64,000 nt of DNA. Origin: Flavobacterium urumqiense. Lineage in GTDB: Bacteria > Bacteroidota > Bacteroidia > Flavobacteriales > Flavobacteriaceae. Both the position numbers and the translations under genes were made by a program. Where the stretch lies: contig NZ_FNVP01000002.1 of NCBI RefSeq assembly GCF_900108015.1, forward strand, positions 248,001 to 312,000. The letters run 5' to 3'. This document shows positions 1 through 64,000 of this stretch, piece after piece. How positions within the stretch are numbered: position 1 is the stretch's first letter; each line of letters starts with the position of its first letter. The notes beneath the pieces were generated by a model. It was not told the DNA's origin. It saw only the letters and a program-made list of their open reading frames with translations, and ran no database searches.

Positions 1-1569
1 AATGTATATTTCTTCTTACCATTTATACTTGGACTAATCGGTTTGATGTATCATGCCAACAAAGATTTAAAGAGCTTTTATGTTTTGCTTGCACTGTTTC
101 TATTTACAGGAATTGCATTGAAAATTTACCTAAACGAAAGACCTTTTGAACCTCGCGAGAGAGATTATGCCTTAGTTGGCTCTTTCTATGTATTTGCCAT
201 ATGGATAGGATTTGGTGTTTATGCGCTTTACGAAAGTGCCCAGAAATATTTGGCGCCAAAAATTGCCGGTCCATTACTTATTGCTTCCTGTTTATTAGCA
301 GCTCCAGTATTAATGGCTTCTCAAAACTGGGATGATCATGACCGTTCTGGAAAATATACTGCCGTAGCTATGGCAAAAGCCTATTTAAACTCTTGCGATA
401 AAGATGCCATATTATTCACTATTGGTGACAATGACACCTTCCCATTATGGTACGCCCAAGAAATAGAAAAAATAAGAACAGACGTTAAAATCGTAAATAC
501 GAGTCTTTTTATGACTGATTGGTATATTGATCAAATGAAAACCAAAACGTATGAATCTGACCCCTTGCCCATTTCATTTACACACGATCAATACGTAGGA
601 GACAAACTGGATTATGTGGCTCATATTCCAAAAGTAGAAAGCCGATGGGAAATAAAAGATTTTATCGATTTTATTAAAAATCCAAAATCTACCGTTGAGA
701 TGCAGAATGGACAGACGATACATTTTTATCCAACAAATAAAGTTAGAATTCCTGTTGATAAAAATTTGATTATCAAAAACAAAGTTGTTTCAGCTAAATA
801 CAATGATTCTATCGTTCCTTATATAGATTTAGACATAAAAGGGAATGCATTGTATAAAAATAGGTTAATGATGCTTGATATCGTTGCTAATAACAACTGG
901 AAAAGACCCATCTATTTCAGCGGTGGAGCATTTGATAACGAAGATTATATCTGGATGAAAGAGTATCTTCAGCTAGACGGAATGGTTTATAAATTAGTTC
1001 CTATAAGAACGAGATTAAAAAAAGACGCCGGACAAATGGACATGGGTCAAATAGATTCGGATAAAATGTACGCCAACGTTATGAAATGGGATTGGGGAAA
1101 TAGCGAAAGTCCAACCATATATCATGATCCTGAAACTAGAAGAAACAGCATTACTTATAGAATGAATCTTTCCCGATTGATGAATCAGTTAATTACCGAA
1201 GGAAAAAAAGACAAAGCTAAAAACATCATTGATTTAGTCATGACTAAAATGCCATTGGATAAATTTGGATATTATTCACTAGTTGAGCCATTTGCTGAAG
1301 GATATTATAATATTGGCGAAAAAGCAAAAGCGCAACAACTTCTAGAAAAATTAATGTCGAAATACAAAGAGAATCTTAATTACTACGGAAACTTAAGCGC
1401 ATCGGATCAAACTAGTATTGGAATTGATATTATAACAGATATTGAGCGCTACAGAGGCTTATTGAAAGTCATGAAAGAAAGCGGAGATATAGCATTTTAC
1501 AATCAAAACAGGACCGCTTTCAATACTTATATTAAAATGTTTGAACGTTTTGGTCGTGAGAAAGAGTAA
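1..1569 (+). CDS. DUF2723 family membrane protein, C-terminal part (5' truncated)
   Basis: The reading frame is open from base 1, so the gene begins outside the window; only about 522 C-terminal residues are visible. The first part holds several hydrophobic helices. A soluble region follows, containing the conserved stretches RDYALVGSFYVFAIWIG and FTIGDNDTFPLWYAQE, which I recognise from the large DUF2723 (TMEM260-like) proteins of Flavobacteriia, usually about 1000 residues or more. The family is related to glycosyltransferases of the PMT/O-mannosyltransferase type, so a role in protein O-glycosylation at the inner membrane is likely but inferred. A rho-independent terminator lies just after the stop codon. 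Confidence 0.85.
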   Translation, partial: NVYFFLPFILGLIGLMYHANKDLKSFYVLLALFLFTGIALKIYLNERPFEPRERDYALVGSFYVFAIWIGFGVYALYESAQKYLAPKIAGPLLIASCLLAAPVLMASQNWDDHDRSGKYTAVAMAKAYLNSCDKDAILFTIGDNDTFPLWYAQEIEKIRTDVKIVNTSLFMTDWYIDQMKTKTYESDPLPISFTHDQYVGDKLDYVAHIPKVESRWEIKDFIDFIKNPKSTVEMQNGQTIHFYPTNKVRIPVDKNLIIKNKVVSAKYNDSIVPYIDLDIKGNALYKNRLMMLDIVANNNWKRPIYFSGGAFDNEDYIWMKEYLQLDGMVYKLVPIRTRLKKDAGQMDMGQIDSDKMYANVMKWDWGNSESPTIYHDPETRRNSITYRMNLSRLMNQLITEGKKDKAKNIIDLVMTKMPLDKFGYYSLVEPFAEGYYNIGEKAKAQQLLEKLMSKYKENLNYYGNLSASDQTSIGIDIITDIERYRGLLKVMKESGDIAFYNQNRTAFNTYIKMFERFGREKE

Positions 1570-1601
1570 ATTTGATTAAAAAAAATTGACAATCATAGAT
1601 T

Positions 1602-1636
1602 ATGGCGATATTGAAAAATGTCGCTATTTTTTTTTT
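1602..1636 (+). terminator. Rho-independent terminator after the DUF2723 gene
   Basis: A 10-bp stem (1602-1611 with 1618-1627, two wobble pairs) closes a 6-base loop and is followed by an uninterrupted run of about ten T. It lies between the DUF2723 stop and the deacetylase start. Confidence 0.85.
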
Positions 1637-1654
1637 ACTTTTAAAAATAAAAAG

Positions 1655-2299
1655 ATGAACTTTCTTTGGGTAAAAACAAACTGGATTATAAAGAAACTAT
1701 TTTCAAACTATAGTTGGGATTTTCCCAATACTGAAAATAAAATATACCTTACTTTTGACGATGGTCCCACACCCGAAATTACCGAATGGGTTTTAGAAGT
1801 ATTAAAGAAACACAATGTTAAAGCAACGTTTTTCTGTATTGGTGATAATATTGTCAAACACCCTGTAGTATTCAAAAAAGTAATTAGTGAAAGACACGCT
1901 GTTGGAAATCACACCTTCAATCATTTGAATGGATGGAAAACAACAACCGAAAGGTATTTAGCAAATTTTGAACGATGTAAGGAAACTATTCACCAATTTG
2001 CAATCAACAATCTGCATTCTAAAATCTTTCGTCCACCATATGGCAAGATAAAAAGATCACAAGCGACAGCGATACAACAATTAGGTTATAAAATAATAAT
2101 GTGGGATGTTCTCAGTGTAGATTTTGATTCCACTTTATCGCGAGAAAAATGCTTAGAAAATGTACTTTCCAATGTAAGATCTGGAAGTATAATTGTTTTT
2201 CATGACAGTATAAAAGCCTTCAAAAACCTTGAATATGTATTACCCAAAACCTTAGTCTACTTAAAAGAAAACAATTTTGTCTGTGAAGTTATAAAATAA
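1655..2299 (+). CDS. Polysaccharide deacetylase family protein (NodB homology)
   Basis: 214 residues. All NodB-domain motifs are visible in order: TFDDGP (metal-binding Asp), HTFNH (the HxxxH metal site), RPPYG, the WDVLSVDFD segment and the late IIVFHDS His motif. The enzyme is therefore expected to be an active metal-dependent deacetylase of N-acetylated or O-acetylated glycans such as chitooligosaccharide, peptidoglycan or an exopolysaccharide; the substrate cannot be told. I chose the ATG at 1655 because an upstream in-frame ATG at 1586 would run the protein through the terminator hairpin. There is no obvious signal peptide. Confidence 0.85.
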   Translation: MNFLWVKTNWIIKKLFSNYSWDFPNTENKIYLTFDDGPTPEITEWVLEVLKKHNVKATFFCIGDNIVKHPVVFKKVISERHAVGNHTFNHLNGWKTTTERYLANFERCKETIHQFAINNLHSKIFRPPYGKIKRSQATAIQQLGYKIIMWDVLSVDFDSTLSREKCLENVLSNVRSGSIIVFHDSIKAFKNLEYVLPKTLVYLKENNFVCEVIK

Positions 2300-2317
2300 G
2301 ACAAGTCAGTGACAATA

Positions 2318-2614
2318 CTATAACTGCTCTTGAACAAGGTTAATGATCGTATTAGCATCTAACTCCCCAGATTGTCTCCAGATCATTAAACCCTCTTTAT
2401 AAATCATTAAAGTAGGAAGCCCTTTTATTCGTAAAGCTTCGGCTAATTCCTGATTTTTATCCACATCAATTTTTATAACTTTGGCTTTATCACCAAGAGC
2501 GGCCGCAACATCTCTAATAACAGGATGCATCGAAACTGATGATTCATTCCAATCCGTATAAAAATCAATCAACACAGGAATTTGTGTGTTTATAAGTTCT
2601 CCAAATTTTGACAT
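2318..2614 (-). CDS. Thioredoxin-fold protein without the active-site cysteines
   Basis: 98 residues that follow thioredoxin end to end: a beta strand PVLIDFYTDW, the helix after the active site, IDVDKNQELAEALRIKGLPTL with the conserved cis-Pro (GLPT), and a C-terminal helix. Where thioredoxin has WCGPC this protein reads WNESS, and it contains no cysteine at all, so it cannot do dithiol exchange. It is probably a binding, chaperone-like or regulatory thioredoxin-fold protein. I believe close relatives occur across Flavobacterium, but cannot check. A TAnnTTTG promoter element lies upstream at 2666-2673. Confidence 0.85.
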   Translation of the reverse strand: MSKFGELINTQIPVLIDFYTDWNESSVSMHPVIRDVAAALGDKAKVIKIDVDKNQELAEALRIKGLPTLMIYKEGLMIWRQSGELDANTIINLVQEQL

Positions 2615-2665
2615 AAAACCAAAAATTTAATTTTCTAAATTTACTAAAAAGAGATAATTATTATA

Positions 2666-2673
2666 CAAATGTA
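2666..2673 (-). promoter_or_regulatory. Candidate -7 element (TACATTTG) of the thioredoxin-fold gene
   Basis: Exact match to the Bacteroidota TAnnTTTG -7 element on the minus strand, about 50 bases upstream of the start at 2614. No clear TTG -33 element is seen, which lowers confidence. Confidence 0.45.
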
Positions 2674-2687
2674 ACATTTTTAACGAA

Positions 2688-3932
2688 TTAAGCGATAGCC
2701 TTACCCTTTTTTAGTTCAATGACTGTAATTTCAGGCATAATTCCTACTCTTCCTGGATACGCATGAAAGCCAAAACCTCTATTTACATAAACATATCGTC
2801 CTAAATTTTCATACAAACCAGCCCATTGTGTATAAACATATTGCGCCAAACTCCATTTGAAATAACCTGGAATCTCTATTCCAAATTGCATTCCATGGGT
2901 ATGTCCGGATAATGTAAGATGGAAGTTTTTATCGTGATTTTTGATTTCATAGTCCCAATGGCTTGGATCGTGACTCATCAAGATTTTAAAATCTTCCTTA
3001 TTTAATTGTTCGGAAGCTTTACTGATGTCACCGGCTTTTTTGAAATTCTGTCCCCAATTCTCAACACCAACTAATGCAATTTTATCGGTTCCTTTTTCAA
3101 TAAAGGTGTGCTCATTCAACATTAATTTGAAACCAATTTGTCCGTAAAGATTTTTTATATCCTGAAAATTTTTCTCTTTAGCAGCTTCTGTGGGCCAAGT
3201 TATATATTCACCATAATCATGATTCCCTAAAACCGAATATTTACCATACTCATGTTTTTTTATTCGATTAAAAGTTGCTATCCAGGGATGCATTTCCTTC
3301 GCATCTGTGTTGACAATATCACCGGTGAATAAAATCATATCCGAATTCTGTTCGTTGACTAAATCTATAGCATAATTTATCTTCTCGGGATTATCAAAAC
3401 TTCCGCTGTGAACATCTGATATTTGAGTAATGGTAAAACCATCAAAAGCATCTGGCAGATCAGGAAAAAATATCTGCTGTCTGATAACCTTGTAATTGTA
3501 TTTACCCACGGTCACTCCATATATTAAAGACAAAAAAGGAACTGCCGCCAATCCTAATCCAACCTGACTTACAAATTTTCTTCTTGAAGCAAAAAAAGTG
3601 GTTTTATCATTATTCTTAATAAAATAATTTACGGAGCCAGCTGCCATTCTAAAAATATCTTCACCAAGCAATACTAGAGCTAAAACCATTTTTGGAACAT
3701 ATACTAAAAGCACCAAACCCATAGTGAACATAGTTTGCTTAGTTTGTCCTACTGAGCGATCAAATTGCATGAAAGAATAAATAATAAATATAAAAAGCAG
3801 CAAACTAAGAATTTGATAAGAAACCAAAACCCATTTCACCTTTATCAAAGTTCGTAATGCTTGGAATGCATAAAGTTCAATAATAAGAAGGACAATACAT
3901 AATAATAGTATTCTAAAAATCATTTCTATCAA
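2688..3932 (-). CDS. Membrane-anchored metallophosphoesterase
   Basis: 414 residues. The N-terminal third has several hydrophobic helices, and the rest is a calcineurin-like phosphoesterase domain. The metal-binding motifs appear in order: DVH (TQISDVHSG), GD (LFTGDIVN), GNHD (VLGNHDYG), a His in MSHDPSHW and GHTHG (LSGHTHGMQFG). The layout matches the YaeI-like/YkoQ-like group of membrane phosphoesterases. YaeI is a UDP-2,3-diacylglucosamine or lipid phosphodiesterase relative, so a lipid substrate is plausible but inferred. It is read alone, with about 70 bases to the next gene. Confidence 0.88.
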   Translation of the reverse strand: MIEMIFRILLLCIVLLIIELYAFQALRTLIKVKWVLVSYQILSLLLFIFIIYSFMQFDRSVGQTKQTMFTMGLVLLVYVPKMVLALVLLGEDIFRMAAGSVNYFIKNNDKTTFFASRRKFVSQVGLGLAAVPFLSLIYGVTVGKYNYKVIRQQIFFPDLPDAFDGFTITQISDVHSGSFDNPEKINYAIDLVNEQNSDMILFTGDIVNTDAKEMHPWIATFNRIKKHEYGKYSVLGNHDYGEYITWPTEAAKEKNFQDIKNLYGQIGFKLMLNEHTFIEKGTDKIALVGVENWGQNFKKAGDISKASEQLNKEDFKILMSHDPSHWDYEIKNHDKNFHLTLSGHTHGMQFGIEIPGYFKWSLAQYVYTQWAGLYENLGRYVYVNRGFGFHAYPGRVGIMPEITVIELKKGKAIA

Positions 3933-4043
3933 ATTTTAGACAAAATAACAAAACAATTAATTAAAACAGATTAGTATTGGTTAAAATTTAACGGTTGATT
4001 AAAACTTAAAAACGCAACTGTAACTCGAAAATATGTATCTCAA

Positions 4044-4083
4044 AAAAAACCGTAATATTTAGTTTAAAAATAATGCGGTTTTT
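4044..4083 (-). terminator. Terminator of the secreted surface-protein gene
   Basis: Inverted repeat AAAACCG / CGGTTTT with an AT-rich inner stem and T-runs at both ends; it lies about 25 bases after the stop at 4107 on the minus strand. Confidence 0.65.
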
Positions 4084-4106
4084 AATAAGCTGTAAATTTA
4101 TTTATT

Positions 4107-5621
4107 TTATTTCATTGACATATTATATGAACGAAATGTAAATATTTTATTTGTACCATTTAACCGCTGTGCATACAATTCAACATATTCACCATTAACA
4201 AGATTTATGGTTCCTGAAACAGAAAAACTTTGCACATTTGCAGTATTGGAATCTATAAAAGTCTCTGATGAAGTTATGGGCTTAGAAGTATTTCCATCAG
4301 AAGCAAATTTTACAAAATAAAACAAAAGATCAGTATTACCATTTGCACCTTCGAAGGAAACTGAAGCAGTTACCGTAAATGTTCTTGATTTTCTACCTAA
4401 ATATAATAAACGATTATTGGTCGCGCCATCCATTCTAAACAAATTCGTAGCAATTGTGGTTCCCGGAATTTTATAGGCTACACCCGGATCTGTAAATTGT
4501 ATTGCGGCTACTGGAGTTGCTGCTCTATTCAAATATAAATTACCAGTTGTAAAAGAATCCCCCTCATTTGGAATTCCTGTTGAACGTACGGACCAAAAAC
4601 CATTAAAATTATATCCCGTATAACTTCCGGCGGCATATCCATTTACATATTTTCCGAGTCCAGTAAAAACAACTGTTTCCATAACAGCATCTCCTGTTAT
4701 TGTTGGATTGGACGATACATCAAAGCCAACACTCGTCCCCGAAACTTCACTGAAACCACCTTGTTTTTGCACTAAGTCAAACGTGCCTTGAATTGTTTCA
4801 TAAGTTCCAGAATTACCCAGAGGCAAGCTACCTCCAAACCAACCTGCATTATTAATCAACAACTTTTTAATGTCTTGATAAATAATTCCCTTTGCATTAC
4901 CAACATATTGTATAATACTCACAAATACCATTGAAAAACCTTTGATAAGACCTACATTAGCTGAATTGGCAATAACACCATCTCTTAAAATTAAATTTTG
5001 TGTTTGAGCCCCTATAGCTTCTGGCCCTGAAATATTAAAAACATTTCCTGCTGATGCCACCAAAGTTAATCCCCTAATTGACCCACCTGTTGTTCCCACA
5101 AAAAGATCTCCGCTAGCTTTAACCAATTTATCCTCTCCAGAATCTAAACCAATAACATAAGCATTGTTTAATTCTATCGGCCAATCAAGATTAATTGTCC
5201 CGTTAATTTCATACAATGTACCGGTATCCAAACGATATTTATCACCTCCGGCGCTTTTTTCTGCTGCCAAAACAGTTGCTAAAACATCTGTAGATTTTAT
5301 TCGTTTAAATTTAGTCCTACCATAATTAGCATCCGTGTTAATTTTATCCCAAGCAGAAATACTGGTATCATAGTGAAAAAATGATTTCAAATCTGTATCA
5401 TAAACCATCAATCCATCAGCTGGAGATGAAATAGCTATTCTCTGCGCTGTCGTCATTCTTGGGGTTAACAGCCCTTGCGTTGAAGATGTTAAGTCCAAAA
5501 TTGAACTCGCATTTGGAGTTGATGTTCCAATTCCCACTTGAGCAAACAAATTTGTCGTGATTATCATGAAAAATAATAGACAGGCTTGTAATACCTTTTT
5601 AGCAGAGTAATTTTTTTTCAT
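4107..5621 (-). CDS. Secreted surface protein of unknown function (Flavobacteriia 'VGIGT' N-terminus)
   Basis: 504 residues with a clear signal peptide (Lys-rich start, hydrophobic stretch LLFFMIITTNLFA). The mature protein begins with QVGIGTSTPNASSILDL and GLLTPRMTTAQR, an N-terminal module common in Flavobacteriia surface and tail-fibre-like proteins. The rest is Gly/Ser/Thr-rich beta-type sequence with no enzyme motif that I recognise. I see no C-terminal T9SS sorting domain and no lipobox. It could be an adhesin or a cell-surface structural protein; no function can be assigned. It is a single-gene unit with its own terminator. Confidence 0.7.
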   Translation of the reverse strand: MKKNYSAKKVLQACLLFFMIITTNLFAQVGIGTSTPNASSILDLTSSTQGLLTPRMTTAQRIAISSPADGLMVYDTDLKSFFHYDTSISAWDKINTDANYGRTKFKRIKSTDVLATVLAAEKSAGGDKYRLDTGTLYEINGTINLDWPIELNNAYVIGLDSGEDKLVKASGDLFVGTTGGSIRGLTLVASAGNVFNISGPEAIGAQTQNLILRDGVIANSANVGLIKGFSMVFVSIIQYVGNAKGIIYQDIKKLLINNAGWFGGSLPLGNSGTYETIQGTFDLVQKQGGFSEVSGTSVGFDVSSNPTITGDAVMETVVFTGLGKYVNGYAAGSYTGYNFNGFWSVRSTGIPNEGDSFTTGNLYLNRAATPVAAIQFTDPGVAYKIPGTTIATNLFRMDGATNNRLLYLGRKSRTFTVTASVSFEGANGNTDLLFYFVKFASDGNTSKPITSSETFIDSNTANVQSFSVSGTINLVNGEYVELYAQRLNGTNKIFTFRSYNMSMK

Positions 5622-5961
5622 AACAAACGAATAAAAGATTAAATAAAAGAACCGAAATCGGCGTTCAAAATTGTTTTACAAAAATAAGAATTACCTCGGT
5701 TAAATGCTTATTTAATCGATTAACTACACGATATTTCGTAAAATATTATTAATTTCCTACAAAAATAAACTGTTTATTTATACAATAAATTATTTATTGA
5801 TATTTTTCTGATAAATAAATAACATCAATGATTTTCAATTAAATAATTTTCAATTTTTTAGAACTGCTTTTTTACCAACAGTCGTGTTTAAATAAATAGC
5901 GGCAAGACAAGAATAAGGAAGAATTATTTCAATCTGTCACTCCTTTATCTGACAAGTTTTG
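5622..5961. other. AT-rich divergent intergenic region
   Basis: Stretch of about 340 bases between the surface-protein gene (leftward) and polA (rightward). It is strongly A+T-rich with small inverted repeats around 5760-5820 and must carry both promoters. Only the polA -7 element at its right edge is clear. No gene or repeat of known type is seen. Confidence 0.6.
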
Positions 5962-5969
5962 TACTTTTG
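5962..5969 (+). promoter_or_regulatory. Candidate -7 element (TACTTTTG) of polA
   Basis: Exact TAnnTTTG match, 22 bases upstream of the polA ATG; the -33 element is not clear. Confidence 0.55.
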
Positions 5970-5991
5970 AAAACTTTACAAAATCACAATC

Positions 5992-8832
5992 ATGTCACAA
6001 CAAAAACGTCTTTTCCTTCTTGATGCTTATGCTTTAATCTTCCGCGGTTATTACGCTTTTATAAAAAACCCTCGAATTAACTCAAAAGGAATGGATACAT
6101 CAGCCATTATGGGGTTCATGAATTCCTTAATGGATGTAATAAAAAGAGAGAAACCGGATCATTTAGCGGTAGCTTTTGACAATGGGGGAAGCCAGTTAAG
6201 GAATGATATATTTCCAGAATATAAAGCCCATCGTGATGCAACGCCTGAGGCCATAAAAATTGCCATTCCCTACATACAAGAGTTATTAAAAGCGATGCAT
6301 ATTCCCATTATTGAAGTTAAAGGTTATGAAGCCGACGATTTAATTGGGACTATTGCCAAACAAGCTGAAAAACAGAACTACAAAGTTTTTATGGTTACGC
6401 CAGATAAGGATTTTGCACAATTGGTTTCTGAAAACATATTTATGTACAAACCCGCCCGAATGGGAAATGGAATAGAAATTTGGGGAATTCCTGAGGTTCT
6501 GGCAAAATTTGAAATCGAACGACCAGATCAAGTAATTGACTTTCTTGGAATGATGGGCGATACAGCCGATAATATTCCGGGACTGCCCGGCGTAGGCGAA
6601 GTTACTGCCAAGAAACTTTTGAAAGAATTTGGAACCATGGAAAACCTTTTAGCCAACACTGACAAGCTAAAAGGGAAAATGAAAGAGAACATTGAAGCAA
6701 ATAAGGAAAAGGGATTATTATCTAAAACTTTAGCAACCATATTACTAGATTGTCCCGTCGTTTTTGATGAAACAGATTATGAATTATCAACTCCTGATGT
6801 CGAAAAGACAGACGCCCTTTTCAACGAACTGGAATTCCGTAGAATGGCTGAACAATTTGATGCCATATTTAAAAAAGATGGAAATGCAACGACAAATAAC
6901 ACTGTTGATGATACAAAATTATACAAAAAAATACAACCTAAAAATGAAGAACAATTCGATCTTTTTGGGAGCACAATTCCAGAGGATACGACTGAAGAAA
7001 CACGTCATAAATATTACAATACATTAGAAAATACGGAGCATTCCTATCAGATAATTCAAGGTGACTTGGGAATTAAATTACTGCTTCAAAATTTAAAAAA
7101 CCAATCTTCTGTTAGTTTTGATACCGAAACAACTGGTATAAATGCCTTGCATGCAGAATTGGTTGGAATTTCATTTTCCTATGAGAAAGGAAAAGGTTTT
7201 TACGTGCCGTTTCCAGAAAATCAAGCAGAAGCACAAACTTTAGCCGAGAAGTTTATTCCATTTTTCGAAAATGAAAACATCGAGAAAATTGGACAAAATT
7301 TAAAATATGATTTAAAAATTCTTTCTAATTATAACATTACTGTAAAAGGAAAACTATTCGATACCATGATTGCACATTATCTGATCAATCCGGATATGCG
7401 TCATAATATGGATATTTTATCCGAAACGTATTTAAAATATTCACCGAAATCTATTGAAGCTTTAATTGGAAAAAAAGGGAAGAACCAGAAATCAATGCGA
7501 GATATTGAACTCGAAGAAATCAAAGAATATGCTATTGAAGATGCCGATGTCACTTTGCAACTTAAGGAAATATTTACCTTAGAATTAGACAAAACAGGTA
7601 CCAAAAAATTATTTGAAGAAATAGAAATTCCATTAGTAAAAGTTTTAGCGGATATGGAAAAGGAAGGAATTCGTGTGGATGTTGATTTCTTGAAATCCCT
7701 TTCAAAAACATTGGATGAAGATATCAAAGTATTAGAAACAACTATTTTTGAAATAGCCGGAGAGAAATTTAATTTGGCTTCGCCAAAACAGCTCGGTGAC
7801 ATTTTGTTTGATAAATTAAAAATTGGCGGTCTAAAACAAAAGAAAACTAAAACGGGCCAATACGCTACCGGAGAAGAAATTTTGAGCTATTTAGCCACTG
7901 ATTACCCAGTTGTAAAAGATATTCTTGACTGGCGCCAATTGATAAAACTACAAAACACCTATGTTGAAGCCCTGCCGCTTCAGGTAGATACAATTACAAA
8001 TCGTATCCACACGGATTATATGCAAACGGTTGCCGCAACTGGGCGATTGAGTTCTAATAACCCAAATTTACAAAACATCCCTATTCGTACAGAGAGAGGA
8101 AAACAGATCAGGAAAGCATTTGTTGCCAGGGATGAAAATCACACGATTGTTTCTGCCGATTATTCTCAGATAGAACTGAGAATTATTGCTGCTTTAAGTG
8201 GTGAGGAAAACATGATAAAAGCTTTTCAAAATCAGGAAGACATTCACAAATCTACGGCTTCAAAAGTATTCAATGTTCCTTTGGAAGAAGTTACGCGAGA
8301 ACAACGTAGTCATGCGAAAACGGTGAATTTTGGAATTATATACGGAGTTTCTGCCTTTGGACTGAGCAATCAAACCTCTTTATCCAGAAGCGAAAGCGCA
8401 GCACTGATTGACGCTTATTACAAAACGTACCCAAGACTGAAGTCCTACATACAGGAACAAATAGAATTTGCACGAGAGAATGGCTATGTTCAAACTATTC
8501 TTGGACGTCGTCGTTATTTAAAAGACATAAATTCCCAAAATGCAATAGTTCGCGGGGGTGCGGAACGAAATGCTGTAAATGCACCCATTCAGGGAAGTGC
8601 AGCGGATGTCATTAAAATTGCAATGATCAATATTCATGAAAAATTATCTTCGGAAAATTGGAAAAGCAAAATGCTTTTACAGGTTCATGATGAGCTTGTT
8701 TTTGATGTTCACAATAGTGAATTGGAAAAAATCAAACCAATGATCAAACAAGAGATGGAAAATGCCTTTAAACTCGATGTACCTTTAGATGTCGATTTAG
8801 GAGCCGGGAAAGATTGGCTAGAGGCGCATTAA
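5992..8832 (+). CDS. polA: DNA polymerase I
   Basis: 946 residues, full length. The N-terminal third is the 5'-3' exonuclease (FEN) domain with YEADDLIGT and the metal-site run GDTADNIPGLPGVG. The middle is a 3'-5' proofreading domain that keeps its catalytic acids: FDTET near residue 376, then the Exo II (NLKYD) and Exo III (YAIEDAD) motifs. The C-terminal part is the family-A polymerase, with motif A SADYSQIELR (about 720), motif B KTVNFGIIYG (about 775) and motif C QVHDELV (about 898). It acts in Okazaki-fragment processing and repair synthesis. It is single-gene, with its own promoter and a shared terminator downstream. Confidence 0.98.
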   Translation: MSQQKRLFLLDAYALIFRGYYAFIKNPRINSKGMDTSAIMGFMNSLMDVIKREKPDHLAVAFDNGGSQLRNDIFPEYKAHRDATPEAIKIAIPYIQELLKAMHIPIIEVKGYEADDLIGTIAKQAEKQNYKVFMVTPDKDFAQLVSENIFMYKPARMGNGIEIWGIPEVLAKFEIERPDQVIDFLGMMGDTADNIPGLPGVGEVTAKKLLKEFGTMENLLANTDKLKGKMKENIEANKEKGLLSKTLATILLDCPVVFDETDYELSTPDVEKTDALFNELEFRRMAEQFDAIFKKDGNATTNNTVDDTKLYKKIQPKNEEQFDLFGSTIPEDTTEETRHKYYNTLENTEHSYQIIQGDLGIKLLLQNLKNQSSVSFDTETTGINALHAELVGISFSYEKGKGFYVPFPENQAEAQTLAEKFIPFFENENIEKIGQNLKYDLKILSNYNITVKGKLFDTMIAHYLINPDMRHNMDILSETYLKYSPKSIEALIGKKGKNQKSMRDIELEEIKEYAIEDADVTLQLKEIFTLELDKTGTKKLFEEIEIPLVKVLADMEKEGIRVDVDFLKSLSKTLDEDIKVLETTIFEIAGEKFNLASPKQLGDILFDKLKIGGLKQKKTKTGQYATGEEILSYLATDYPVVKDILDWRQLIKLQNTYVEALPLQVDTITNRIHTDYMQTVAATGRLSSNNPNLQNIPIRTERGKQIRKAFVARDENHTIVSADYSQIELRIIAALSGEENMIKAFQNQEDIHKSTASKVFNVPLEEVTREQRSHAKTVNFGIIYGVSAFGLSNQTSLSRSESAALIDAYYKTYPRLKSYIQEQIEFARENGYVQTILGRRRYLKDINSQNAIVRGGAERNAVNAPIQGSAADVIKIAMINIHEKLSSENWKSKMLLQVHDELVFDVHNSELEKIKPMIKQEMENAFKLDVPLDVDLGAGKDWLEAH

Positions 8833-8848
8833 TATTAAAATGAGTAAC

Positions 8849-8889
8849 GTCCTAAAATAAATTGAACATTATTGTCAACTTGTTTTAGG
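8849..8889. terminator. Bidirectional terminator between polA and the DUF3078 gene
   Basis: Inverted repeat CCTAAAA...TTTTAGG, extended by AA/TTG pairs, flanked by A- and T-rich sequence. It sits between two convergent genes. Confidence 0.65.
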
Positions 8890-8897
8890 ATGATTAT

Positions 8898-9926
8898 TTA
8901 AAAAACATACACAATTCCTACTCCTAACATTTGTTTTAGTTGCGCTTTAGGTCCTTGAGTAACTTGAGTGCCATCAACTTCTTTTTTAGATTTTATATCG
9001 TCATCATAAACGATGCGTGTCCCAATATTTGCTTTTACATATTGGTTTACAACTAAATCTAATATTAAATCGCAATCCACATCGACATTACCAAAATTAT
9101 TGATGTAATCAGAATATAAACTCAATCGGTTTTCTAAATTGATATTTTTAAAAATTTCTTTTTTATAAAAACTGGTCATCAAAAAACCAAGTTCAGTTTT
9201 AGATCTTTTCCCTTCCATAATTAAAATGCCGTTTGCGTCATAAACCGCTTTAGTAACACCAAAAGCCCCTTGATTAGCCAGTCTTTGATCTAAAACTAAC
9301 GTTTTCTTAAATGTAAAAGGCGAAATATAAAACGTTCTCTTCTTTTCCTTAATTATATTTTCAGCCCCTACTCCTAAGAAAATATAAGCGGGTGCAAATG
9401 GTTTTGATATAGCAATTTCTGTATTAGGATACGAATAACCATTTGTAAACTGAGAGTTAAAGTTAAACTTAGCTGAATGATACCAATTTGAAATAGTGTC
9501 TTGGCGATAGCCAAATGTAGAATTTAATTGGAGCGCATCATCTGTTTTTCTGACTTCGATTCCGTCTTGCTTATTTAAGCCATAGCGAACAATAAGTTCA
9601 TTTGACCATTTATAATTTTCTCTTGTATAAACTTTTGAAAAATCCCCTTTGATCAAACCTGATACGGAACTGGTTCCACCCGCACTCCAATTAACAAAAG
9701 CAATTTCAGAAATGTAAAATCCTAAGGTATTTTTTTTTGTCCAATGAGATAATGGAATAAATGGTTTTGATGGTTGTATATTTAATTCTACTGTTAATGG
9801 TTCATATGCAGTAACTTTTACAAGCGTTGTTACAGGTAGAAGTTCAGGTAATATGGTCTCTTGGCAAAAACTATTTGTAACGATTGAGAATATAAAGAAA
9901 AGAAGATTGTAAGGCAGTAATTTCAT
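8898..9926 (-). CDS. DUF3078 family protein (predicted outer-membrane beta-barrel)
   Basis: 342 residues with an N-terminal signal peptide ending near NSFCQ. The sequence consists of alternating beta-strand segments with many aromatic ends (for example KWSNELIVRYGLN and WYHSAKFNFNSQF) and ends in GVGIVYVF, consistent with an outer-membrane beta-barrel closing on a terminal Phe. Family DUF3078 is typical of Bacteroidota and has no defined function. It is followed 37 bases downstream by dxs on the same strand, so the two may be cotranscribed only if this gene follows dxs in the message, which the order (dxs upstream) allows. Confidence 0.8.
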   Translation of the reverse strand: MKLLPYNLLFFIFSIVTNSFCQETILPELLPVTTLVKVTAYEPLTVELNIQPSKPFIPLSHWTKKNTLGFYISEIAFVNWSAGGTSSVSGLIKGDFSKVYTRENYKWSNELIVRYGLNKQDGIEVRKTDDALQLNSTFGYRQDTISNWYHSAKFNFNSQFTNGYSYPNTEIAISKPFAPAYIFLGVGAENIIKEKKRTFYISPFTFKKTLVLDQRLANQGAFGVTKAVYDANGILIMEGKRSKTELGFLMTSFYKKEIFKNINLENRLSLYSDYINNFGNVDVDCDLILDLVVNQYVKANIGTRIVYDDDIKSKKEVDGTQVTQGPKAQLKQMLGVGIVYVF

Positions 9927-9963
9927 TATAAGGCGGATAAATTTAAGGGTGCAAATAATTATT

Positions 9964-11745
9964 TTAATAATTTGAAAAAAGCACTTCTAGACTTTTAACG
10001 TCAATTTTGCAGTATTGTTGTAATTCATCAACAGTTCCTTGTTCAATAAATTCATCCGGAATACCCAGTATTTTAATTTTTGAATTGTAATTATATGAAC
10101 AAGAAAACTCTAGAATGGCACTGCCAAATCCACCTTTAATAACACCATCCTCAATTGTTATTATATTTATAAATTCCATAAAAATATTATGTAATAATCT
10201 TTCGTCTAATGGTTTAACGAAAGAAAAATCATAGTGCGCAATTGTTTCTGGATACTTTATTTTGGCTATTGCCAAAGTAACATTGTTCCCAATAGTTCCA
10301 TTAGATAAAACAGCTGTTTTAGAACCTTTTTGGAGACAAATTGCCTTACCAATTTCTATTTTTTCATATTTTCCAAAATTTTTAGACTGCCAATTAGTAA
10401 TCACCCCACGACCACGAGGATATCTAATAGAAATAGGGTTGTTTAATCCTAATTGTGCGGTATATAAAATATTTTGCAATCCAATTTCATTCAACGGAGA
10501 ATAAATAATCATATTAGGAATGCAACGTAAATAAGCTAAATCAAAAACCCCGTGATGCGTGGCTCCATCTTCACCCACTAATCCTGCCCTGTCCAAACAA
10601 AAAATAACCGGTAAATTTTGCAAAGCTACATCATGAATCACCTGGTCGTATGCTCTTTGCAAAAAAGTAGAATAAATATTGCAAAAAACAACCATGCCTT
10701 GCGTGGCCATTCCAGCGGCTAATGTAACGGCGTGCTGTTCTGCAATTCCCACATCAAAAGCGCGTTTCGGTAGTGCGTCCATCATGAATTTGAGAGAACT
10801 TCCCGAAGGCATTGCAGGTGTAATTCCTATAATTTTTTCATTCTTTTTAGCCAAATCTAATACGGTCAAGCCAAAAACATCTTGATATTTTGGAGGTAAA
10901 TTCTCTACAGATTTTATATGAATTTCGCCCGTAATTGCGTCAAATTTCCCTGGAGCATGATATTTAACCTGATTTTCTTCGGCTTGTTGTAGTCCTTTGC
11001 CTTTGGTGGTAATGATATGAAGAAATTTTGGTCCTTTTACTTTTTTTAAGCGTTTGAGTTCTTTGATAACGGCAAATATATCATGACCATCAAAAGGTCC
11101 TGAATAATCAAAATTTAGTGATTTGATCATGTTATTCTGCCTTGGGTTTTTTCCTTCTTTTACGGCAGTAAGGTACTTTTTTAATGCACCAACGCTTGGA
11201 TCAATACCGATGGCATTATCATTAAGAATAACCAATAAATTAGCATCGGTAACTCCGGCGTGATTTAATCCTTCAAAAGCCATTCCTGATGCGATGGAGG
11301 CATCTCCAATCACCGCAATATGTTGTTTATCGTAATCGCCTTTCAAATTGGAAGCAATTGCCATTCCTAATGCCGCCGAAATGGAAGTCGAGGAATGTCC
11401 TACGCCAAAGGCATCGTAAATACTTTCACTTCTTTTTGGGAAACCGGAAATACCGCCGAGTTGCCTATTGGTATGAAAACTTTCTCTTCGGCCCGTCAGT
11501 ATCTTATGTCCGTAAGCCTGATGGCCTACGTCCCAAATCAACAAATCGTTTGGCGTGTCAAAAACATAATGCAAAGCAATAGTAAGTTCTACAACTCCAA
11601 GACTGGCACCAAGATGCCCTTCTTTAACAGATACAATATCGATAATAAAATTACGTAATTCCTGAGCGACTTGAGGAAGTTGCGCTTCGTGAAGCAGGCG
11701 TAAATCGGTTGGGTTATTTATGTTTGAAAGTAAACTGTTTTTCAT
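9964..11745 (-). CDS. dxs: 1-deoxy-D-xylulose-5-phosphate synthase
   Basis: 593 residues. It condenses pyruvate and glyceraldehyde 3-phosphate with thiamine diphosphate, the first step of the MEP isoprenoid pathway. Visible family features are the N-terminal GHQAYGHKILTGR, the TPP-binding block IGDASIASGMAFEGLNHAG with LNDN, the GPFDGHD motif, and the pyrimidine-binding domain with GIAEQHAVTLAAGMA and DRAGLVGEDG. At about 590 residues it is slightly shorter than the E. coli enzyme (620), as is usual in this group. The window also encodes a TPP-riboswitch-controlled receptor that may supply its cofactor. Confidence 0.96.
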   Translation of the reverse strand: MKNSLLSNINNPTDLRLLHEAQLPQVAQELRNFIIDIVSVKEGHLGASLGVVELTIALHYVFDTPNDLLIWDVGHQAYGHKILTGRRESFHTNRQLGGISGFPKRSESIYDAFGVGHSSTSISAALGMAIASNLKGDYDKQHIAVIGDASIASGMAFEGLNHAGVTDANLLVILNDNAIGIDPSVGALKKYLTAVKEGKNPRQNNMIKSLNFDYSGPFDGHDIFAVIKELKRLKKVKGPKFLHIITTKGKGLQQAEENQVKYHAPGKFDAITGEIHIKSVENLPPKYQDVFGLTVLDLAKKNEKIIGITPAMPSGSSLKFMMDALPKRAFDVGIAEQHAVTLAAGMATQGMVVFCNIYSTFLQRAYDQVIHDVALQNLPVIFCLDRAGLVGEDGATHHGVFDLAYLRCIPNMIIYSPLNEIGLQNILYTAQLGLNNPISIRYPRGRGVITNWQSKNFGKYEKIEIGKAICLQKGSKTAVLSNGTIGNNVTLAIAKIKYPETIAHYDFSFVKPLDERLLHNIFMEFINIITIEDGVIKGGFGSAILEFSCSYNYNSKIKILGIPDEFIEQGTVDELQQYCKIDVKSLEVLFSNY

Positions 11746-11804
11746 TGAGATCTAAAAAAACAAATTTACGATTTTATAGTGGAAATTTAGTTTATTCAAA
11801 AAGG

Positions 11805-12752
11805 TTATTGTGTAACGATTATAGAATCAATTCGGTGATTAAATTTATTTGTAAAAAATGACTTTTTTAAGGTGTTGGTTTTTATAAACAGTGTTATCGA
11901 GAATAAATTACGTACCATTTTTCCATTTTGAGAACCAGGAATCCAGTTTTCAGATTTTTCTAAAAGTCGAATCAGTTCTTGTCCCATTCCGTCTCCAATA
12001 TCTTTTATTAATTTGATATCACTTAACCCACCATCCTTTCCAATTACGAATGTAGCTAGGATTTCCCCATTTATCTCTTTTGTTTTTTTAGGGAATACAT
12101 AATTTTTTTGTATGTAATCTTTGAATTTTTTTATACCACCTTTGAATTCAGGATCTGTATAAATCGCCGCTCCCATGTATATTATTTCCTCTTCCTGAAC
12201 TTTTGTAGAAACAGAATCACATATAGTTGTGGTGGAGTTTGCTTTAATTTTAGATTTGTTTGTTTTTATAAATTTTACTTGCGTTGTTTTAGGTGGCGGC
12301 GGTGGGGGAATGTTGTTGTGTAAACTATCATTCGGATCGAATTTCGATTTTCCAATCATTATTCTATTGGTATCTAATTCAAGTTTGCTAACAACTTCTA
12401 CTTTATCTATTTTTTGCTTGTTACCATTTTTATCTTTACAGCTAAACAAAGTGGTTCCCATTGCGATAAACAATGCCAATAAAAACATTTTGTGATATTG
12501 CGTTTGTGTTAATAAAACACGACTCGAAATATGAATTGTTATCGTATCTAATTGTGATTTTCTAAATCTTCCGCAGATATTTTTGTTTTGATTTTGAATG
12601 AAAAAATGCTGTACTTCATCAGGAAGCATTGTAGTAAAATCGATAACTGACTTGGAACAACTTAAGCAAAAACGACCGTTTTCCTTTGGAGTCATTTCAT
12701 CCCAGTTTTTGCTACAAGGTTTGGGCATCGCAATTTTGTACATTCTTTCCAT
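11805..12752 (-). CDS. TonB C-terminal domain protein with Cys-rich cytoplasmic N-terminus
   Basis: 315 residues in three parts. The first about 70 residues carry a cysteine motif (PKPCSKNW, then GRFCLSCSKSVIDFT) seen at the start of many Bacteroidota membrane proteins. A single membrane helix follows near residues 88-104 (FLLALFIAMGTTLFS). The periplasmic part has a Pro-rich stretch (PPPPPK) and a C-terminal TonB-like domain, FKGGIKKFKDYIQKNYVFP to NLFSITLFIK, with the typical GEILATFVIGKDG core. It is probably an energy-transducer relative, but no ExbB/ExbD genes are adjacent, so a classical TonB role is uncertain. Confidence 0.75.
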   Translation of the reverse strand: MERMYKIAMPKPCSKNWDEMTPKENGRFCLSCSKSVIDFTTMLPDEVQHFFIQNQNKNICGRFRKSQLDTITIHISSRVLLTQTQYHKMFLLALFIAMGTTLFSCKDKNGNKQKIDKVEVVSKLELDTNRIMIGKSKFDPNDSLHNNIPPPPPPKTTQVKFIKTNKSKIKANSTTTICDSVSTKVQEEEIIYMGAAIYTDPEFKGGIKKFKDYIQKNYVFPKKTKEINGEILATFVIGKDGGLSDIKLIKDIGDGMGQELIRLLEKSENWIPGSQNGKMVRNLFSITLFIKTNTLKKSFFTNKFNHRIDSIIVTQ

Positions 12753-12800
12753 TTTTGAATATCAATATTTAAATGTACTTAAAAATAAATTGTAAAGCCT

Positions 12801-12808
12801 TATTTTTG
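12801..12808 (+). promoter_or_regulatory. Candidate -7 element (TATTTTTG) very close to the tadA start
   Basis: Exact TAnnTTTG match ending only 5 bases before the tadA ATG. If used, the transcript would be leaderless or nearly so. No good TTG element at the expected distance. Confidence 0.4.
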
Positions 12809-12813
12809 CAATT

Positions 12814-13257
12814 ATGATAAATCCTTTCACCGACGAATATTTCATGAAAAAAGCTTTGCAGGAAGCCGAAATGGCTTTTGAAAAGGGCGAAATTCCTGTT
12901 GGCGCTGTAATTGTCATTGATAATAAAGTCATTGCCAGAAGTCATAATTTAACCGAATTACTTCATGACGTTACGGCTCACGCCGAAATGCAATCCATCA
13001 CTGCTGCTGCGAATTATCTTGGCGGGAAATATTTAATGGGTTGTACGCTGTACGTCACACTGGAACCTTGCCAGATGTGTGCTGGAGCTTTGTACTGGAG
13101 TCAGATTTCAAGAATTGTGTATGGAGCCACTGATGAAAATCGTGGTTTTGCAAAAATGGGAACGCAATTGCATCCTAAAACAACTGTCGTTTCTGGAATT
13201 ATGGCAAATGAAGCTTCGGAGTTGATGAAGCGGTTTTTTGCTGAGAAAAGAAAATAA
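12814..13257 (+). CDS. tadA: tRNA-specific adenosine deaminase / nucleoside deaminase
   Basis: 147 residues. Zinc-dependent cytidine-deaminase fold with HAE (THAEMQSI, proton-shuttling Glu) and PCxxC (EPCQMCAGAL). The C-terminal part of the motif set matches TadA, which converts A34 to inosine in tRNA-Arg(ACG). In Bacteroidota close paralogues act on free bases such as guanine, so a guanine-deaminase activity is the alternative. The order FTDEYFMKKALQEAEMAFEKGE at the N-terminus is typical of TadA. Confidence 0.88.
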   Translation: MINPFTDEYFMKKALQEAEMAFEKGEIPVGAVIVIDNKVIARSHNLTELLHDVTAHAEMQSITAAANYLGGKYLMGCTLYVTLEPCQMCAGALYWSQISRIVYGATDENRGFAKMGTQLHPKTTVVSGIMANEASELMKRFFAEKRK

Positions 13258-13278
13258 TACTATTTACACAAACGCCCT

Positions 13279-13403
13279 AGCCCAGATTACTTCACTTAAT
13301 GTTTATTTTCATAGGAGCTCAGTGAACTTTGTTTGAAGTGAAAATCCTTTTATCCCGATTTTTAGGGATAAAAGATTGTAACGTATAGCTGGAAATAGCT
13401 CCT
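13279..13403 (-). repeat. Dispersed intergenic element, copy 1 (with internal insertion)
   Basis: Read on the minus strand it begins AGGAGCTATTTCCAGCTATA, runs through ACAATCTTTT to a variable hairpin (ATCCC...GGGAT, 13351-13370), then AAAAGGATTTTCACTT, and ends TCTGGGCTA. The three other copies are at 29718, 53533 and 56631. This copy carries about 50 extra bases between the inner and outer parts of its right arm, bounded by TTCACTT and AAGTGAA. It lies between the convergent genes tadA and rng. Confidence 0.8.
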
Positions 13404-13414
13404 AAAAAAAGAGC

Positions 13415-13445
13415 AAAAAAAAACTCCCCAATTTCTTGAGGAGTT
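13415..13445 (-). terminator. Rho-independent terminator of rng
   Basis: On the minus strand AACTCC...GGAGTT with an 11- to 12-base loop is followed by nine T. It begins 7 bases after the rng stop codon. Confidence 0.8.
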
Positions 13446-13451
13446 ATTAAT

Positions 13452-14996
13452 TTATTCTATGACAGCATTTTCTTTTTTGTCGTAGAAATGATATTCTAAG
13501 TACGTGTAAGCGTCACGAGGTATGATTTTCACCCACTTTTTATGTTCAAGAAACCATTTTGAACGTAATGATGGAAAACCTTTGGTAAGGTATGCGGCCA
13601 CAAATGGATGTACATTAAGTACCACTTCTTTGTGATTTTTTAAAACTCTTTCTAAATCGGAAGCAATTTTATCAATGATTAATATTGGCGCTTCGATTTC
13701 GCCATTTTCATTGTTTGGATCTTCTTCTCTAGTTTTAATATTTACTTCTGGTCTTACCCTCTGTCTTGTAATTTGAACTAATCCAAATTTGCTAGGAGGT
13801 AAGATTTTATGTTTTGCTTTATCATCGCTCATTTCTTCCCTAAGGAACTCGAACAAAACTTTACGATTTTCTGGATTAGACATATCGATAAAATCTACTA
13901 CGATGATACCACCCATATCACGAAGACGTAATTGTCTAGCGATTTCGGCAGCAGCGATCATATTTACTTCCATTGCGGTGTCTTCCTGATTAGTGGCCTT
14001 ATTAGAACGATTTCCGCTGTTTACGTCTATAACGTGTAAAGCTTCAGTGTGTTCGATAATAAGATAAGCCCCTTTACTCATGGAAACTGTTTTCCCAAAG
14101 GATGTTTTGATTTGTCTCTCTATGTTGTATTTCTCAAAAATAGGCGTATCGTTTGATTGATAAAACTTAACAATTGATTGTTTTGAAGGTGCAATTTCTT
14201 GCAAATAATCCTTCGTTTGGTTGTACAACTCTTCATCATCAATTTGAATACCACTAAAGGTATCATTAAAAACGTCTCGCAATATCGAAGAGGCTCTGTT
14301 GAGTTCTCCTAATACTTTGGAAGGATGATGAGCAGTTGGTAATTTTTTACACATTGCAGTCCATCTGCTAAGCAGGTTCTGCAAATCTTTTTCTAATTCG
14401 GCTGTATTTTTGCCTTCGGCTACTGTGCGAACAATAACACCAAATCCTTTTGGTTTGATGGATTGTACTAATCGTTTTAAACGGTCTTTTTCTTTTTTGT
14501 CTTCTATTTTTTGTGAAATAGAAACACGGTCAGAAAAGGGAACCAGAACAATAAAACGTCCGGCAAGAGAAAGCTCAGCGCTAATTCTTGGTCCTTTGGT
14601 AGATATTGGTTCTTTAACGACTTGTACTAAAACAGATTGATTGGCACTTAATACATCAGTAATAGTACCATCTTTGTCTATTTCTTTTTCAAACGGAAAG
14701 GTTTTTAGGGAGAAATCTTTTAATTTACCTGCGCTTACAAGTTTTATGAATTTCAATTGGGAAGCTAAATTTGGTCCTAAATCATGATAATGTAAAAAGG
14801 CATCTTTTTCGAAGCCTACATTTACAAAAGCAGCGTTAAGTCCGGCAACTGGTTTTCGTATTTTGGCAATAAAAATATCACCTACTTGAAAATTGCTTTT
14901 TTCTTCCTGTTTGTGTAATTCAATTAGTTTTCCATCTTTTAATAAGGCAAAATCTACGGCTTCAGAACTAGATCTAATGATTAATTCTTTATTCAC
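13452..14996 (-). CDS. rng: Ribonuclease G/E family endoribonuclease
   Basis: 514 residues. An N-terminal S1-type RNA-binding segment (VGDIFIAKIRKPVAGLNAAFVNVG, split here into its parts) precedes the catalytic domain. The two metal-binding aspartates are present in VIDVNSGNRS and GGIIVVDFIDM. The protein lacks the CPxC zinc-link of E. coli RNase E; the region after RVRPEVN is instead acidic. No C-terminal degradosome scaffold is present, so RNase G is the better name. It acts in rRNA maturation and mRNA decay. About 190 bases upstream, on the same strand, lies the gene for a 30-residue basic protein. Confidence 0.93.
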   Translation of the reverse strand: MNKELIIRSSSEAVDFALLKDGKLIELHKQEEKSNFQVGDIFIAKIRKPVAGLNAAFVNVGFEKDAFLHYHDLGPNLASQLKFIKLVSAGKLKDFSLKTFPFEKEIDKDGTITDVLSANQSVLVQVVKEPISTKGPRISAELSLAGRFIVLVPFSDRVSISQKIEDKKEKDRLKRLVQSIKPKGFGVIVRTVAEGKNTAELEKDLQNLLSRWTAMCKKLPTAHHPSKVLGELNRASSILRDVFNDTFSGIQIDDEELYNQTKDYLQEIAPSKQSIVKFYQSNDTPIFEKYNIERQIKTSFGKTVSMSKGAYLIIEHTEALHVIDVNSGNRSNKATNQEDTAMEVNMIAAAEIARQLRLRDMGGIIVVDFIDMSNPENRKVLFEFLREEMSDDKAKHKILPPSKFGLVQITRQRVRPEVNIKTREEDPNNENGEIEAPILIIDKIASDLERVLKNHKEVVLNVHPFVAAYLTKGFPSLRSKWFLEHKKWVKIIPRDAYTYLEYHFYDKKENAVIE

Positions 14997-15171
14997 ACTG
15001 TAAATTTTTTATCTATTCGCCAAAGCGAACAAATGGATTAAACAATATTTTAACAGGTATTGAACCCGGGGAAAATTAGCTGGCAGCTTGCAGTGTTGCG
15101 TTTGCAGTTAACTGCATACTAAAATCTGAATACTGATTACTAACTTTCGATTTCAATGAACTTTTAAAAAG

Positions 15172-15202
15172 AAAAAAGTAGTTTAAAACTACTTTTTCTT
15201 TT
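15172..15202 (-). terminator. Terminator overlapping the stop codon of the 30-residue basic protein gene
   Basis: Near-perfect palindrome AAGTAGTTT-A-AAACTACTT within A-rich and T-rich flanks. The stop codon TAG of the small gene forms part of the stem. Confidence 0.65.
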
Positions 15203-15281
15203 TGTGACGGTTAGCTCTCGCTCTTTTTTTACGTTTGTGAGTCGCTACCTTATGTCTCTTTCTTTTTTTACCGCTTGGCAT
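15189..15281 (-). CDS. 30-residue highly basic protein, AURKAIP1/COX24-like (candidate ribosomal protein)
   Basis: The frame from ATG at 15281 to TAG at 15189 gives 30 residues beginning MPSGKKRKRHKVATHK and ending RANRHKKKK; more than half are Lys or Arg. Length, composition and the KRKRHK...HKRKKR pattern resemble the AURKAIP1/COX24 family, which includes mitochondrial mS38 and actinobacterial bS22 (recalled, not checked). It lies between rng and the HU gene on the same strand and has its own terminator hairpin. A ribosome-bound role is inferred. Confidence 0.75.
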   Translation of the reverse strand: MPSGKKRKRHKVATHKRKKRARANRHKKKK

Positions 15282-15312
15282 ATCTTGAAGATTTTATGAT
15301 TAATTAATTATG

Positions 15313-15603
15313 TTATTTTGCTTCGTTATTTATTTTTACTCCTTCAACAAAAACTTTTGCAGGTTTAAATGCAGGAATATTGTGTGCAGGAATTTTTATT
15401 GTTGTATTTTTTGAGATATTTCTACCTGTTTTTTCTGCTCTAGTTTTTACAATAAAACTTCCAAAACCTCTTAAATAAACATTATCTCCAGTTTCTAATG
15501 AATTTTTTACTTCATTCATAAAAGTCTCTACAGTTGCCTGAACATCTCCTTTTTCAAGACCTAGTTTTTCTGAAATTTTTGCTACGATATCTGCTTTCGT
15601 CAT
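15313..15603 (-). CDS. HU/IHF family DNA-binding protein
   Basis: 96 residues from the ATG at 15603 (MTKADIVAKISEKLG). The HU fold is complete: two N-terminal helices, the strand RGFGSFIVKTRAEKTGRN with the DNA-intercalating arm, IPAHNIPAFKPAKVF, and a C-terminal helix. A longer frame starting at 15678 crosses the promoter and is rejected. It bends and compacts chromosomal DNA. A complete promoter (TTG, 21 bases, TATATTTG) lies upstream at 15647-15678, with the TSS predicted about 40 bases before the start. Confidence 0.95.
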   Translation of the reverse strand: MTKADIVAKISEKLGLEKGDVQATVETFMNEVKNSLETGDNVYLRGFGSFIVKTRAEKTGRNISKNTTIKIPAHNIPAFKPAKVFVEGVKINNEAK

Positions 15604-15646
15604 TTTCTTTCCTATTTTATTATGTTGTACTATTTTTTTGAGTTTG

Positions 15647-15678
15647 CAAATATAGGAATTTAAAAAACAAATATTCAA
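15647..15678 (-). promoter_or_regulatory. Promoter of the HU gene
   Basis: On the minus strand TTG (15676-15678), spacer of 21 bases, then TATATTTG (15647-15654). This fits the Bacteroidota consensus. Confidence 0.7.
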
Positions 15679-15711
15679 GCTAATTCATTAAATTTTAATC
15701 ACATAAACTTT

Positions 15712-15719
15712 TACTTTTG
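15712..15719 (+). promoter_or_regulatory. Candidate -7 element (TACTTTTG) of mutY
   Basis: Exact TAnnTTTG, 17 bases before the mutY ATG and divergent from the HU promoter. Confidence 0.55.
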
Positions 15720-15736
15720 TAGTCTAATATTTAAAG

Positions 15737-16771
15737 ATGAATTTTTCTAAAGTGCTGATAAAATGGTATTTACAAAATAAACGTGATTTACCATGGAGGA
15801 ATACCACCAATCCATACCCAATTTGGCTCTCCGAAATCATGTTACAACAGACACGAGTAGTCCAAGGAATGCCATATTTTTTATCTTTTACAACCGCTTT
15901 TCCTACTGTTTTTGATTTGGCGAAAGCCAATGAAGAACAGGTTTTGAAACTCTGGCAGGGATTAGGGTATTATTCCAGAGCCCGTAACTTGCATAAAACG
16001 GCTCAATATGTGGCCTTTGATTTAGGGGGAATATTTCCGGATAACTACGCTGATTTATTAAAATTAAAGGGGATTGGGGAATATACCGCTGCGGCCATTG
16101 CTTCTTTTTCTTATAACGAAACAGTCCCAGTTGTTGATGGGAATGTATTTCGGGTTTTGTCCCGTTATTTTGATATTGAAACAGATATTGCTCAGGCTTC
16201 CGCCAAAAAAGAATTCGCTGCTTTGGCTTTCGAATTAATGCCAAAAGACAAACCTGCAACATTCAATCAGGCCATTATGGAATTTGGTGCGTTGCAATGC
16301 GTTCCTAAAAGTCCGAATTGCGGCAGTTGTGTTTTCAACGAAAGTTGCGCCGCTTTGCAAAAAAATAAAGTCGATCAGTTACCTGTAAAATCCAAAAAGA
16401 TAAAAATTCGCAACCGATACTTTAATTATTTGGTTGTTGCAGATGAAAATGACAACACCATAATTCAAAAACGAACGGATAAAGGAATATGGCATAATCT
16501 ATATGAGTTCCCTTTAATTGAAACAGAAAAAGAAGAGGATTTTGATTATGTAAGTGAAGCTGTTCAGGGTGATTATTTTAAAGATAATACTGTTATAAGT
16601 ATGTTAGAATACAACGAGAAAAGTATCATTCATAAATTGTCACATCAACATTTGCATATCAAATTTTGGAAAGTCAACCTAAACGGAAGTATTGAAAATG
16701 GAATAAATAAAGCCGTTTTAAGAACATTCCCCTTCCCTATCGTGATTTATAATTTTATAGAAAAGGAATAA
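15737..16771 (+). CDS. mutY: A/G-specific adenine DNA glycosylase
   Basis: 344 residues. It removes adenine mispaired with 8-oxoguanine. Visible features are the catalytic Glu in LSEIMLQQTRV, the helix-hairpin-helix LLKLKGIGEYTAAAI, the catalytic Asp in VPVVDGNVFR, and a complete 4Fe-4S site with spacing C-x6-C-x2-C-x5-C (near residues 193-209). The C-terminal NUDIX-like domain follows, for 8-oxoG recognition. It is first in the series mutY-ssb-gldE-gldD. Confidence 0.96.
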   Translation: MNFSKVLIKWYLQNKRDLPWRNTTNPYPIWLSEIMLQQTRVVQGMPYFLSFTTAFPTVFDLAKANEEQVLKLWQGLGYYSRARNLHKTAQYVAFDLGGIFPDNYADLLKLKGIGEYTAAAIASFSYNETVPVVDGNVFRVLSRYFDIETDIAQASAKKEFAALAFELMPKDKPATFNQAIMEFGALQCVPKSPNCGSCVFNESCAALQKNKVDQLPVKSKKIKIRNRYFNYLVVADENDNTIIQKRTDKGIWHNLYEFPLIETEKEEDFDYVSEAVQGDYFKDNTVISMLEYNEKSIIHKLSHQHLHIKFWKVNLNGSIENGINKAVLRTFPFPIVIYNFIEKE

Positions 16772-16792
16772 AATAAGATTGCAAAAATAATG

Positions 16793-16800
16793 TATCTTTG
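16793..16800 (+). promoter_or_regulatory. Candidate -7 element (TATCTTTG) of ssb
   Basis: Exact TAnnTTTG 21 bases before the ssb ATG at 16822; suggests that ssb-gldE-gldD can be transcribed separately from mutY. Confidence 0.5.
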
Positions 16801-16821
16801 ATTGAAATAGGATTTAATATC

Positions 16822-17262
16822 ATGAATGGAACTTTAAATAAGGTTATGCTAATAGGGCATTTGGGTGACGAAGTCAAAATGCATTATTTTGACGGAGGCA
16901 ACTGTATCGGCAGATTTCAATTAGCCACCAATGAAGTATACATCAACAAAACCACCAATGAAAAAATTACTTCTACGGAGTGGCATAATTTAGTGGTACG
17001 CAATAAAGCGGCTGAACTTTGTGAAAAATACCTTTCCAAAGGTGACAAAATATATGTTGAAGGACGATTAAAATCCCGTCAGTGGCAGGCTGAGGATGGA
17101 TCTACTAAATACACGACCGAAATTCAAGTTACAGAGTTTACTTTTTTATCTACAAAGAAGGACAACGACAGTAACAAACAAATTCAAAGTTCGGAATCCA
17201 CAAAAAACACTAACTTTGACCCAGAAAAAAACGATTTACCTATCAATGATTTACCGTTTTGA
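16822..17262 (+). CDS. ssb: Single-stranded DNA-binding protein
   Basis: 146 residues from the ATG at 16822 (MNGTLNKVMLIGHLG). The OB-fold core is complete, including WHNLVVRNKAAELCEKYLSKGD and YVEGRLKSRQW. A short disordered linker ends in the acidic tip NDLPINDLPF, which recruits repair and replication partners. The longer frame from 16798 is rejected because it begins inside the predicted transcript start region. It precedes gldE by 23 bases. Confidence 0.95.
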   Translation: MNGTLNKVMLIGHLGDEVKMHYFDGGNCIGRFQLATNEVYINKTTNEKITSTEWHNLVVRNKAAELCEKYLSKGDKIYVEGRLKSRQWQAEDGSTKYTTEIQVTEFTFLSTKKDNDSNKQIQSSESTKNTNFDPEKNDLPINDLPF

Positions 17263-17285
17263 TTGTTTAACTAATCTTATTTAAT

Positions 17286-18581
17286 TTGGACCCAGAGCCC
17301 AGTTTATTCTTTTCCTATGCCATTGATACTGATTTAGTATTTGGTTTTATTGGGATATTTGCCTTATTATTTTGCTCTGCTTTAGTTTCAGGAGCAGAAG
17401 TAGCCTTGTTTTCACTGTCACAAAAAGACATCGACGAAACAATACAAGAAAATGTTTCTAAAGGGAAAATTATCTGTAATCTTTTAGAAAAACCCAAAAA
17501 GCTATTAGCTACACTTCTTGTCGCCAATAATTTCATCAACATTGGCGTAGTAATCCTGTTTTCATTTGTTGGGAAAAATTTATTTGCCGCTGTAACTTCA
17601 CCCGTTTTAAAATTTATTCTGGAAGTAATCGTCGTTACCTTTTTATTGTTGCTATTTGGCGAGGTTTTACCAAAAGTATATGCCAGCAGAAACAATATCA
17701 AGTTTGCCAAGTTGATTGCTTACCCTATTGCAGCACTTGATAAATTGCTTTCGCCTTTAAGTCTGCCAATGCGAGCAGCAACAATATATTTGCATAATAA
17801 ATTGGGGAAACAAAAGACTAATTTTTCAGTAAATCAATTATCACAAGCATTAGAACTTACCGACTCAGATGAAACCTCATCTGAAGAGCAAAAAATATTA
17901 GAAGGAATTGTGAGTTTTGGGAATACAGACACCAAGCAAGTGATGAGCCCTAGAATAGATATTTTCGCTTTAGAAATAGAAGAATCTTTTTCAGTTATTT
18001 GTCCAAAAATTATAGAAAAAGGATATTCCAGAATTCCTGTTTACCGAGACAATATTGACCAGATTGAAGGCGTTTTGTTTGTCAAAGATTTATTACCTCA
18101 TATAAACACCAATGAATTTGACTGGAAGACCTTATTAAGAGAACCATTTTTTGTTCCTGAAAATAAAAAATTAGACAATTTGCTAAAAGATTTTCAAAGT
18201 ATGAAAAGTCATTTGGCCATTGTTGTTGATGAATATGGCGGAACTTCAGGTTTGGTCTCTCTTGAAGATGTAATCGAGGAAATTGTAGGCGACATCAGTG
18301 ATGAATTTGATGATGAAAGCCTTAATTTTTCTCAGATTGATGATAAAAATTATATTTTTGAAGGAAAAACAAACCTCAAAGATTTCTATAGAATTATTGC
18401 CGTTGAGGAAGAGTTATTCGAAATTAAAAAAGGAGAAGCGGAGACATTGGCCGGATTTATTCTTGAGATTTTAGGGAATTTTCCAAAAAAAGATCAAAAA
18501 ATCTCTTTTGAAAACTGCCAATTCACGGTAGAAGCGGTTGACAAAAAAAGAATTAAACAAATAAAAGTAACGATTGAATAA
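17286..18581 (+). CDS. gldE: Gliding-motility-associated protein GldE (CNNM/CBS family)
   Basis: 431 residues if started at the TTG at 17286, which gives MDPEPSLFFSY, the N-terminus expected for GldE; no ATG lies nearby in frame. It has an N-terminal DUF21/CNNM membrane domain (four helices, with the SGAEVALFSLS motif), two CBS domains (VMSPRIDIFALE to VDEYGGTSGLVSLEDV) and a C-terminal CorC/HlyC domain. In F. johnsoniae gldE lies beside gldD and affects gliding. The family otherwise holds magnesium/cobalt transporters, so a transport role is possible. A 6-base gap separates it from gldD. Confidence 0.92.
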   Translation: MDPEPSLFFSYAIDTDLVFGFIGIFALLFCSALVSGAEVALFSLSQKDIDETIQENVSKGKIICNLLEKPKKLLATLLVANNFINIGVVILFSFVGKNLFAAVTSPVLKFILEVIVVTFLLLLFGEVLPKVYASRNNIKFAKLIAYPIAALDKLLSPLSLPMRAATIYLHNKLGKQKTNFSVNQLSQALELTDSDETSSEEQKILEGIVSFGNTDTKQVMSPRIDIFALEIEESFSVICPKIIEKGYSRIPVYRDNIDQIEGVLFVKDLLPHINTNEFDWKTLLREPFFVPENKKLDNLLKDFQSMKSHLAIVVDEYGGTSGLVSLEDVIEEIVGDISDEFDDESLNFSQIDDKNYIFEGKTNLKDFYRIIAVEEELFEIKKGEAETLAGFILEILGNFPKKDQKISFENCQFTVEAVDKKRIKQIKVTIE

Positions 18582-18587
18582 TTAAAA

Positions 18588-19151
18588 ATGTTTAAAAAAA
18601 TAATCACTTTTTCAACAATAATATTGGCGTCATTTTTAAGTTTTAGCTGCAAAGATGACGTTGTACCAAAGCCAGCAAGCCATTTACGATTGGATTATCC
18701 CGAGGCAAAATATGTAGGTTTTGAAAATGAATGTCCATTCGCTTTCGAAATTAATTCAGAAGCGGTTATCAAAGGAGAAAAAGATTGCGGATTTACTATC
18801 ACGTACCCAAAAATGAAAGCCACGATTTATTTGACGTATAAACCCGTGAACAATAATATCGCAAAATTGCTGCGAGATGCCCAAAAACTGACCTACGAAC
18901 ACGTCATAAAAGCAGATGACATATTAGAACAGCCTTATTTAAATCCTACCAAGAAAGTATATGGAATGTTTTATCAGGTTGATGGAAATGCAGCAACGAA
19001 CTCCCAATTCTATGCAACCGATAGCACCAAGCATTTTGTAACGGGCTCCGTTTATTTCTATGCAAAACCCAACTTTGATTCTATTATGCCGGCGGCAAGC
19101 TATGTTAGAAACGACATGCAAAAGCTCATGGAAACACTAAAGTGGAAATGA
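18588..19151 (+). CDS. gldD: Gliding motility lipoprotein GldD
   Basis: 187 residues. A lipoprotein signal peptide ends in the lipobox LSFSC at about residues 17-21. The mature part (CKDDVVPKPASHLRLDYP onwards) has the conserved YKP, YGMFYQVDGNAAT and DSTKHFVTGSVYF segments of GldD. It is essential for gliding and for the T9SS in F. johnsoniae (established for the family). It follows gldE by 6 bases, in one operon. Confidence 0.93.
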   Translation: MFKKIITFSTIILASFLSFSCKDDVVPKPASHLRLDYPEAKYVGFENECPFAFEINSEAVIKGEKDCGFTITYPKMKATIYLTYKPVNNNIAKLLRDAQKLTYEHVIKADDILEQPYLNPTKKVYGMFYQVDGNAATNSQFYATDSTKHFVTGSVYFYAKPNFDSIMPAASYVRNDMQKLMETLKWK

Positions 19152-19271
19152 TTTTTATAAAAAGTTCAATAAAAACAATTTTAACCACAACAACATTTAA
19201 GAACAAATAAGCTTATTGATAATTATCATTCAAGCAATTCTTAAATGACCTTCAATTTCTTATATGGTTCA

Positions 19272-19307
19272 ATAAAGAAAGCTTCTCAATTGAGAAGCTT
19301 TCTTTAT
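19272..19307. terminator. Bidirectional terminator between gldD and the HMA lipoprotein gene
   Basis: Perfect 16-bp inverted repeat (ATAAAGAAAGCTTCTC and its complement) around an AATT loop, between two convergent genes. Confidence 0.8.
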
Positions 19308-19320
19308 ATAGTAATTTCGA

Positions 19321-19704
19321 TTACGATTTCATATTCGAAACCTTGTATGTTTTTCCATCGCCTGTCGCTTGAACTACTTTAGTTAAGTTTTCAGGATTTT
19401 GAACCGTTTTGTCAAAAGTTACAGTTGCCAGTTTTTTATCAAAATCTACTGTCGCTGTTTGCACACCGTCAAGTTCTGTCAATTCTTCTTGTATGGTTTT
19501 GGCACAGCCAATAGCGCAAGTCATTCCTTCTACCTTGAAACTTGCTGTTTGCAAATTAGCGGCTGCAATTTCCTTTTTAACTTTTGGAGCAGTAGTTTCT
19601 GTTCTGTTCATAACGTTTTTAGCAACTTCTGAAGTATTTTTTTTACAGCTAATAAACAAAAAACTTGCAATTGCTACCGCTGCTATTGATTTTGTGAAAT
19701 TCAT
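19321..19704 (-). CDS. Heavy-metal-associated (HMA) domain lipoprotein
   Basis: 127 residues. A signal peptide with lipobox (LFISC, residues 16-20) precedes a short linker and one HMA domain: FKVEGMTCAIGCAKTIQEEL to VTFDKTV. The metal motif is CxxxC (MTCAIGC), one residue longer than the usual CxxC of copper chaperones. The context gives no transporter, so it may be a periplasmic or outer-membrane-facing metal-binding protein. Copper or another soft metal is likely but unproven. Single-gene unit. Confidence 0.85.
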   Translation of the reverse strand: MNFTKSIAAVAIASFLFISCKKNTSEVAKNVMNRTETTAPKVKKEIAAANLQTASFKVEGMTCAIGCAKTIQEELTELDGVQTATVDFDKKLATVTFDKTVQNPENLTKVVQATGDGKTYKVSNMKS

Positions 19705-19742
19705 TTTTATGAGATTTAAATTAATTACTTAATAATCAGTTG

Positions 19743-19750
19743 CAAAATTA
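19743..19750 (-). promoter_or_regulatory. Candidate -7 element (TAATTTTG) of the HMA lipoprotein gene
   Basis: Exact TAnnTTTG on the minus strand, 39 bases before the start at 19704. Confidence 0.45.
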
Positions 19751-19810
19751 ACGAAAAAAAAGGAACAGTAATTCATAAAATTATTACAATTTTGGGGCAA
19801 ATTTAGATTT

Positions 19811-20677
19811 ATGAATGCACGACAATTGAAATGGGTTTACTTGATGATTCTTGCCTTGATTTGGGGAAGTTCATTTATATTAATAAAAAAAGGATTAGTA
19901 GGATTGAGCGCTTTGCAGCTGGGCTCCTTGCGAATCCTATTTGCAGCCGTTTTTCTGTTATTGATAGGTTTCAAAAGTCTGATGAAAATCCCAAAGCAAA
20001 AATGGAAATATATTGCACTTACTTCCATGTTTGGAACATTCATCCCAGCCTATCTTTTTGCCATTGCAGAAACAGAAATAGACAGCTCCATAACCGCCAT
20101 TCTTAATTCCTTGACTCCATTAAATACATTGATTTTGGGAGCGATGGCTTTTGGGATAAATTTCAAAAAAAATCAGGTTTGGGGAGTGTTTATAGGACTT
20201 TTGGGAAGTATGCTTTTAGTTTTTAATGGAGCTATAAACCATCCGGAACAAAACTATTACTATGCCATTTTGGTTATAATTGCTTCTATCTGTTACGCTG
20301 TCAATGTCAATTTGCTGAAAAAATATCTTCATGATTTGAGTCCATTGAGTATTACCACGGGAAATTTTGCTTTTTTAGTTATACCCACTTTTCTCATTTT
20401 AATTTTTTCTGGTTTTTTTGAAGTAATCCATGTGGCCAAAGTACAACATTCGATTTTGTTTATAATGGTTCTTGGAGTTATAGGAACTGGAATCGCAAAC
20501 ATTCTTTTCTTTAAACTGATACAAATGTCTTCACCTGTTTTTGCAACTTCGGTAACGTATTTGATTCCAATAGTTGCTTTCTTCTGGGGATTATTGGATA
20601 ATGAAATGCTGACTCCTGTTCAGTTTTTTGGAGCATTTATTATTTTGATTGGGGTTTATTTGTCGGCGAAGAAGTAG
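19811..20677 (+). CDS. EamA/DMT family transporter
   Basis: 288 residues with ten predicted membrane helices in two EamA repeats; the first begins ALIWGSSFILIKKGL and the second is centred on SICYAVNVNLLKKYL. The ten-helix drug/metabolite transporter layout is clear, but the substrate cannot be inferred; no operon partner is adjacent. Confidence 0.88.
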   Translation: MNARQLKWVYLMILALIWGSSFILIKKGLVGLSALQLGSLRILFAAVFLLLIGFKSLMKIPKQKWKYIALTSMFGTFIPAYLFAIAETEIDSSITAILNSLTPLNTLILGAMAFGINFKKNQVWGVFIGLLGSMLLVFNGAINHPEQNYYYAILVIIASICYAVNVNLLKKYLHDLSPLSITTGNFAFLVIPTFLILIFSGFFEVIHVAKVQHSILFIMVLGVIGTGIANILFFKLIQMSSPVFATSVTYLIPIVAFFWGLLDNEMLTPVQFFGAFIILIGVYLSAKK

Positions 20678-20704
20678 TTTCCAAATTGCAGATGTTGTAA
20701 TTAT

Positions 20705-20749
20705 AAAAAACAAACAAGGCCGTCCGAAAAGACAGCTTTATTTGTTTTT
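20705..20749. terminator. Bidirectional terminator between the EamA gene and the M16 pair
   Basis: Inverted repeat with arms near 20707-20724 and 20731-20748 (AAAACAAA...TTTGTTTT, plus inner GTC/GAC pairs) between convergent genes. Confidence 0.6.
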
Positions 20750-20768
20750 AAGTTAGAAAAAGAAATTA

Positions 20769-22184
20769 TTATTTGTAAACCGGTTTTCCCACAGGATTAC
20801 CGTAATTGTCAAAATAAAATATTGGCATGTTTAATTTTTCTAATCCAGGAATTACCTCCGATCCTTTTCCTGCAATAATAATTCGAGTATTATCCAAAAG
20901 GAAATATTTATTCGCAGCTCGCATGATGTCATCAGGAGTTACAGCATTTATGGTTTTGATGTAATTTTCATAAAAATCAGCAGGAAGTTCTTCTGTTTCT
21001 ATGTTTAAAGCATATCGTGCAATTGCTTGTGGTTTTTGCACTTGCATTACAAATCTTCCAATATAACCAGCTTTCACATTGTTGAGTAAATCTATTGATA
21101 CCTTTTCGGTTCTTATTTTTTTGATTTCTTTGATAAATTCCACCACGGCACTATCCGTAACTAAACTTCGTATTGCCGATGTCGATTTAATTTTCGTAAC
21201 GTATTTTCCAGAGCCAATTATTGAATTTGCGCCATAAGTCCAGCCCTGTTTTTCTCTTAAATTCATATTTAAATAACTACTGTAATCCCCGCCAAGGATA
21301 TAAGTGGCAATGACAGCTGGGAAGAAATCTTTATCACTCATTTTTAAATTCAAGGTGTTTACCAATGAGATTTCCGATTGAACGGCATTTGGCACATCTA
21401 CAAAATTGATTTGGGTAAACGGAACATTCTGCGGAGCGGGGTACGTCAGTTTTGGCGTACTTCTTTTTTCCCAAGAGCCAAACAGATTTTCAACAATTGG
21501 CTTTACTTCATTATATTTCACATCTCCAATAATTACCAAATAGGCATTTTCAGGTACAAAATAGGTTTCATAATTGGTTTTAATGTCTGCAAGTGTCACG
21601 TTTTTCAGTGTTTCCTCGGTCATATATTCACCCGAAGGATGATTTTTACCAAATGCAAGTGCTTCAACCACTCGGTTCGCTATTGCAGGAACGCTTTTTT
21701 CTTCTGCCTTAAGACCTTCTAAAAGTTTGGCTTTTTCCTTATCAAATTCTTCTTGTGTGAAATTCGGGTGTAATGCTCCATTTGCCAGGAGTTCCAAAAT
21801 TCTTCCTGAATATTTAGAGAGAGAACTGGCATACGCCCCTTTTGAACCAAAATTTATATTAGCGCCCAGGAAATCAATTTCCTCATTGAATGCATCTTTT
21901 GCAATTTTCACACTGCCATTTCCTATCATGTTATTGCCTAATTCATCTACACCTTTTTTAGTGTCTTCAACAAAAGGTTCATTGTCTAAAGCAAGGTTAA
22001 AAGTTACTCTGGGCAATTTGTGATTTTCAACAACCATTACTTTTAAGCCATTGGCCAAAATAAAGGTTTGTGGTTTTTTTATATTTACAACCGGAGAAAC
22101 TCCCGGTTTTGGTTGTGGACGATTTTGTGCCTGCATAATTCCTGTTATGAACAAAATGAATAATAGAATAGTTGTTTTTTTCAT
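20769..22184 (-). CDS. M16 family peptidase-like protein without the catalytic zinc motif
   Basis: 471 residues from the ATG at 22184, with a signal peptide (MKKTTILLFILFITGIMQAQ). It has the two-lobe M16 fold (LANGLKVMVVENHKLPRVTF; a VIGDVKYNE segment; REKQGWTYGANS), but where an active enzyme has HxxEH it reads DELGNNMIGNG, so it has no zinc site. Such subunits pair with an active M16 protein. The active partner (22198-23523) is immediately upstream, with a 13-base gap, so the pair likely forms a periplasmic heterodimer. A longer frame running into the partner is rejected. Confidence 0.88.
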   Translation of the reverse strand: MKKTTILLFILFITGIMQAQNRPQPKPGVSPVVNIKKPQTFILANGLKVMVVENHKLPRVTFNLALDNEPFVEDTKKGVDELGNNMIGNGSVKIAKDAFNEEIDFLGANINFGSKGAYASSLSKYSGRILELLANGALHPNFTQEEFDKEKAKLLEGLKAEEKSVPAIANRVVEALAFGKNHPSGEYMTEETLKNVTLADIKTNYETYFVPENAYLVIIGDVKYNEVKPIVENLFGSWEKRSTPKLTYPAPQNVPFTQINFVDVPNAVQSEISLVNTLNLKMSDKDFFPAVIATYILGGDYSSYLNMNLREKQGWTYGANSIIGSGKYVTKIKSTSAIRSLVTDSAVVEFIKEIKKIRTEKVSIDLLNNVKAGYIGRFVMQVQKPQAIARYALNIETEELPADFYENYIKTINAVTPDDIMRAANKYFLLDNTRIIIAGKGSEVIPGLEKLNMPIFYFDNYGNPVGKPVYK

Positions 22185-22197
22185 TATCGAGAAAGTC

Positions 22198-23523
22198 TTA
22201 ATTTTGAGACGCTGTCTTTGAGGGAACATAATCCAAAATAAGTCGTTGATTTGGATTTAAATATTTTTTGGCTACCTCTCTAATTTCTTCTCGAGTTATA
22301 GAATGCAACAACTCAATCTCCGAATTTATCAAATTAACATCCCCATAAAGTAAATAATAAGTCGCTAAATTTTCAGCGATTCCCTCCAAATTTCCATTCT
22401 TATTTACAAAACGATTGTCAAATGTATTTTGCAATTTTTGGTAATCTTTCTCCGAAATCAATTTGGTTTGGATTTTTACAATTTCTTCGTCAACTTCCTT
22501 TATTAAATCTTCAGAAGTGTGCGTTCCCATTGGTAAGCCATACAAAATATACATTCCATAATCTTCCTGACTAAAACCAAAAGCGTCAATTTGCAATGCC
22601 ATTTTTTTCTCATCGACGATTTTCTTGTATAGTTTAGAACTTTTTCCATCACTTAAATAAGACGAAATTAAATCCAATACTCTGGCATCTCTCGTTTTCA
22701 TTGAAGGAGTTCTGTAGGTAGCCAAAACCATTGGAATCTGAATATTATGATCCTCGTATGTCGCTTTTATCATTTGCGTAATCGGTTCTTCAACAAAAAT
22801 TTGTTTTTTTATGTCTTTGCCTCTTTGGATTGATCCAAAATACTTCTGAATCCATTCTTTGGCTTTGCCATTTTCAAAATCTCCTGCAACAACAAGTACA
22901 GCATTGTTCGGAATATAAAACTTTTTATTAAAAGCCTGAAATTCCTCTAAAGTAGCAGCGTCTAAATGTTCCATCGAACCAATAGTCGTCCAACGATATG
23001 GATGGTTCTTGAACATCTTTTCTTTTACAGCACCAATGATATTTCCATAAGGCTGATTGTCATAACGAGATCTTTTTTCTTCTTTTATCACTCCGTTTTG
23101 AGTATCAACCCCAATTTTGTTGATTACCGGATGCATTAATCTTTCGGATTCCATCCAAAGTGCCAATTCTAAATTATTAGAAGGAAATACTTCGTAATAA
23201 TAGGTACGATCATCTGAGGTGTTGGCGTTATTTACTCCGCCATTTGAAGTGACGATTTTAAACCACTCCCCTCTTTTTATATTTTCAGTTCCTTCGAATA
23301 ATAAATGTTCGAAAAAATGAGCGAAACCAGTTCTGTCCGGTGTTTCATCTTTGGATCCCACATGATACATTACAGAAGTCACAACAACTGGCGCCGATGG
23401 ATCGTTATGTAATATGACGTGCATGCCATTGTCTAAATTGTATTCTTCAAAAGCTATTTTTTGAGCCGAAGCTATTCCTCCCAACATAAGCGCAGTACTT
23501 AACATCATTAATAATTTTTTCAT
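22198..23523 (-). CDS. M16 family zinc metallopeptidase (catalytic subunit)
   Basis: 441 residues from the ATG at 23523, with a signal peptide ending near IASAQ. The inverted zinc motif HxxEH is intact in FAHFFEHLLFEGTEN, and the downstream Glu lies in the NGVIKEEKRSRYDN region. It is first in the two-gene operon with the non-catalytic partner. It probably degrades peptides or signal peptides in the periplasm; the true substrate is unknown. An upstream in-frame ATG at 23580 would add a poor signal peptide and is rejected. Confidence 0.9.
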   Translation of the reverse strand: MKKLLMMLSTALMLGGIASAQKIAFEEYNLDNGMHVILHNDPSAPVVVTSVMYHVGSKDETPDRTGFAHFFEHLLFEGTENIKRGEWFKIVTSNGGVNNANTSDDRTYYYEVFPSNNLELALWMESERLMHPVINKIGVDTQNGVIKEEKRSRYDNQPYGNIIGAVKEKMFKNHPYRWTTIGSMEHLDAATLEEFQAFNKKFYIPNNAVLVVAGDFENGKAKEWIQKYFGSIQRGKDIKKQIFVEEPITQMIKATYEDHNIQIPMVLATYRTPSMKTRDARVLDLISSYLSDGKSSKLYKKIVDEKKMALQIDAFGFSQEDYGMYILYGLPMGTHTSEDLIKEVDEEIVKIQTKLISEKDYQKLQNTFDNRFVNKNGNLEGIAENLATYYLLYGDVNLINSEIELLHSITREEIREVAKKYLNPNQRLILDYVPSKTASQN

Positions 23524-23727
23524 ACGGATTAATACATTTCTATTTGCAATAGATAAAAACGAAAAATAATTGTACTTCAAAAATACCCTTTTTTAATCAT
23601 GATTGTTTACTGATTTCAACTTTCGATTAATTTTAACAATTTCCGATGAAAAATTTATTGATTTAAAGGGGATAAAGTGTTGAAAAACAAAGAATAAAAT
23701 AGGTGAAGTATTTTTTTGTTTAAGAGA

Positions 23728-23757
23728 TTGCAGGATAAATATTTAATTGTATATTTG
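23728..23757 (+). promoter_or_regulatory. Promoter of rplU-rpmA
   Basis: TTG (23728-23730), a 19-base spacer, then TATATTTG (23750-23757): a full match to the Bacteroidota consensus, 30 bases before rplU. Confidence 0.8.
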
Positions 23758-23787
23758 CAACCTTAAAAATTATTAAAACAATTCAGT

Positions 23788-24210
23788 ATGTATGCAATCG
23801 TAGAGATAGCAGGGCAACAGTTCAAAGTAAGCAAAGACTTAAAGGTTTATGTTAACCGTTTGACTAATGAAGAAGGTTCAAAAGTTTCTTTTGACAAAGT
23901 TCTTTTATTAGATGATAACGGAACTATCACTTTAGGCGCCCCAGCTATAGAAGGTGCTTCAGTAGAAGCTAAAGTGTTACAACACTTAAAAGGAGATAAA
24001 GTTATCGTTTTCAAAAAGAAAAGAAGAAAAGGATACAAAAAGAGAAATGGTCACAGACAGTATCTTACTCAAATTGTAATTGAAGGTATTACTGGTGTTG
24101 GTGCAAAGAAAGCAGCTCCTAAAAAAGCAGCAGTTGAAGCAACTACAGAAGAAGTTGAAGCTCCTAAGAAAAAGGTAGCTAAAGCTAAAAAAGAAGACAC
24201 AAAAGAATAA
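23788..24210 (+). CDS. rplU: 50S ribosomal protein bL21, with a Lys/Ala/Glu tail
   Basis: 140 residues. Residues 1-104 are a normal bL21 (MYAIVEIAGQQFKVSKD to GHRQYLTQIVIEGITG). A tail of about 35 residues rich in Ala, Lys and Glu follows, typical of Bacteroidota and probably disordered. It is cotranscribed with rpmA, 23 bases downstream. Confidence 0.97.
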   Translation: MYAIVEIAGQQFKVSKDLKVYVNRLTNEEGSKVSFDKVLLLDDNGTITLGAPAIEGASVEAKVLQHLKGDKVIVFKKKRRKGYKKRNGHRQYLTQIVIEGITGVGAKKAAPKKAAVEATTEEVEAPKKKVAKAKKEDTKE

Positions 24211-24233
24211 TAACAAAATAAAACTAATACGTC

Positions 24234-24500
24234 ATGGCTCACAAGAAAGGTGTCGGTAGTTCGAAGAATGGTAGAGAATCAGAATCAAAACGTTTAGGTG
24301 TTAAGATTTTTGGTGGTCAAGCTGCTATTGCTGGGAACATCATCGTAAGACAAAGAGGTTCAAAACACAATCCAGGTGAAAACGTTTACATCAGTAAAGA
24401 TCACACACTACACGCAAGAGTAGACGGAGTTGTTTTCTTCCAAAAGAAAAGAGATAACAAATCGTATGTTTCTATCCTTCCATTTGAAGTTGAAGCATAA
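24234..24500 (+). CDS. rpmA: 50S ribosomal protein bL27
   Basis: 88 residues. Starts [19 protein letters not shown], the functional N-terminus that reaches the peptidyl-transferase centre, so there is no cleavable N-terminal extension as in Firmicutes. The middle [14 protein letters not shown] is conserved. Second gene of the rplU-rpmA operon; a perfect terminator follows at 24521. Confidence 0.98.
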
Positions 24501-24520
24501 TTGATTTTCTCAATTATTAT

Positions 24521-24552
24521 AAAAACCCGTTTCGAAAGAAACGGGTTTTTTG
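24521..24552 (+). terminator. Rho-independent terminator of rplU-rpmA
   Basis: Perfect 13-bp stem (AAAAACCCGTTTC and its complement) with a GAAA tetraloop and T-run. Confidence 0.92.
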
Positions 24553-24634
24553 TTTAGATGTTAATATGATTGAACAGCAAATTCTTAGAATAGATAAAGT
24601 GCTGATTAAAGAAGGAGCGTAATTTAAGGTTGAT

Positions 24635-24973
24635 TTATTCTAAGGTTTTATATAAAATATAGCCGTTCAACAGAAAATAAAAAAAAGCAGGTAAAGAAAC
24701 CAATACTGAGTCTTTCATTTTTATTCTTACTCCTGTACCAAGAAGCATCAATAATGTTAAACCCCCGGAAGCAAGCAATAAAACGGTATGATTTTGAGTA
24801 CCGATAAATAAACCTATAGCACCCGCCAATTCCAAAATGGCCGTTAAGGGACCATATTTTTCAAGGCCAAAGCGTTTGAATTCATTTTTCATGTTTGTAG
24901 AGACAAAATAAGCGATTCCGTAAATGAGAAAGGAGGCTGCCGAAAAGAAAATAAGCATATTTATGAAATTCAT
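24635..24973 (-). CDS. DoxX-family membrane protein (second of pair)
   Basis: 112 residues, four hydrophobic helices. The FKRFGLEKYGPLTAILELAGAIGLFIG segment (in two pieces) is typical of DoxX-like proteins, a family of small inner-membrane proteins that includes subunits of quinol oxidoreductases and many uncharacterised members. It lies 7 bases downstream of a second DoxX-like gene on the same strand, so the two are one operon. Confidence 0.75.
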   Translation of the reverse strand: MNFINMLIFFSAASFLIYGIAYFVSTNMKNEFKRFGLEKYGPLTAILELAGAIGLFIGTQNHTVLLLASGGLTLLMLLGTGVRIKMKDSVLVSLPAFFYFLLNGYILYKTLE

Positions 24974-24980
24974 ATTTTAA

Positions 24981-25319
24981 TTATTTGGAGGCACATAATG
25001 CGACAAAAAGAGATAACGCCAAAAGGAATAATGATGGAAAATGTTTAGACCAAGGGTTTTTTGCTTTAAAATGAAAAAATTGTGCGCTTATCATTAGAAA
25101 GGCCATTATAAGTGCCGGTATAAATACTAATTCAGGATACCAAATTCCTGTTATTAACAAGGTTGATAAGGCTATTTTTGAAGCTCCTACAATATTTCGT
25201 GTTAAATCCGAAAGTCCATATTGTTGAAATTCTTTAACGATGTTATCAAATCTAAAAATCCAAACATAACATACAGACAATGCGATTATAAGTTGGGCGA
25301 TAATGGAATAAGTATTCAT
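24981..25319 (-). CDS. DoxX-family membrane protein (first of pair)
   Basis: 112 residues with four predicted helices; the FDNIVKEFQQYGLSDLTRN loop and the following GASKIALSTLLITGIWYP helix correspond to the sister protein, so the pair may have come from an old duplication. It is upstream of the sister gene by 7 bases. Function unknown. Confidence 0.75.
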   Translation of the reverse strand: MNTYSIIAQLIIALSVCYVWIFRFDNIVKEFQQYGLSDLTRNIVGASKIALSTLLITGIWYPELVFIPALIMAFLMISAQFFHFKAKNPWSKHFPSLFLLALSLFVALCASK

Positions 25320-25585
25320 GATTTTGTAGTTAAGGTTATTCTTTCTTCGGTTTTATGATTACGGCTTTTCAGTAAGTTAAATTTCCTGAATAAAAATAAT
25401 TCTCTCAAATATACCATAAACTTAGATTATAATGATTCCGTTACTGATTTATTAATAATGGGTGTTACTTTTATTGTGCTTTCAATTAAACATTGGTCTT
25501 TACACATGTTAATTAGTAAATAAAATCCGTTAGGTGGGTTTTACTGATAATAAAAATTCGCTCAACGTGGCCATGCAAAAATAAA
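25320..25585. other. Intergenic region without recognised gene
   Basis: AT-rich sequence of about 270 bases between the DoxX pair and the ahcY-like remnant. No ORF with coding character, RNA gene or repeat is evident; it probably holds the DoxX promoter. Confidence 0.5.
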
Positions 25586-25611
25586 AAACCCTCACATCGC
25601 TGCAAGGGTTG
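25586..25611 (-). terminator. Weak terminator-like hairpin after the ahcY remnant
   Basis: AACCCT...AAGGGTT hairpin, with T-run on the minus strand. Its arms match those of the genuine ahcY terminator at 28213-28252, so it may have been duplicated with the ahcY 3' end. Confidence 0.5.
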
Positions 25612-25642
25612 TATCTTAATACTTAGTAGAACATTCTTACTA

Positions 25643-25730
25643 CTAATATCTGTAATATTCTGGTTTGAATGGACCTTCAACGTGAACTCAAATGATCAAG
25701 TACGGGCATACTTCAATTCAGTGCTCTAAT
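25643..25730 (-). pseudogene. Remnant of the ahcY 3' end (duplicate)
   Basis: Bases 25642-25681 match 28269-28308 (the 3' end of the intact ahcY) at 39 of 40 positions. On the minus strand they encode [12 protein letters not shown] followed by TAG, exactly the AhcY C-terminus; the one difference is a synonymous GGA/GGT change. Further into the gene the similarity decays but remains visible (GATCA, CGTACT and AATTAGAG blocks) up to the patatin stop codon. The fragment lies directly 3' of the patatin gene and lacks the rest of ahcY. Confidence 0.8.
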
Positions 25731-28056
25731 TTGACGGATTAAATGAAAATCCTACACTGAAAAACAATCTTACTTTGTTAATATCGTTTATCCATGAGGT
25801 ATCAAAATGAAAAGGTCCTAAAATGGATAGGTAGGAGATTGCTACTCCGCCTGACATTAATAAACTGGTTTGTTTATTGTCGTCCCAACTTCCCACTGTA
25901 GAAGAAACGTGACCTATATATTCATTAAAATTACCAAAGCCAACGGATGCAATATTAAAATGTGGAGTTAGATAAAATTTACCCAAGGGATTTAATTGTA
26001 CGCCAAGTTTAATTGCCATAAATTGAGTGACACTCAGCTCGTCCTCATACAGACCGGGGAATACAAACCGATTACTGCCGGAACTTGGATTAAAACCTCC
26101 AAGGAAATATTTTGCGGCATAACCATAATTAGAAAAGGAGCCCTGATTGTCTTTTAGTTTGTCCTGAAAAATAAAATTTGCATCAAATCCTATTATTCCG
26201 GTAATCTTCTTTTTTAATTGTAGTCTTTTTTCAAATTCGAAGCCTACTTTTGCGAAGCCATTTGTTGAACCCGAAAAATCGGTTGAGTCTGTTTCTGTAA
26301 AAGCTATGTTAATGTCGTTGAACAGTGATCGCTTTATATTTGCTTTTAAAATTGTTCCATTTGTAGCAAAAAAAACTTTATCCATATCGTTATAAGAATA
26401 ATGTGCGTTTACTTCTATGTTATTAAAATTATAGTTTTTAAGTGATAGTAAGTTATCATTTATATCGGGATCATTTTTAGGTTTCACCACGGTGTAACTA
26501 TAGTTTAAGCCAAATCCCACATAACTTTGTAGAGAATTCAAATTTCGGTTTGCCTCATTATTAAATTCAAAAGCAGTATACCGCATGTTATCTGCTGATT
26601 CTCCATCTATAAAAATTTCCTGTTGAAGGAAAGCACCATAAAGTTCCGTTCCCCACCACCAATCTTTATTTTTACCGAAGTTTTTCTGAAAATCTATTCG
26701 CACTTTTGGTTGTTCTGCAATATCAGCAGTAACAACAAGACGGGAAGATTCGGCCAGAACATTTCTGGCATTATAATTAAGAATTAGTCCGACACCTCTA
26801 TAAGTGTCGTAATGCAGCGATGCATTAACTTGGTTTTTAGAATATTCTAATCCGTTTAATAGTAAACCTAATTTGTCTCCGTCGTGCACGAAATAACTGT
26901 AAGTGATTTGGTTAAAAAGATTTGTCCCCATGGCACCATTGATGCCGACTGTTAAATCTTTCGTCGTATATTTAGTATGTGTTTTTATATTTGTTCGGGC
27001 AATAACAAGAGGAAGATTTTCCTTGCTGATATTTTTATAAACGATGGTATCAATTATAAATTCGCGGGAAATTTTTGGCAGTTCATGAGTTCGTTGTTTG
27101 AATCCTTTTAATTTTTCTGCTAATGCTGCTAGTGCCTCTAAATTAAGATTAGTTGCAATTTTACCATCTTTGTAAATTTCATTACTTTTTGTAAAATCAG
27201 CTGTAGAAAATCTCAAGTTAGGAAAGTGATCTACTAAAATGTCACATAGTTTTCGATTTTCCGGATCTTTGATATTACTGGGAAACATACTAGTTTGCAT
27301 CAGTACTGATACAAAATTATCTAATTTGTCTATCGGTTCCATTCCTCCACCTACATCACTACCAATGATGATGTCGGCACCCATTTTTTTAGCAATATCA
27401 GTTGGGAAATTATTCATTACTCCTCCGTCAACTAAAAGAGTTTTTTCATAAGGCATGGTTTTAAAAACGGCGGGCAATGACATACTCGATCGCATAGCAA
27501 AGGCTAAATTTCCTTTGCTAAGAATAACTTCCTTACCATATACAACATCTGTAGCCATTGCCCTGAATGGAATAGCTAGATTATCAAAATCTTTGACATT
27601 GTAAACTGGAAAGGTCAATTCTGAAAGAAATTCTCTTAAATATTGATCGTTTAATAAAGAACTTACGCTCGTTGGTTTACCGTCCTTAATTCCTATTCCA
27701 ACCAAGTATCTCTGAAATTCACTTTTTTCTTCCACACTCACACTTTTCAAAGACATATTTCCTCCTAGGAGTTTGTCCCAATCGATGGTTTTGGTTATTT
27801 TTTCAATACTGTCACCAGAATACCCCATTGCATACATGCCTCCAATAACACTTCCCATACTGTTTCCTACGATAAGGTCAGGAACAATATTCAAGGAGTC
27901 TAAAGCTTGTAAAAGCGGGATGTGTGCTATTCCTTTGGCACCACCTCCGCTTAAGACTAAAACTACTTTAGGTTTTTTCTCTTGGGCAGAAATAAATTGA
28001 CTGAGCGTTAATGAAAATAATAGTACGAATAAATAAACTGTTTTTTTTAAAAGCAT
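25726..28056 (-). CDS. Patatin-like phospholipase with C-terminal outer-membrane barrel
   Basis: 776 residues with a signal peptide (MLLKKTVYLFVLLFSLTLSQ). The patatin domain (about residues 30-230) has the oxyanion loop GGGAKG, the nucleophile GNSMGS (GxSxG) and DGG (VDGGVMNNFP), so the Ser-Asp dyad is complete. A POTRA-like linker follows (DTIVYKNISKENLPLVIART), then a Bam/Omp85-type beta-barrel of about 450 residues ending FSVGFSFNPSN. The layout is that of the type Vd autotransporters such as PlpD, so it is probably an outer-membrane-inserted phospholipase. It is bracketed by copies of the ahcY 3' end. Confidence 0.92.
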   Translation of the reverse strand: MLLKKTVYLFVLLFSLTLSQFISAQEKKPKVVLVLSGGGAKGIAHIPLLQALDSLNIVPDLIVGNSMGSVIGGMYAMGYSGDSIEKITKTIDWDKLLGGNMSLKSVSVEEKSEFQRYLVGIGIKDGKPTSVSSLLNDQYLREFLSELTFPVYNVKDFDNLAIPFRAMATDVVYGKEVILSKGNLAFAMRSSMSLPAVFKTMPYEKTLLVDGGVMNNFPTDIAKKMGADIIIGSDVGGGMEPIDKLDNFVSVLMQTSMFPSNIKDPENRKLCDILVDHFPNLRFSTADFTKSNEIYKDGKIATNLNLEALAALAEKLKGFKQRTHELPKISREFIIDTIVYKNISKENLPLVIARTNIKTHTKYTTKDLTVGINGAMGTNLFNQITYSYFVHDGDKLGLLLNGLEYSKNQVNASLHYDTYRGVGLILNYNARNVLAESSRLVVTADIAEQPKVRIDFQKNFGKNKDWWWGTELYGAFLQQEIFIDGESADNMRYTAFEFNNEANRNLNSLQSYVGFGLNYSYTVVKPKNDPDINDNLLSLKNYNFNNIEVNAHYSYNDMDKVFFATNGTILKANIKRSLFNDINIAFTETDSTDFSGSTNGFAKVGFEFEKRLQLKKKITGIIGFDANFIFQDKLKDNQGSFSNYGYAAKYFLGGFNPSSGSNRFVFPGLYEDELSVTQFMAIKLGVQLNPLGKFYLTPHFNIASVGFGNFNEYIGHVSSTVGSWDDNKQTSLLMSGGVAISYLSILGPFHFDTSWINDINKVRLFFSVGFSFNPSN

Positions 28057-28121
28057 TAGAATTTAATAATATTTAAAGTTGGGGAAGTATTTTGCTACTT
28101 GTATGTGTGTTAATAGATGCA

Positions 28122-28148
28122 CAAACATACTATTTTTGTGCAGCACAA
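28122..28148 (-). promoter_or_regulatory. Candidate promoter of the patatin gene
   Basis: On the minus strand TTG (28146-28148), 16 bases, then TATGTTTG (28122-28129). The spacer is one base shorter than the usual minimum. It lies between the ahcY terminator and the gene, so the patatin gene is independently transcribed. Confidence 0.55.
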
Positions 28149-28212
28149 GTGCTTGATAATGGTGCATTTCCGAAGAATTATTTTTTGCTATTGTTTGCAT
28201 GTCCAAAAGCAA

Positions 28213-28252
28213 AAAACCCTTGCTCCCGAAACTTCGGGACTGCAAGGGTTTT
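28213..28252 (-). terminator. Rho-independent terminator of ahcY
   Basis: An 11-bp outer stem (AAAACCCTTGC, 28213-28223, with 28242-28252) encloses an inner 6-bp stem (CCCGAA/TTCGGG). T-run on the minus strand. Confidence 0.85.
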
Positions 28253-28269
28253 AAAAATCTAATTTCAGA

Positions 28270-29586
28270 CTAATATCTGTAATATTCTGGTTTGAATGGT
28301 CCTTCAACTGGAACACCAATATAATCCGCTTGATCAGTACGTAAAGTCTCTAATTCAACACCTAACTTAGCTAAGTGTAACATTGCTACTTTCTCATCTA
28401 AATGTTTTGGTAACATGTACACTTCATTATTGTATGACGCGCTGTTTTTCCACAATTCGATTTGAGCTAAAGTTTGGTTCGTAAATGAGTTACTCATTAC
28501 AAAACTTGGGTGACCTGTAGCACAACCAAGGTTTACTAAACGACCTTCGGCCAAGATAAGAATATCTTTTCCAGCAATAGTATATTTATCAACTTGTGGT
28601 TTAATTTCGATTTTTGATGCACCGTGGTTTGTGTTCAACCAAGCCATATCAATTTCGTTATCAAAATGCCCGATGTTACAAACGATAGTTTTGTCTTTCA
28701 TTTTTTCAAAATGAGAACCTAAAACAATATCTTTATTTCCAGTCGTGGTAATGATAATATCAGCAGTAGCAATAACGGTATCTAATTTTTTTACTTCAAA
28801 ACCGTCCATTGCAGCTTGAAGCGCACAAATTGGGTCAATTTCAGTAACAGTAACAATAGATCCAGCACCTCTAAAAGAAGCCGCAGTTCCTTTTCCTACG
28901 TCACCGTAACCACAAACGATTACTCTTTTTGCAGCAAGCATAATATCAGTTGCACGACGAACCGCATCAACTGCAGATTCTTTACAACCGTATTTGTTAT
29001 CAAATTTCGATTTAGTAACCGAATCATTCACGTTGATTGCCGGCATTGGCAATGTTCCCGCTTTTACTCTTTCGTACAATCTGTGAACTCCAGTTGTAGT
29101 TTCTTCAGATAATCCTTTAATTCCAGCAACCAATTCCGGGAAACGGTCAATAACCATATTGGTCAAATCTCCACCGTCATCAAGAATCATGTTCAATGGT
29201 TTTCTGTCTTCACCAAAAAATAATGTTTGCTCAATACACCAGTCAAAATCTTCCTCGTTCAATCCTTTCCAAGCATAAACTTGAATTCCTGCAGCAGCAA
29301 TCGCGGCAGCAGCTTGATCTTGAGTAGAGAAAATGTTACAAGAACTCCAAGTTACTTCAGCACCAAGAGCGATTAAAGTTTCAATCAAAACCGCAGTCTG
29401 GATTGTCATGTGCAAACATCCTGCAATACGAGCACCAGCAAGTGGTTGTTCGTTTTTGTATTCAGCGCGAAGTGCCATTAAACCTGGCATTTCAGCTTCT
29501 GCTAGTTCAATTTCTTTTCTTCCCCAAGCCGCTAGAGAAATGTCTTTTACTTTGAAAGCCACAAAAGGCATAGTTGTCGTACTCAT
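28270..29586 (-). CDS. ahcY: Adenosylhomocysteinase
   Basis: 438 residues. It hydrolyses S-adenosylhomocysteine to adenosine and homocysteine in the activated-methyl cycle, using NAD as tightly bound cofactor. Visible features are [17 protein letters not shown], the NAD-binding [15 protein letters not shown], the catalytic region (CHMT equivalent in [16 protein letters not shown]), GHFDNEIDM and the conserved C-terminal KPEYYRY. An insertion of about 40 residues around position 150-190 ([20 protein letters not shown] is part of the core) is not unusual. Its 3' end is duplicated at 25643-25730. Confidence 0.98.
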
Positions 29587-29617
29587 TTACAGTATATTTG
29601 TAATTATAAATTTTTTG

Positions 29618-29625
29618 CAAATTTA
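29618..29625 (-). promoter_or_regulatory. Candidate -7 element (TAAATTTG) of ahcY
   Basis: Exact TAnnTTTG on the minus strand 31 bases before the ahcY start; the TTG element is not at a standard distance. Confidence 0.5.
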
Positions 29626-29717
29626 CGTAATAACTTTAGAATTTAACTGTTTTCCAAAAGATTTATGAATTGTTTAATTCGCTAATCTTTTGAACATTAA
29701 CTAAATAATTTTTTTTT

Positions 29718-29796
29718 GGAGCTATTCCCGTTATTCGCTATATCTTTTTACACGCAAAAAAGCGTGAAAAAAGGATATCGCTGCTACCGGGGCTAA
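29718..29796 (+). repeat. Dispersed intergenic element, copy 2
   Basis: Begins GGAGCTATTCCCGTTATTCG, continues CTATATCTTTTT, has a variable hairpin (CACGC...GCGTG, near 29750-29766), then AAAAGGATATCGCTGCTACC and GGGGCTAA. It is preceded by nine T. Between ahcY and the divergent phosphopantetheinyl transferase gene. Confidence 0.8.
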
Positions 29797-29815
29797 AAAA
29801 CAAAACCTGAACACG

Positions 29816-30445
29816 ATGCCACTTTTCAAAACCGTAAACTTCAATTCTACTACTCAAATCCTCGTTTGGAAGGTAACCGAATCCTATACCGAATTATTCG
29901 AGCAAGTGGTCTTAAACGATACCAATCGCATTCGCCTTGAAGGAATGAAGTCCCAGATGCACCAGTGTGCATTCCTTAGTGTTCGCAAACTATTGCAGGA
30001 AACTGGACGTACGGATTTAGATTTGTATTACGATGAATTCGGCAAGCCACATCTTCATGGAGAAAAGCATATTTCGATAACACATTCGCATAATTTTTCC
30101 GCTATTATTATCAGTGACGAAACCGTAGGAATCGATATCGAATTGCAAAGAAATAAAATTACCCGAATCGCAGATAAATTTTGTAATTCGGAATTTAAGT
30201 TTTTGGATATGGATAGTGACGAATACATCCGAAAACTGACCGTTATTTGGGGTGCCAAAGAAGCCATTTTCAAAATTCGAAACGAAAAAGGAATCAGTTT
30301 CAAAGATCATATAAATGTTCAATCATTCGAATTAAATGCTAAACAAAATAACGCTAAGCTTCATTATGATAATGTAGTAAAGTATTTCAATATTCATTTT
30401 GAAGAAATAGAGGATTTTACCTTAGTTTATGCTTTCGAAAAATAG
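29816..30445 (+). CDS. 4'-phosphopantetheinyl transferase superfamily protein
   Basis: 209 residues. The Sfp/AcpS-type domain has the magnesium-binding motif VGIDIE near residue 103 and the WGAKEAIFK helix near 143, both intact. It would attach 4'-phosphopantetheine to acyl or peptidyl carrier proteins; no AcpS or PKS/NRPS gene is nearby, so it may serve the housekeeping acyl carrier protein. It heads a rightward group with the GGGPS, pnuC and NadR/DUF4301 genes. Confidence 0.88.
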   Translation: MPLFKTVNFNSTTQILVWKVTESYTELFEQVVLNDTNRIRLEGMKSQMHQCAFLSVRKLLQETGRTDLDLYYDEFGKPHLHGEKHISITHSHNFSAIIISDETVGIDIELQRNKITRIADKFCNSEFKFLDMDSDEYIRKLTVIWGAKEAIFKIRNEKGISFKDHINVQSFELNAKQNNAKLHYDNVVKYFNIHFEEIEDFTLVYAFEK

Positions 30446-30475
30446 TGATCAGTATTCAATGTTCCGCCGCGCAGT

Positions 30476-30513
30476 TTGTCATTGCTTTGCCCGAACTAGG
30501 TACGCAATGACAA
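30476..30513. repeat. Intergenic inverted repeat
   Basis: Perfect 10-bp stem TTGTCATTGC/GCAATGACAA around an 18-base loop, in the 136-base gap between the phosphopantetheinyl transferase and GGGPS genes. It resembles the short palindromic repeats seen in many bacterial chromosomes; there is no T-run. Confidence 0.6.
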
Positions 30514-30581
30514 GACAAGTAAAAAGGAACAGTCCTAAATAACAGAAATCAGTTTAAATCTGTAAAATCCGCGTAATCTAA

Positions 30582-31307
30582 ATGCCACAAATGACAAACA
30601 TTTATAACGAAATCATCCAATCTAAAGTCGAACGTAAAAAACTTCTGGCAGTTCTTCTTGATCCTGATAAATTAGTTTTAGAAAACCTAGATCTTTTAAT
30701 TACAAAAATCAATCATTCGCCGGCAAGCCATATTTTCATTGGCGGAAGCCATGTTACAACTACTATTCTAAACGAATTAATTCTAAAAATTAAACAAAAC
30801 TGCAATTTACCAATCGTTCTTTTCCCCGGAAACCCATCCCAAATTTCAGATAAAGCTGATGCGATTTTGTTTTTGTCTTTAATCTCAGGACGGAATCCCG
30901 ACTATTTAATAGAACATCAAGTAAATGCTGTTCCAATTTTGAAACAAACAGATTTAGAAGTAATCTCGACTGGTTACATTCTAATTGAAAGTGGCAATGA
31001 AACGGCAGTAGAACGCGTCAGTAAAACCAAGCCTTTAGACCGGAATAATATTGATTATATAATTCAAACCGCGCAAGCTGGCGAAATGTTAGGAAATAAG
31101 TTGATTTATCTGGAAGCAGGAAGTGGCGCAGAATTGCCTGTTTCTTTCCAAACTATTAAAAAAGTAGCTCAAAATATTGAAATTCCGTTAGTTGTTGGTG
31201 GCGGAATTGTAGATTTGCAGGGGATTAAGGATTCTTATGCTGCAGGAGCTGATTTAGTGGTTATAGGAACGGCTTTTGAAAATGACATGAATTTTTTTAA
31301 TCAATAA
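30582..31307 (+). CDS. Geranylgeranylglyceryl/heptaprenylglyceryl phosphate synthase (GGGPS/PcrB family)
   Basis: 241 residues, a TIM-barrel of the GGGPS family. LLDPDK near residue 24, FIGGSHVT, ILFLSLISGRNP, LEAGSGAELP and VVGGGI are the conserved substrate-site blocks. It couples a polyprenyl diphosphate to glycerol-1-phosphate to give an ether-linked lipid precursor; the bacterial in-vivo product is poorly defined and the chain length cannot be told here. A second ATG at 30591 (MTNIYNE) is an equally plausible start. Downstream pnuC follows after 14 bases. Confidence 0.9.
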   Translation: MPQMTNIYNEIIQSKVERKKLLAVLLDPDKLVLENLDLLITKINHSPASHIFIGGSHVTTTILNELILKIKQNCNLPIVLFPGNPSQISDKADAILFLSLISGRNPDYLIEHQVNAVPILKQTDLEVISTGYILIESGNETAVERVSKTKPLDRNNIDYIIQTAQAGEMLGNKLIYLEAGSGAELPVSFQTIKKVAQNIEIPLVVGGGIVDLQGIKDSYAAGADLVVIGTAFENDMNFFNQ

Positions 31308-31321
31308 TTTAAGATTGACTA

Positions 31322-31957
31322 ATGATAGAATACTTTTTCTCTCAATATAAAGATTACCCCACATTAGACATAGTTCTGGAAATTGTTGCGGTCATTTTTG
31401 GGCTATTCAGTGTTTGGTATGCCAAAAAAGATAATATTTTAGTTTTCCCAACAGGATTAGTGAGTACCTTTATTTACGTCTACTTATTATGGAAATGGAC
31501 TTTATGGGGCGATATGATGATAAATGGTTATTATTTCATAATGAGTATTTATGGTTGGTACCATTGGACCAGAAAAAAAGGGGATGCCGTGGAATTCCCA
31601 ATTTCAGTAATTTCTAATCATGAAAAAAAAATAGCAATAATTATCTTTATATTTACGGTCACATTTGTTGTTTCTGTTTATCACTATTTTGGTAAATTCA
31701 CCACTTGGTTTGCTTATGTCGATTCCTTTGTAACGGGTATTTTCTTTATAGGTATGTGGTTAATGGCAAAAAGAAAAATCGAGAATTGGATATTTTGGAT
31801 TATTGGAGATGTCATTTCTATTCCTTTATATTTTGCAAAAGGATTTACCTTTACAAGTTTTCAATATATAATATTTACAATTGTTGCCATTTACGGTTAT
31901 TTAGAATGGAAGAAAACCTTAGACAACTCCAGCAAACTGGAGCTACCGAAATTATAA
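31322..31957 (+). CDS. pnuC: PnuC-family transporter (nicotinamide riboside or thiamine)
   Basis: 211 residues with about seven membrane helices. The family-typical blocks are present: KDNILVFPTGLVST, the GYYFIMSIYGWYHW aromatic pair, TTWFAYVDSFVTG and WIIGDVISIPLYF. The 3' end overlaps the next ORF, a NadR-type kinase, by 52 bases. PnuC with a NadR kinase is the classical nicotinamide-riboside salvage pair; the TPP-riboswitch receptor 2.6 kb downstream raises thiamine as an alternative. Confidence 0.87.
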   Translation: MIEYFFSQYKDYPTLDIVLEIVAVIFGLFSVWYAKKDNILVFPTGLVSTFIYVYLLWKWTLWGDMMINGYYFIMSIYGWYHWTRKKGDAVEFPISVISNHEKKIAIIIFIFTVTFVVSVYHYFGKFTTWFAYVDSFVTGIFFIGMWLMAKRKIENWIFWIIGDVISIPLYFAKGFTFTSFQYIIFTIVAIYGYLEWKKTLDNSSKLELPKL

Positions 31958-34032
31958 AAATTGCTCTTTTTGGTCCTGAAAGTACAGGCAAAACGACATT
32001 AGCAAAACAACTCGCCGCATATTATAAAACGGAATGGGTTCCTGAATTTGCGCGAGATTATCTTCAAGAAAAATGGGATAAAAATCAAGACATTTGCAAT
32101 ATTGATGATATGCTGCCTATTGCGTATGGTCAAACAAAACTGGAAAATGAATGTTTATTTTTAGCCAATAAATATCTCTTTTGTGACACGAATCTAATGG
32201 TGACTAAAGTGTTTTCAGAAGTGTATTATGGCTATTGCGATCCATTATTAGATCAGGCAGCTCGCGAACATAAATACGATTTATTTTTCCTGACGGATAT
32301 TGACGTTCCTTGGGAAAAAGATGACTTACGAGATCAAGCAGAAGGCAGAGAATCTGTGTTTGCAGTTTTCAAACAATCGCTAATTGATAATAAAAAACCA
32401 TTCATAACCCTTACTGGAGATAAGGATTTACGATTAAATAAAGCTATTACTATAATTGATGATTTGACAGAAGCCAAAAAAATGGGTTTTTCTTCTATTG
32501 ATTTTGTACAAATTTATGAAAATGAAATTCCACTAAAAAACATTAAACAACAATTGAGTTTCTTTAGAAATGGAATAGCAAAGAGCAATCTGGTAGCACC
32601 AGCAACTTTATTTAATGGTATTTTAAAATTATCTGAAAATGATTTTCAGGAAAAAGCAACTTTTTTTGATGAAAACAAATCAAATTTAAAACTGGAAAAA
32701 TTTGTTCCTGCATCGGGTGCGGCAAGTAGAATGTTTAAATTTTTACTTTCCTTTTTACAAGACTTTGATATTGAAAATGAGACCATCAATGCATACATCA
32801 ATAGAAAAAAAGATTCAGAACTTTCTATTTTTATTGTGGCCTTAGAGAAATTTCCCTTTTTCAATAAAGTTGATAAAAAATTGAGAGAAATATATCCGAA
32901 TTTTGAATATCTTGATAGGGACCATAAAAATTATTATTTCATAAAATTACTTTTAGCAAAAGATTACTTTGATTTTTCCGCCAAACCTAAAGGAGCGCTC
33001 CCTTTTCACAAATATAAAAAACGTATTGTAACCCCTGTTGAAGAACACCTTCATGAATGTATGTATTATGCGAGTTCTGATGGCGTTTCAAATATGCATT
33101 TTACAATGTCAGAGTCCCATTTAGGCCAATTCGAAACGATAATCAATTCCCTTAAAAGTGAAGTAAAAAGAAAATCAGAAATAGCACTAAATGTAAGCTA
33201 TTCGTTTCAAAACAAGAATACGGACACAATCGCAGTAGATTTTAAGAATAATCCATTTAGAGATGAAAATGGCAAATTGTTCTTTAGACCTGGAGGTCAC
33301 GGCGCTTTGATAGAAAACCTCAACCAATTGAATTCTGATATTATATTTATTAAAAATATAGACAACATAATTCACAATAATATTGAAAAAACGGCAAGGT
33401 ATAAAAAAGCACTGGCAGGAATTTTGATCGAATTGCAAGAAATCATATTCAAGTATTTGCATGCACTAGACACCAACAAAATACAACAAGAATATCTTGA
33501 TGAGATTTTACTTTTTTTGCAGGAAAAATTAAACATTAGAATCCCGGACAGTTTTGACAAACGTAATTTTGATAACAGAGTGACCGAAATTAAAGCTATT
33601 TTAAACAAACCCATAAGAGTTTGTGGAATGGTAAAAAATGAAGGTGAATCCGGAGGCGGACCATTCTGGGTAAAAGATGACAATGGAATTATTTCGCTTC
33701 AAATTGTAGAAAGTTCACAAGTAGATCTGTCAAATGAAAATCAAAAGAATATTCTTAATGCTTCAACACATTTTAACCCTGTCGACTTAGTTTGCGGAAT
33801 TAAAAACTACAAAAAAGAGAAATTTGATTTGACTCAATTTGTAGACCATAACAGTGGTTTTATAGTACAAAAAACTATATTTGGACGGGAAATTAAATCA
33901 TATGAATTACCTGGTTTATGGAATGGAGCTATGGCAAACTGGATTACCATTTTTGTTCAAGTTCCATTAATTACATTCAATCCTGTAAAAAGCGTAAATG
34001 ATTTATTAAAATCGGCACACCAACCTCAATAG
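31906..34032 (+). CDS. NadR-type ATP-binding kinase fused to DUF4301
   Basis: 708 residues from the ATG at 31906. Residues 1 to about 190 are a NadR-type nucleoside-kinase domain with a Walker A loop GPESTGKTT and WVPEFARDYL, as in ribosylnicotinamide kinases. The rest, from about residue 193 (MGFSSIDFVQIY), is a complete DUF4301 domain (PATL, VPASGAASRMFKF, LIENLNQLNSD, GESGGGPFWV). The junction lies at an A7 homopolymer directly followed by an in-frame ATG (32482), so two originally separate genes may be merged. Longer upstream frames are rejected. Confidence 0.88.
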   Translation: MEENLRQLQQTGATEIIKIALFGPESTGKTTLAKQLAAYYKTEWVPEFARDYLQEKWDKNQDICNIDDMLPIAYGQTKLENECLFLANKYLFCDTNLMVTKVFSEVYYGYCDPLLDQAAREHKYDLFFLTDIDVPWEKDDLRDQAEGRESVFAVFKQSLIDNKKPFITLTGDKDLRLNKAITIIDDLTEAKKMGFSSIDFVQIYENEIPLKNIKQQLSFFRNGIAKSNLVAPATLFNGILKLSENDFQEKATFFDENKSNLKLEKFVPASGAASRMFKFLLSFLQDFDIENETINAYINRKKDSELSIFIVALEKFPFFNKVDKKLREIYPNFEYLDRDHKNYYFIKLLLAKDYFDFSAKPKGALPFHKYKKRIVTPVEEHLHECMYYASSDGVSNMHFTMSESHLGQFETIINSLKSEVKRKSEIALNVSYSFQNKNTDTIAVDFKNNPFRDENGKLFFRPGGHGALIENLNQLNSDIIFIKNIDNIIHNNIEKTARYKKALAGILIELQEIIFKYLHALDTNKIQQEYLDEILLFLQEKLNIRIPDSFDKRNFDNRVTEIKAILNKPIRVCGMVKNEGESGGGPFWVKDDNGIISLQIVESSQVDLSNENQKNILNASTHFNPVDLVCGIKNYKKEKFDLTQFVDHNSGFIVQKTIFGREIKSYELPGLWNGAMANWITIFVQVPLITFNPVKSVNDLLKSAHQPQ

Positions 34033-34071
34033 AGGTACTGAAAACAATCCCAAAGTTTCGGGAAAGCATAA

Positions 34072-34476
34072 ATGGAAAAAGAGAAAATCATATCAGAATT
34101 AAGTTTCAAAGCCATTCGTAGCAGCGGTGCCGGTGGACAAAATGTAAACAAGGTTTCCTCTAAAGTGGTTTTGACTTTTGATTTGAAAAACTCGCAAGCA
34201 TTAACCGAAGAGGAAAAAGTGCGGCTGGAAACCAAATTAGCTTCAAGATTGACAACGGATTTAGTTTTAATCTTGAACTGCGATGAAGATCGAAGTCAGT
34301 TTAGAAACAAAGAAATTGTAATCAAACGATTTTTAGAATTGATTAAAAATGCATTGTTTATTCCTAAAGAACGTAAGACTACTAAAATTCCGAAGTCGGT
34401 AATTAGAAAGCGAATAAAAGATAAAAAAAATGTGTCTGAGGTCAAGAAAAACAGAAAAAAACCTAAATTAGATTAG
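34072..34476 (+). CDS. arfB: Alternative ribosome-rescue peptidyl-tRNA hydrolase ArfB
   Basis: 134 residues. The catalytic GGQ motif is in SSGAGGQNVNKV near residue 22. The C-terminal tail is strongly basic (KRIKDKKNVSEVKKNRKKPK), as needed to enter the mRNA channel of stalled ribosomes; both halves of ArfB (YaeJ) are therefore present. It releases peptidyl-tRNA on non-stop ribosomes. It follows the DUF4301 fusion by 39 bases. Confidence 0.93.
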   Translation: MEKEKIISELSFKAIRSSGAGGQNVNKVSSKVVLTFDLKNSQALTEEEKVRLETKLASRLTTDLVLILNCDEDRSQFRNKEIVIKRFLELIKNALFIPKERKTTKIPKSVIRKRIKDKKNVSEVKKNRKKPKLD

Positions 34477-34526
34477 TTCGTTTTTACTTTTATTTTTTAA
34501 AACTTTAAACTTTAAACAAAAAAAAC

Positions 34527-34534
34527 TACTTTTG
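34527..34534 (+). promoter_or_regulatory. Candidate -7 element (TACTTTTG) upstream of the TPP riboswitch
   Basis: Exact TAnnTTTG placed so that transcription would start about 7 bases later, just before the riboswitch. Confidence 0.6.
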
Positions 34535-34540
34535 CACCGT

Positions 34541-34633
34541 CTCAAAGGGGTGCTTAAACTCTGAATCAAATTCAGAATAAAGCTGAGATTATACCCAACG
34601 AACCTGAACAGGTAATGCTGTTAAGGGAAAAAA
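34541..34633 (+). ncRNA. TPP riboswitch (THI element)
   Basis: The hallmark conserved segments occur in order: GGGGTGC, CTGAGATTATACCC, GAACCTGAACAGGTAATGC and the closing AGGGA. The P3 stem (CTGAATCAAATTCAG) lies between the first two. It ends about 100 bases before the TonB-dependent receptor, which it should repress when thiamine diphosphate is abundant. An inverted repeat at about 34633-34670 (TGACAAA...TTTGTCA) and another at the receptor start may form the expression platform. Confidence 0.95.
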
Positions 34634-34733
34634 TGACAAAAAATAGCGTGCACACTATCTATTTGTCATAGGAAACAATGATTTAAATTTAACAAAAGAA
34701 TAATTCCCCCTTTTATTCGTAATCTTTTTACGG

Positions 34734-36902
34734 ATGAATACTATTATTAGTCGCAAAGTTGCAAAATTGCAAAATTGTAAAGTTTTTAAAAGCAAGGTTC
34801 TTACTCCTTGCATGTCTATTATCTTTTCTCTATTCTCTATCTCTTCCTTTTCACAAGTCAAAGACACTGTTAAAGTCAATCAACTCGATGAAGTATTGGT
34901 TTCGGCCGTTCGCGCTACTTCAAAAACACCGGTAAGTTTCAGCAATTTGGATAAAAAAGACATCAAATTTCGAAATTTAGGACAAGATATCCCAATTTTG
35001 ATGAATTATCTTCCCTCAGTAGTTACTACTTCCGATGCTGGAAATGGTGTCGGATATACCGGAATACGTGTTCGTGGGAGCGATGCAACAAGAGTGAATG
35101 TCACCATCAACGGAATTCCTTATAATGATTCAGAAAGTCATGGAACTTACTGGGTGAATATGCCAGATTTCGCTTCTTCGGTGGAGAGTTTGCAATTGCA
35201 ACGCGGTGTAGGAACTTCGACAAATGGAGCTGGTGCTTTTGGTGCTAGTTTAAACATGTTGACTGATTCCTATTCTGATAAAGCATCCGGTGAAATTTCT
35301 AATTCATTTGGAAGTTTTAATACCCAAAAACATACTGTAAAATTCAGCACGGGATTAATGAATGACCATTTTGAAATTGCCGGTCGTTTGTCAGCTTTAA
35401 AATCGGATGGTTTTGTTGACAGAGGTGCTTCTGACTTGAAATCTTATTTTCTTCAAGGAACTTATGTGGGGAAAACTACTTTGATTAAAGCGTTGGCTTT
35501 TGGAGGAAAAGAAAAAACCTACCAATCCTGGAATGGAATTGATGAAGCAACTTTAAACAGTGACAGAACGTTTAATTCCTCTGGGATTTTCACAGACGAA
35601 TTTGGAAAAACCCGTTTTTATGACAATGAAACCGATAATTACCAACAATACCATTATCAATTGCATTGGAACGAAAAAGTTTCCAATAATTGGAGTACGA
35701 ATTTAGCTTTCCATTATACTAAAGGAAAAGGCTTTTATGAAAATTATAAAGAAGATGCCAAATTTTCCAGCTATGGATTAGCTCCAATAGTCATTAACGG
35801 CGCAACAATAAAGAAAACTGATTTAATCCGTCAAAAATGGTTAGATAATGATTTCTACGGAACTACATTTTCAGCAAATTATAGAGACGAAAAGTTAGAC
35901 TTACTATTTGGAGGTGGTTATAATAAATATGAGGGAGCCCATTTTGGAAAAGTAATTTGGGCACGATATGCTTCACAAAGTGAATTGGGAGATCATTATT
36001 ACGATGATTTTGCAACTAAAACTGATGGAAATATTTTTGCAAAAGCCAATTATCAAATCACAGAAAAAATTAGCTTATTTGGAGATCTGCAACTTAGAAA
36101 CGTACATTACAAAGCCAATAGTTACGAAACAGGTTCTGTAAATGATAATTTCAATTTCTTCAATCCAAAAGCAGGTTTGAATTACGATATTACTCCTAAT
36201 AATAAACTGTACTTTTCTTATGCACGAGCCAATCGGGAACCAAACAGAACGGATTATGAAGGTGGAAATGCTAAACCAGAAAAGTTAAATGACTTTGAAA
36301 TGGGCTGGAGATATGTTGCTGATAAAGTACAATTCAATTCGAATGTGTATTACATGGCCTATAAAGACCAATTGATATTAACTGGAAAACTAGATGATGT
36401 AGGAAGTCCGATTCGTTCGAACAGCGAAAAAAGTTACCGTCTAGGGTTAGAGGTCGATGCTACAATTGCCTTATCAGAACAATTTATTATTCGTCCAAAT
36501 TTTACTTTAAGCAGTAATAAAAATATTGATTTAGCTGTGCAAGGGGAGAATTATGGAACTACTGATATTTCTTACTCGCCATCGGTTATAGTAGGGAATA
36601 TTATCGTTTACAAACCGCTAGAAAACCTTCAGATTTCATGGCTACAAAAATTTGTAGGAGAGCAATATATGAATAATATTGAATTACCGGCTGCGAAATT
36701 GGCTAACTATTTTGTAAATGATTTGAATATCGCTTATGAAATCAAACCGAAATCAGTTTTCAAATCAATTATAATTACCGGCTTGGTTAATAACATTTTT
36801 GATAAGAAATATGTTTCAAATGGATATATGTGGGATGTTTATCCCTATTATTACCCGCAAGCCGGAATCAACTTCTTGGCTGGATTGACGCTGAAGTTTT
36901 AG
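34734..36902 (+). CDS. TonB-dependent outer-membrane receptor under TPP-riboswitch control
   Basis: 722 residues. Start at 34734 gives a basic N-region before the signal peptide (SIIFSLFSISSFS); the alternative ATG at 34812 would leave no positive charges, so I prefer the former. The plug domain contains IRVRGSDATRVNVTINGIPYND split in family blocks, and GVGTSTNGAGAFGASLNML. The barrel ends GINFLAGLTLKF with the terminal Phe. Receptors placed behind TPP riboswitches in Bacteroidota are taken to import thiamine or its precursors (established pattern, substrate inferred). Confidence 0.93.
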   Translation: MNTIISRKVAKLQNCKVFKSKVLTPCMSIIFSLFSISSFSQVKDTVKVNQLDEVLVSAVRATSKTPVSFSNLDKKDIKFRNLGQDIPILMNYLPSVVTTSDAGNGVGYTGIRVRGSDATRVNVTINGIPYNDSESHGTYWVNMPDFASSVESLQLQRGVGTSTNGAGAFGASLNMLTDSYSDKASGEISNSFGSFNTQKHTVKFSTGLMNDHFEIAGRLSALKSDGFVDRGASDLKSYFLQGTYVGKTTLIKALAFGGKEKTYQSWNGIDEATLNSDRTFNSSGIFTDEFGKTRFYDNETDNYQQYHYQLHWNEKVSNNWSTNLAFHYTKGKGFYENYKEDAKFSSYGLAPIVINGATIKKTDLIRQKWLDNDFYGTTFSANYRDEKLDLLFGGGYNKYEGAHFGKVIWARYASQSELGDHYYDDFATKTDGNIFAKANYQITEKISLFGDLQLRNVHYKANSYETGSVNDNFNFFNPKAGLNYDITPNNKLYFSYARANREPNRTDYEGGNAKPEKLNDFEMGWRYVADKVQFNSNVYYMAYKDQLILTGKLDDVGSPIRSNSEKSYRLGLEVDATIALSEQFIIRPNFTLSSNKNIDLAVQGENYGTTDISYSPSVIVGNIIVYKPLENLQISWLQKFVGEQYMNNIELPAAKLANYFVNDLNIAYEIKPKSVFKSIIITGLVNNIFDKKYVSNGYMWDVYPYYYPQAGINFLAGLTLKF

Positions 36903-36923
36903 AATAGTGTCAAATTAAATTTT

Positions 36924-36964
36924 AAAAATCCTGATGGTCTAGTCTGACTGTCAGGATTTTTTTT
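36924..36964. terminator. Terminator after the TonB-dependent receptor (bidirectional)
   Basis: 11-bp stem AAAAATCCTGA/TCAGGATTTTT with a 16-base loop, then T-run; sits between convergent genes. Confidence 0.85.
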
Positions 36965-36968
36965 GGTT

Positions 36969-37391
36969 TTAATTATAAACCCGAAGCACATTTCCATTAA
37001 CTTCTACACGATATTGTTTCAAAGGATATTGCGCCCCGCCTTGAGCTTGACCTGTAAACAAACTGTATTCTTTGCTGTCACAAGCACAAACTATATTTAT
37101 ACCTTTTAGAGTCATGGTAGAACAAGAGCTCAAATCTTGATTGGGACAGGCTGCATCAAAAGCATTGTAATTACCTGGTGCCGTACAAAATACATAAATT
37201 CCCTTGGCTCCTACTCCAGAATAATAAATAGCATTGCTGGTGTATTGCAGCTTCGAATAAGCAGGCAAATTCATGTTGAGATCTATAGTGAAGCTATAAT
37301 TAGGTATAAAAGGGTTTTTATTGTTAAAACCATTATCACTGCAGGAAAAGAAAAAGCATGAAAGAACCAAGAATAGGATAAATTTTTTCAT
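36969..37391 (-). CDS. Rieske-like lipoprotein lacking the cluster histidines
   Basis: 140 residues. A lipoprotein signal peptide ends in CFFFSC. The C-terminal part resembles a Rieske [2Fe-2S] domain (a FDAACPNQDLSS block, a strand, then VCACDSKEYSLFTG and the final YRVEVNGNVLRVYN), but the motif CxH...CxxH reads CPN...CACD: both cysteine positions are present and both histidines are replaced. The canonical Rieske cluster is therefore not expected. Function is unknown. Confidence 0.65.
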   Translation of the reverse strand: MKKFILFLVLSCFFFSCSDNGFNNKNPFIPNYSFTIDLNMNLPAYSKLQYTSNAIYYSGVGAKGIYVFCTAPGNYNAFDAACPNQDLSSCSTMTLKGINIVCACDSKEYSLFTGQAQGGAQYPLKQYRVEVNGNVLRVYN

Positions 37392-37422
37392 TTTCTAAAA
37401 TATTGTAAAAGAATTAGCGAAA

Positions 37423-37430
37423 CAAATTTA
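37423..37430 (-). promoter_or_regulatory. Candidate -7 element (TAAATTTG) of the Rieske-like lipoprotein gene
   Basis: Exact TAnnTTTG, 32 bases before the start at 37391 on the minus strand. Confidence 0.45.
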
Positions 37431-37507
37431 ATTTATTTAACTTTGAATTATATATGATTAACATATAATTATAGGCTAAAAAAATTAATAGTATCTTAGT
37501 GGAAAGA

Positions 37508-37531
37508 AATCCCGTCCTGATGGGATTTTTT
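37508..37531 (+). terminator. Terminator-like hairpin in the greA leader
   Basis: AATCCC...GGGATT hairpin with an 8-base loop and a T6 run, ending 24 bases before the greA ATG. No gene precedes it on the plus strand, so it may act as an attenuator or 5'-end structure. Confidence 0.6.
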
Positions 37532-37554
37532 CTATTTATATAAACGAGGAAGTT

Positions 37555-38031
37555 ATGAGTACAGTATCTTATTATACAGCAGAAGGATTAAAAAAATTAA
37601 GAGAAGAATTAGATTATTTAAAAAGTGTAATGCGTCCAAAAGCATCCGCAGATATAGCTGAAGCAAGAGATAAAGGTGACTTGTCTGAAAATGCCGAGTA
37701 TGATGCAGCCAAAGAAGCACAAGGAATGCTTGAGATGCGTATTGCTAAAATGGAAGAGGTACATTCTAACGCCAGATTAATTGATGAATCTCATTTAGAT
37801 CTTTCTAAAGTGTTGGTTTTATCTAATGTAAAAATCAAAAACCAAACTAACGGAATGGAAATGACTTATACATTAGTTGCCGAAAGTGAAGCCGATTTAA
37901 AAACAGGAAAAATCTCTGTGACCTCACCAATTGGTAAAGGTTTATTGGGAAAATCAGTAGGTGAATCTGCTGAAATCACAGTTCCAAACGGAGTTTTGAA
38001 ATTTGAGATTTTAGAAATTTCACGCGATTAA
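37555..38031 (+). CDS. greA: Transcription elongation factor GreA
   Basis: 158 residues. N-terminal coiled-coil with the acidic tip DLSENAEYDAAKEAQG, which enters the RNA polymerase channel and stimulates cleavage of backtracked RNA, and a C-terminal FKBP-like domain ending in SPIGKGLLGKSVGE. Full length and complete. A terminator-like hairpin is present in the leader. Confidence 0.97.
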   Translation: MSTVSYYTAEGLKKLREELDYLKSVMRPKASADIAEARDKGDLSENAEYDAAKEAQGMLEMRIAKMEEVHSNARLIDESHLDLSKVLVLSNVKIKNQTNGMEMTYTLVAESEADLKTGKISVTSPIGKGLLGKSVGESAEITVPNGVLKFEILEISRD

Positions 38032-38124
38032 AGCTAGTATTCAGTGTTCAGCAGTAATATTCAGTCTCTTCTGTAAACAGAGCAGCATCTTACATCGAAT
38101 GACCATTCTTTAAAAATTTAACTC

Positions 38125-38514
38125 ATGAGTTCAATATTTACTAAAATTATAAAAGGAGAAATTCCTAGTTATAAAATTGCTGAAGATGACAATTTTTTGG
38201 CTTTTTTGGATGTAAATCCAAACGCTAAAGGACATACACTTTGTGTTCCAAAACTCGAAATTGATAAGATTTTTGATATCGAAGATGAATTATATATCGG
38301 ATTGATGCAGTTTTCTAAAAAAATTGCCATTGCCTTAAAAAAATCAGTTCCTTGCAAAAGGATAGGAATGGCAGTTGTAGGACTTGAAGTTCCTCACGCT
38401 CACATTCACCTTATTCCTTTAAATGAAATGGATGAAATGCGTTTTCAAAATAAAGTGTCACTTTCAAAAGAAGAATTTGAAGCATTAGCAATACTTATTA
38501 AAAGCAATTTATAA
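38125..38514 (+). CDS. HIT-family protein
   Basis: 129 residues. The signature histidine triad is VPHAHIHLIPL near residue 92-102. Members hydrolyse nucleoside phosphoramidates or dinucleoside polyphosphates; exact substrate unknown. It follows greA in the same direction with 93 bases between, and has its own terminator downstream. Confidence 0.93.
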   Translation: MSSIFTKIIKGEIPSYKIAEDDNFLAFLDVNPNAKGHTLCVPKLEIDKIFDIEDELYIGLMQFSKKIAIALKKSVPCKRIGMAVVGLEVPHAHIHLIPLNEMDEMRFQNKVSLSKEEFEALAILIKSNL

Positions 38515-38553
38515 TGTTTTTACAAATAAAATAAATTGGTACGGTTTTCGTTT

Positions 38554-38591
38554 AGAAAGGGAATAGGTGAAAACTTATTCCCTTTCTAATT
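38554..38591 (+). terminator. Rho-independent terminator of the HIT gene
   Basis: 12-bp stem AGAAAGGGAATA/TATTCCCTTTCT with a 10-base loop. Confidence 0.8.
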
Positions 38592-38610
38592 TATAAGCTT
38601 ACCCTATAAG

Positions 38611-39768
38611 ATGAAAAACATTTATTTATTACTTTCTTTATTTTTATCTGTCTTAAGTTTTGGTCAGAGCCAAACAGACTATACTTTAATTGACAGCCAA
38701 ATTTCCAAGATTCCTAATAGCTCTACTACTACAATTAAAGGCATCGCCAATTATATAAATTCAAATTTCAGAACAGATAATGACAAAATTCGGGCGATTT
38801 TTTATTGGACAGCCTCCAATATACGCTATGATATGGATAATACGTTTACTTCAAATAGCAGAGAAACTTCTGAAAATAAAATAAAAAATATTCTCAAAAC
38901 CAGAAAGGGAGTTTGTAGTGATTACACTGAAATCTTTAATGATTTAGCGAATAAAGTGGGTATAAAATCAGTTATTATAAGCGGATATACAAAACAAAAT
39001 GGGGTGATTGACACCATTTCTCATGCTTGGTGTGGCTCAAAAATAAACAGCAAATGGTATTTATTTGATCCAACTTGGGGTTCCGGTTTCGCAAATAACG
39101 GTCGTTTCTATAAAAAAATAGATAATTCTTATTTTAAAGTTAACCCTTCACAATCGATCACATCACACATTCCGTTTGATTATTTATGGCAATTTCTAAA
39201 TTATCCAATAACAAACACAGAGTTTTATCAAGGTAAAACTCAAATTAATAAATCAAAGAAATACTTCGATTTTGAAAGTGAAATTGCTAAATACGAATCA
39301 TCCTCAGAAATCGCTAAATTATACGACTCGGCTGAAAGAATAGAAAAGAACGGAGTTGAAAATAATCTGATTTTAGAACGATTAAAAAACAAAGATAGAA
39401 ACATAACCTACTTACGCCAAAAAACAAATGTTGAAAAATTAAATCTAATTGCTAACAATTGCAATCAGGCTATTAACTTGTTGAATGATTTTATTTATTA
39501 CAGAAACAAAAGATTCAGCCCTGCCCTACCAGATAACGAAATTAAAAGCATGATTGAAATACCAAAACAAAAATTAATTGAATGCAAAAATGCACTTTAC
39601 AACGTGGGCTATGTTGGAAACGAAAATTCATCCAGTTTAGCTTCTCTAAAAAAATCAGTTACTAATGCTTTGGCACAAACGGAAGAACATATTCTATTTG
39701 TACAAAACTATTTAAGCAAAAATAATATAGCCAGAAAAGGAATGTTTACTAAAACAATTTGGTACTGA
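38611..39768 (+). CDS. Secreted transglutaminase-like protein
   Basis: 385 residues. A signal peptide (MKKNIYLLLSLFLSVLSFG) is followed by a transglutaminase-like core. The catalytic Cys is in KGVCSDYTE, the His in SHAWCG and the Asp in LFDPTWG, so the triad is complete. Members act as proteases or cross-linking enzymes; the substrate is unknown. The C-terminal half is helical and Lys-rich. The stop is 13 bases from the end of the convergent histidine kinase gene. Confidence 0.85.
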   Translation: MKNIYLLLSLFLSVLSFGQSQTDYTLIDSQISKIPNSSTTTIKGIANYINSNFRTDNDKIRAIFYWTASNIRYDMDNTFTSNSRETSENKIKNILKTRKGVCSDYTEIFNDLANKVGIKSVIISGYTKQNGVIDTISHAWCGSKINSKWYLFDPTWGSGFANNGRFYKKIDNSYFKVNPSQSITSHIPFDYLWQFLNYPITNTEFYQGKTQINKSKKYFDFESEIAKYESSSEIAKLYDSAERIEKNGVENNLILERLKNKDRNITYLRQKTNVEKLNLIANNCNQAINLLNDFIYYRNKRFSPALPDNEIKSMIEIPKQKLIECKNALYNVGYVGNENSSSLASLKKSVTNALAQTEEHILFVQNYLSKNNIARKGMFTKTIWY

Positions 39769-39781
39769 TTTAATTGGTTAT

Positions 39782-40930
39782 TCAAGATATTTTTTTAAAA
39801 CTAACTTGCATTGTAGTTCCTTTTCCTAATTCGGAATTCAGGACTTTTATGGTTCCTTTATGATATTCTTCGACAATTCTTCTAGTCAAAGAAAGTCCCA
39901 AGCCCCAACCTCTTTTTTTGGTCGTAAATCCCGGTTCAAAAATGGATTTGAATTGTTTTTTTTGAATACCGCTTCCTGTATCTATAACATTTATTTTCAC
40001 ATGCCCTGCATCTTGTTCTATTTCTAACGACAATTTGCCTCTCCCTTTCATCGCATCAATAGCATTTTTTACCAAATTTTCGATCGTCCAACTGTGCAAA
40101 GTGGGATTGAGTAAAACATAGATTGGCGCTTGCGGTGCTTTAAAAGAAAATTCAATTTGTTTTGAGAAACGCGACTGCAGATAATCATAGGATTGCAGTG
40201 TTTCTTCTATAATATTTTTGGTTTCTAATTTTGGCTCAGAGCCTATTTTTGAAAAACGATCCGTAATCGTTTGTAATCTTTCAATGTCTTTCTCTATTTC
40301 GAATGTGGTACTCTCCTCTACATTTTCAGATTTCAATAATTCAACCCAACCAATTAAGGAAGAAAGGGGCGTTCCTATTTGATGGGCAGTCTCCTTTGCC
40401 ATCCCGGCCCAAAGCTTGTTTTGAGTAGCCATTTTGTTACTTCGATAAAAATTATAAACTAAGCCGCCAAACAACACTATAATTAGCACTAAGGCAACAG
40501 GATAATATTTAAGTTTGTTCAGTAAAGCTGAGTTGCCATAATATAATTTTTGAAACTTGTTGGGAACGTATTCAATAACAATGGCTTCGTTTTCATTTCG
40601 TAAATCAGATAAAAAAGCCCTGGCTTTCATCTTATCTTTTACTATTTCTTCCTCTACATTGACAGTATTTATGATAATGTCATTCTCCGTAAGAATAATC
40701 GGAATGGAAGTATTGTTACTGAATATTTGAAGAGGAAGCTCTACATCAGTATTTTCATCAGCATTTTTTAATGTTTTTTGTGCATTTGCCCAGAGGTTCA
40801 TTTTAAGACGTTCTTCATTTTTGAAGATTTGAAAAAAGGTATATGTATTCCACAGAATTAGAGAAATGATAAAGAATGAAGCAAAAATGATGGCCCAACG
40901 GGTTGTATTTTTTTTATCAGAAAACTGCAT
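39782..40930 (-). CDS. Sensor histidine kinase (orphan)
   Basis: 382 residues. Two membrane helices (near residues 11-35 and 145-165) bracket a periplasmic sensor region. The kinase core has the H-box ETAHQIGTPLSSLIGW, N-box ENLVKNAIDAM, G1 DTGSGI and G2 RGWGLGLSLT. No response regulator gene is adjacent, so its partner must be encoded elsewhere. The signal is unknown. Confidence 0.93.
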   Translation of the reverse strand: MQFSDKKNTTRWAIIFASFFIISLILWNTYTFFQIFKNEERLKMNLWANAQKTLKNADENTDVELPLQIFSNNTSIPIILTENDIIINTVNVEEEIVKDKMKARAFLSDLRNENEAIVIEYVPNKFQKLYYGNSALLNKLKYYPVALVLIIVLFGGLVYNFYRSNKMATQNKLWAGMAKETAHQIGTPLSSLIGWVELLKSENVEESTTFEIEKDIERLQTITDRFSKIGSEPKLETKNIIEETLQSYDYLQSRFSKQIEFSFKAPQAPIYVLLNPTLHSWTIENLVKNAIDAMKGRGKLSLEIEQDAGHVKINVIDTGSGIQKKQFKSIFEPGFTTKKRGWGLGLSLTRRIVEEYHKGTIKVLNSELGKGTTMQVSFKKIS

Positions 40931-41072
40931 AAATTAAATTTTGAGGTATAAATATAACGAAATACTTGCACTATTATTTTAGTTTTTGGTTTAAGAGCCT
41001 TTTTTATTGAGAGCAAAATATTTATTTAAACTTAAATCTTTAAACCTCCTTTCTAAATTTAAACGGTTTCGC

Positions 41073-41080
41073 TACTTTTG
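41073..41080 (+). promoter_or_regulatory. Candidate -7 element (TACTTTTG) of the flavin reductase gene
   Basis: Exact TAnnTTTG, 36 bases before the ATG. Confidence 0.5.
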
Positions 41081-41116
41081 CATTAAGCAAATCCATTCAT
41101 CCGAAACTACATCAAC

Positions 41117-41995
41117 ATGATTACTATTGATCCAAAAAGTATTGAAACCGCAAAGCTACAAGGTTACCTTCAAAGTTCCGTGGGACCAAGACCTATAGCA
41201 TTTGCCAGTACTATGGACAGTGAGGGAAACCCAAATTTATCTCCTTTTAGTTTCTTTAATGTATTTAGCGCCAATCCGCCAATTCTTATTTTCTCACCTG
41301 CCAGACGTGTTCGTGACAATTCGATAAAACACACTTTGATCAATGCTGAATCTACTCGAGAAGTAGTGATAAATGTGGTTAATTTTGATATGGTGCAACA
41401 AACATCTCTTGCAAGTACGGAATATGCGGAGGGCGTAAATGAGTTTCTAAAATCAGGTTTTACATCAATTCCCTCTGAGGTTGTGAAACCTTTTAGAGTA
41501 AAAGAGTCACCTGTGCAATTTGAATGCAAAGTTACTCAGATTATCCCTTTGGGAACCGAAGGCGGAGCTGGCAATTTGATCCTTTGTGAAGTACTGAGAA
41601 TTCATATTGACGAACGTATTTTAGACGAAAATGGAGCAATTAATCAATATAAAATAGACTTAGTTTCTAGATTAGGAGCCAACTGGTATTCCAGATCAAA
41701 CCAGGGACTTTTTGAAGTACCAAAACCACTTACAACACAGGGAATCGGGGTTGATGCGATACCTGATTTCATAAAAGAAAGTGCTGTCTTTGATGGAAAT
41801 GATTTAGGGATGTTGGGTAATATTGAGGCCTTGCCTACTTTAGAGGAAGTTAGTATATTTGTAAAACAGAATTTTCCTGTAAAAGGGGTTTTAAGCTCAG
41901 ATGATCAGCAAAAATTGCATATGGAAGCGAAAAAATACCTGAATAAAAAGGATGTTCTAGCTGCTTGGAAAGTACTTTTAGCTAAAAAAAAATAA
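41117..41995 (+). CDS. Flavin reductase (DIM6/NTAB) family protein
   Basis: 292 residues. The FMN-binding split barrel begins SSVGPRPIAFASTMDSEGNPNLSP (in two parts) and carries the family motif SPFSFFNVFSANPP. The fold is that of flavin reductases and flavoredoxins; the redox partner is unknown. The C-terminal extension (LEEVSIFVKQNFPVKGV) is not part of the core. DUF3127 follows 28 bases downstream. Confidence 0.88.
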   Translation: MITIDPKSIETAKLQGYLQSSVGPRPIAFASTMDSEGNPNLSPFSFFNVFSANPPILIFSPARRVRDNSIKHTLINAESTREVVINVVNFDMVQQTSLASTEYAEGVNEFLKSGFTSIPSEVVKPFRVKESPVQFECKVTQIIPLGTEGGAGNLILCEVLRIHIDERILDENGAINQYKIDLVSRLGANWYSRSNQGLFEVPKPLTTQGIGVDAIPDFIKESAVFDGNDLGMLGNIEALPTLEEVSIFVKQNFPVKGVLSSDDQQKLHMEAKKYLNKKDVLAAWKVLLAKKK

Positions 41996-42023
41996 TTCAA
42001 TATAACAACAAAAAATAACGAAG

Positions 42024-42401
42024 ATGGAAGTTACAGGAAAAATTAAAATGCTTGGAGAAGCTAAAAATGTAGGAAATGGAAGTTTCTTAAAAAGAGAACT
42101 AGTTGTAACGACTGAGGAACAATATCCACAGCACATTTTAGTGGAATTTGTACAAGACAAATGTGATTTATTGAATAGTTTTAAAGTGGGGGAAGCTGTA
42201 AAAGTTTCTATCAACTTAAGAGGCCGCGAATGGGTAGATCCTCAAGGTGTAACTAAATATTTCAATTCTATACAAGGATGGAGAGTAGAAAGAGTATCTG
42301 CTGATGCTCCTAATGCTCAAATAGCTCCAATGCCAGCTGCTGAAGCATTTGCTCCAGCTACAAATTTAAACGAAGAAGAAGCGGACGATTTACCATTTTA
42401 A
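42024..42401 (+). CDS. DUF3127 protein (OB-fold, SSB-like)
   Basis: 125 residues. The fold pattern is OB-like (KREL, VEFVQDK, EAVKVSINLRGREW) with a disordered acidic tail ending in EEADDLPF, the SSB-type acidic tip. DUF3127 is common in Bacteroidota and of unknown function; the tip suggests binding to the same partners as SSB, an inference. Confidence 0.85.
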   Translation: MEVTGKIKMLGEAKNVGNGSFLKRELVVTTEEQYPQHILVEFVQDKCDLLNSFKVGEAVKVSINLRGREWVDPQGVTKYFNSIQGWRVERVSADAPNAQIAPMPAAEAFAPATNLNEEEADDLPF

Positions 42402-42429
42402 TCATTTGATCTTAATTGATTTTATAATA

Positions 42430-42465
42430 AAAACCCGACAGCTATTGATTTAACTGTCGGGTTTT
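42430..42465 (+). terminator. Rho-independent terminator after the DUF3127 gene
   Basis: Perfect 12-bp stem AAAACCCGACAG/CTGTCGGGTTTT with a 12-base loop. Confidence 0.9.
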
Positions 42466-42480
42466 ATAGTAATATAAAAG

Positions 42481-43119
42481 ATGTATTATTTAACTGCAGC
42501 CTTATTCTTCCCTCCTGTTTCCCAAACCAACCGCGATGGAATTTTGGCTATTGGAGGTGACTTATCTTCGGAACGATTGCAACTTGCTTATAAAAGTGGT
42601 ATTTTCCCGTGGTTTGAACAAGGAGAACCAATTATGTGGTGGTCACCCAATCCCAGAATGGTTTTATTTTTAGATGAATTGGTAATTTCCAAAAGTATGC
42701 GCAGCATTCTTAATAGAAATATTTTTACTGTCACCTTCAATCAAAATTTAAGAGATGTAATTTCAAACTGCAAAAATATAAAACGAGACGGTCAAAACGG
42801 GACTTGGATTACCAATGACATGATTGAAGCCTACTGTAAACTTCATGAATTGGGAATTGCAAAATCAGTTGAAGTTTGGCAGGATGAGAAATTGGTCGGC
42901 GGTTTATACGGAATCGATTTAGGTCATGTTTTTTGTGGTGAAAGTATGTTTTCTTTGGTATCGAATGCTTCAAAAGTCGCTTTCATTGCTTTGACAAACC
43001 AATTAAAGGCAGCCAACTACAAACTGCTGGATTGCCAAGTTTATAATCCGCATCTCGAAAGTTTGGGCTGTAGAGAAATTGACCGAACCGATTTTATGGA
43101 GATATTGAAAATTGAATAG
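42481..43119 (+). CDS. aat: Leucyl/phenylalanyl-tRNA-protein transferase
   Basis: 212 residues. FPWFEQGEPIMWWSPNPRM and GGLYGIDLGHVFCGESMFS are family blocks. The enzyme adds Leu or Phe to proteins with N-terminal Lys or Arg, feeding the N-end rule (ClpS/ClpAP) pathway. It is immediately downstream of the DUF3127 terminator; nothing in the context changes its role. Confidence 0.95.
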   Translation: MYYLTAALFFPPVSQTNRDGILAIGGDLSSERLQLAYKSGIFPWFEQGEPIMWWSPNPRMVLFLDELVISKSMRSILNRNIFTVTFNQNLRDVISNCKNIKRDGQNGTWITNDMIEAYCKLHELGIAKSVEVWQDEKLVGGLYGIDLGHVFCGESMFSLVSNASKVAFIALTNQLKAANYKLLDCQVYNPHLESLGCREIDRTDFMEILKIE

Positions 43120-43168
43120 TTGACAGATTCTAAACATATGCACTTCTATCTTACTGTCAATTGAAATA

Positions 43169-43729
43169 CTATTTTCTTTTCCAGCAATCTGCTACATGAT
43201 CATCGACCATTCCTGTTGCTTGCATGTGCGCATAAACAACAGTGGATCCCACAAACTTAAACCCGCGTTTTTTCAAATCTTTACTAATTTCATCTGAAAG
43301 TGGCGTTGTGGCAGGAATATCTTTTGAGGATTGTCGGTTGTTTTGAATTGGTTTTCCATCGGTAAATTCCCAAATGTATTTGGAAAAACTACCAAATTTC
43401 TCTTGTACTTTCAAAAATGCAATGGCATTCGAAACTGCAGCGCGAATTTTTAATTGATTGCGAATAATTCCTGAATCAAGAAGCAATTCCTGTATTTTAT
43501 CTTCTGAAAAGTTAGCTACTTTTTTGTAATCGAAATTATCTAAAGCCAGTGTAAAATTTTCTCTTTTCTTTAAGATCGTATACCAGCTTAAACCCGCCTG
43601 AAAAGTTTCTAAAATCAGAAATTCAAATAATTTTTGATCTTCATAAACGGGAACTCCCCATTCTTCGTCATGGTACTTTCGATATAAATCATCTTTTTCA
43701 CACCAATTGCAGCGCATTTTATCATCCAT
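43169..43729 (-). CDS. tag: DNA-3-methyladenine glycosylase I
   Basis: 186 residues, complete. RCNWCEKDDLYRKYHDEEWG with the zinc-ligand cysteines (residues 5 and 8), the GLSWYTILKKREN helix and the C-terminal His-rich segment (YAHMQATGMVDDHVADCW) are typical of TagI. It excises 3-methyladenine from alkylated DNA. It ends two bases from the next gene upstream on the same strand (queuosine transporter), so the two form an operon. Confidence 0.95.
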   Translation of the reverse strand: MDDKMRCNWCEKDDLYRKYHDEEWGVPVYEDQKLFEFLILETFQAGLSWYTILKKRENFTLALDNFDYKKVANFSEDKIQELLLDSGIIRNQLKIRAAVSNAIAFLKVQEKFGSFSKYIWEFTDGKPIQNNRQSSKDIPATTPLSDEISKDLKKRGFKFVGSTVVYAHMQATGMVDDHVADCWKRK

Positions 43730-43731
43730 AA

Positions 43732-44400
43732 TTATTTACTATGAATGTATTTCTCAATTAAGGAATGTCCTAAATAAATTAGCGGCGTTAGTAAAATAGC
43801 AATAATCAGCTTCACAAAATAACCGGTAAAGGCCGAAGCAATGTAAACGTCGGTAGTCATTTTTCCAGTCATCCAAAAGGCAATTCCTAACACAATAAAG
43901 CTATCAAAAAATTGCGAAATAACCGTTGAGCCAGTGCTTCGCAACCAAATCATTTTGTTGCCGGTTTTGTTTTTAAAAAAGTGAAAAATACTTACGTCAA
44001 TTAATTGTGACACTAAAAAAGCCGTAATACTTCCAACAATTATCCACATGCTTTGTCCGAAAACCCCATTGAATTGCGCATCAGTTACCAAATTTACTCC
44101 TTTTACCGCAGGAATTCTTAAAGCGAAGAATAATAATACAAAATAATAAGCAATTAAACTGGCGGTTATCAACGATAATTTTTTAACCCCTTTTTCTCCA
44201 AAATATTCATTGATTAAATCGGTTGTCAAGAAAACAATAGGCCAAGGCAATATGCCAATACTCATCAAATATGGACCTACGTAAATTAGTTTTCCACCTA
44301 TTAATTCGGCAACAACAGCATTGGTTATGAAAATTCCAGCTAGAACAACATAAACAGTGTCTTTTTTGGATTGAAACATAAATGAATAATTAGCATTCAA
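43732..44400 (-). CDS. Queuosine precursor transporter (YhhQ/QueT-like)
   Basis: 222 residues, with six predicted membrane helices. LIGGKLIYVGPYLMSIGILPWPIVFLTTD (in two parts), INEYFGEKG and SFIVLGIAFW are YhhQ-type segments; the family imports queuosine precursors such as preQ0. A start at 44379 (MFQSKKDTVYVVL) is as likely as 44400. It is cotranscribed with tag (2-base gap). Confidence 0.86.
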   Translation of the reverse strand: MNANYSFMFQSKKDTVYVVLAGIFITNAVVAELIGGKLIYVGPYLMSIGILPWPIVFLTTDLINEYFGEKGVKKLSLITASLIAYYFVLLFFALRIPAVKGVNLVTDAQFNGVFGQSMWIIVGSITAFLVSQLIDVSIFHFFKNKTGNKMIWLRSTGSTVISQFFDSFIVLGIAFWMTGKMTTDVYIASAFTGYFVKLIIAILLTPLIYLGHSLIEKYIHSK

Positions 44401-44427
44401 ATTTAGTATTTTAATTCCTTTTCAGAC

Positions 44428-44462
44428 AAAAAAAAACCCATCTTGTTTTACAACAAAATGGG
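44428..44462 (-). terminator. Rho-independent terminator of rpsB-tsf
   Basis: Minus strand CCCAT...ATGGG with inner TTGT/ACAA pairs, followed by nine T; about 30 bases after the tsf stop. Confidence 0.85.
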
Positions 44463-44492
44463 AATTTATATTTTATGAAATCAGAAATCTGA

Positions 44493-45317
44493 TTACCCTA
44501 AAGCAGCTCTTTTGAAACCTGTAACGATAAGATCTTTATCTAAAGATTTCGCATAAGCAGCAACGCTCATTTTGTTGTCTTTGATGTAATCTTGGTTCAC
44601 TAAAGTATTGTCTTTAAAGAAACGAGCCAATTTACCTTTAGCAATATTGTCTAACATTGCTTCTGGTTTTCCTTCTTGACGTAGGATATCTTTAGCAATT
44701 TCGATTTCTTTAGCGATAGTATCAGCATCAACACCAGTTTCGTCTAAAGCGATAGGAGACATAGCTGCAGCTTGCATAGCAATGTTTCTTGCAACTTCAT
44801 CAGCACCATCTAATTTTGCAGATAAACCAACTAAAGTAGCAATTTTGTTCCCAGAGTGTATGTAAGAACCGATAAAAGCACCTTCTAATTTTTCAAAAGT
44901 TCTAATTTCTAATTTTTCACCAATAACTCCAGTTTGCTCGATCAATTTATCAGCAACAGTCATTCCGTTGAAATCACTTGCTAAAAATTCTTCTTTAGTA
45001 TTGAAGTTCAATGCTGAATTAGCCATTTCCGTAGCCATTTTCACAAAGTTTTCATTCATCCCTACAAAGTCAGTCTCACAGTTTAATGTGATAACAACTC
45101 CTGCAGTTTTGTCCGCATTTACAACAGCAATTGCAGCACCCTCAGTAGATTCTCTATCTGAACGGTTTGCAGCTACTTTTTGTCCTTTTTTACGTAAGTT
45201 TTCGATCGCTAAATCAAAATCTCCGTCTGCTTCAACCAAAGCTTTTTTGCAGTCCATCATTCCTGCACCTGTGATTGTTCTTAATTTATTTACGTCTGCA
45301 GCAGTAATTGTTGCCAT
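44493..45317 (-). CDS. tsf: Translation elongation factor Ts
   Basis: 274 residues from the ATG at 45317 (MATITAADVNKLRTIT). The N-terminal UBA-like segment (GAGMMDCKKALVEADGDF) and the ETDFV core are intact. It recycles EF-Tu by exchanging GDP for GTP. The upstream frame from 45356 is rejected because it has no family match. Second gene after rpsB, 132 bases apart. Confidence 0.96.
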   Translation of the reverse strand: MATITAADVNKLRTITGAGMMDCKKALVEADGDFDLAIENLRKKGQKVAANRSDRESTEGAAIAVVNADKTAGVVITLNCETDFVGMNENFVKMATEMANSALNFNTKEEFLASDFNGMTVADKLIEQTGVIGEKLEIRTFEKLEGAFIGSYIHSGNKIATLVGLSAKLDGADEVARNIAMQAAAMSPIALDETGVDADTIAKEIEIAKDILRQEGKPEAMLDNIAKGKLARFFKDNTLVNQDYIKDNKMSVAAYAKSLDKDLIVTGFKRAALG

Positions 45318-45449
45318 ATTGTATATTTTTTTAAGGTTAAAAGTAAAAAATTCCAAGTTTCAAATCCAGTTTCCAATTTTATTAAATTATCAACTTTAGG
45401 TTTCTAATTTTTTATGGAGAGGAATTAAAACTTGGAATTAAATGTTTAT

Positions 45450-46268
45450 TTATTCTTCAGTTGCAGTAGGAGCGGCTGCCTCAACAGCAGGAGCAACCTC
45501 AGCTACCTCAGCAGCAGGAGTAACAACTTCAGCAGCAGGAGCAACGACTTCAGCAGTAGCTTCACCTTCTTTGTCAGAACCTCTATCAGAAAGTCCTTCA
45601 ACAATTGCAGCTGTTACTAAAGATAAAATTTTATCAATTGATTTAGAAGCATCATCGTTAGATGGGATTACAAATTCAACCTCTCTTGGGTCAGAATTGG
45701 TATCCACCATTGCGAAAACTGGAATGTTTAATTTTTGAGCTTCTTTTATTGCGATATGTTCCGCTTTGATATCAACTACGAACAATGCAGCTGGTAGTCT
45801 AGACATGTCAGCGATTGAACCTAAATTTTTCTCTAATTTAGCACGAAGACGATCAACTTGTAAACGCTCTTTTTTAGAAAGGGTCATGAATGTACCATCT
45901 TTCTTCATTTTATCAATAGTAGCCATTTTTTTAACAGCTTTACGGATAGTTACGAAGTTAGTTAGCATTCCACCAGGCCATCTTTCAGTAATATAAGGCA
46001 TGTTTGCAGCTTTTGCTTTTTCAGCAACGATGTCTTTTGCTTGTTTTTTGGTAGCAACGAATAATATTTTTCTACCTGATGCAGCGATTTTTTTCAAAGC
46101 TTCATTCGCTTCTTCAATTTTTGCTGCAGTTTTATATAGATTGATAATGTGAATACCATTACGCTCCATATAAATGTAAGGAGCCATGTTTGGATCCCAT
46201 TTTCTAGTCATGTGTCCGAAGTGAACACCTGCTTCTAGTAATTCTTTTACTTCTACTTTGTTTGCCAT
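45450..46268 (-). CDS. rpsB: 30S ribosomal protein uS2, with an Ala/Val/Glu tail
   Basis: 272 residues, complete. Core uS2 to about residue 230 (VEVKELLEAGVHFGHMTRKW; YITERWPGGMLTNF). The last about 40 residues are a low-complexity tail of Ala, Val, Glu and Pro repeats (around 45465-45560). A leader hairpin lies upstream at 46350-46365. It is cotranscribed with tsf. Confidence 0.97.
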   Translation of the reverse strand: MANKVEVKELLEAGVHFGHMTRKWDPNMAPYIYMERNGIHIINLYKTAAKIEEANEALKKIAASGRKILFVATKKQAKDIVAEKAKAANMPYITERWPGGMLTNFVTIRKAVKKMATIDKMKKDGTFMTLSKKERLQVDRLRAKLEKNLGSIADMSRLPAALFVVDIKAEHIAIKEAQKLNIPVFAMVDTNSDPREVEFVIPSNDDASKSIDKILSLVTAAIVEGLSDRGSDKEGEATAEVVAPAAEVVTPAAEVAEVAPAVEAAAPTATEE

Positions 46269-46349
46269 TTTGTTCTAGTTTACGTTCTGTTGATTAGCAA
46301 TGAATAAATGGCGATTTCTCGGCTTTATCCATTTAGATGCTAAACTATT

Positions 46350-46365
46350 TCCTACCTCAGTAGGA
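46350..46365 (-). promoter_or_regulatory. Leader hairpin upstream of rpsB
   Basis: TCCTAC/GTAGGA stem of 6 bp with a 4-base loop in the 175-base rpsB leader. An autoregulatory binding site for uS2 is possible but unproven. Confidence 0.45.
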
Positions 46366-46410
46366 GAGCAACAACAACTTTGTTTTTTAAATTCAATAAT
46401 AAATAAACGA

Positions 46411-46435
46411 TGTCTTGTCCCATTTGAACAAGACA
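46411..46435 (-). terminator. Terminator of rplM-rpsI
   Basis: 8-bp stem TGTCTTGT/ACAAGACA directly after the rpsI stop; the T-run is weak, so this may also be a processing or leader structure. Confidence 0.6.
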
Positions 46436-46442
46436 GGTAATA

Positions 46443-46829
46443 TTAACGTTTAGAGAATTGGAATCTCTTACGAGCTTTCTTCTGACCGAATTTCTTACGT
46501 TCAACCATTCTTGGATCTCTTGTCAATAAACCTTCTGGTTTCAAGATAGCTCTGTTTTCAGCATTTACTTCACACATAACACGTGCTAATGCCATTCTTA
46601 CAGCTTCTGCTTGACCAGTTGAACCACCTCCGTAAACATTCACTTTTACGTCAAAGTTAGTTACATTTTCTGTCATAGACATTGGTTGTAATACTTTGTA
46701 CTGTAAAGTTGCAGTAGGGAAATAAGTTTCGAATGGTTTTTTGTTTACAACGATTACTCCTGTTCCTTCCGAAACATATACACGTGCAACAGCGGTTTTT
46801 CTTCTACCGATTTTGTGAATTACTCCCAT
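46443..46829 (-). CDS. rpsI: 30S ribosomal protein uS9
   Basis: 128 residues with the uS9 hallmarks: GRRKTAVARVYV at the N-terminus, GGSTGQAEAVRMALARVM in the middle, and the basic C-terminus KKARKRFQFSKR, whose tail touches P-site tRNA. Its start overlaps the rplM stop by one base (TAATG), so it is translationally coupled to rplM. Confidence 0.97.
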   Translation of the reverse strand: MGVIHKIGRRKTAVARVYVSEGTGVIVVNKKPFETYFPTATLQYKVLQPMSMTENVTNFDVKVNVYGGGSTGQAEAVRMALARVMCEVNAENRAILKPEGLLTRDPRMVERKKFGQKKARKRFQFSKR

Positions 46830-47284
46830 TACTTAAGATCGTTAAGGTTAACTGTTTTAGGTTTTTGAGCGCCTTGTTTGTGCTCTGATCCTACAACAAC
46901 ATTTAAATTTCTAAAAAGCTCTGCCCCTAATTTATTTTTAGGTAACATCCCTTTAATAGCTTTCTCTACTAATAATGCAGGGTTTTTTGCTTGCAATACT
47001 TTAGCAGTTAAAGTTCTTTGACCACCTGGGTAACCTGTGTGACGAATGTAAGTCTTCTCGTCCATTTTGTTACCTGTAAGGTTAATTTTTTCTGAGTTGA
47101 TAACGATTACGTTATCTCCGCAGTCCACGTGTGGTGTGTAACTTGGCTTGTACTTACCTCTCAAAATCATAGCGACTTTTGAAGCAAGACGACCTAAGTT
47201 GTGACCATCAGCATCTACAACAATCCACTCTTTTGTAACGGTGGCTTTGCTTGCTGATTGTGTCTTGTAGCTTAATGCGTCCAT
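46829..47284 (-). CDS. rplM: 50S ribosomal protein uL13
   Basis: 151 residues, complete; VDADGHNLGRLASKVAMILRG (in two blocks), GYPGGQRTLTAKVLQAKNP and GMLPKNKLG are family blocks. First gene of the rplM-rpsI operon, with a full promoter at 47328-47357 and a leader hairpin just after the TSS. Confidence 0.97.
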   Translation of the reverse strand: MDALSYKTQSASKATVTKEWIVVDADGHNLGRLASKVAMILRGKYKPSYTPHVDCGDNVIVINSEKINLTGNKMDEKTYIRHTGYPGGQRTLTAKVLQAKNPALLVEKAIKGMLPKNKLGAELFRNLNVVVGSEHKQGAQKPKTVNLNDLK

Positions 47285-47310
47285 AATATATTTTTAATTA
47301 AACATTCCAT

Positions 47311-47324
47311 CCCCTATAAAGGGG
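47311..47324 (-). promoter_or_regulatory. 5'-terminal hairpin in the rplM leader
   Basis: CCCC/GGGG stem with a 6-base loop, beginning at or one base after the predicted TSS (about 47324) and ending about 27 bases before the start. It may be part of an L13 leader; L13-type ribosomal leaders are recalled from Bacteroidota. Confidence 0.5.
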
Positions 47325-47327
47325 TTG

Positions 47328-47357
47328 CAAAAGTACAATTAATTATTTTAAATCCAA
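47328..47357 (-). promoter_or_regulatory. Promoter of rplM-rpsI
   Basis: Minus-strand TTG (47355-47357), 19-base spacer, TACTTTTG (47328-47335): full match to the Bacteroidota promoter. Confidence 0.82.
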
Positions 47358-47627
47358 ATACCTTAAATGATTATTTTTATCTTGTTTTGACTCTGATAAT
47401 CAAATGTATATTTAAAATAATTATCCAGGATTGAATTTAGAATTAATAGATAGTTGACTTATTAAACTAAACCGCTACCGTTTTTTGGGAGTAAATTAAA
47501 CATTAATCATTTTTCAAGGGTGAATTTTATATTTTAATGGTTATTTTTGTCTGTTATATAGTTAATATTCTAATTATTTCTATCTTAACCTTCTTTTTAC
47601 ATTATAAATTACAATAAATTTCTCCTT
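47358..47627. other. Divergent intergenic region upstream of the LacI gene
   Basis: 270 bases of AT-rich sequence between the rplM promoter and the LacI-type gene. A lone TATTTTTG at 47542-47549 could be the -7 element of the LacI gene, but no TTG is in place. Nothing else is recognised. Confidence 0.5.
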
Positions 47628-48653
47628 ATGAAAGCTAAAGCAACATTAAAACAAATTGCAAAAGAACTTAATGTATCTGTTTCTACTGTTTCAAAAGCAC
47701 TTAATGATAGCCCGGAGATTAGTGAGTTGACAAAAATTAAAATTAAAGAATACGCAAAACTTAAGAATTACAAACCAAACATTATTGGTCTGAATCTTAA
47801 AAACAGAAAAACAAAAACGATTGGTGTTATTATACCGAATATTCTAAATTCTTTTTTTGCCAAAGTATTTAGTGGTATAGAAAAAGTCGTTGATGAAAAA
47901 GGATACAATGTAATAATGTGTATCTCTAACGAATCTTTAGAAAAAGAAGCCCATACACTTGAAATGCTTAGCAATGGAACTATCGATGGATTTATTTTAT
48001 CTGTTTCTGAAGAAGCACAAAAACTCCATGAATACAATCATTTTAAAGAAATTATTAATGATGGCACTCCTATAGTTATGTTTGACCGAATTGCCGAAGG
48101 GGTAGATTGCGATAAAGTTATTGTCGATGATTTTGATTCTGCTTTAAACTCCACGCAACGTTTAATAGATTTAGGATGTAAGAATATTGCATTATTTTCT
48201 TCGATAGATAATTTGAGTGTGGGTAAGCTCAGAGCTGAAGGTTACCTCAAGGCATTAGAGAATAATAACATAACCATTAATCCGAATCTAATCTTGAGAA
48301 CAGATTCCGAAGACGATTTAAACGAGAAAATTGAGAAGATTTTTGATAACAATACAATTGATGGAATTTTTGCTTTAGAAGAAAGTGACTCAGTAGCTGC
48401 ATTGAAATTTGGTCTTAAAAAAGGATATAAAATCCCTGAAGACCTATCTATTATAGGTTTTGCTGATGGAATTCTTGCCTCTAGAAGATTGTCCCCGAGT
48501 TTAACTACTGTTAGCCAGCACGGCATCGAAATAGGCGAAGTAGCAGCAAGATTACTTATTGAAAGATTAGAATCAAAAGAAGAAAACATTCCTTACGAAA
48601 CCGTTGTCATTAAAACTAAATTAAAAGAACGCGAATCCACAAAGAAATTATAA
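47628..48653 (+). CDS. LacI/GalR-family transcriptional regulator
   Basis: 341 residues. An N-terminal helix-turn-helix of the LacI type (LKQIAKELNVSVSTVSKALND) with the hinge helix, then a periplasmic-binding-protein-like effector domain (IIPNILNSFFAKVFSGIE; IIGFADG; TTVSQHGIEIGEVAARLL). It is not next to sugar transport or catabolic genes, so its regulon and effector cannot be told from context. Its neighbour downstream is a convergent M36 protease. Confidence 0.93.
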   Translation: MKAKATLKQIAKELNVSVSTVSKALNDSPEISELTKIKIKEYAKLKNYKPNIIGLNLKNRKTKTIGVIIPNILNSFFAKVFSGIEKVVDEKGYNVIMCISNESLEKEAHTLEMLSNGTIDGFILSVSEEAQKLHEYNHFKEIINDGTPIVMFDRIAEGVDCDKVIVDDFDSALNSTQRLIDLGCKNIALFSSIDNLSVGKLRAEGYLKALENNNITINPNLILRTDSEDDLNEKIEKIFDNNTIDGIFALEESDSVAALKFGLKKGYKIPEDLSIIGFADGILASRRLSPSLTTVSQHGIEIGEVAARLLIERLESKEENIPYETVVIKTKLKERESTKKL

Positions 48654-48660
48654 AGCATAA

Positions 48661-48697
48661 AATAATCCATCAGTCTATTTTGGACGGATGGATTATT
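48661..48697. terminator. Bidirectional terminator between the LacI and M36 genes
   Basis: 11-bp stem AATAATCCATC/GATGGATTATT with inner pairs AGTC/GACG, between convergent genes. Confidence 0.75.
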
Positions 48698-48766
48698 TAT
48701 TAAAACTGTATTTGGTTTTTCATCTCTTGACATTCAAGCCATTTACCAAAATTTTTCATCTGAAAT

Positions 48767-51427
48767 TTAATTCAAAATAATTTTTTCAGTAAAATCAAGA
48801 TTATTACCGTTAACCTTCAAAATATAAACTCCTTTTTGAAGACGGCTTAAATCAATAGTTTTAAAATTATTGAATTCTTCATTTTTAAATTTAGAAACTA
48901 CTCTTCCGTTGATGTCAATTATTTGAATAGTAACTTTGCCGACATATTGATCAATATGTAGATTTACTTGCCCATTAGAAGGATTAGGATAAACACTTAT
49001 TCCCTTATTGCTTTCAAAATCATTTACCGCAAGAACACAATTTGGTCCAGCAGCAGGAGCTGTAAAATCCTCTACCTGATCATTACCTATATTCCCATCG
49101 CCAGCTGACGCATTTACACCTAAACCTCGAGCTGCAAATACCCCCCATATCACACAATAATCTTTACCACCGGTAATTGCCTGATCAGCTGCTATAATCG
49201 CATCTCTTGCGCTAACAAAAGTGGGGCTACAGGGTTGTAACTTAATGCCATCTAATACAATTCGCATTAGTTTGTTGTTCCCACCAATACCGGTGTACTT
49301 ATTGTCATCATAGCCATACTTACTGATATAAGCCCAAGTCAAATCCCATAAAACGGTAGTCCATACAGAACCAGTTCCATGAATTTCAGTTTGTTCTTTA
49401 CCGTCTTTATCTGTATATTGATATTTATTTGTATTGTCATAAGTCATAGGATTTATGGCCTTATCCGTAGAATATGGATAATCTCTTATTCCTAATCCAT
49501 CTGTTGGTTGCATCGATACAAATGTTCCTATACCTCGTTTTGAAGTCCCGACGTCGCCGGGCTTAATTTGTAACATAAGTGCAAACCAATCAGACCATCC
49601 CTCTCCCATTTGATCTGTATTTTGAAGACAACTGGAATTATTTCGCCCCCCTGCTAAACGAGTTGAAATCCCATGTCCATATTCATGGGCAATTATACCA
49701 TTATCAAAGTCTCCATCTGAATTTATAAATGGGGAGTTTTCCACCTGTAATTTGACATTCACATTTTGTGTTTGCATTTGCGATATCAGAGATTCTCCAA
49801 TAGCCTGTGTTACACTTATAGCAGGAATTACAATAGACGCGTCAGCTCCCGACATCGTTATTGCACCGTCGGCATTATTAACAATAATTACAGCTAACGC
49901 ACCTGCATTCTGAGCAGCTTTAACCTTCACTACAAATGTACAAGACCCTCTTCTTATTACTGCAATTTTTCCATTTATGGCATTCCCATTTGATGGCGCA
50001 TTACAACCATCGCTAGTCCCACCTGCACTATCTAAATATAGAACTAAATCGGATTGAATAAAATTAGGCACTATATGTAAATCAACTCGTCCAGGGTTAA
50101 AAGAATTTTGTTTAGCCACGTAACTTCCTGCTATATTTTTTGGAGAATTAACGATTATAGGCTTGATTTCAGGACCGTAATTCCATAAAAACATCTGCAT
50201 TCTAGGTTTACCCCCATCTATAGGCGTAGAAAAATTTGCATTATTTATACTCTTAGGATTTGCCATAGATCCGTCTTGAGCATCCGCATTAACAAAATCA
50301 TTTTCTTTTCCTCCACGTAAATAATTATTCTCTTGAAAATTTCCGCTAGCTTCATTAAAACCATATTGATACCAGATGTCATGCATCACATTGTTCATAT
50401 AGAACAAATTGGTTGTCGCGGCATCAATGTATGAAGATGCATCAGCTCCCGCCCCTGCATAAGAAAAGTCAAAAACTAAACCCGCTCCCCCATCAGCACC
50501 ATTTCCTACAACAATGTTATCACCGAGGAAGTCATCTTTTGCCCAAACATTATTACCTCTTGTAACGGTAAATTCTGCACCAGCAAAGCCATCAATATCA
50601 TGCCAGCCGTAAGGAGAGGCTGAAGCATTTGCCGGATTTGATATTAACTTTCTCCCACTGTGATTTGGACTTTCGTAATTAAAAGGAATGACATTATACG
50701 AACCTCCTCCTGCGTATACCGGAGCCGTAGAAAATAATTGTTTATAAGTAGCCTTTGCAGGCATATTTAAAGAAGTATTTGCAGAGGAATAATATTTATT
50801 ACTGTCAAAATTACAAGAAATATTTAAGTCTATTTTTTCCAATATTTCACCATTTAAAGCATCAATTCTAATACTCCAAATATGATTGTGGGCAGGTGTG
50901 TTTATGGTAAAATCCCAAGCTAATTTTAAAGTGTTTTCTTTAGTCAAATGATATACTAAATTTGCACTTACAGGCTCTTCAATAGACAGGCCGTTTGAAA
51001 TTTTAAATTTATATTGACCTGTTTTTTCCAGAATTTTAAATGGTGCAGTAGCCGTAATTTCTAATTTTAAATATGTCTTTGCCAAAGCATCAAGTATAGG
51101 AAGCGAAGGCTTGGTAGCATTCACTTTTTGAGATAAATTTGCTACAAAACGGTTGCCTACATTAATTACTTGACCCTCTTTTATCGAGAAATTAGAAAGT
51201 GCTCTAAAGACCTCGATGCCCTGATAACGTTGTAAAACATAACAGTTATTTATATTAGTTGTCGTAGAGTTTCCTTCACTTTCAATTATCCAATCTTTAA
51301 CATCAGCATTGGAAACATCCAATTTAGCGGTTTTGCTGTTCAAATATCTTTGAATCGTTTCAGCATTAGATTGTGAAAAACTAATAATAGGGATAAGAAA
51401 TAAAATTAATAGGGTAATTTTTTTCAT
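48767..51427 (-). CDS. M36 (fungalysin) family metalloprotease with T9SS sorting domain
   Basis: 886 residues from the ATG at 51427. Signal peptide MKKITLLILFLIPIISFS, then an FTP propeptide (about 20-200), the catalytic domain with HEYGHGIS (HExxH) and a downstream Glu in the MGEGWSDWFAL block, an inserted PA domain (about 450-530, SGADASIVIPAISVTQ) and a C-terminal type A sorting domain (SVYPNPSNGQVNLHI to KGVYILKVN). The last domain directs export by the T9SS. It is a secreted or surface protease with its own promoter. Confidence 0.95.
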   Translation of the reverse strand: MKKITLLILFLIPIISFSQSNAETIQRYLNSKTAKLDVSNADVKDWIIESEGNSTTTNINNCYVLQRYQGIEVFRALSNFSIKEGQVINVGNRFVANLSQKVNATKPSLPILDALAKTYLKLEITATAPFKILEKTGQYKFKISNGLSIEEPVSANLVYHLTKENTLKLAWDFTINTPAHNHIWSIRIDALNGEILEKIDLNISCNFDSNKYYSSANTSLNMPAKATYKQLFSTAPVYAGGGSYNVIPFNYESPNHSGRKLISNPANASASPYGWHDIDGFAGAEFTVTRGNNVWAKDDFLGDNIVVGNGADGGAGLVFDFSYAGAGADASSYIDAATTNLFYMNNVMHDIWYQYGFNEASGNFQENNYLRGGKENDFVNADAQDGSMANPKSINNANFSTPIDGGKPRMQMFLWNYGPEIKPIIVNSPKNIAGSYVAKQNSFNPGRVDLHIVPNFIQSDLVLYLDSAGGTSDGCNAPSNGNAINGKIAVIRRGSCTFVVKVKAAQNAGALAVIIVNNADGAITMSGADASIVIPAISVTQAIGESLISQMQTQNVNVKLQVENSPFINSDGDFDNGIIAHEYGHGISTRLAGGRNNSSCLQNTDQMGEGWSDWFALMLQIKPGDVGTSKRGIGTFVSMQPTDGLGIRDYPYSTDKAINPMTYDNTNKYQYTDKDGKEQTEIHGTGSVWTTVLWDLTWAYISKYGYDDNKYTGIGGNNKLMRIVLDGIKLQPCSPTFVSARDAIIAADQAITGGKDYCVIWGVFAARGLGVNASAGDGNIGNDQVEDFTAPAAGPNCVLAVNDFESNKGISVYPNPSNGQVNLHIDQYVGKVTIQIIDINGRVVSKFKNEEFNNFKTIDLSRLQKGVYILKVNGNNLDFTEKIILN

Positions 51428-51464
51428 AGATATAGTTAAATTCAAACAGGGTTAATTAGTGCCA

Positions 51465-51495
51465 CAAACATAATTGTTTTTATTTGATTTAACAA
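51465..51495 (-). promoter_or_regulatory. Promoter of the M36 protease gene
   Basis: TTG (51493-51495), 20-base spacer, TATGTTTG (51465-51472) on the minus strand. Confidence 0.75.
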
Positions 51496-51518
51496 TTAAC
51501 CATTTAAGTGTTCGTAAT

Positions 51519-52865
51519 TTAACTTTTGACTGCGGTAATTGTTTTATAAAATAACAAAGCATTACCATCGGTAAGTAACGAAATAAAATGACAAATATGT
51601 AACAAGCGACTGTACAGGTTTTCTTTTTCCAAATGATGCTTTTCTGGCAACATTTTTAAAATTAAAGTATCATAATTAGATGCATTCCCATCGAATTTAT
51701 TGTTGAACGCAGTGAGGAACTTTTCCAACAACGTTTGAATAATCTGATAACCCACAATTTCTTTCTCAATCACTTCTCTACTTTGGTAAATATTATTAAC
51801 ACTAATCTTGATAATATCATCCATTTGTGCTTTATACTTACTTTTATCCATGATCGCAAAAGGAAATTTACCTTCCAGAATTAATGTTTCATTTTCGATA
51901 AAAACTTTTACTGCGTCATTAATTAAGCTTCCTATTGCCAAAGCTCGCAAATAGCTTATTCGGTCTTCTTTGGTGGTAAGCGTTTTATATTTGGAAGTGT
52001 CTATGCTGTCTTTTACCAATTTTATCAAATATTCTAAAGCAAAATCTTCAGAAACTAATCCTAAGTTTATTCCGTCTTCAAAATCAATAATCGTATAGCA
52101 AATATCATCAGCCGCCTCCACTAAATAAGCCAAAGGATGTCGTTCGAAACCTATATTCTCTCCCGATTTATTTGGAATCAACCCCATCTCAGAAGCTACA
52201 TCCTGAAAAAAGACTTTGTCGGTTTGAAAGAAACCATATTTCTTATCCGCAATATTTTGCGTCGGCTTTTTTGGTAAACTTTCTTTTGGGTATTTAGTAA
52301 ATGCACCCAATGTTGCATATGAAAGTCGAATTCCTCCTTCTACTCCTGGTCTTGAACTGTTTAAAACTGAAAAACCATTAGCATTTCCTTCAAAATCAAT
52401 TAAATCCTGCCATTCTTTAGCAGTAAGCTGATTTTTATATTTTTGTCCGTTTCCAATGGAGAAATATTCTCCAATCGCTTTTTCGCCAGAATGACCAAAA
52501 GGCGGATTGCCAATATCGTGCGCCAAGGATGCCGCGGCAACAATTGCCCCAAAATCATTCATGTGGTAGCCATGAACTTCTTTCAGATGCGGGTATTTTT
52601 CAATTATTTTTTTACCAACCAATCGTCCTAGAGAACGCCCCACAACCGAAACTTCTAAACTATGCGTTAATCTGGTGTGAACAAAATCAGTTTTTGATAA
52701 CGGAATAACCTGCGTTTTATCCTGCAAACTTCTAAAAGCCGCCGAGAAGATAATACGATCGTAATCCACCTCAAAACCCAAACGAGTATCGTCTTGTTCT
52801 ACACGCAATCTTTTGCCTTTGTCGCCTTGTCGTTTCAGTGATAAAAGTTGTTCCCAGTTCATCAT
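51519..52865 (-). CDS. dgt: dGTP triphosphohydrolase (HD domain)
   Basis: 448 residues from the ATG at 52865 (MMNWEQLLSL). HD-domain metal motifs: H in VHTRLTHSLEVS, HD in AASLAHDIGNPPFGHSGE, and the later Asp/His positions. DRIIFSAAFRSLQDKTQV is the characteristic N-terminal block of Dgt-type enzymes. It hydrolyses dNTPs, chiefly dGTP, to nucleoside and triphosphate. It sits near nrdAB, which makes the substrates. Longer frames are rejected; the predicted promoter would overlap them. Confidence 0.92.
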   Translation of the reverse strand: MMNWEQLLSLKRQGDKGKRLRVEQDDTRLGFEVDYDRIIFSAAFRSLQDKTQVIPLSKTDFVHTRLTHSLEVSVVGRSLGRLVGKKIIEKYPHLKEVHGYHMNDFGAIVAAASLAHDIGNPPFGHSGEKAIGEYFSIGNGQKYKNQLTAKEWQDLIDFEGNANGFSVLNSSRPGVEGGIRLSYATLGAFTKYPKESLPKKPTQNIADKKYGFFQTDKVFFQDVASEMGLIPNKSGENIGFERHPLAYLVEAADDICYTIIDFEDGINLGLVSEDFALEYLIKLVKDSIDTSKYKTLTTKEDRISYLRALAIGSLINDAVKVFIENETLILEGKFPFAIMDKSKYKAQMDDIIKISVNNIYQSREVIEKEIVGYQIIQTLLEKFLTAFNNKFDGNASNYDTLILKMLPEKHHLEKENLYSRLLHICHFISLLTDGNALLFYKTITAVKS

Positions 52866-52889
52866 TTTATTTTTGGTATTTAAAAGGAG

Positions 52890-52922
52890 CGAATATAAAG
52901 AAAAGGATGTGTTTAAAAACAA
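52890..52922 (-). promoter_or_regulatory. Candidate promoter of dgt
   Basis: TTG (52920-52922), 22-base spacer, TATATTCG (one mismatch to TAnnTTTG) on the minus strand. Confidence 0.5.
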
Positions 52923-52966
52923 AAAAGCAGTCTAAAATGACCGCTATTTTTATCTTTTCTATTTCT

Positions 52967-53443
52967 TTATTCCTCAGAAAACATTTTCTTTTTCTCAAGA
53001 AATTCGTGTTTTTTCACCACATAAGTAACTGATAATGTATCATGCCATCCTCTATTAGCAGTTAAAAAAGAAAAAGGCTCAAAAGGAATTAATCTAGAAA
53101 GTGTTCTAATCATTACACTTTTCATGTTGGGTCTTGAACCGTCATGCTTTACAACCATTGTTTTCATGAAATACTTCCCGAAGGTTCTGGAAAAGTACAT
53201 TTCAGTAATTAAATAATAAAAAAACAAGGTAACAAGTCCGAAAAAGAAACTTTCAACTACGCTTAATGATGTAACCCAGTTCGATGCCCCATAACTGTTT
53301 GTTGTATCTGCAATTATATTAATGGTAGCGACAATACTTATTGCTATAATATAAATAATCAATAAGTCGATAAGTAGATTCAGGAGACGCTGGCTTTTGG
53401 AAGCTAATAAATCATCTGTAACAGTAAATTTTTTATTATCCAT
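52967..53443 (-). CDS. RDD-family membrane protein
   Basis: 158 residues; the RLLNLLIDLLIIYII first helix begins the RDD domain (Arg and two Asp conserved in the helices), followed by two more helices and the FSRTFGKYFMKTMVVKHDG segment. RDD proteins are inner-membrane proteins, some of which act as ion/osmolyte antiporters. Function here is unknown. It has a full promoter at 53485-53513. Confidence 0.83.
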   Translation of the reverse strand: MDNKKFTVTDDLLASKSQRLLNLLIDLLIIYIIAISIVATINIIADTTNSYGASNWVTSLSVVESFFFGLVTLFFYYLITEMYFSRTFGKYFMKTMVVKHDGSRPNMKSVMIRTLSRLIPFEPFSFLTANRGWHDTLSVTYVVKKHEFLEKKKMFSEE

Positions 53444-53484
53444 GGTAGTAATTTAAAAAGGATTGTTTTTGATGGGAATTATCT

Positions 53485-53513
53485 CAAATATAGTGAATTA
53501 TTTACAAATTCAA
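53485..53513 (-). promoter_or_regulatory. Promoter of the RDD gene
   Basis: TTG (53511-53513), 18-base spacer, TATATTTG (53485-53492) on the minus strand. Confidence 0.75.
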
Positions 53514-53532
53514 ACTATTATCTCTTGATGTT

Positions 53533-53617
53533 TTAGCCCCGATTAAAGTGGAAATCCTTTTTATTCACCTTTTTTTGGTGAAGAAAAAGATTGCAACGAA
53601 AAGCGGGAAATAGCTCT
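53533..53617 (-). repeat. Dispersed intergenic element, copy 3
   Basis: Read on the minus strand: AGAGCTATTTCCCGCT, then GTTGCAATCTTTT, a variable hairpin (TTCACC...GGTGAA), AAAAAGGATTTCCACTT and ending ATCGGGGCTAA. It lies between the RDD promoter and the terminator of the small gene at 53657. Confidence 0.8.
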
Positions 53618-53650
53618 AAAAAAAAACAGCTATCATTACAATAACTGTTT
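53618..53650 (-). terminator. Terminator of the small gene at 53657-53782
   Basis: 10-base inverted repeat (one mismatch) AAACAG...CTGTTT with inner TAT/ATA, followed by a T-run of nine on the minus strand. Confidence 0.75.
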
Positions 53651-53656
53651 TTAAAT

Positions 53657-53782
53657 TTAAATACTTTTTTTAATTCGAATTTTAAAACAACTTCCGTCTG
53701 TTTTACAAATTCTTCTTCCATTCCTTGTTGTTATACATTTTCTAAAAATGTAGTAAAAATCATTGTTTGATGGATTTTCCAT
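53657..53782 (-). CDS. Small basic protein, 41 residues (hypothetical)
   Basis: From ATG at 53782 it begins MENPSNNDFYYIFRKC and ends GSCFKIRIKKSI; it is rich in Lys, Arg and aromatics. I recall similar short proteins (FYYIFRK..., ending in K-x-[FY]-K) in Flavobacteria but cannot check. The ORF is followed at once by a strong terminator, which supports a real transcript. Two further in-frame ATGs upstream (53851 and 53815) are possible starts. Function unknown. Confidence 0.5.
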   Translation of the reverse strand: MENPSNNDFYYIFRKCITTRNGRRICKTDGSCFKIRIKKSI

Positions 53783-53874
53783 TTTACTTGTTTTGTTAAC
53801 AACTCTATAATCCATTATGACATAAGAGTTGTAGATTAATAATATCAACATTGATATTATCTTAAAAAATAATT

Positions 53875-53905
53875 TTGGAAAGAAGATTCGAATTATATAC
53901 TTTTG
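53875..53905 (+). promoter_or_regulatory. Promoter of a candidate small RNA
   Basis: TTG (53875-53877), 20-base spacer, TACTTTTG (53898-53905) on the plus strand: a full match to the Bacteroidota consensus, with no gene for over 2.5 kb downstream on this strand. Confidence 0.72.
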
Positions 53906-53910
53906 AAGTA

Positions 53911-54027
53911 TATAAAAAGAAGGTGAGGCAACCTCATTATCTTTATAACTTAATTTTTTAAAAGCTTGCTGGCCGTTTTAATTTTACGTTTTCCAAAATA
54001 GGGATATCACAGATGTCCCTTTTTTTA
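53911..54027 (+). ncRNA. Candidate small RNA, about 115 nt, with own promoter and terminator
   Basis: Starts at the predicted TSS and ends at a 9-bp terminator hairpin (54000-54020, CACA-type 3-base loop, seven T). The 5' part folds as a long hairpin: TATA...TATA and AAGA...TCTT outer pairs, an AGG/TTA internal loop, then TGAGG-CAA-CCTCA. No ATG-started ORF of any length is present. I cannot assign it to a known RNA family; Rfam 6S-Flavo and flavo-1 are the first comparisons. Confidence 0.6.
54000..54027 (+). terminator. Rho-independent terminator of the candidate small RNA
   Basis: 9-bp stem AGGGATATC/GATGTCCCT (one wobble) with 3-base loop and T7. Confidence 0.85.
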
Positions 54028-54080
54028 TGCGTATTATTTTTTTTCTTTACCTCAGCGATCGATTTAAAGTTAGTATTCTT

Positions 54081-54109
54081 ATAAAAGGCCTCCATTAAGA
54101 GGCCTTTAT
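54081..54109 (-). terminator. Terminator of nrdA
   Basis: 9-bp stem AAAGGCCTC/GAGGCCTTT with a 6-base loop and short T-run, 19 bases after the nrdA stop. Confidence 0.8.
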
Positions 54110-54127
54110 CATTTTATATTCATTTAA

Positions 54128-56542
54128 TTAACTACCACACATTTCACATTCGTCAGGCCCTGCATTTTTAGATAATTCAAGCATAGCTCTGTATTCATCC
54201 GAAGTCATTTCTACTGCTTCAGCAACTGCAGGAACAGCGATTGATTGCTCTTTAATTTCGATTGGCTCTGCTTTTTTATCATTGTTTAATGTAAATTTAA
54301 TCGCATCCACCGCAGCTTTTGTTCTTAAATAGTACATTCCCGTTTTCAATCCAGATTGCCAAGCATAGAAATGCATTGATGTCAATTTTGAATAATTGGC
54401 GTTTTGCATGAATAAGTTCAACGATTGCGATTGATCCACAAAATAACCACGTTGACGAGACATATCGATAATGTCTTTCATAGACATTTCCCAAACTGTT
54501 TTGTACAATTCTTTCAAGTCTTGCGGAATATTCAGGTCTTGAACTGAACCGTTATTTCGCATTAATTCTTGTTTCAATGTTTCGTTCCACAAACCGCGCT
54601 CCACTAAATCGTGTAACAAATGTTTGTTTACCACAATAAATTCTCCCGAAAGTACTCTTCTGGTGTAAATATTAGAAGTATAGGGCTCGAATGCTTCGTT
54701 GTTACCCAAAATTTGTGACGTCGAAGCTGTTGGCATTGGCGCCACTAACAACGAGTTTCTCACTCCGTGTTCCATCACTTCTTTTCGTAATGAAGCCCAG
54801 TCCCAACGACCAGATAATTCCTCATCTTTCATTCCCCACAAATTGTATTGGAATTCTCCTTGAGAAATTGGCGAACCTTCAAAAGTGGAATAAGGACCTT
54901 CTTCTTTCGCCATTTCCATCGATGCTGTTACCGCAGCAAAGTATAATGTTTCAAAAATTTCCTGATTCAGTTTTTTAGCTTCGTCGCTCGTAAACGGCAA
55001 ACGCAACATAATAAAAGCATCGGCTAAACCTTGTACTCCAAGACCAATTGGTCGGTGGCGTTTATTCGAATTTTCTCCTTCAATTACCGGATAATAATTT
55101 CTGTCGATTACTTTATTCAAGTTTCTGGTTACGCGTTTTGTAACGGTATACATCAATTCATGGTCAAACTTCCCATTGGCAACAAACATTGGCAAGGAAA
55201 GAGAAGCCAGGTTACAAACTGCAATTTCATCTTTGGATGTAAATTCCATAATCTCGGTACACAAATTCGAAGAACGAATCGTACCCAGATTTTTCTGGTT
55301 TGATTTTCTATTAACTGCATCTTTATACAACATGTAAGGAGTTCCAGTCTCTATTTGCGATTCCAGAATTTTCTCCCACAGTTCATGTGCTTTGATGGTT
55401 TTCCTACCTTTTCCACGTTTCTCGTAATCAATGTACATGGCTTCAAATTCTTCGCCATAAACATCGTACAGTCCCGGACATTCATTAGGACACATCAATG
55501 TCCAATAACTGTCTTCCTGTACTCTTTTCATGAACAAATCAGACGTCCACATCGCAAAAAACAAATCTCTGGCACGCATTTCCTCTTTTCCGGTGTTCTT
55601 TTTCAAGTCCAAAAATTCAAAAATATCCGCATGCCAGGTTTCGATGTATATTGCAAAACTTCCCTTGCGTTTTCCACCACCTTGATCTACATAACGAGCT
55701 GTATCATTAAAAACACGCAACATCGGAACAATTCCATTTGACGTTCCATTAGTCCCACGAATATAAGAACCCGTCGCTCTCACATTGTGAATAGAAAGCC
55801 CAACACCACCTGCTGACTGCGAGATTTTAGCGGTTTGTTTCAACGTGTCATAAATCCCGTCAATACTATCATCTTGCATCGCAAGAAGGAAACAAGAAGA
55901 CATCTGAGGTTTTGGAGTTCCTGCATTGAATAATGTAGGCGTTGCATGGGTAAAGAATTTTTTCGACATTAAGTCGTATGTCTCAATCACTGAATCTAAA
56001 TCATCTAAGTGAATCCCAACCGAAACACGCATCAACATGTGTTGCGGACGCTCCACTATTTTGCCGTTTATTTTAAGTAAATATGATCTTTCCAAGGTTT
56101 TAAACCCAAAATAATCATAATTAAAATCTCTATTGTATATCACATGGGAATCTAAAAATTCAGCATTTTTCATAATCACCTGATGAACTTCTTCAGATAA
56201 CAAAGGTGCATCTTGTCCATTTCTCGGGTTTACATAATGAAACATATCGTTCATTGTTTCCGAAAATGATTTTTTAGTATTGGAATGCAAATTCGAAATT
56301 GCAATTCTCGCTGCCAATTGTGCATAATCAGGATGCGCAATAGTCATTGAAGCCGCAGTTTCGGCTGCTAAATTATCTAATTCTGACGTAGAAACTCCAT
56401 CATAAAGCCCTTCAATTACTCGCATTGCTACTTTCACGGCATCAACCAAATCATTTAAACCATAACATAGTTTTTTAATTCTATCTGTGATTTTGTCGAA
56501 CATTACCGGCTCTTTGTGCCCGTCTCTTTTTACTACGTACAT
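54128..56542 (-). CDS. nrdA: Ribonucleoside-diphosphate reductase, alpha subunit (class Ia)
   Basis: 804 residues. An N-terminal ATP-cone (residues 1-90, [16 protein letters not shown]) for allosteric activity control, then the ten-stranded barrel. The catalytic motifs include MSSCFLLAM (first redox Cys), NLCTEIMEF (Asn-x-Cys-x-Glu with radical Cys) and [21 protein letters not shown]. The C-terminal redox tail is CEMCGS. It reduces NDPs to dNDPs with NrdB. A 93-residue ORF and a repeat element separate it from nrdB upstream. Confidence 0.97.
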
Positions 56543-56630
56543 ACTTTTGTTTGTTTTTTAAAACAGAAAATCCCTTCGCTGTTTTTCGTTATTTGTAATT
56601 TATGCTGAACTTGTTTCAGCATCTTTTTTT

Positions 56631-56736
56631 GGAGCTGTTTCCAGCTATCCATTGCAATCTTTCTAGTCCTGAACTTGTTTCAGGATCCTGAAACAAGTTC
56701 AGGACTAGAAAGGATTTCCATTACTATCTGGGCTAA
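56631..56736 (+). repeat. Dispersed intergenic element, copy 4 (long perfect palindrome)
   Basis: Begins GGAGCTGTTTCCAGCTATCC, then ATTGCAATCTTT, and ends AAAGGATTTCCATTACTATC and TGGGCTAA. The central tip is a perfect inverted repeat of about 54 bases (56659-56712), containing CTAGTCCTGAACTTGTTTC and its complement and centred on GGATCC. It lies between the 93-residue ORF and nrdA inside the nrd transcription unit. A related short hairpin (GCTGAACTTGTTTCAGC) is at 56604-56620. Confidence 0.85.
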
Positions 56737-56788
56737 TATGAATTAGTTGTTTTGTTTTTATGAAATTTAGCTAACAATCAAAATTAAA

Positions 56789-57070
56789 TTATTGTTTATC
56801 GAAAGTGTATATTGTAAAAAAATCATAATCATTGCTTTTAAAACAACGCAATTCTCCTAAAACAGCTCCGTTACTAATGACATCATGAATCGTGTAATTA
56901 CATAAATATTTATTATTTAAATCTACATCTAATGACTCTCTAATTAAATTAAACTGTATGTTTTTATCATTGTTTAATTCACATAACTTTAACTTAGCTT
57001 TCCCAACCTCTTCATAATAATATTTATCATCAAAATTCGAAAAACATTCTATGTTTTCAATATGTTTCAT
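56789..57070 (-). CDS. Unknown 93-residue protein between nrdB and nrdA
   Basis: From the ATG at 57070 it begins MKHIENIECFSNFDDKYYY and ends NDYDFFTIYTFDKQ. It is acidic and soluble, with no signal peptide, no metal motif and nothing I recognise. It starts 11 bases after the nrdB stop, and is followed by a repeat element and then nrdA. A TTG at 57085 would overlap the nrdB stop (57082-57084) and is less likely. A regulator, immunity-type or orphan gene all fit; no function should be assigned. Confidence 0.65.
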   Translation of the reverse strand: MKHIENIECFSNFDDKYYYEEVGKAKLKLCELNNDKNIQFNLIRESLDVDLNNKYLCNYTIHDVISNGAVLGELRCFKSNDYDFFTIYTFDKQ

Positions 57071-57081
57071 AATAGTTAAAA

Positions 57082-58059
57082 TCAAAAATCAGCGTCAAAA
57101 GATATTTTCTGAGCATCCTCATCCGTATTCATAACACCCGCTTTTTGATATTCGGCTACTTTCTTTTCAAAGAAGTTTGTTTTTCCTTGAAGGGAAATCA
57201 TGTCCATAAAATCAAAAGGGTTTGAAGTGTTGTATTCTCGTTCACAACCTAATTCAACCAATAATCTATCAGCAACAAATTCTAAATATTGCGTCATCAA
57301 TACAGCATTCATTCCTATCAAACTCACGGGAAGTGACTCGGTGATAAATTCTCTTTCGATATTTAAAGCATCTACAATAATGCTTCTAATTCTTTCTTTT
57401 GGCACTTTGTTCACCAAGTGGTGGTTGTGTAAATGCACGGCAAAATCACAGTGAACTCCTTCGTCACGAGAAATCAATTCATTAGAAAACGTCAATCCTG
57501 GCATTAATCCACGTTTTTTCAACCAATAAATCGAACAAAATGCTCCCGAAAAGAAAATTCCTTCCACTGCTGCAAAAGCAATCAATCGCTCCGCAAATGA
57601 ATCCGATTCAATCCATTTCAAAGCCCAATCCGCTTTTTTCTTAATTGCAGGAAAAACTTCTAAAGCATTGAACAATTCATCTTTCTCCACTTCATCTTTT
57701 ACATACGTATCAATCAATAACGAATAGGTTTCGCTATGAATGTTTTCCATCATAATTTGAAAACCGTAAAAGAATTTTGCTTCTGCATATTGCACTTCGT
57801 TCACAAAATTTTCAGCCAGATTTTCATTTACGATTCCATCTGAAGCAGCAAAAAATGCCAAAATGTGTTTAACAAAATAACGCTCATCTTCCGAAAGTTT
57901 GTTATTCCAGTCATTTAAATCTTGAGACAAATCAATTTCTTCAGCAGTCCAGAAACTGGCTTCCATACTTTTATAAAATTCCCAAATATCATGGTGTTTG
58001 ATTGGAAAAATTACGAAACGATTTTTATTTTCTTGTAAAATTGGTTCAACTTGTGCCAT
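57082..58059 (-). CDS. nrdB: Ribonucleoside-diphosphate reductase, beta subunit (class Ia)
   Basis: 325 residues from the ATG at 58059 ([14 protein letters not shown]). Ferritin-like di-iron fold; the metal ligands and the tyrosyl-radical site are in [15 protein letters not shown] and [19 protein letters not shown], so the radical Tyr is present. It generates and stores the radical used by NrdA. The frame from 58089 adds no conserved residues. Confidence 0.96.
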
Positions 58060-58323
58060 TATAAATGTGTGTTTTTTTTTAGATTTCACCGAAATTTTAT
58101 GCTTTCTGTAGAATACAAAGGTTGTAAAATATTGCGACTAATAAAAGCCAAACTTATTCACAATCGGCTTTAGTTTTTAACAAATGAGAAAAATCGAAAT
58201 ATTTTTCGTGTCTTTTTCAAATAGCTGAATATTAGCGTATTGAAAAATAAAAAAGCGCGTAAAGTACTGTAAAATATAGGATTATAAAAATAAAAAACAA
58301 GGATTATTTTAATTATTTTTAAA

Positions 58324-58890
58324 TTATTTTTTCATGTCGAGAGCCACTTTTTCAAGCTCTGCATACCAGTCTTCGCCAAATTTCCTAACTAATGCTTCCT
58401 TGACAAATTTATATACTGGCACCTCAAGTTCCTGACCTAAAGAACAGGCTGGGTCGCAAATATCCCACTTGTCATAATTGACAGCGGCAAACTCGGTAAA
58501 GTCTTTTACTCGAATTGGGTACAGATGACAGGAAACAGGTTTTTTCCAGTCAATTATTCCTTGATTGTAGGCTTGTTCGATACCGCAAAGGGCCGTTTTA
58601 CCATCAAAAATAACATAAGCACAATCTTTATTATCAATCAAGGGTGTTTCAAGATCCCCATCAGTACCATTTACCCAAGTCCCTTGCGCTTCGATAGCGG
58701 CAATTCCCTGTTTACGTAAAAACGGCTTAACCTTAGGATAGATTTCCTCCAAAATTTTTGTTTCCTCAAGACTCAACGGAGCTCCGGCGTCGCCATCTAC
58801 ACAACAGGCTCCTTTACAAGCTGACAAATTGCAAACAAAATCTTTTCCTAATATGTCTTCTGAGACTATTGTTTTTCCTAATTGAAACAT
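58324..58890 (-). CDS. DUF3109 family protein (Cys-rich, YkgJ-like)
   Basis: 188 residues. Its N-terminal cysteine cluster [17 protein letters not shown] and further cysteines in the middle ([30 protein letters not shown]) fit DUF3109, a Bacteroidota family related to YkgJ Fe-S/zinc-cluster proteins. Role unknown. Its TACCTTTG -7 element is at 58919-58926. Confidence 0.85.
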
Positions 58891-58918
58891 TATTTTGTGG
58901 TACTGTGATTATAAAATG

Positions 58919-58926
58919 CAAAGGTA
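58919..58926 (-). promoter_or_regulatory. Candidate -7 element (TACCTTTG) of the DUF3109 gene
   Basis: Exact TAnnTTTG, 29 bases before the start on the minus strand. Confidence 0.45.
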
Positions 58927-59145
58927 GTCAAAGTATATGGTAATTTTTTAGTTAAAACCCAACTTTAACCTTCTATCAAAATCGAATCTGTCATCGATAA
59001 AATCAGATTCACAGCGACTACAACACCTAAACAAATCGGATAAAACATTGTTTTATATTAGTTTAAAAAAGCTTCAAAATACAGCAATACCTTTGTATTT
59101 TAACTGATAATTTGCCAAAAAGTTTAACTTTACAATCAAAAAAAT

Positions 59146-59724
59146 ATGATAGGATTCGATATTAGAGAAATTGTAACCGTGAGTATGGTCCTTTTTGCAG
59201 TAATTGATATTATTGGTACTATCCCCATTATCATCGATTTACGATCAAAATTTGGACATATCGAATCAGAAAAAGCAACATTAGCTTCAGGAGCCATTAT
59301 GATTGTCTTTCTTTTTATAGGGGAGGAATTTTTAAATTTAATTGGAATCGATGTTAATTCATTTGCCGTTGCCGGATCTTTTGTTTTATTTTTTTTAGCA
59401 TTAGAAATGATATTAGGAATTCGGTTGTATCGTGATGAAGCTGCCAGTTCTGCATCAATAGTCCCAATAGCGTTCCCACTTGTTGCTGGCGCCGGGACAA
59501 TGACTACTTTATTATCCTTGAAAGCAGAATTTCAAACTATTAATATTGTCATTGCCATAATTCTGAATATCATACTCGTATACATTGTTTTGAAATCATC
59601 TGCAAGAATCGAAAAGTTGTTAGGTGAGAACGGACTTGGAGTCATTAGAAAGACTTTTGGAGTAGTTCTTCTTGCCATCGCTGTTAAATTATTCGCTGCG
59701 AATGTTAAAGGTTTGTTTGTGTAG
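59146..59724 (+). CDS. MarC-family integral membrane protein
   Basis: 192 residues with six predicted helices (FAVIDIIGTIPIIIDLRSKFG is the first conserved block, then SFVLFFLALEMILGI and VPIAFPLVAGAGTMTTLL). MarC proteins are conserved inner-membrane proteins of unknown transport activity; the old link to antibiotic resistance is not supported. Single-gene unit. Confidence 0.9.
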   Translation: MIGFDIREIVTVSMVLFAVIDIIGTIPIIIDLRSKFGHIESEKATLASGAIMIVFLFIGEEFLNLIGIDVNSFAVAGSFVLFFLALEMILGIRLYRDEAASSASIVPIAFPLVAGAGTMTTLLSLKAEFQTINIVIAIILNIILVYIVLKSSARIEKLLGENGLGVIRKTFGVVLLAIAVKLFAANVKGLFV

Positions 59725-59842
59725 AATAAATTTTCATAAATTTACCCCATAACGCAACAATGTATAAAAATATTTGATTTTTATTAAAATTAATTTTTAA
59801 TTAAATAATCTTAAATTTTTCATTAAAAAACAAAAAAATATC

Positions 59843-60046
59843 ATGAAAATCTTCACTAACATACTCGTGTTTTTAGCCTTAGCTTTAATCATATTTAATG
59901 TTACTTTACTTGATTTTAGCCATCCTTTTCAAGGTAATAGTCTATATGCTATTATAGGTGTTGCAGCTTCTTTATGTGCCGTCTTAATTCTTCTAATCTT
60001 TAGAATGTCTAAAAAAATTGAAGAAAAAATGAATGGTAAATTCTAA
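59843..60046 (+). CDS. Small membrane protein, 67 residues (hypothetical)
   Basis: Two hydrophobic helices (ILVFLALALIIFNVTLL and LYAIIGVAASLCAVLILLIF) with a short loop between and a charged tail (SKKIEEKMNGKF). Widely distributed as a hypothetical in Flavobacteria, I believe. It is directly followed (stop to start 1 base apart) by the short flavoprotein gene, so probably cotranscribed with it. Confidence 0.6.
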   Translation: MKIFTNILVFLALALIIFNVTLLDFSHPFQGNSLYAIIGVAASLCAVLILLIFRMSKKIEEKMNGKF

Positions 60047-60047
60047 C

Positions 60048-60653
60048 ATGTTTGACATTTTAATTGTTGGGGGTGGAGTATCTGGAATGTCATGTTCGCT
60101 TGTTTTAGGATCAGCCAAAAACAAACTCTTTGCCTTTGATAAAAAAATTGGCGTTTTTATCCATCAAAAAACATCCTCTCTTCAAGAAGCTCTTTTTAAT
60201 AATGCTTATGGAATAACTCCAGACACTTTAGGATCCGATTTACTGGAGGAGAGCATTCAACATCTTTCCAAAACGTATCCTCATGTCGCACAAATTCCAA
60301 ATGAAAAAGTGTTGAAAATCGAGGGAACTTTTCCGGATTTTATAGTTACTACAAATAAGAACAGCTATAAAACAAAGACTATTGTTATAGGTATTAGTTC
60401 GGCAAATACTTTTGCGATTGAAGGTTTGATGCAATACATCGAACCACACCAAAAATCACTTCCAGAAAAACAAAGAATTCAGCTGAAAAACAGTGACCAT
60501 AAAGTTGCAGAAGGAATTTATGTTGTGGGAACTTTAGCTGGCTGGAGAAGCCAACTTGCCATTGCTGCCGGAAGCGGTGCTGCTGTTGCTACCGATATTC
60601 TTACTTTATGGAATGGCGGTGTGCAAACTCATTCTCACGATAGCATTAGATAA
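60048..60653 (+). CDS. Short FAD-dependent oxidoreductase-like protein
   Basis: 201 residues from the ATG at 60048. FDILIVGGGVSGM is the FAD dinucleotide-binding GxGxxG motif, and EGIYVVGTLAGWRSQLAIAAGSG matches the C-terminal FAD-binding segment of thioredoxin-reductase-like proteins. The NAD(P)-binding domain and the CxxC disulfide of true thioredoxin reductases (about 310 residues) are missing, so it is a short, possibly FAD-only, protein. Electron partners unknown. Confidence 0.75.
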   Translation: MFDILIVGGGVSGMSCSLVLGSAKNKLFAFDKKIGVFIHQKTSSLQEALFNNAYGITPDTLGSDLLEESIQHLSKTYPHVAQIPNEKVLKIEGTFPDFIVTTNKNSYKTKTIVIGISSANTFAIEGLMQYIEPHQKSLPEKQRIQLKNSDHKVAEGIYVVGTLAGWRSQLAIAAGSGAAVATDILTLWNGGVQTHSHDSIR

Positions 60654-60678
60654 AACGTTTGCGTTTAATGTAAAATTT

Positions 60679-60807
60679 TTAGTTACCTATCAGCTCTAAA
60701 CTATTAATTATTTCAAAAATAGATTCTTCATTTAATTCAACCTTCTTTAGAATAGATTTGATTCCTTCAATATTTTTTTGCTTCAGACAATTGTCAAAAT
60801 CATTCAT
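60679..60807 (-). CDS. Small ORF, 42 residues, with a GGAGGT motif upstream
   Basis: ATG at 60807 and stop at 60679. It begins MNDFDNCLKQKNIEGIK and ends IINSLELIGN; helical and acidic, without recognised homology. GGAGGT, rare in front of genes here, ends 3 bases before the ATG, too close for normal spacing. It is downstream of the S41 protease on the same strand. Confidence 0.35.
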   Translation of the reverse strand: MNDFDNCLKQKNIEGIKSILKKVELNEESIFEIINSLELIGN

Positions 60808-60881
60808 AAGACCTCCAACATATAATCATTAACTAACTGTCATTCCAGAAAATTTATTTTCCATACTGTAAAATGTATTGA

Positions 60882-62456
60882 TTATTTTTTTTCGAAAACT
60901 GCTTTAATCATCGCATCTTCTTTCAATACAATTTCATAATAATACTTTTCACCATATAATTGTCGCGCAAACTCAGCGACAAGGTATCGTTTTACCAAGG
61001 ACTTGCTTTTTCCAAATTTCAAATCCAATCCATTCTGGAAAATATACTTCTGAAAAGAATTAAAATACAAATCGGTCGCATTCATTTTAGTTATGAATTG
61101 TTGAAAAGCCAATCCTTTGAATGCATTTCTATTTTTATCTAATTGTTCAAAAACAAAATGACCAACAATACCAGATTGCAATAAATAAGGCGTGCTTTCA
61201 CTGCCGTGTTCCACTTCAAGCGGCACAAAAACATCAGGAACAATTCCACCGCCACCATATACAATTTTACCTTTTTTAGTTTTAAACTTTAAAGTGTCCG
61301 AAACTTTTATACTGTCTTTATTGTACAATTCACCGTTTTCAAATCTTTCGTCCGATTCTTTAAAATAAGCTTCATTCCCTTTAGAATATGGTTTTTGAAT
61401 CGAGCGACCAGTTGGTGTGTAGTATCTTGCAATGGTCAAACGAACTGCCGAACCATCATCAAAATCCATTTCACGTTGTACCAATCCTTTACCAAAAGAA
61501 CGTCGGCCAACAATAGTCCCTCTGTCATTATCCTGAATGGCTCCTGCTAAGATTTCACTGGCAGACGCGCTATTTTCATTGATTAATACAAATACATTTC
61601 CACTTTCAAAACTTCCCCTTTCTGTTGCAAATGTTTTGTCAATATTACCTTTTTTGTTCTTCGTAAAAACAATCAATTGGTTGTCTTTCAGTAATTCATC
61701 GGCAATAGCGATAGCTTCTTCCATATAACCTCCACCATTATCACGAACATCTATAATCAATGATTTTGCACCTTGCCGTTTCAAGTCTAAAAGACCGGCT
61801 TTGAATTCACTGTAAGTAGTTTCAGCAAATCGATTTATTTTTATATAACCGGTATTGTTTTTTAAAAGCATCGTTACATCAACACTTTTAATTGGAATAA
61901 CATCTCGTTTTACTTTTAATTTTATTTTTTTACCTTCCGATTTTCTGTAAACGGTAAGTTCTATTTCGGAACCTACCGAACCTTTTAATTTAGCAAACAA
62001 ACTATCATTAGGCAATTTTCGTCCGTATAATTTTGTTTTATTAACATACAAAATCCGATCTCCCGCTTTTATGCCAGCTTTTGCCGAAGGGCCATTTTCC
62101 AACGGTTTTATTATGGCAACGGAATCATTGTACATATAGAAATTTACGCCAATTCCAACAAAATCTCCTTTCATGTTTTCAACAACTTCCGCTTGTTCAC
62201 TTGGTGGAATATATACGGAATGCGGATCCAATTTGGCCAGAATATTGTCCACGGTAAGATTTACAATAGAATCCGTATTTACATTATCTACATATTCATT
62301 ATCAATAAAATCAATAAGTTTATTCAACTTATTTTTAGAATTATTTTTTATCAAAAACTGATTTTGGTTGGGAAAATTTAATGCACCGCCCAGAACAACT
62401 CCTAGAGCAAGAGTCACACCAATAAGAATAGGCAGATATTTATTATCGAATTTCAT
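60882..62456 (-). CDS. S41 family C-terminal-processing protease with PDZ domain
   Basis: 524 residues. An N-terminal membrane anchor (ILIGVTLALGVVLGGAL) precedes a PDZ domain (GIGVNFYMYNDSVAIIKPL...AGIKAGDRIL) and the S41 catalytic domain. The Ser is in NSASASEILAGAI and the general-base Lys in RRSFGKGLVQ, both intact. It is a Ctp-type periplasmic protease that trims C-termini of envelope proteins. Single gene. Confidence 0.94.
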   Translation of the reverse strand: MKFDNKYLPILIGVTLALGVVLGGALNFPNQNQFLIKNNSKNKLNKLIDFIDNEYVDNVNTDSIVNLTVDNILAKLDPHSVYIPPSEQAEVVENMKGDFVGIGVNFYMYNDSVAIIKPLENGPSAKAGIKAGDRILYVNKTKLYGRKLPNDSLFAKLKGSVGSEIELTVYRKSEGKKIKLKVKRDVIPIKSVDVTMLLKNNTGYIKINRFAETTYSEFKAGLLDLKRQGAKSLIIDVRDNGGGYMEEAIAIADELLKDNQLIVFTKNKKGNIDKTFATERGSFESGNVFVLINENSASASEILAGAIQDNDRGTIVGRRSFGKGLVQREMDFDDGSAVRLTIARYYTPTGRSIQKPYSKGNEAYFKESDERFENGELYNKDSIKVSDTLKFKTKKGKIVYGGGGIVPDVFVPLEVEHGSESTPYLLQSGIVGHFVFEQLDKNRNAFKGLAFQQFITKMNATDLYFNSFQKYIFQNGLDLKFGKSKSLVKRYLVAEFARQLYGEKYYYEIVLKEDAMIKAVFEKK

Positions 62457-62694
62457 TTAAGCTAGATTGTCAATTAATGGAATTAAGCACACTTATATTT
62501 TATCAAATTACGCTTTAAAAACCATAAAATTAAACAATAGAACATCTCCAATTTCATTTATTATCTAATAATTAACACCAAAAACAAACTTTACATCACA
62601 TGAGAAATATAAGATGATTTAAATTGGGTTGACAATGATTCTAAGGTGTTCGTATATTTCTTAAATGGATAACCCATTTAATGTTTTATCAATT

Positions 62695-63129
62695 TTATTG
62701 TTCTTCTAATATTGAAATATGCTCTACTTCTACTCCGGCTTTAATCAAAAACTGAATTCCTGATTCATCACGATATCCATTATGATAAACCACTCTTTTT
62801 ATCCCAGATTGGTGAATTAATTTACTGCATTCTTTACAAGGCGAAAGTGTAATATATAGTGTCGCTCCTTCACAAGATTGTGTCGATCTTGCTACTTTCA
62901 GAATAGCATTTGCTTCAGCATGTAAAACATCCCAGCGCGTTAAGCCTTCAGCATCTTCACAACAATTTTCAAAACCAGATGGAGTTCCATTATATCCGTC
63001 AGAGATTATCATTCGGTCTCTTACAATGATTGCACCTACCTGTTTTCTTTTGCAATAGGATAAAAGTCCCCATTCCGTAGCAATTCTTAGATAGGCTTTA
63101 TCGTACTTATTTAATTTTATCGTTTCCAT
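62695..63129 (-). CDS. dCMP deaminase-type zinc nucleotide deaminase
   Basis: 144 residues. HAE (LHAEANAIL) and PCxxC (SPCKECSKLIHQ) form the zinc site; GTPSGFENCCEDAEGLTR is the typical extra metal-binding block of dCMP deaminases. It produces dUMP for thymidylate synthesis. The HupE-like gene ends 4 bases upstream, so the two are in one operon. Confidence 0.93.
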   Translation of the reverse strand: METIKLNKYDKAYLRIATEWGLLSYCKRKQVGAIIVRDRMIISDGYNGTPSGFENCCEDAEGLTRWDVLHAEANAILKVARSTQSCEGATLYITLSPCKECSKLIHQSGIKRVVYHNGYRDESGIQFLIKAGVEVEHISILEEQ

Positions 63130-63133
63130 TTTT

Positions 63134-63727
63134 TTATCTAATCCAAATTTTACTTTCTACAATCATTGGTAAAACTACTCCTATTATAAAAGCGGACATA
63201 ACCAAAGTCCAGTCTCTTTTCGAAAATCTAAAAATAGTTTGTACAATATAAGATAGAACCAAAACTACAAAAACCACTACAATTTGAGCTGCTTCAATTC
63301 CTAATGCAAATTCCCCTAAAGGTATTAATTTCGAGCTAGGACTTCCTCCTAGGATTGATTTGAAATAATTTGCAAAACCCAAACCATGAATTATTCCGAA
63401 GAAAAGCGTGATAAAAAACACCAGATTTATGCTCTCTTTTTTACTTGATTTCCCTGCAGTAAAAAGATTAAAAACTGCCGTTATTAAAATGGTTATGGGA
63501 ATTAATAACTCTACCACATTTGCTTTGATGGCAATTATTCCAAATATGGATAATAACAAAGCCAGCGTGTGACCTATTGTAAACATTGACACTAACAGTA
63601 CTATTTGTTTCCAATCCTTGAAAGAGAAAGGTACGGCTAAAGCTATTAAAAACAAAACATGATCGTAAGCATGAATATCCAAAACATGTTTTAATCCTAT
63701 TTGAAAATAAATCCAAAATTCTGACAT
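63134..63727 (-). CDS. HupE/UreJ-family membrane protein
   Basis: 197 residues with about six helices. The family His motif is in HVLDIHAYDHVLFLIAL, and GIIHGLGFANYF is the second conserved block. HupE proteins bind or transport nickel in hydrogenase and urease clusters, but no such genes are here, so metal transport is only an inference. Confidence 0.82.
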   Translation of the reverse strand: MSEFWIYFQIGLKHVLDIHAYDHVLFLIALAVPFSFKDWKQIVLLVSMFTIGHTLALLLSIFGIIAIKANVVELLIPITILITAVFNLFTAGKSSKKESINLVFFITLFFGIIHGLGFANYFKSILGGSPSSKLIPLGEFALGIEAAQIVVVFVVLVLSYIVQTIFRFSKRDWTLVMSAFIIGVVLPMIVESKIWIR

Positions 63728-63877
63728 AGGTAAATAATTTGATTGAGATTGGGGTTGTAAACTTACGATTAATTTTGAAAATGATTGATTTGAGGAAATA
63801 AATCATCCCTTAAAAAGTTAAATTCCATAAAAGAAAATTAATAAGAAAATTAAAATCAATAAATTTAAAAATAGATT

Positions 63878-63885
63878 TATCTTTG
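63878..63885 (+). promoter_or_regulatory. Candidate -7 element (TATCTTTG) of the TerB-like gene
   Basis: Exact TAnnTTTG, 20 bases before the ATG at 63906. Confidence 0.5.
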
Positions 63886-63905
63886 TCAAATAAAAAATTA
63901 TAATT

Positions 63906-64000
63906 ATGTCATTTTCAGATTTATTTGATAGCGAATTCAAACAAAGAAATAAAGGTCACTTTTCAGCTATTGTTCGTGTGGCACTTGCCGATGGAAAATT
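63906..64000 (+). CDS. TerB-like protein, N-terminal part (3' truncated)
   Basis: The first 31 residues (MSFSDLFDSEFKQRNKGHFS, then AIVRVALADGK) match the start of TerB-like (tellurite-resistance-like) proteins in Flavobacteria, in which an acidic helical domain binds metal. The gene runs off the window end, so neither length nor metal site can be judged. Confidence 0.7.
   Translation, partial: MSFSDLFDSEFKQRNKGHFSAIVRVALADGK

Follow-up and report, generated by a model that had tools for sequence, protein, structure and literature searches.

Flavo-1 (RF01705) is a short structured RNA of Flavobacteriaceae, and Rfp18 of Flavobacterium psychrophilum is a conserved, strongly structured Flavobacterium sRNA (PMC9723704). 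Small structured RNAs standing beside a single presumed defence protein gene are found in type III ToxIN and in AbiF with its RNA. Among the oldest puzzles in phage defence is Rex exclusion. RexB, the partner of RexA, and its P. putida counterpart are both membrane proteins, and for the latter four transmembrane (TM) segments are predicted (PMC12894663). RexA itself has been placed in one fold superfamily with Iml3, Chl4/CENP-N, and RdgC (PMC11077077). Here we compare these systems with a locus in a 64,000-nt stretch of the Flavobacterium urumqiense genome (hereafter the window), in which positions 53875-54027, judging from sequence and its conservation, very probably form a real RNA gene with a product of ~115 nt and three hairpins.

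The candidate is read from the plus strand in the 684-nt gap between an RDD gene and nrdA. Both neighbors are on the minus strand, and this orientation rules out a 5' UTR of a neighboring gene, as the original prediction had argued. The promoter, 5' hairpin, and terminator described in that prediction were all located in the sequence. The promoter (53875-53905) is of the Bacteroidota type, with TTG at 53875-53877, a 20-nt spacer, and TACTTTTG at 53898-53905. The predicted RNA extends over 53911-54027, its start being estimated about 7 nt past the -7 box. It opens with a 5' hairpin at 53916-53944 (GGTGAGG..CCTCATT) containing an A/A mismatch, continues with a central hairpin at 53947-53990 that has an AT stem and a GC-rich loop, AAGCTTGCTGGCC, and ends with an intrinsic terminator at 54000-54027, in which a 9-bp stem with a 3-nt loop (54000-54020) is followed by T7. 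The outer stem of the central hairpin carries one mismatch in the window copy. The terminator hairpin at the nrdA end (54084-54107, minus strand) is convergent with the RNA and was scored as a hairpin on the plus strand too. On the plus strand the candidate folds at -27.8 kcal/mol (z -3.24 against dinucleotide shuffles), whereas the minus-strand fold is not better than such shuffles (z -0.64). The interval had been described as free of ORFs, and the longest ones inside it indeed have just 12-13 codons with GTG or TTG starts. The promoter motif with 19-21-nt spacing occurs 16 times in the 64 kb, where shuffling predicts 4.2, and four terminator-like sites fall in a 1.1-kb stretch where 0.4 would be expected. 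Because the motif is common in the window, the anatomy alone would not be decisive; the candidate stands above chance because the whole unit of promoter, hairpins, and terminator is conserved, which rules out a chance coincidence of promoter and terminator.

Comparison with known RNAs gave no identity. Neither of the two families put forward in the original prediction, 6S-Flavo and Flavo-1, matches the candidate, and none of the 4227 Rfam families searched does so at gathering score; for 6S-Flavo there was no hit up to E 10. Flavo-1 is akin to the window RNA in being short, structured, and present as one copy in the same gap, but it differs in sequence and structure. The candidate fails the Flavo-1 model, whose sole match in the gap lies at 53531-53614 (plus strand) and had been overlooked. 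Homologues of the window RNA likewise gave no gathering-score match to Rfam, the only hit being a Flavo-1 elsewhere in one of the loci (L116). Rfp18 shares with the window RNA its conservation in Flavobacterium and its strong folding. Going by a covariance-model search, the two do not seem to be the same RNA: no convincing copy of the window RNA was found in F. psychrophilum DSM 3660, where the sole weak match (E 0.009) is an intergenic terminator. A literature search turned up no description of the RNA family, which is also missing from Rfam.

A DNA search of 199 genomes of the genus yielded seven clear homologues, all adjoining nrdA. A covariance model built from eight copies, all from nrdA loci of the genus and including that of the window, was run on 398 Flavobacterium genomes and detected the RNA in 14, all at E <= 7e-14; after these, a gap in score extends to ~1e-3. 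The window copy, itself a training sequence, scored 107.5 bits. All 14 RNAs are single copy in their genomes, adjoin nrdA, and are convergent with it. F. amniphilum (L095) is among the carriers, the RNA is also present in two further named species, F. turcicum (L042) and F. sandaracinum (L033), and at nrdA it is missing from the majority of the window species' close relatives. Covariance-model matches together with loci found in other ways amount to 25 copies, 24 of which adjoin a ribonucleotide-reductase gene. Hairpins and terminator are present in every copy, and the promoter, TTG-N18-21-TAnnTTTG, is kept in 15 of the 16 genus copies; conservation of these elements together was a check proposed in the original prediction. 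The window copy has the full architecture of the family, namely the Bacteroidota promoter, the 5' hairpin, the central hairpin with AT stem and GC-rich loop, a linker, and the terminator. A free-standing RNA gene is therefore strongly supported, the RNA being, on this comparison, a conserved one with its own promoter and terminator. Mean fold z values over the 25 copies were -3.7 for the 5' hairpin and -1.7 for the central hairpin. Covariation had been proposed as a further check. Fixed-column covariation of the 5' hairpin was no better than that of shuffles, and it is uninformative because the stem shifts register. The central stem has compensatory changes between genera, on arms picked by hand. 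As far as searched, the RNA family is restricted to Flavobacteriaceae. Family-level covariance matches at L167-L170 and L173-L183 (except L181, an already-known copy) were rejected as ordinary terminators beside coding genes. Viral sequences searched for patterns of the 5' hairpin and the promoter contained neither, and nine viral matches to the 16-base linker were not the RNA.

In 18 of the 25 copies a divergent protein gene starts just upstream of the RNA promoter. It encodes a protein of ~300 aa with a putative RexA fold in 14 copies, a ~225-aa protein in three, and a CBASS protein in one; no partner was recognized in the remaining seven (the window, G007, G036, G085, G220, F. turcicum, and F. 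sandaracinum). One of the 14 RexA-fold genes is broken (G098), and one pair lies away from nrdA (G333). Within the genus, the gene encodes ~297 aa and occupies this position in 8 of the 14 loci, the broken copy among them. In a search of 396 genus genomes, homologues of at least 52% identity to the ~297-aa protein were confined to the same eight, all RNA-bearing and with the gene adjacent to the RNA. One further homologue of 45% identity was found in G333 (L140), where an RNA of the same architecture is divergent to it and the 18 kb read contain no nrdA. The RNA is thus present at nine of nine genus homologues with at least 45% identity. Furthermore, five more genera of the family carry the protein at E <= 1.5e-70, each with a divergent RNA and an adjoining RNR large-subunit gene; for these five RNAs and that of G333, the genus-trained model gave E values of 4e-6, 1.2e-5, 1.4e-4, 0.002, 0.022, and 0.13. 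From the loci compared, the neighbor of the RNA is not random, and we infer an RNA-partner partnership across the family. The ~297-aa protein matched no family in Pfam, PADLOC, or NCBIfam. It was absent from phages, plasmids, and viral contigs, and phage or plasmid carriers were rejected on this ground. No RexA-like homologue was found in the window genome, and hmmsearch detected no remnant of a decayed partner gene in the RDD-nrdA gap.

The other partners were of different kinds. The ~225-aa protein, which belongs to no known family, is divergent to the RNA beside nrdA in three more genera (L165, L166, and L172); in G468 (L166) its gene is truncated and lies beside a Mutator-type transposase. 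In G389 (L197 909-2917) a divergent CBASS cyclase followed by a TIR-STING effector is inserted beside the sRNA at nrdA. The 3' side of nrdA looks like a defence-gene hotspot.

The usual partner was also compared by predicted structure. A model from 8 sequences (pLDDT 73.6) had lambda RexA as its sole Foldseek match below E 1e-3 (6.2e-5), and a better model from 26 sequences (pLDDT 87.6) had no Foldseek match below 1e-3. By VIA-align, the 26-sequence model matched RexA best (Z 7.9), then Iml3, Chl4/CENP-N, and RdgC; with Z under 8, the RexA match is moderate. Distant homologues of the protein form two-gene operons with a 176-201-aa protein containing four hydrophobic segments; these have no RNA, and the genus-trained model gave no comparable score at their loci. 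Because the fold matches form a coherent set and the second gene of the relatives is of the 4-TM type, a Rex-like family is the best reading of the partner, though not proof. Kiwa was dropped for the two-gene relatives in favor of RexAB on the fold match. By prediction, the usual partner may have a RexA/RdgC-like fold as in the RexAB exclusion of lambda and P. putida (PMC12894663), and its distant relatives are paired with a 4-TM second gene much as RexA is with RexB. In contrast, the RNA-linked proteins have a divergent RNA instead of a 4-TM partner gene, and in the loci read no overlapping TM gene was found beside them, whereas one is present beside the RNA-free relatives. Candidate RexAB-type operons, consisting of a RexA-fold-like and a 4-TM protein, were seen in Flavobacteriaceae at L142, L143, L144-L146, L149, and L156-L163; they occur in F. 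psychrophilum too, and PADLOC and Pfam give them no name. Type III ToxIN and AbiF share with the present locus a small structured RNA beside one presumed defence protein gene, but here the RNA is divergent, lacks tandem repeats, and has its own promoter and terminator, and by Pfam the partner protein resembles neither ToxN nor Abi_2.

We tentatively favor, at somewhat less than even confidence, a reading in which a modular, defence-like cassette has the RNA as its constant part; the RNA would be tied to a divergent partner and, in the window genome, orphaned. In such a small cassette, the RNA would bind or restrain the divergent protein, which most often would have a RexA fold and would probably bind nucleic acid, and it would take the place held by the 4-TM RexB-like partner in related operons. 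The protein gene would have been lost from the window genome, and the RNA left there as an orphan may be idle, protective as a leftover antitoxin, or independently active. The original prediction took an independent regulatory RNA as the simplest reading. Independence holds for the window copy just as one that is partner-less, but the family is normally divergent to a defence-like gene. Since this is so and one pair lies away from nrdA, a usual role tied to a partner is more likely. The seven partner-less copies may nevertheless reflect an RNA acting alone. It is possible, if less probable, that the RNA is an autonomous trans-acting regulatory sRNA resident at nrdA, with defence genes landing at the spot upstream of it and its neighbors being passengers. 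Seven of 25 copies, the window included, keep an intact promoter, RNA, and terminator with no recognized partner, and such an sRNA at a defence hotspot fits them almost as well as an orphaned cassette does. The partners belong to unrelated families, a pattern that would also suit an RNA simply sitting at an insertion hotspot, and nrdA or another RNR gene adjoins nearly every copy. However, an sRNA resident at nrdA would not account for the pair of L140 or for the RNA accompanying all nine genus homologues, and it would be expected to have a conserved seed, yet conservation is lowest in the central hairpin, whose loop frequently occurs as its reverse complement.

This hypervariability is evident between the window and its sister species G007, which are identical at 98% of the promoter, 96% of the terminator, and 94% of the downstream stretch, and at 78% of hairpin 1 and 61% of the central hairpin. 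Among the copies compared, the loop is fast-evolving and invertible: a few types (AAGCTTGCCGGCC-like and GGATCCGACCCC-like) recur, each lying either way round between the same AT-rich arms, and distant lineages again have GGATCCGACCCC or its reverse complement. On an nrdA tree of 22, loop orientation, assigned by eye, changes at least six times without clear clustering (equally low values arose in 77 and 91 of 500 shuffles), and the neighboring cargo changes at least seven times. In the window's own genome, a search for a second loop match gave just chance matches with one mismatch. In plasmid copy-control antisense RNAs, inversion of the loop alters pairing specificity. The inversion seen here resembles theirs, which is a lead and not a test. 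If the RNA is the constant part of a cassette, its fast-changing, inverting loop would carry recognition or compatibility. A central hairpin that evolves far faster than promoter and terminator and flips repeatedly is unusual for an sRNA.

Recurrence of the loop in both orientations across lineages would also suit a strand-symmetric element that acts as DNA, for instance a site of recombination or insertion where cassettes enter beside nrdA, its transcription being incidental, and the exchange of neighboring cargo agrees with this. We consider such a role improbable, because the hairpin is flanked by a conserved full promoter and terminator, hairpins 1 and 3 retain an RNA-like structure, and no recombinase lies beside the hairpin in the loci read. 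Equally doubtful is control in cis, in which the RNA, its promoter, or read-through would tune transcription of the divergent gene or the RNA would pair with the partner mRNA. Divergent promoters within a short shared region would permit it, and many loci have inverted repeats between the RNA promoter and the gene start. In the window, an inverted repeat, ACAACTCT..AGAGTTGT (53799-53832, unstranded), matches, by eye, the place where related loci hold the leader of the divergent gene. However, in 14 RNA-mRNA pairs the duplex energies fell around the mean of the shuffles and showed no consistent signal, so antisense pairing was rejected, and loci lacking the gene still keep the RNA.

A more ambitious proposal, which we regard as rather unlikely, is a new RNA-protein defence module with a constant RNA by ribonucleotide reductase, exchangeable sensors (the RexA-fold protein, the CBASS cyclase, and the 225-aa protein), and loop-set specificity acquired through inversion and allele exchange. 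If the RNA is a working partner of the RexA-fold protein, Rex exclusion would gain an RNA-linked branch with an RNA in RexB's stead; the modest reading still yields an undescribed RNA family of Flavobacteriaceae.

The RDD-nrdA gap also contains a conserved 41-codon ORF, MENPSNNDFYYIFRKCITTRNGRRICKTDGSCFKIRIKKSI (53657-~53780, minus strand), that had been overlooked. Two sister species share this stretch at 93-95% identity, and F. petrolei (L035) and F. fryxellicola (L036) have a comparable ORF close to nrdA, there without the sRNA. A 98-aa ORF with no function assigned is located between nrdA and an nrdB-like gene (56789-57085, minus strand). Four Flavo-1 RNAs occur in the window, at 13321-13399 (plus), 29720-29798 (minus), 53531-53614 (plus), and 56634-56738 (minus), and two of them flank nrdA.
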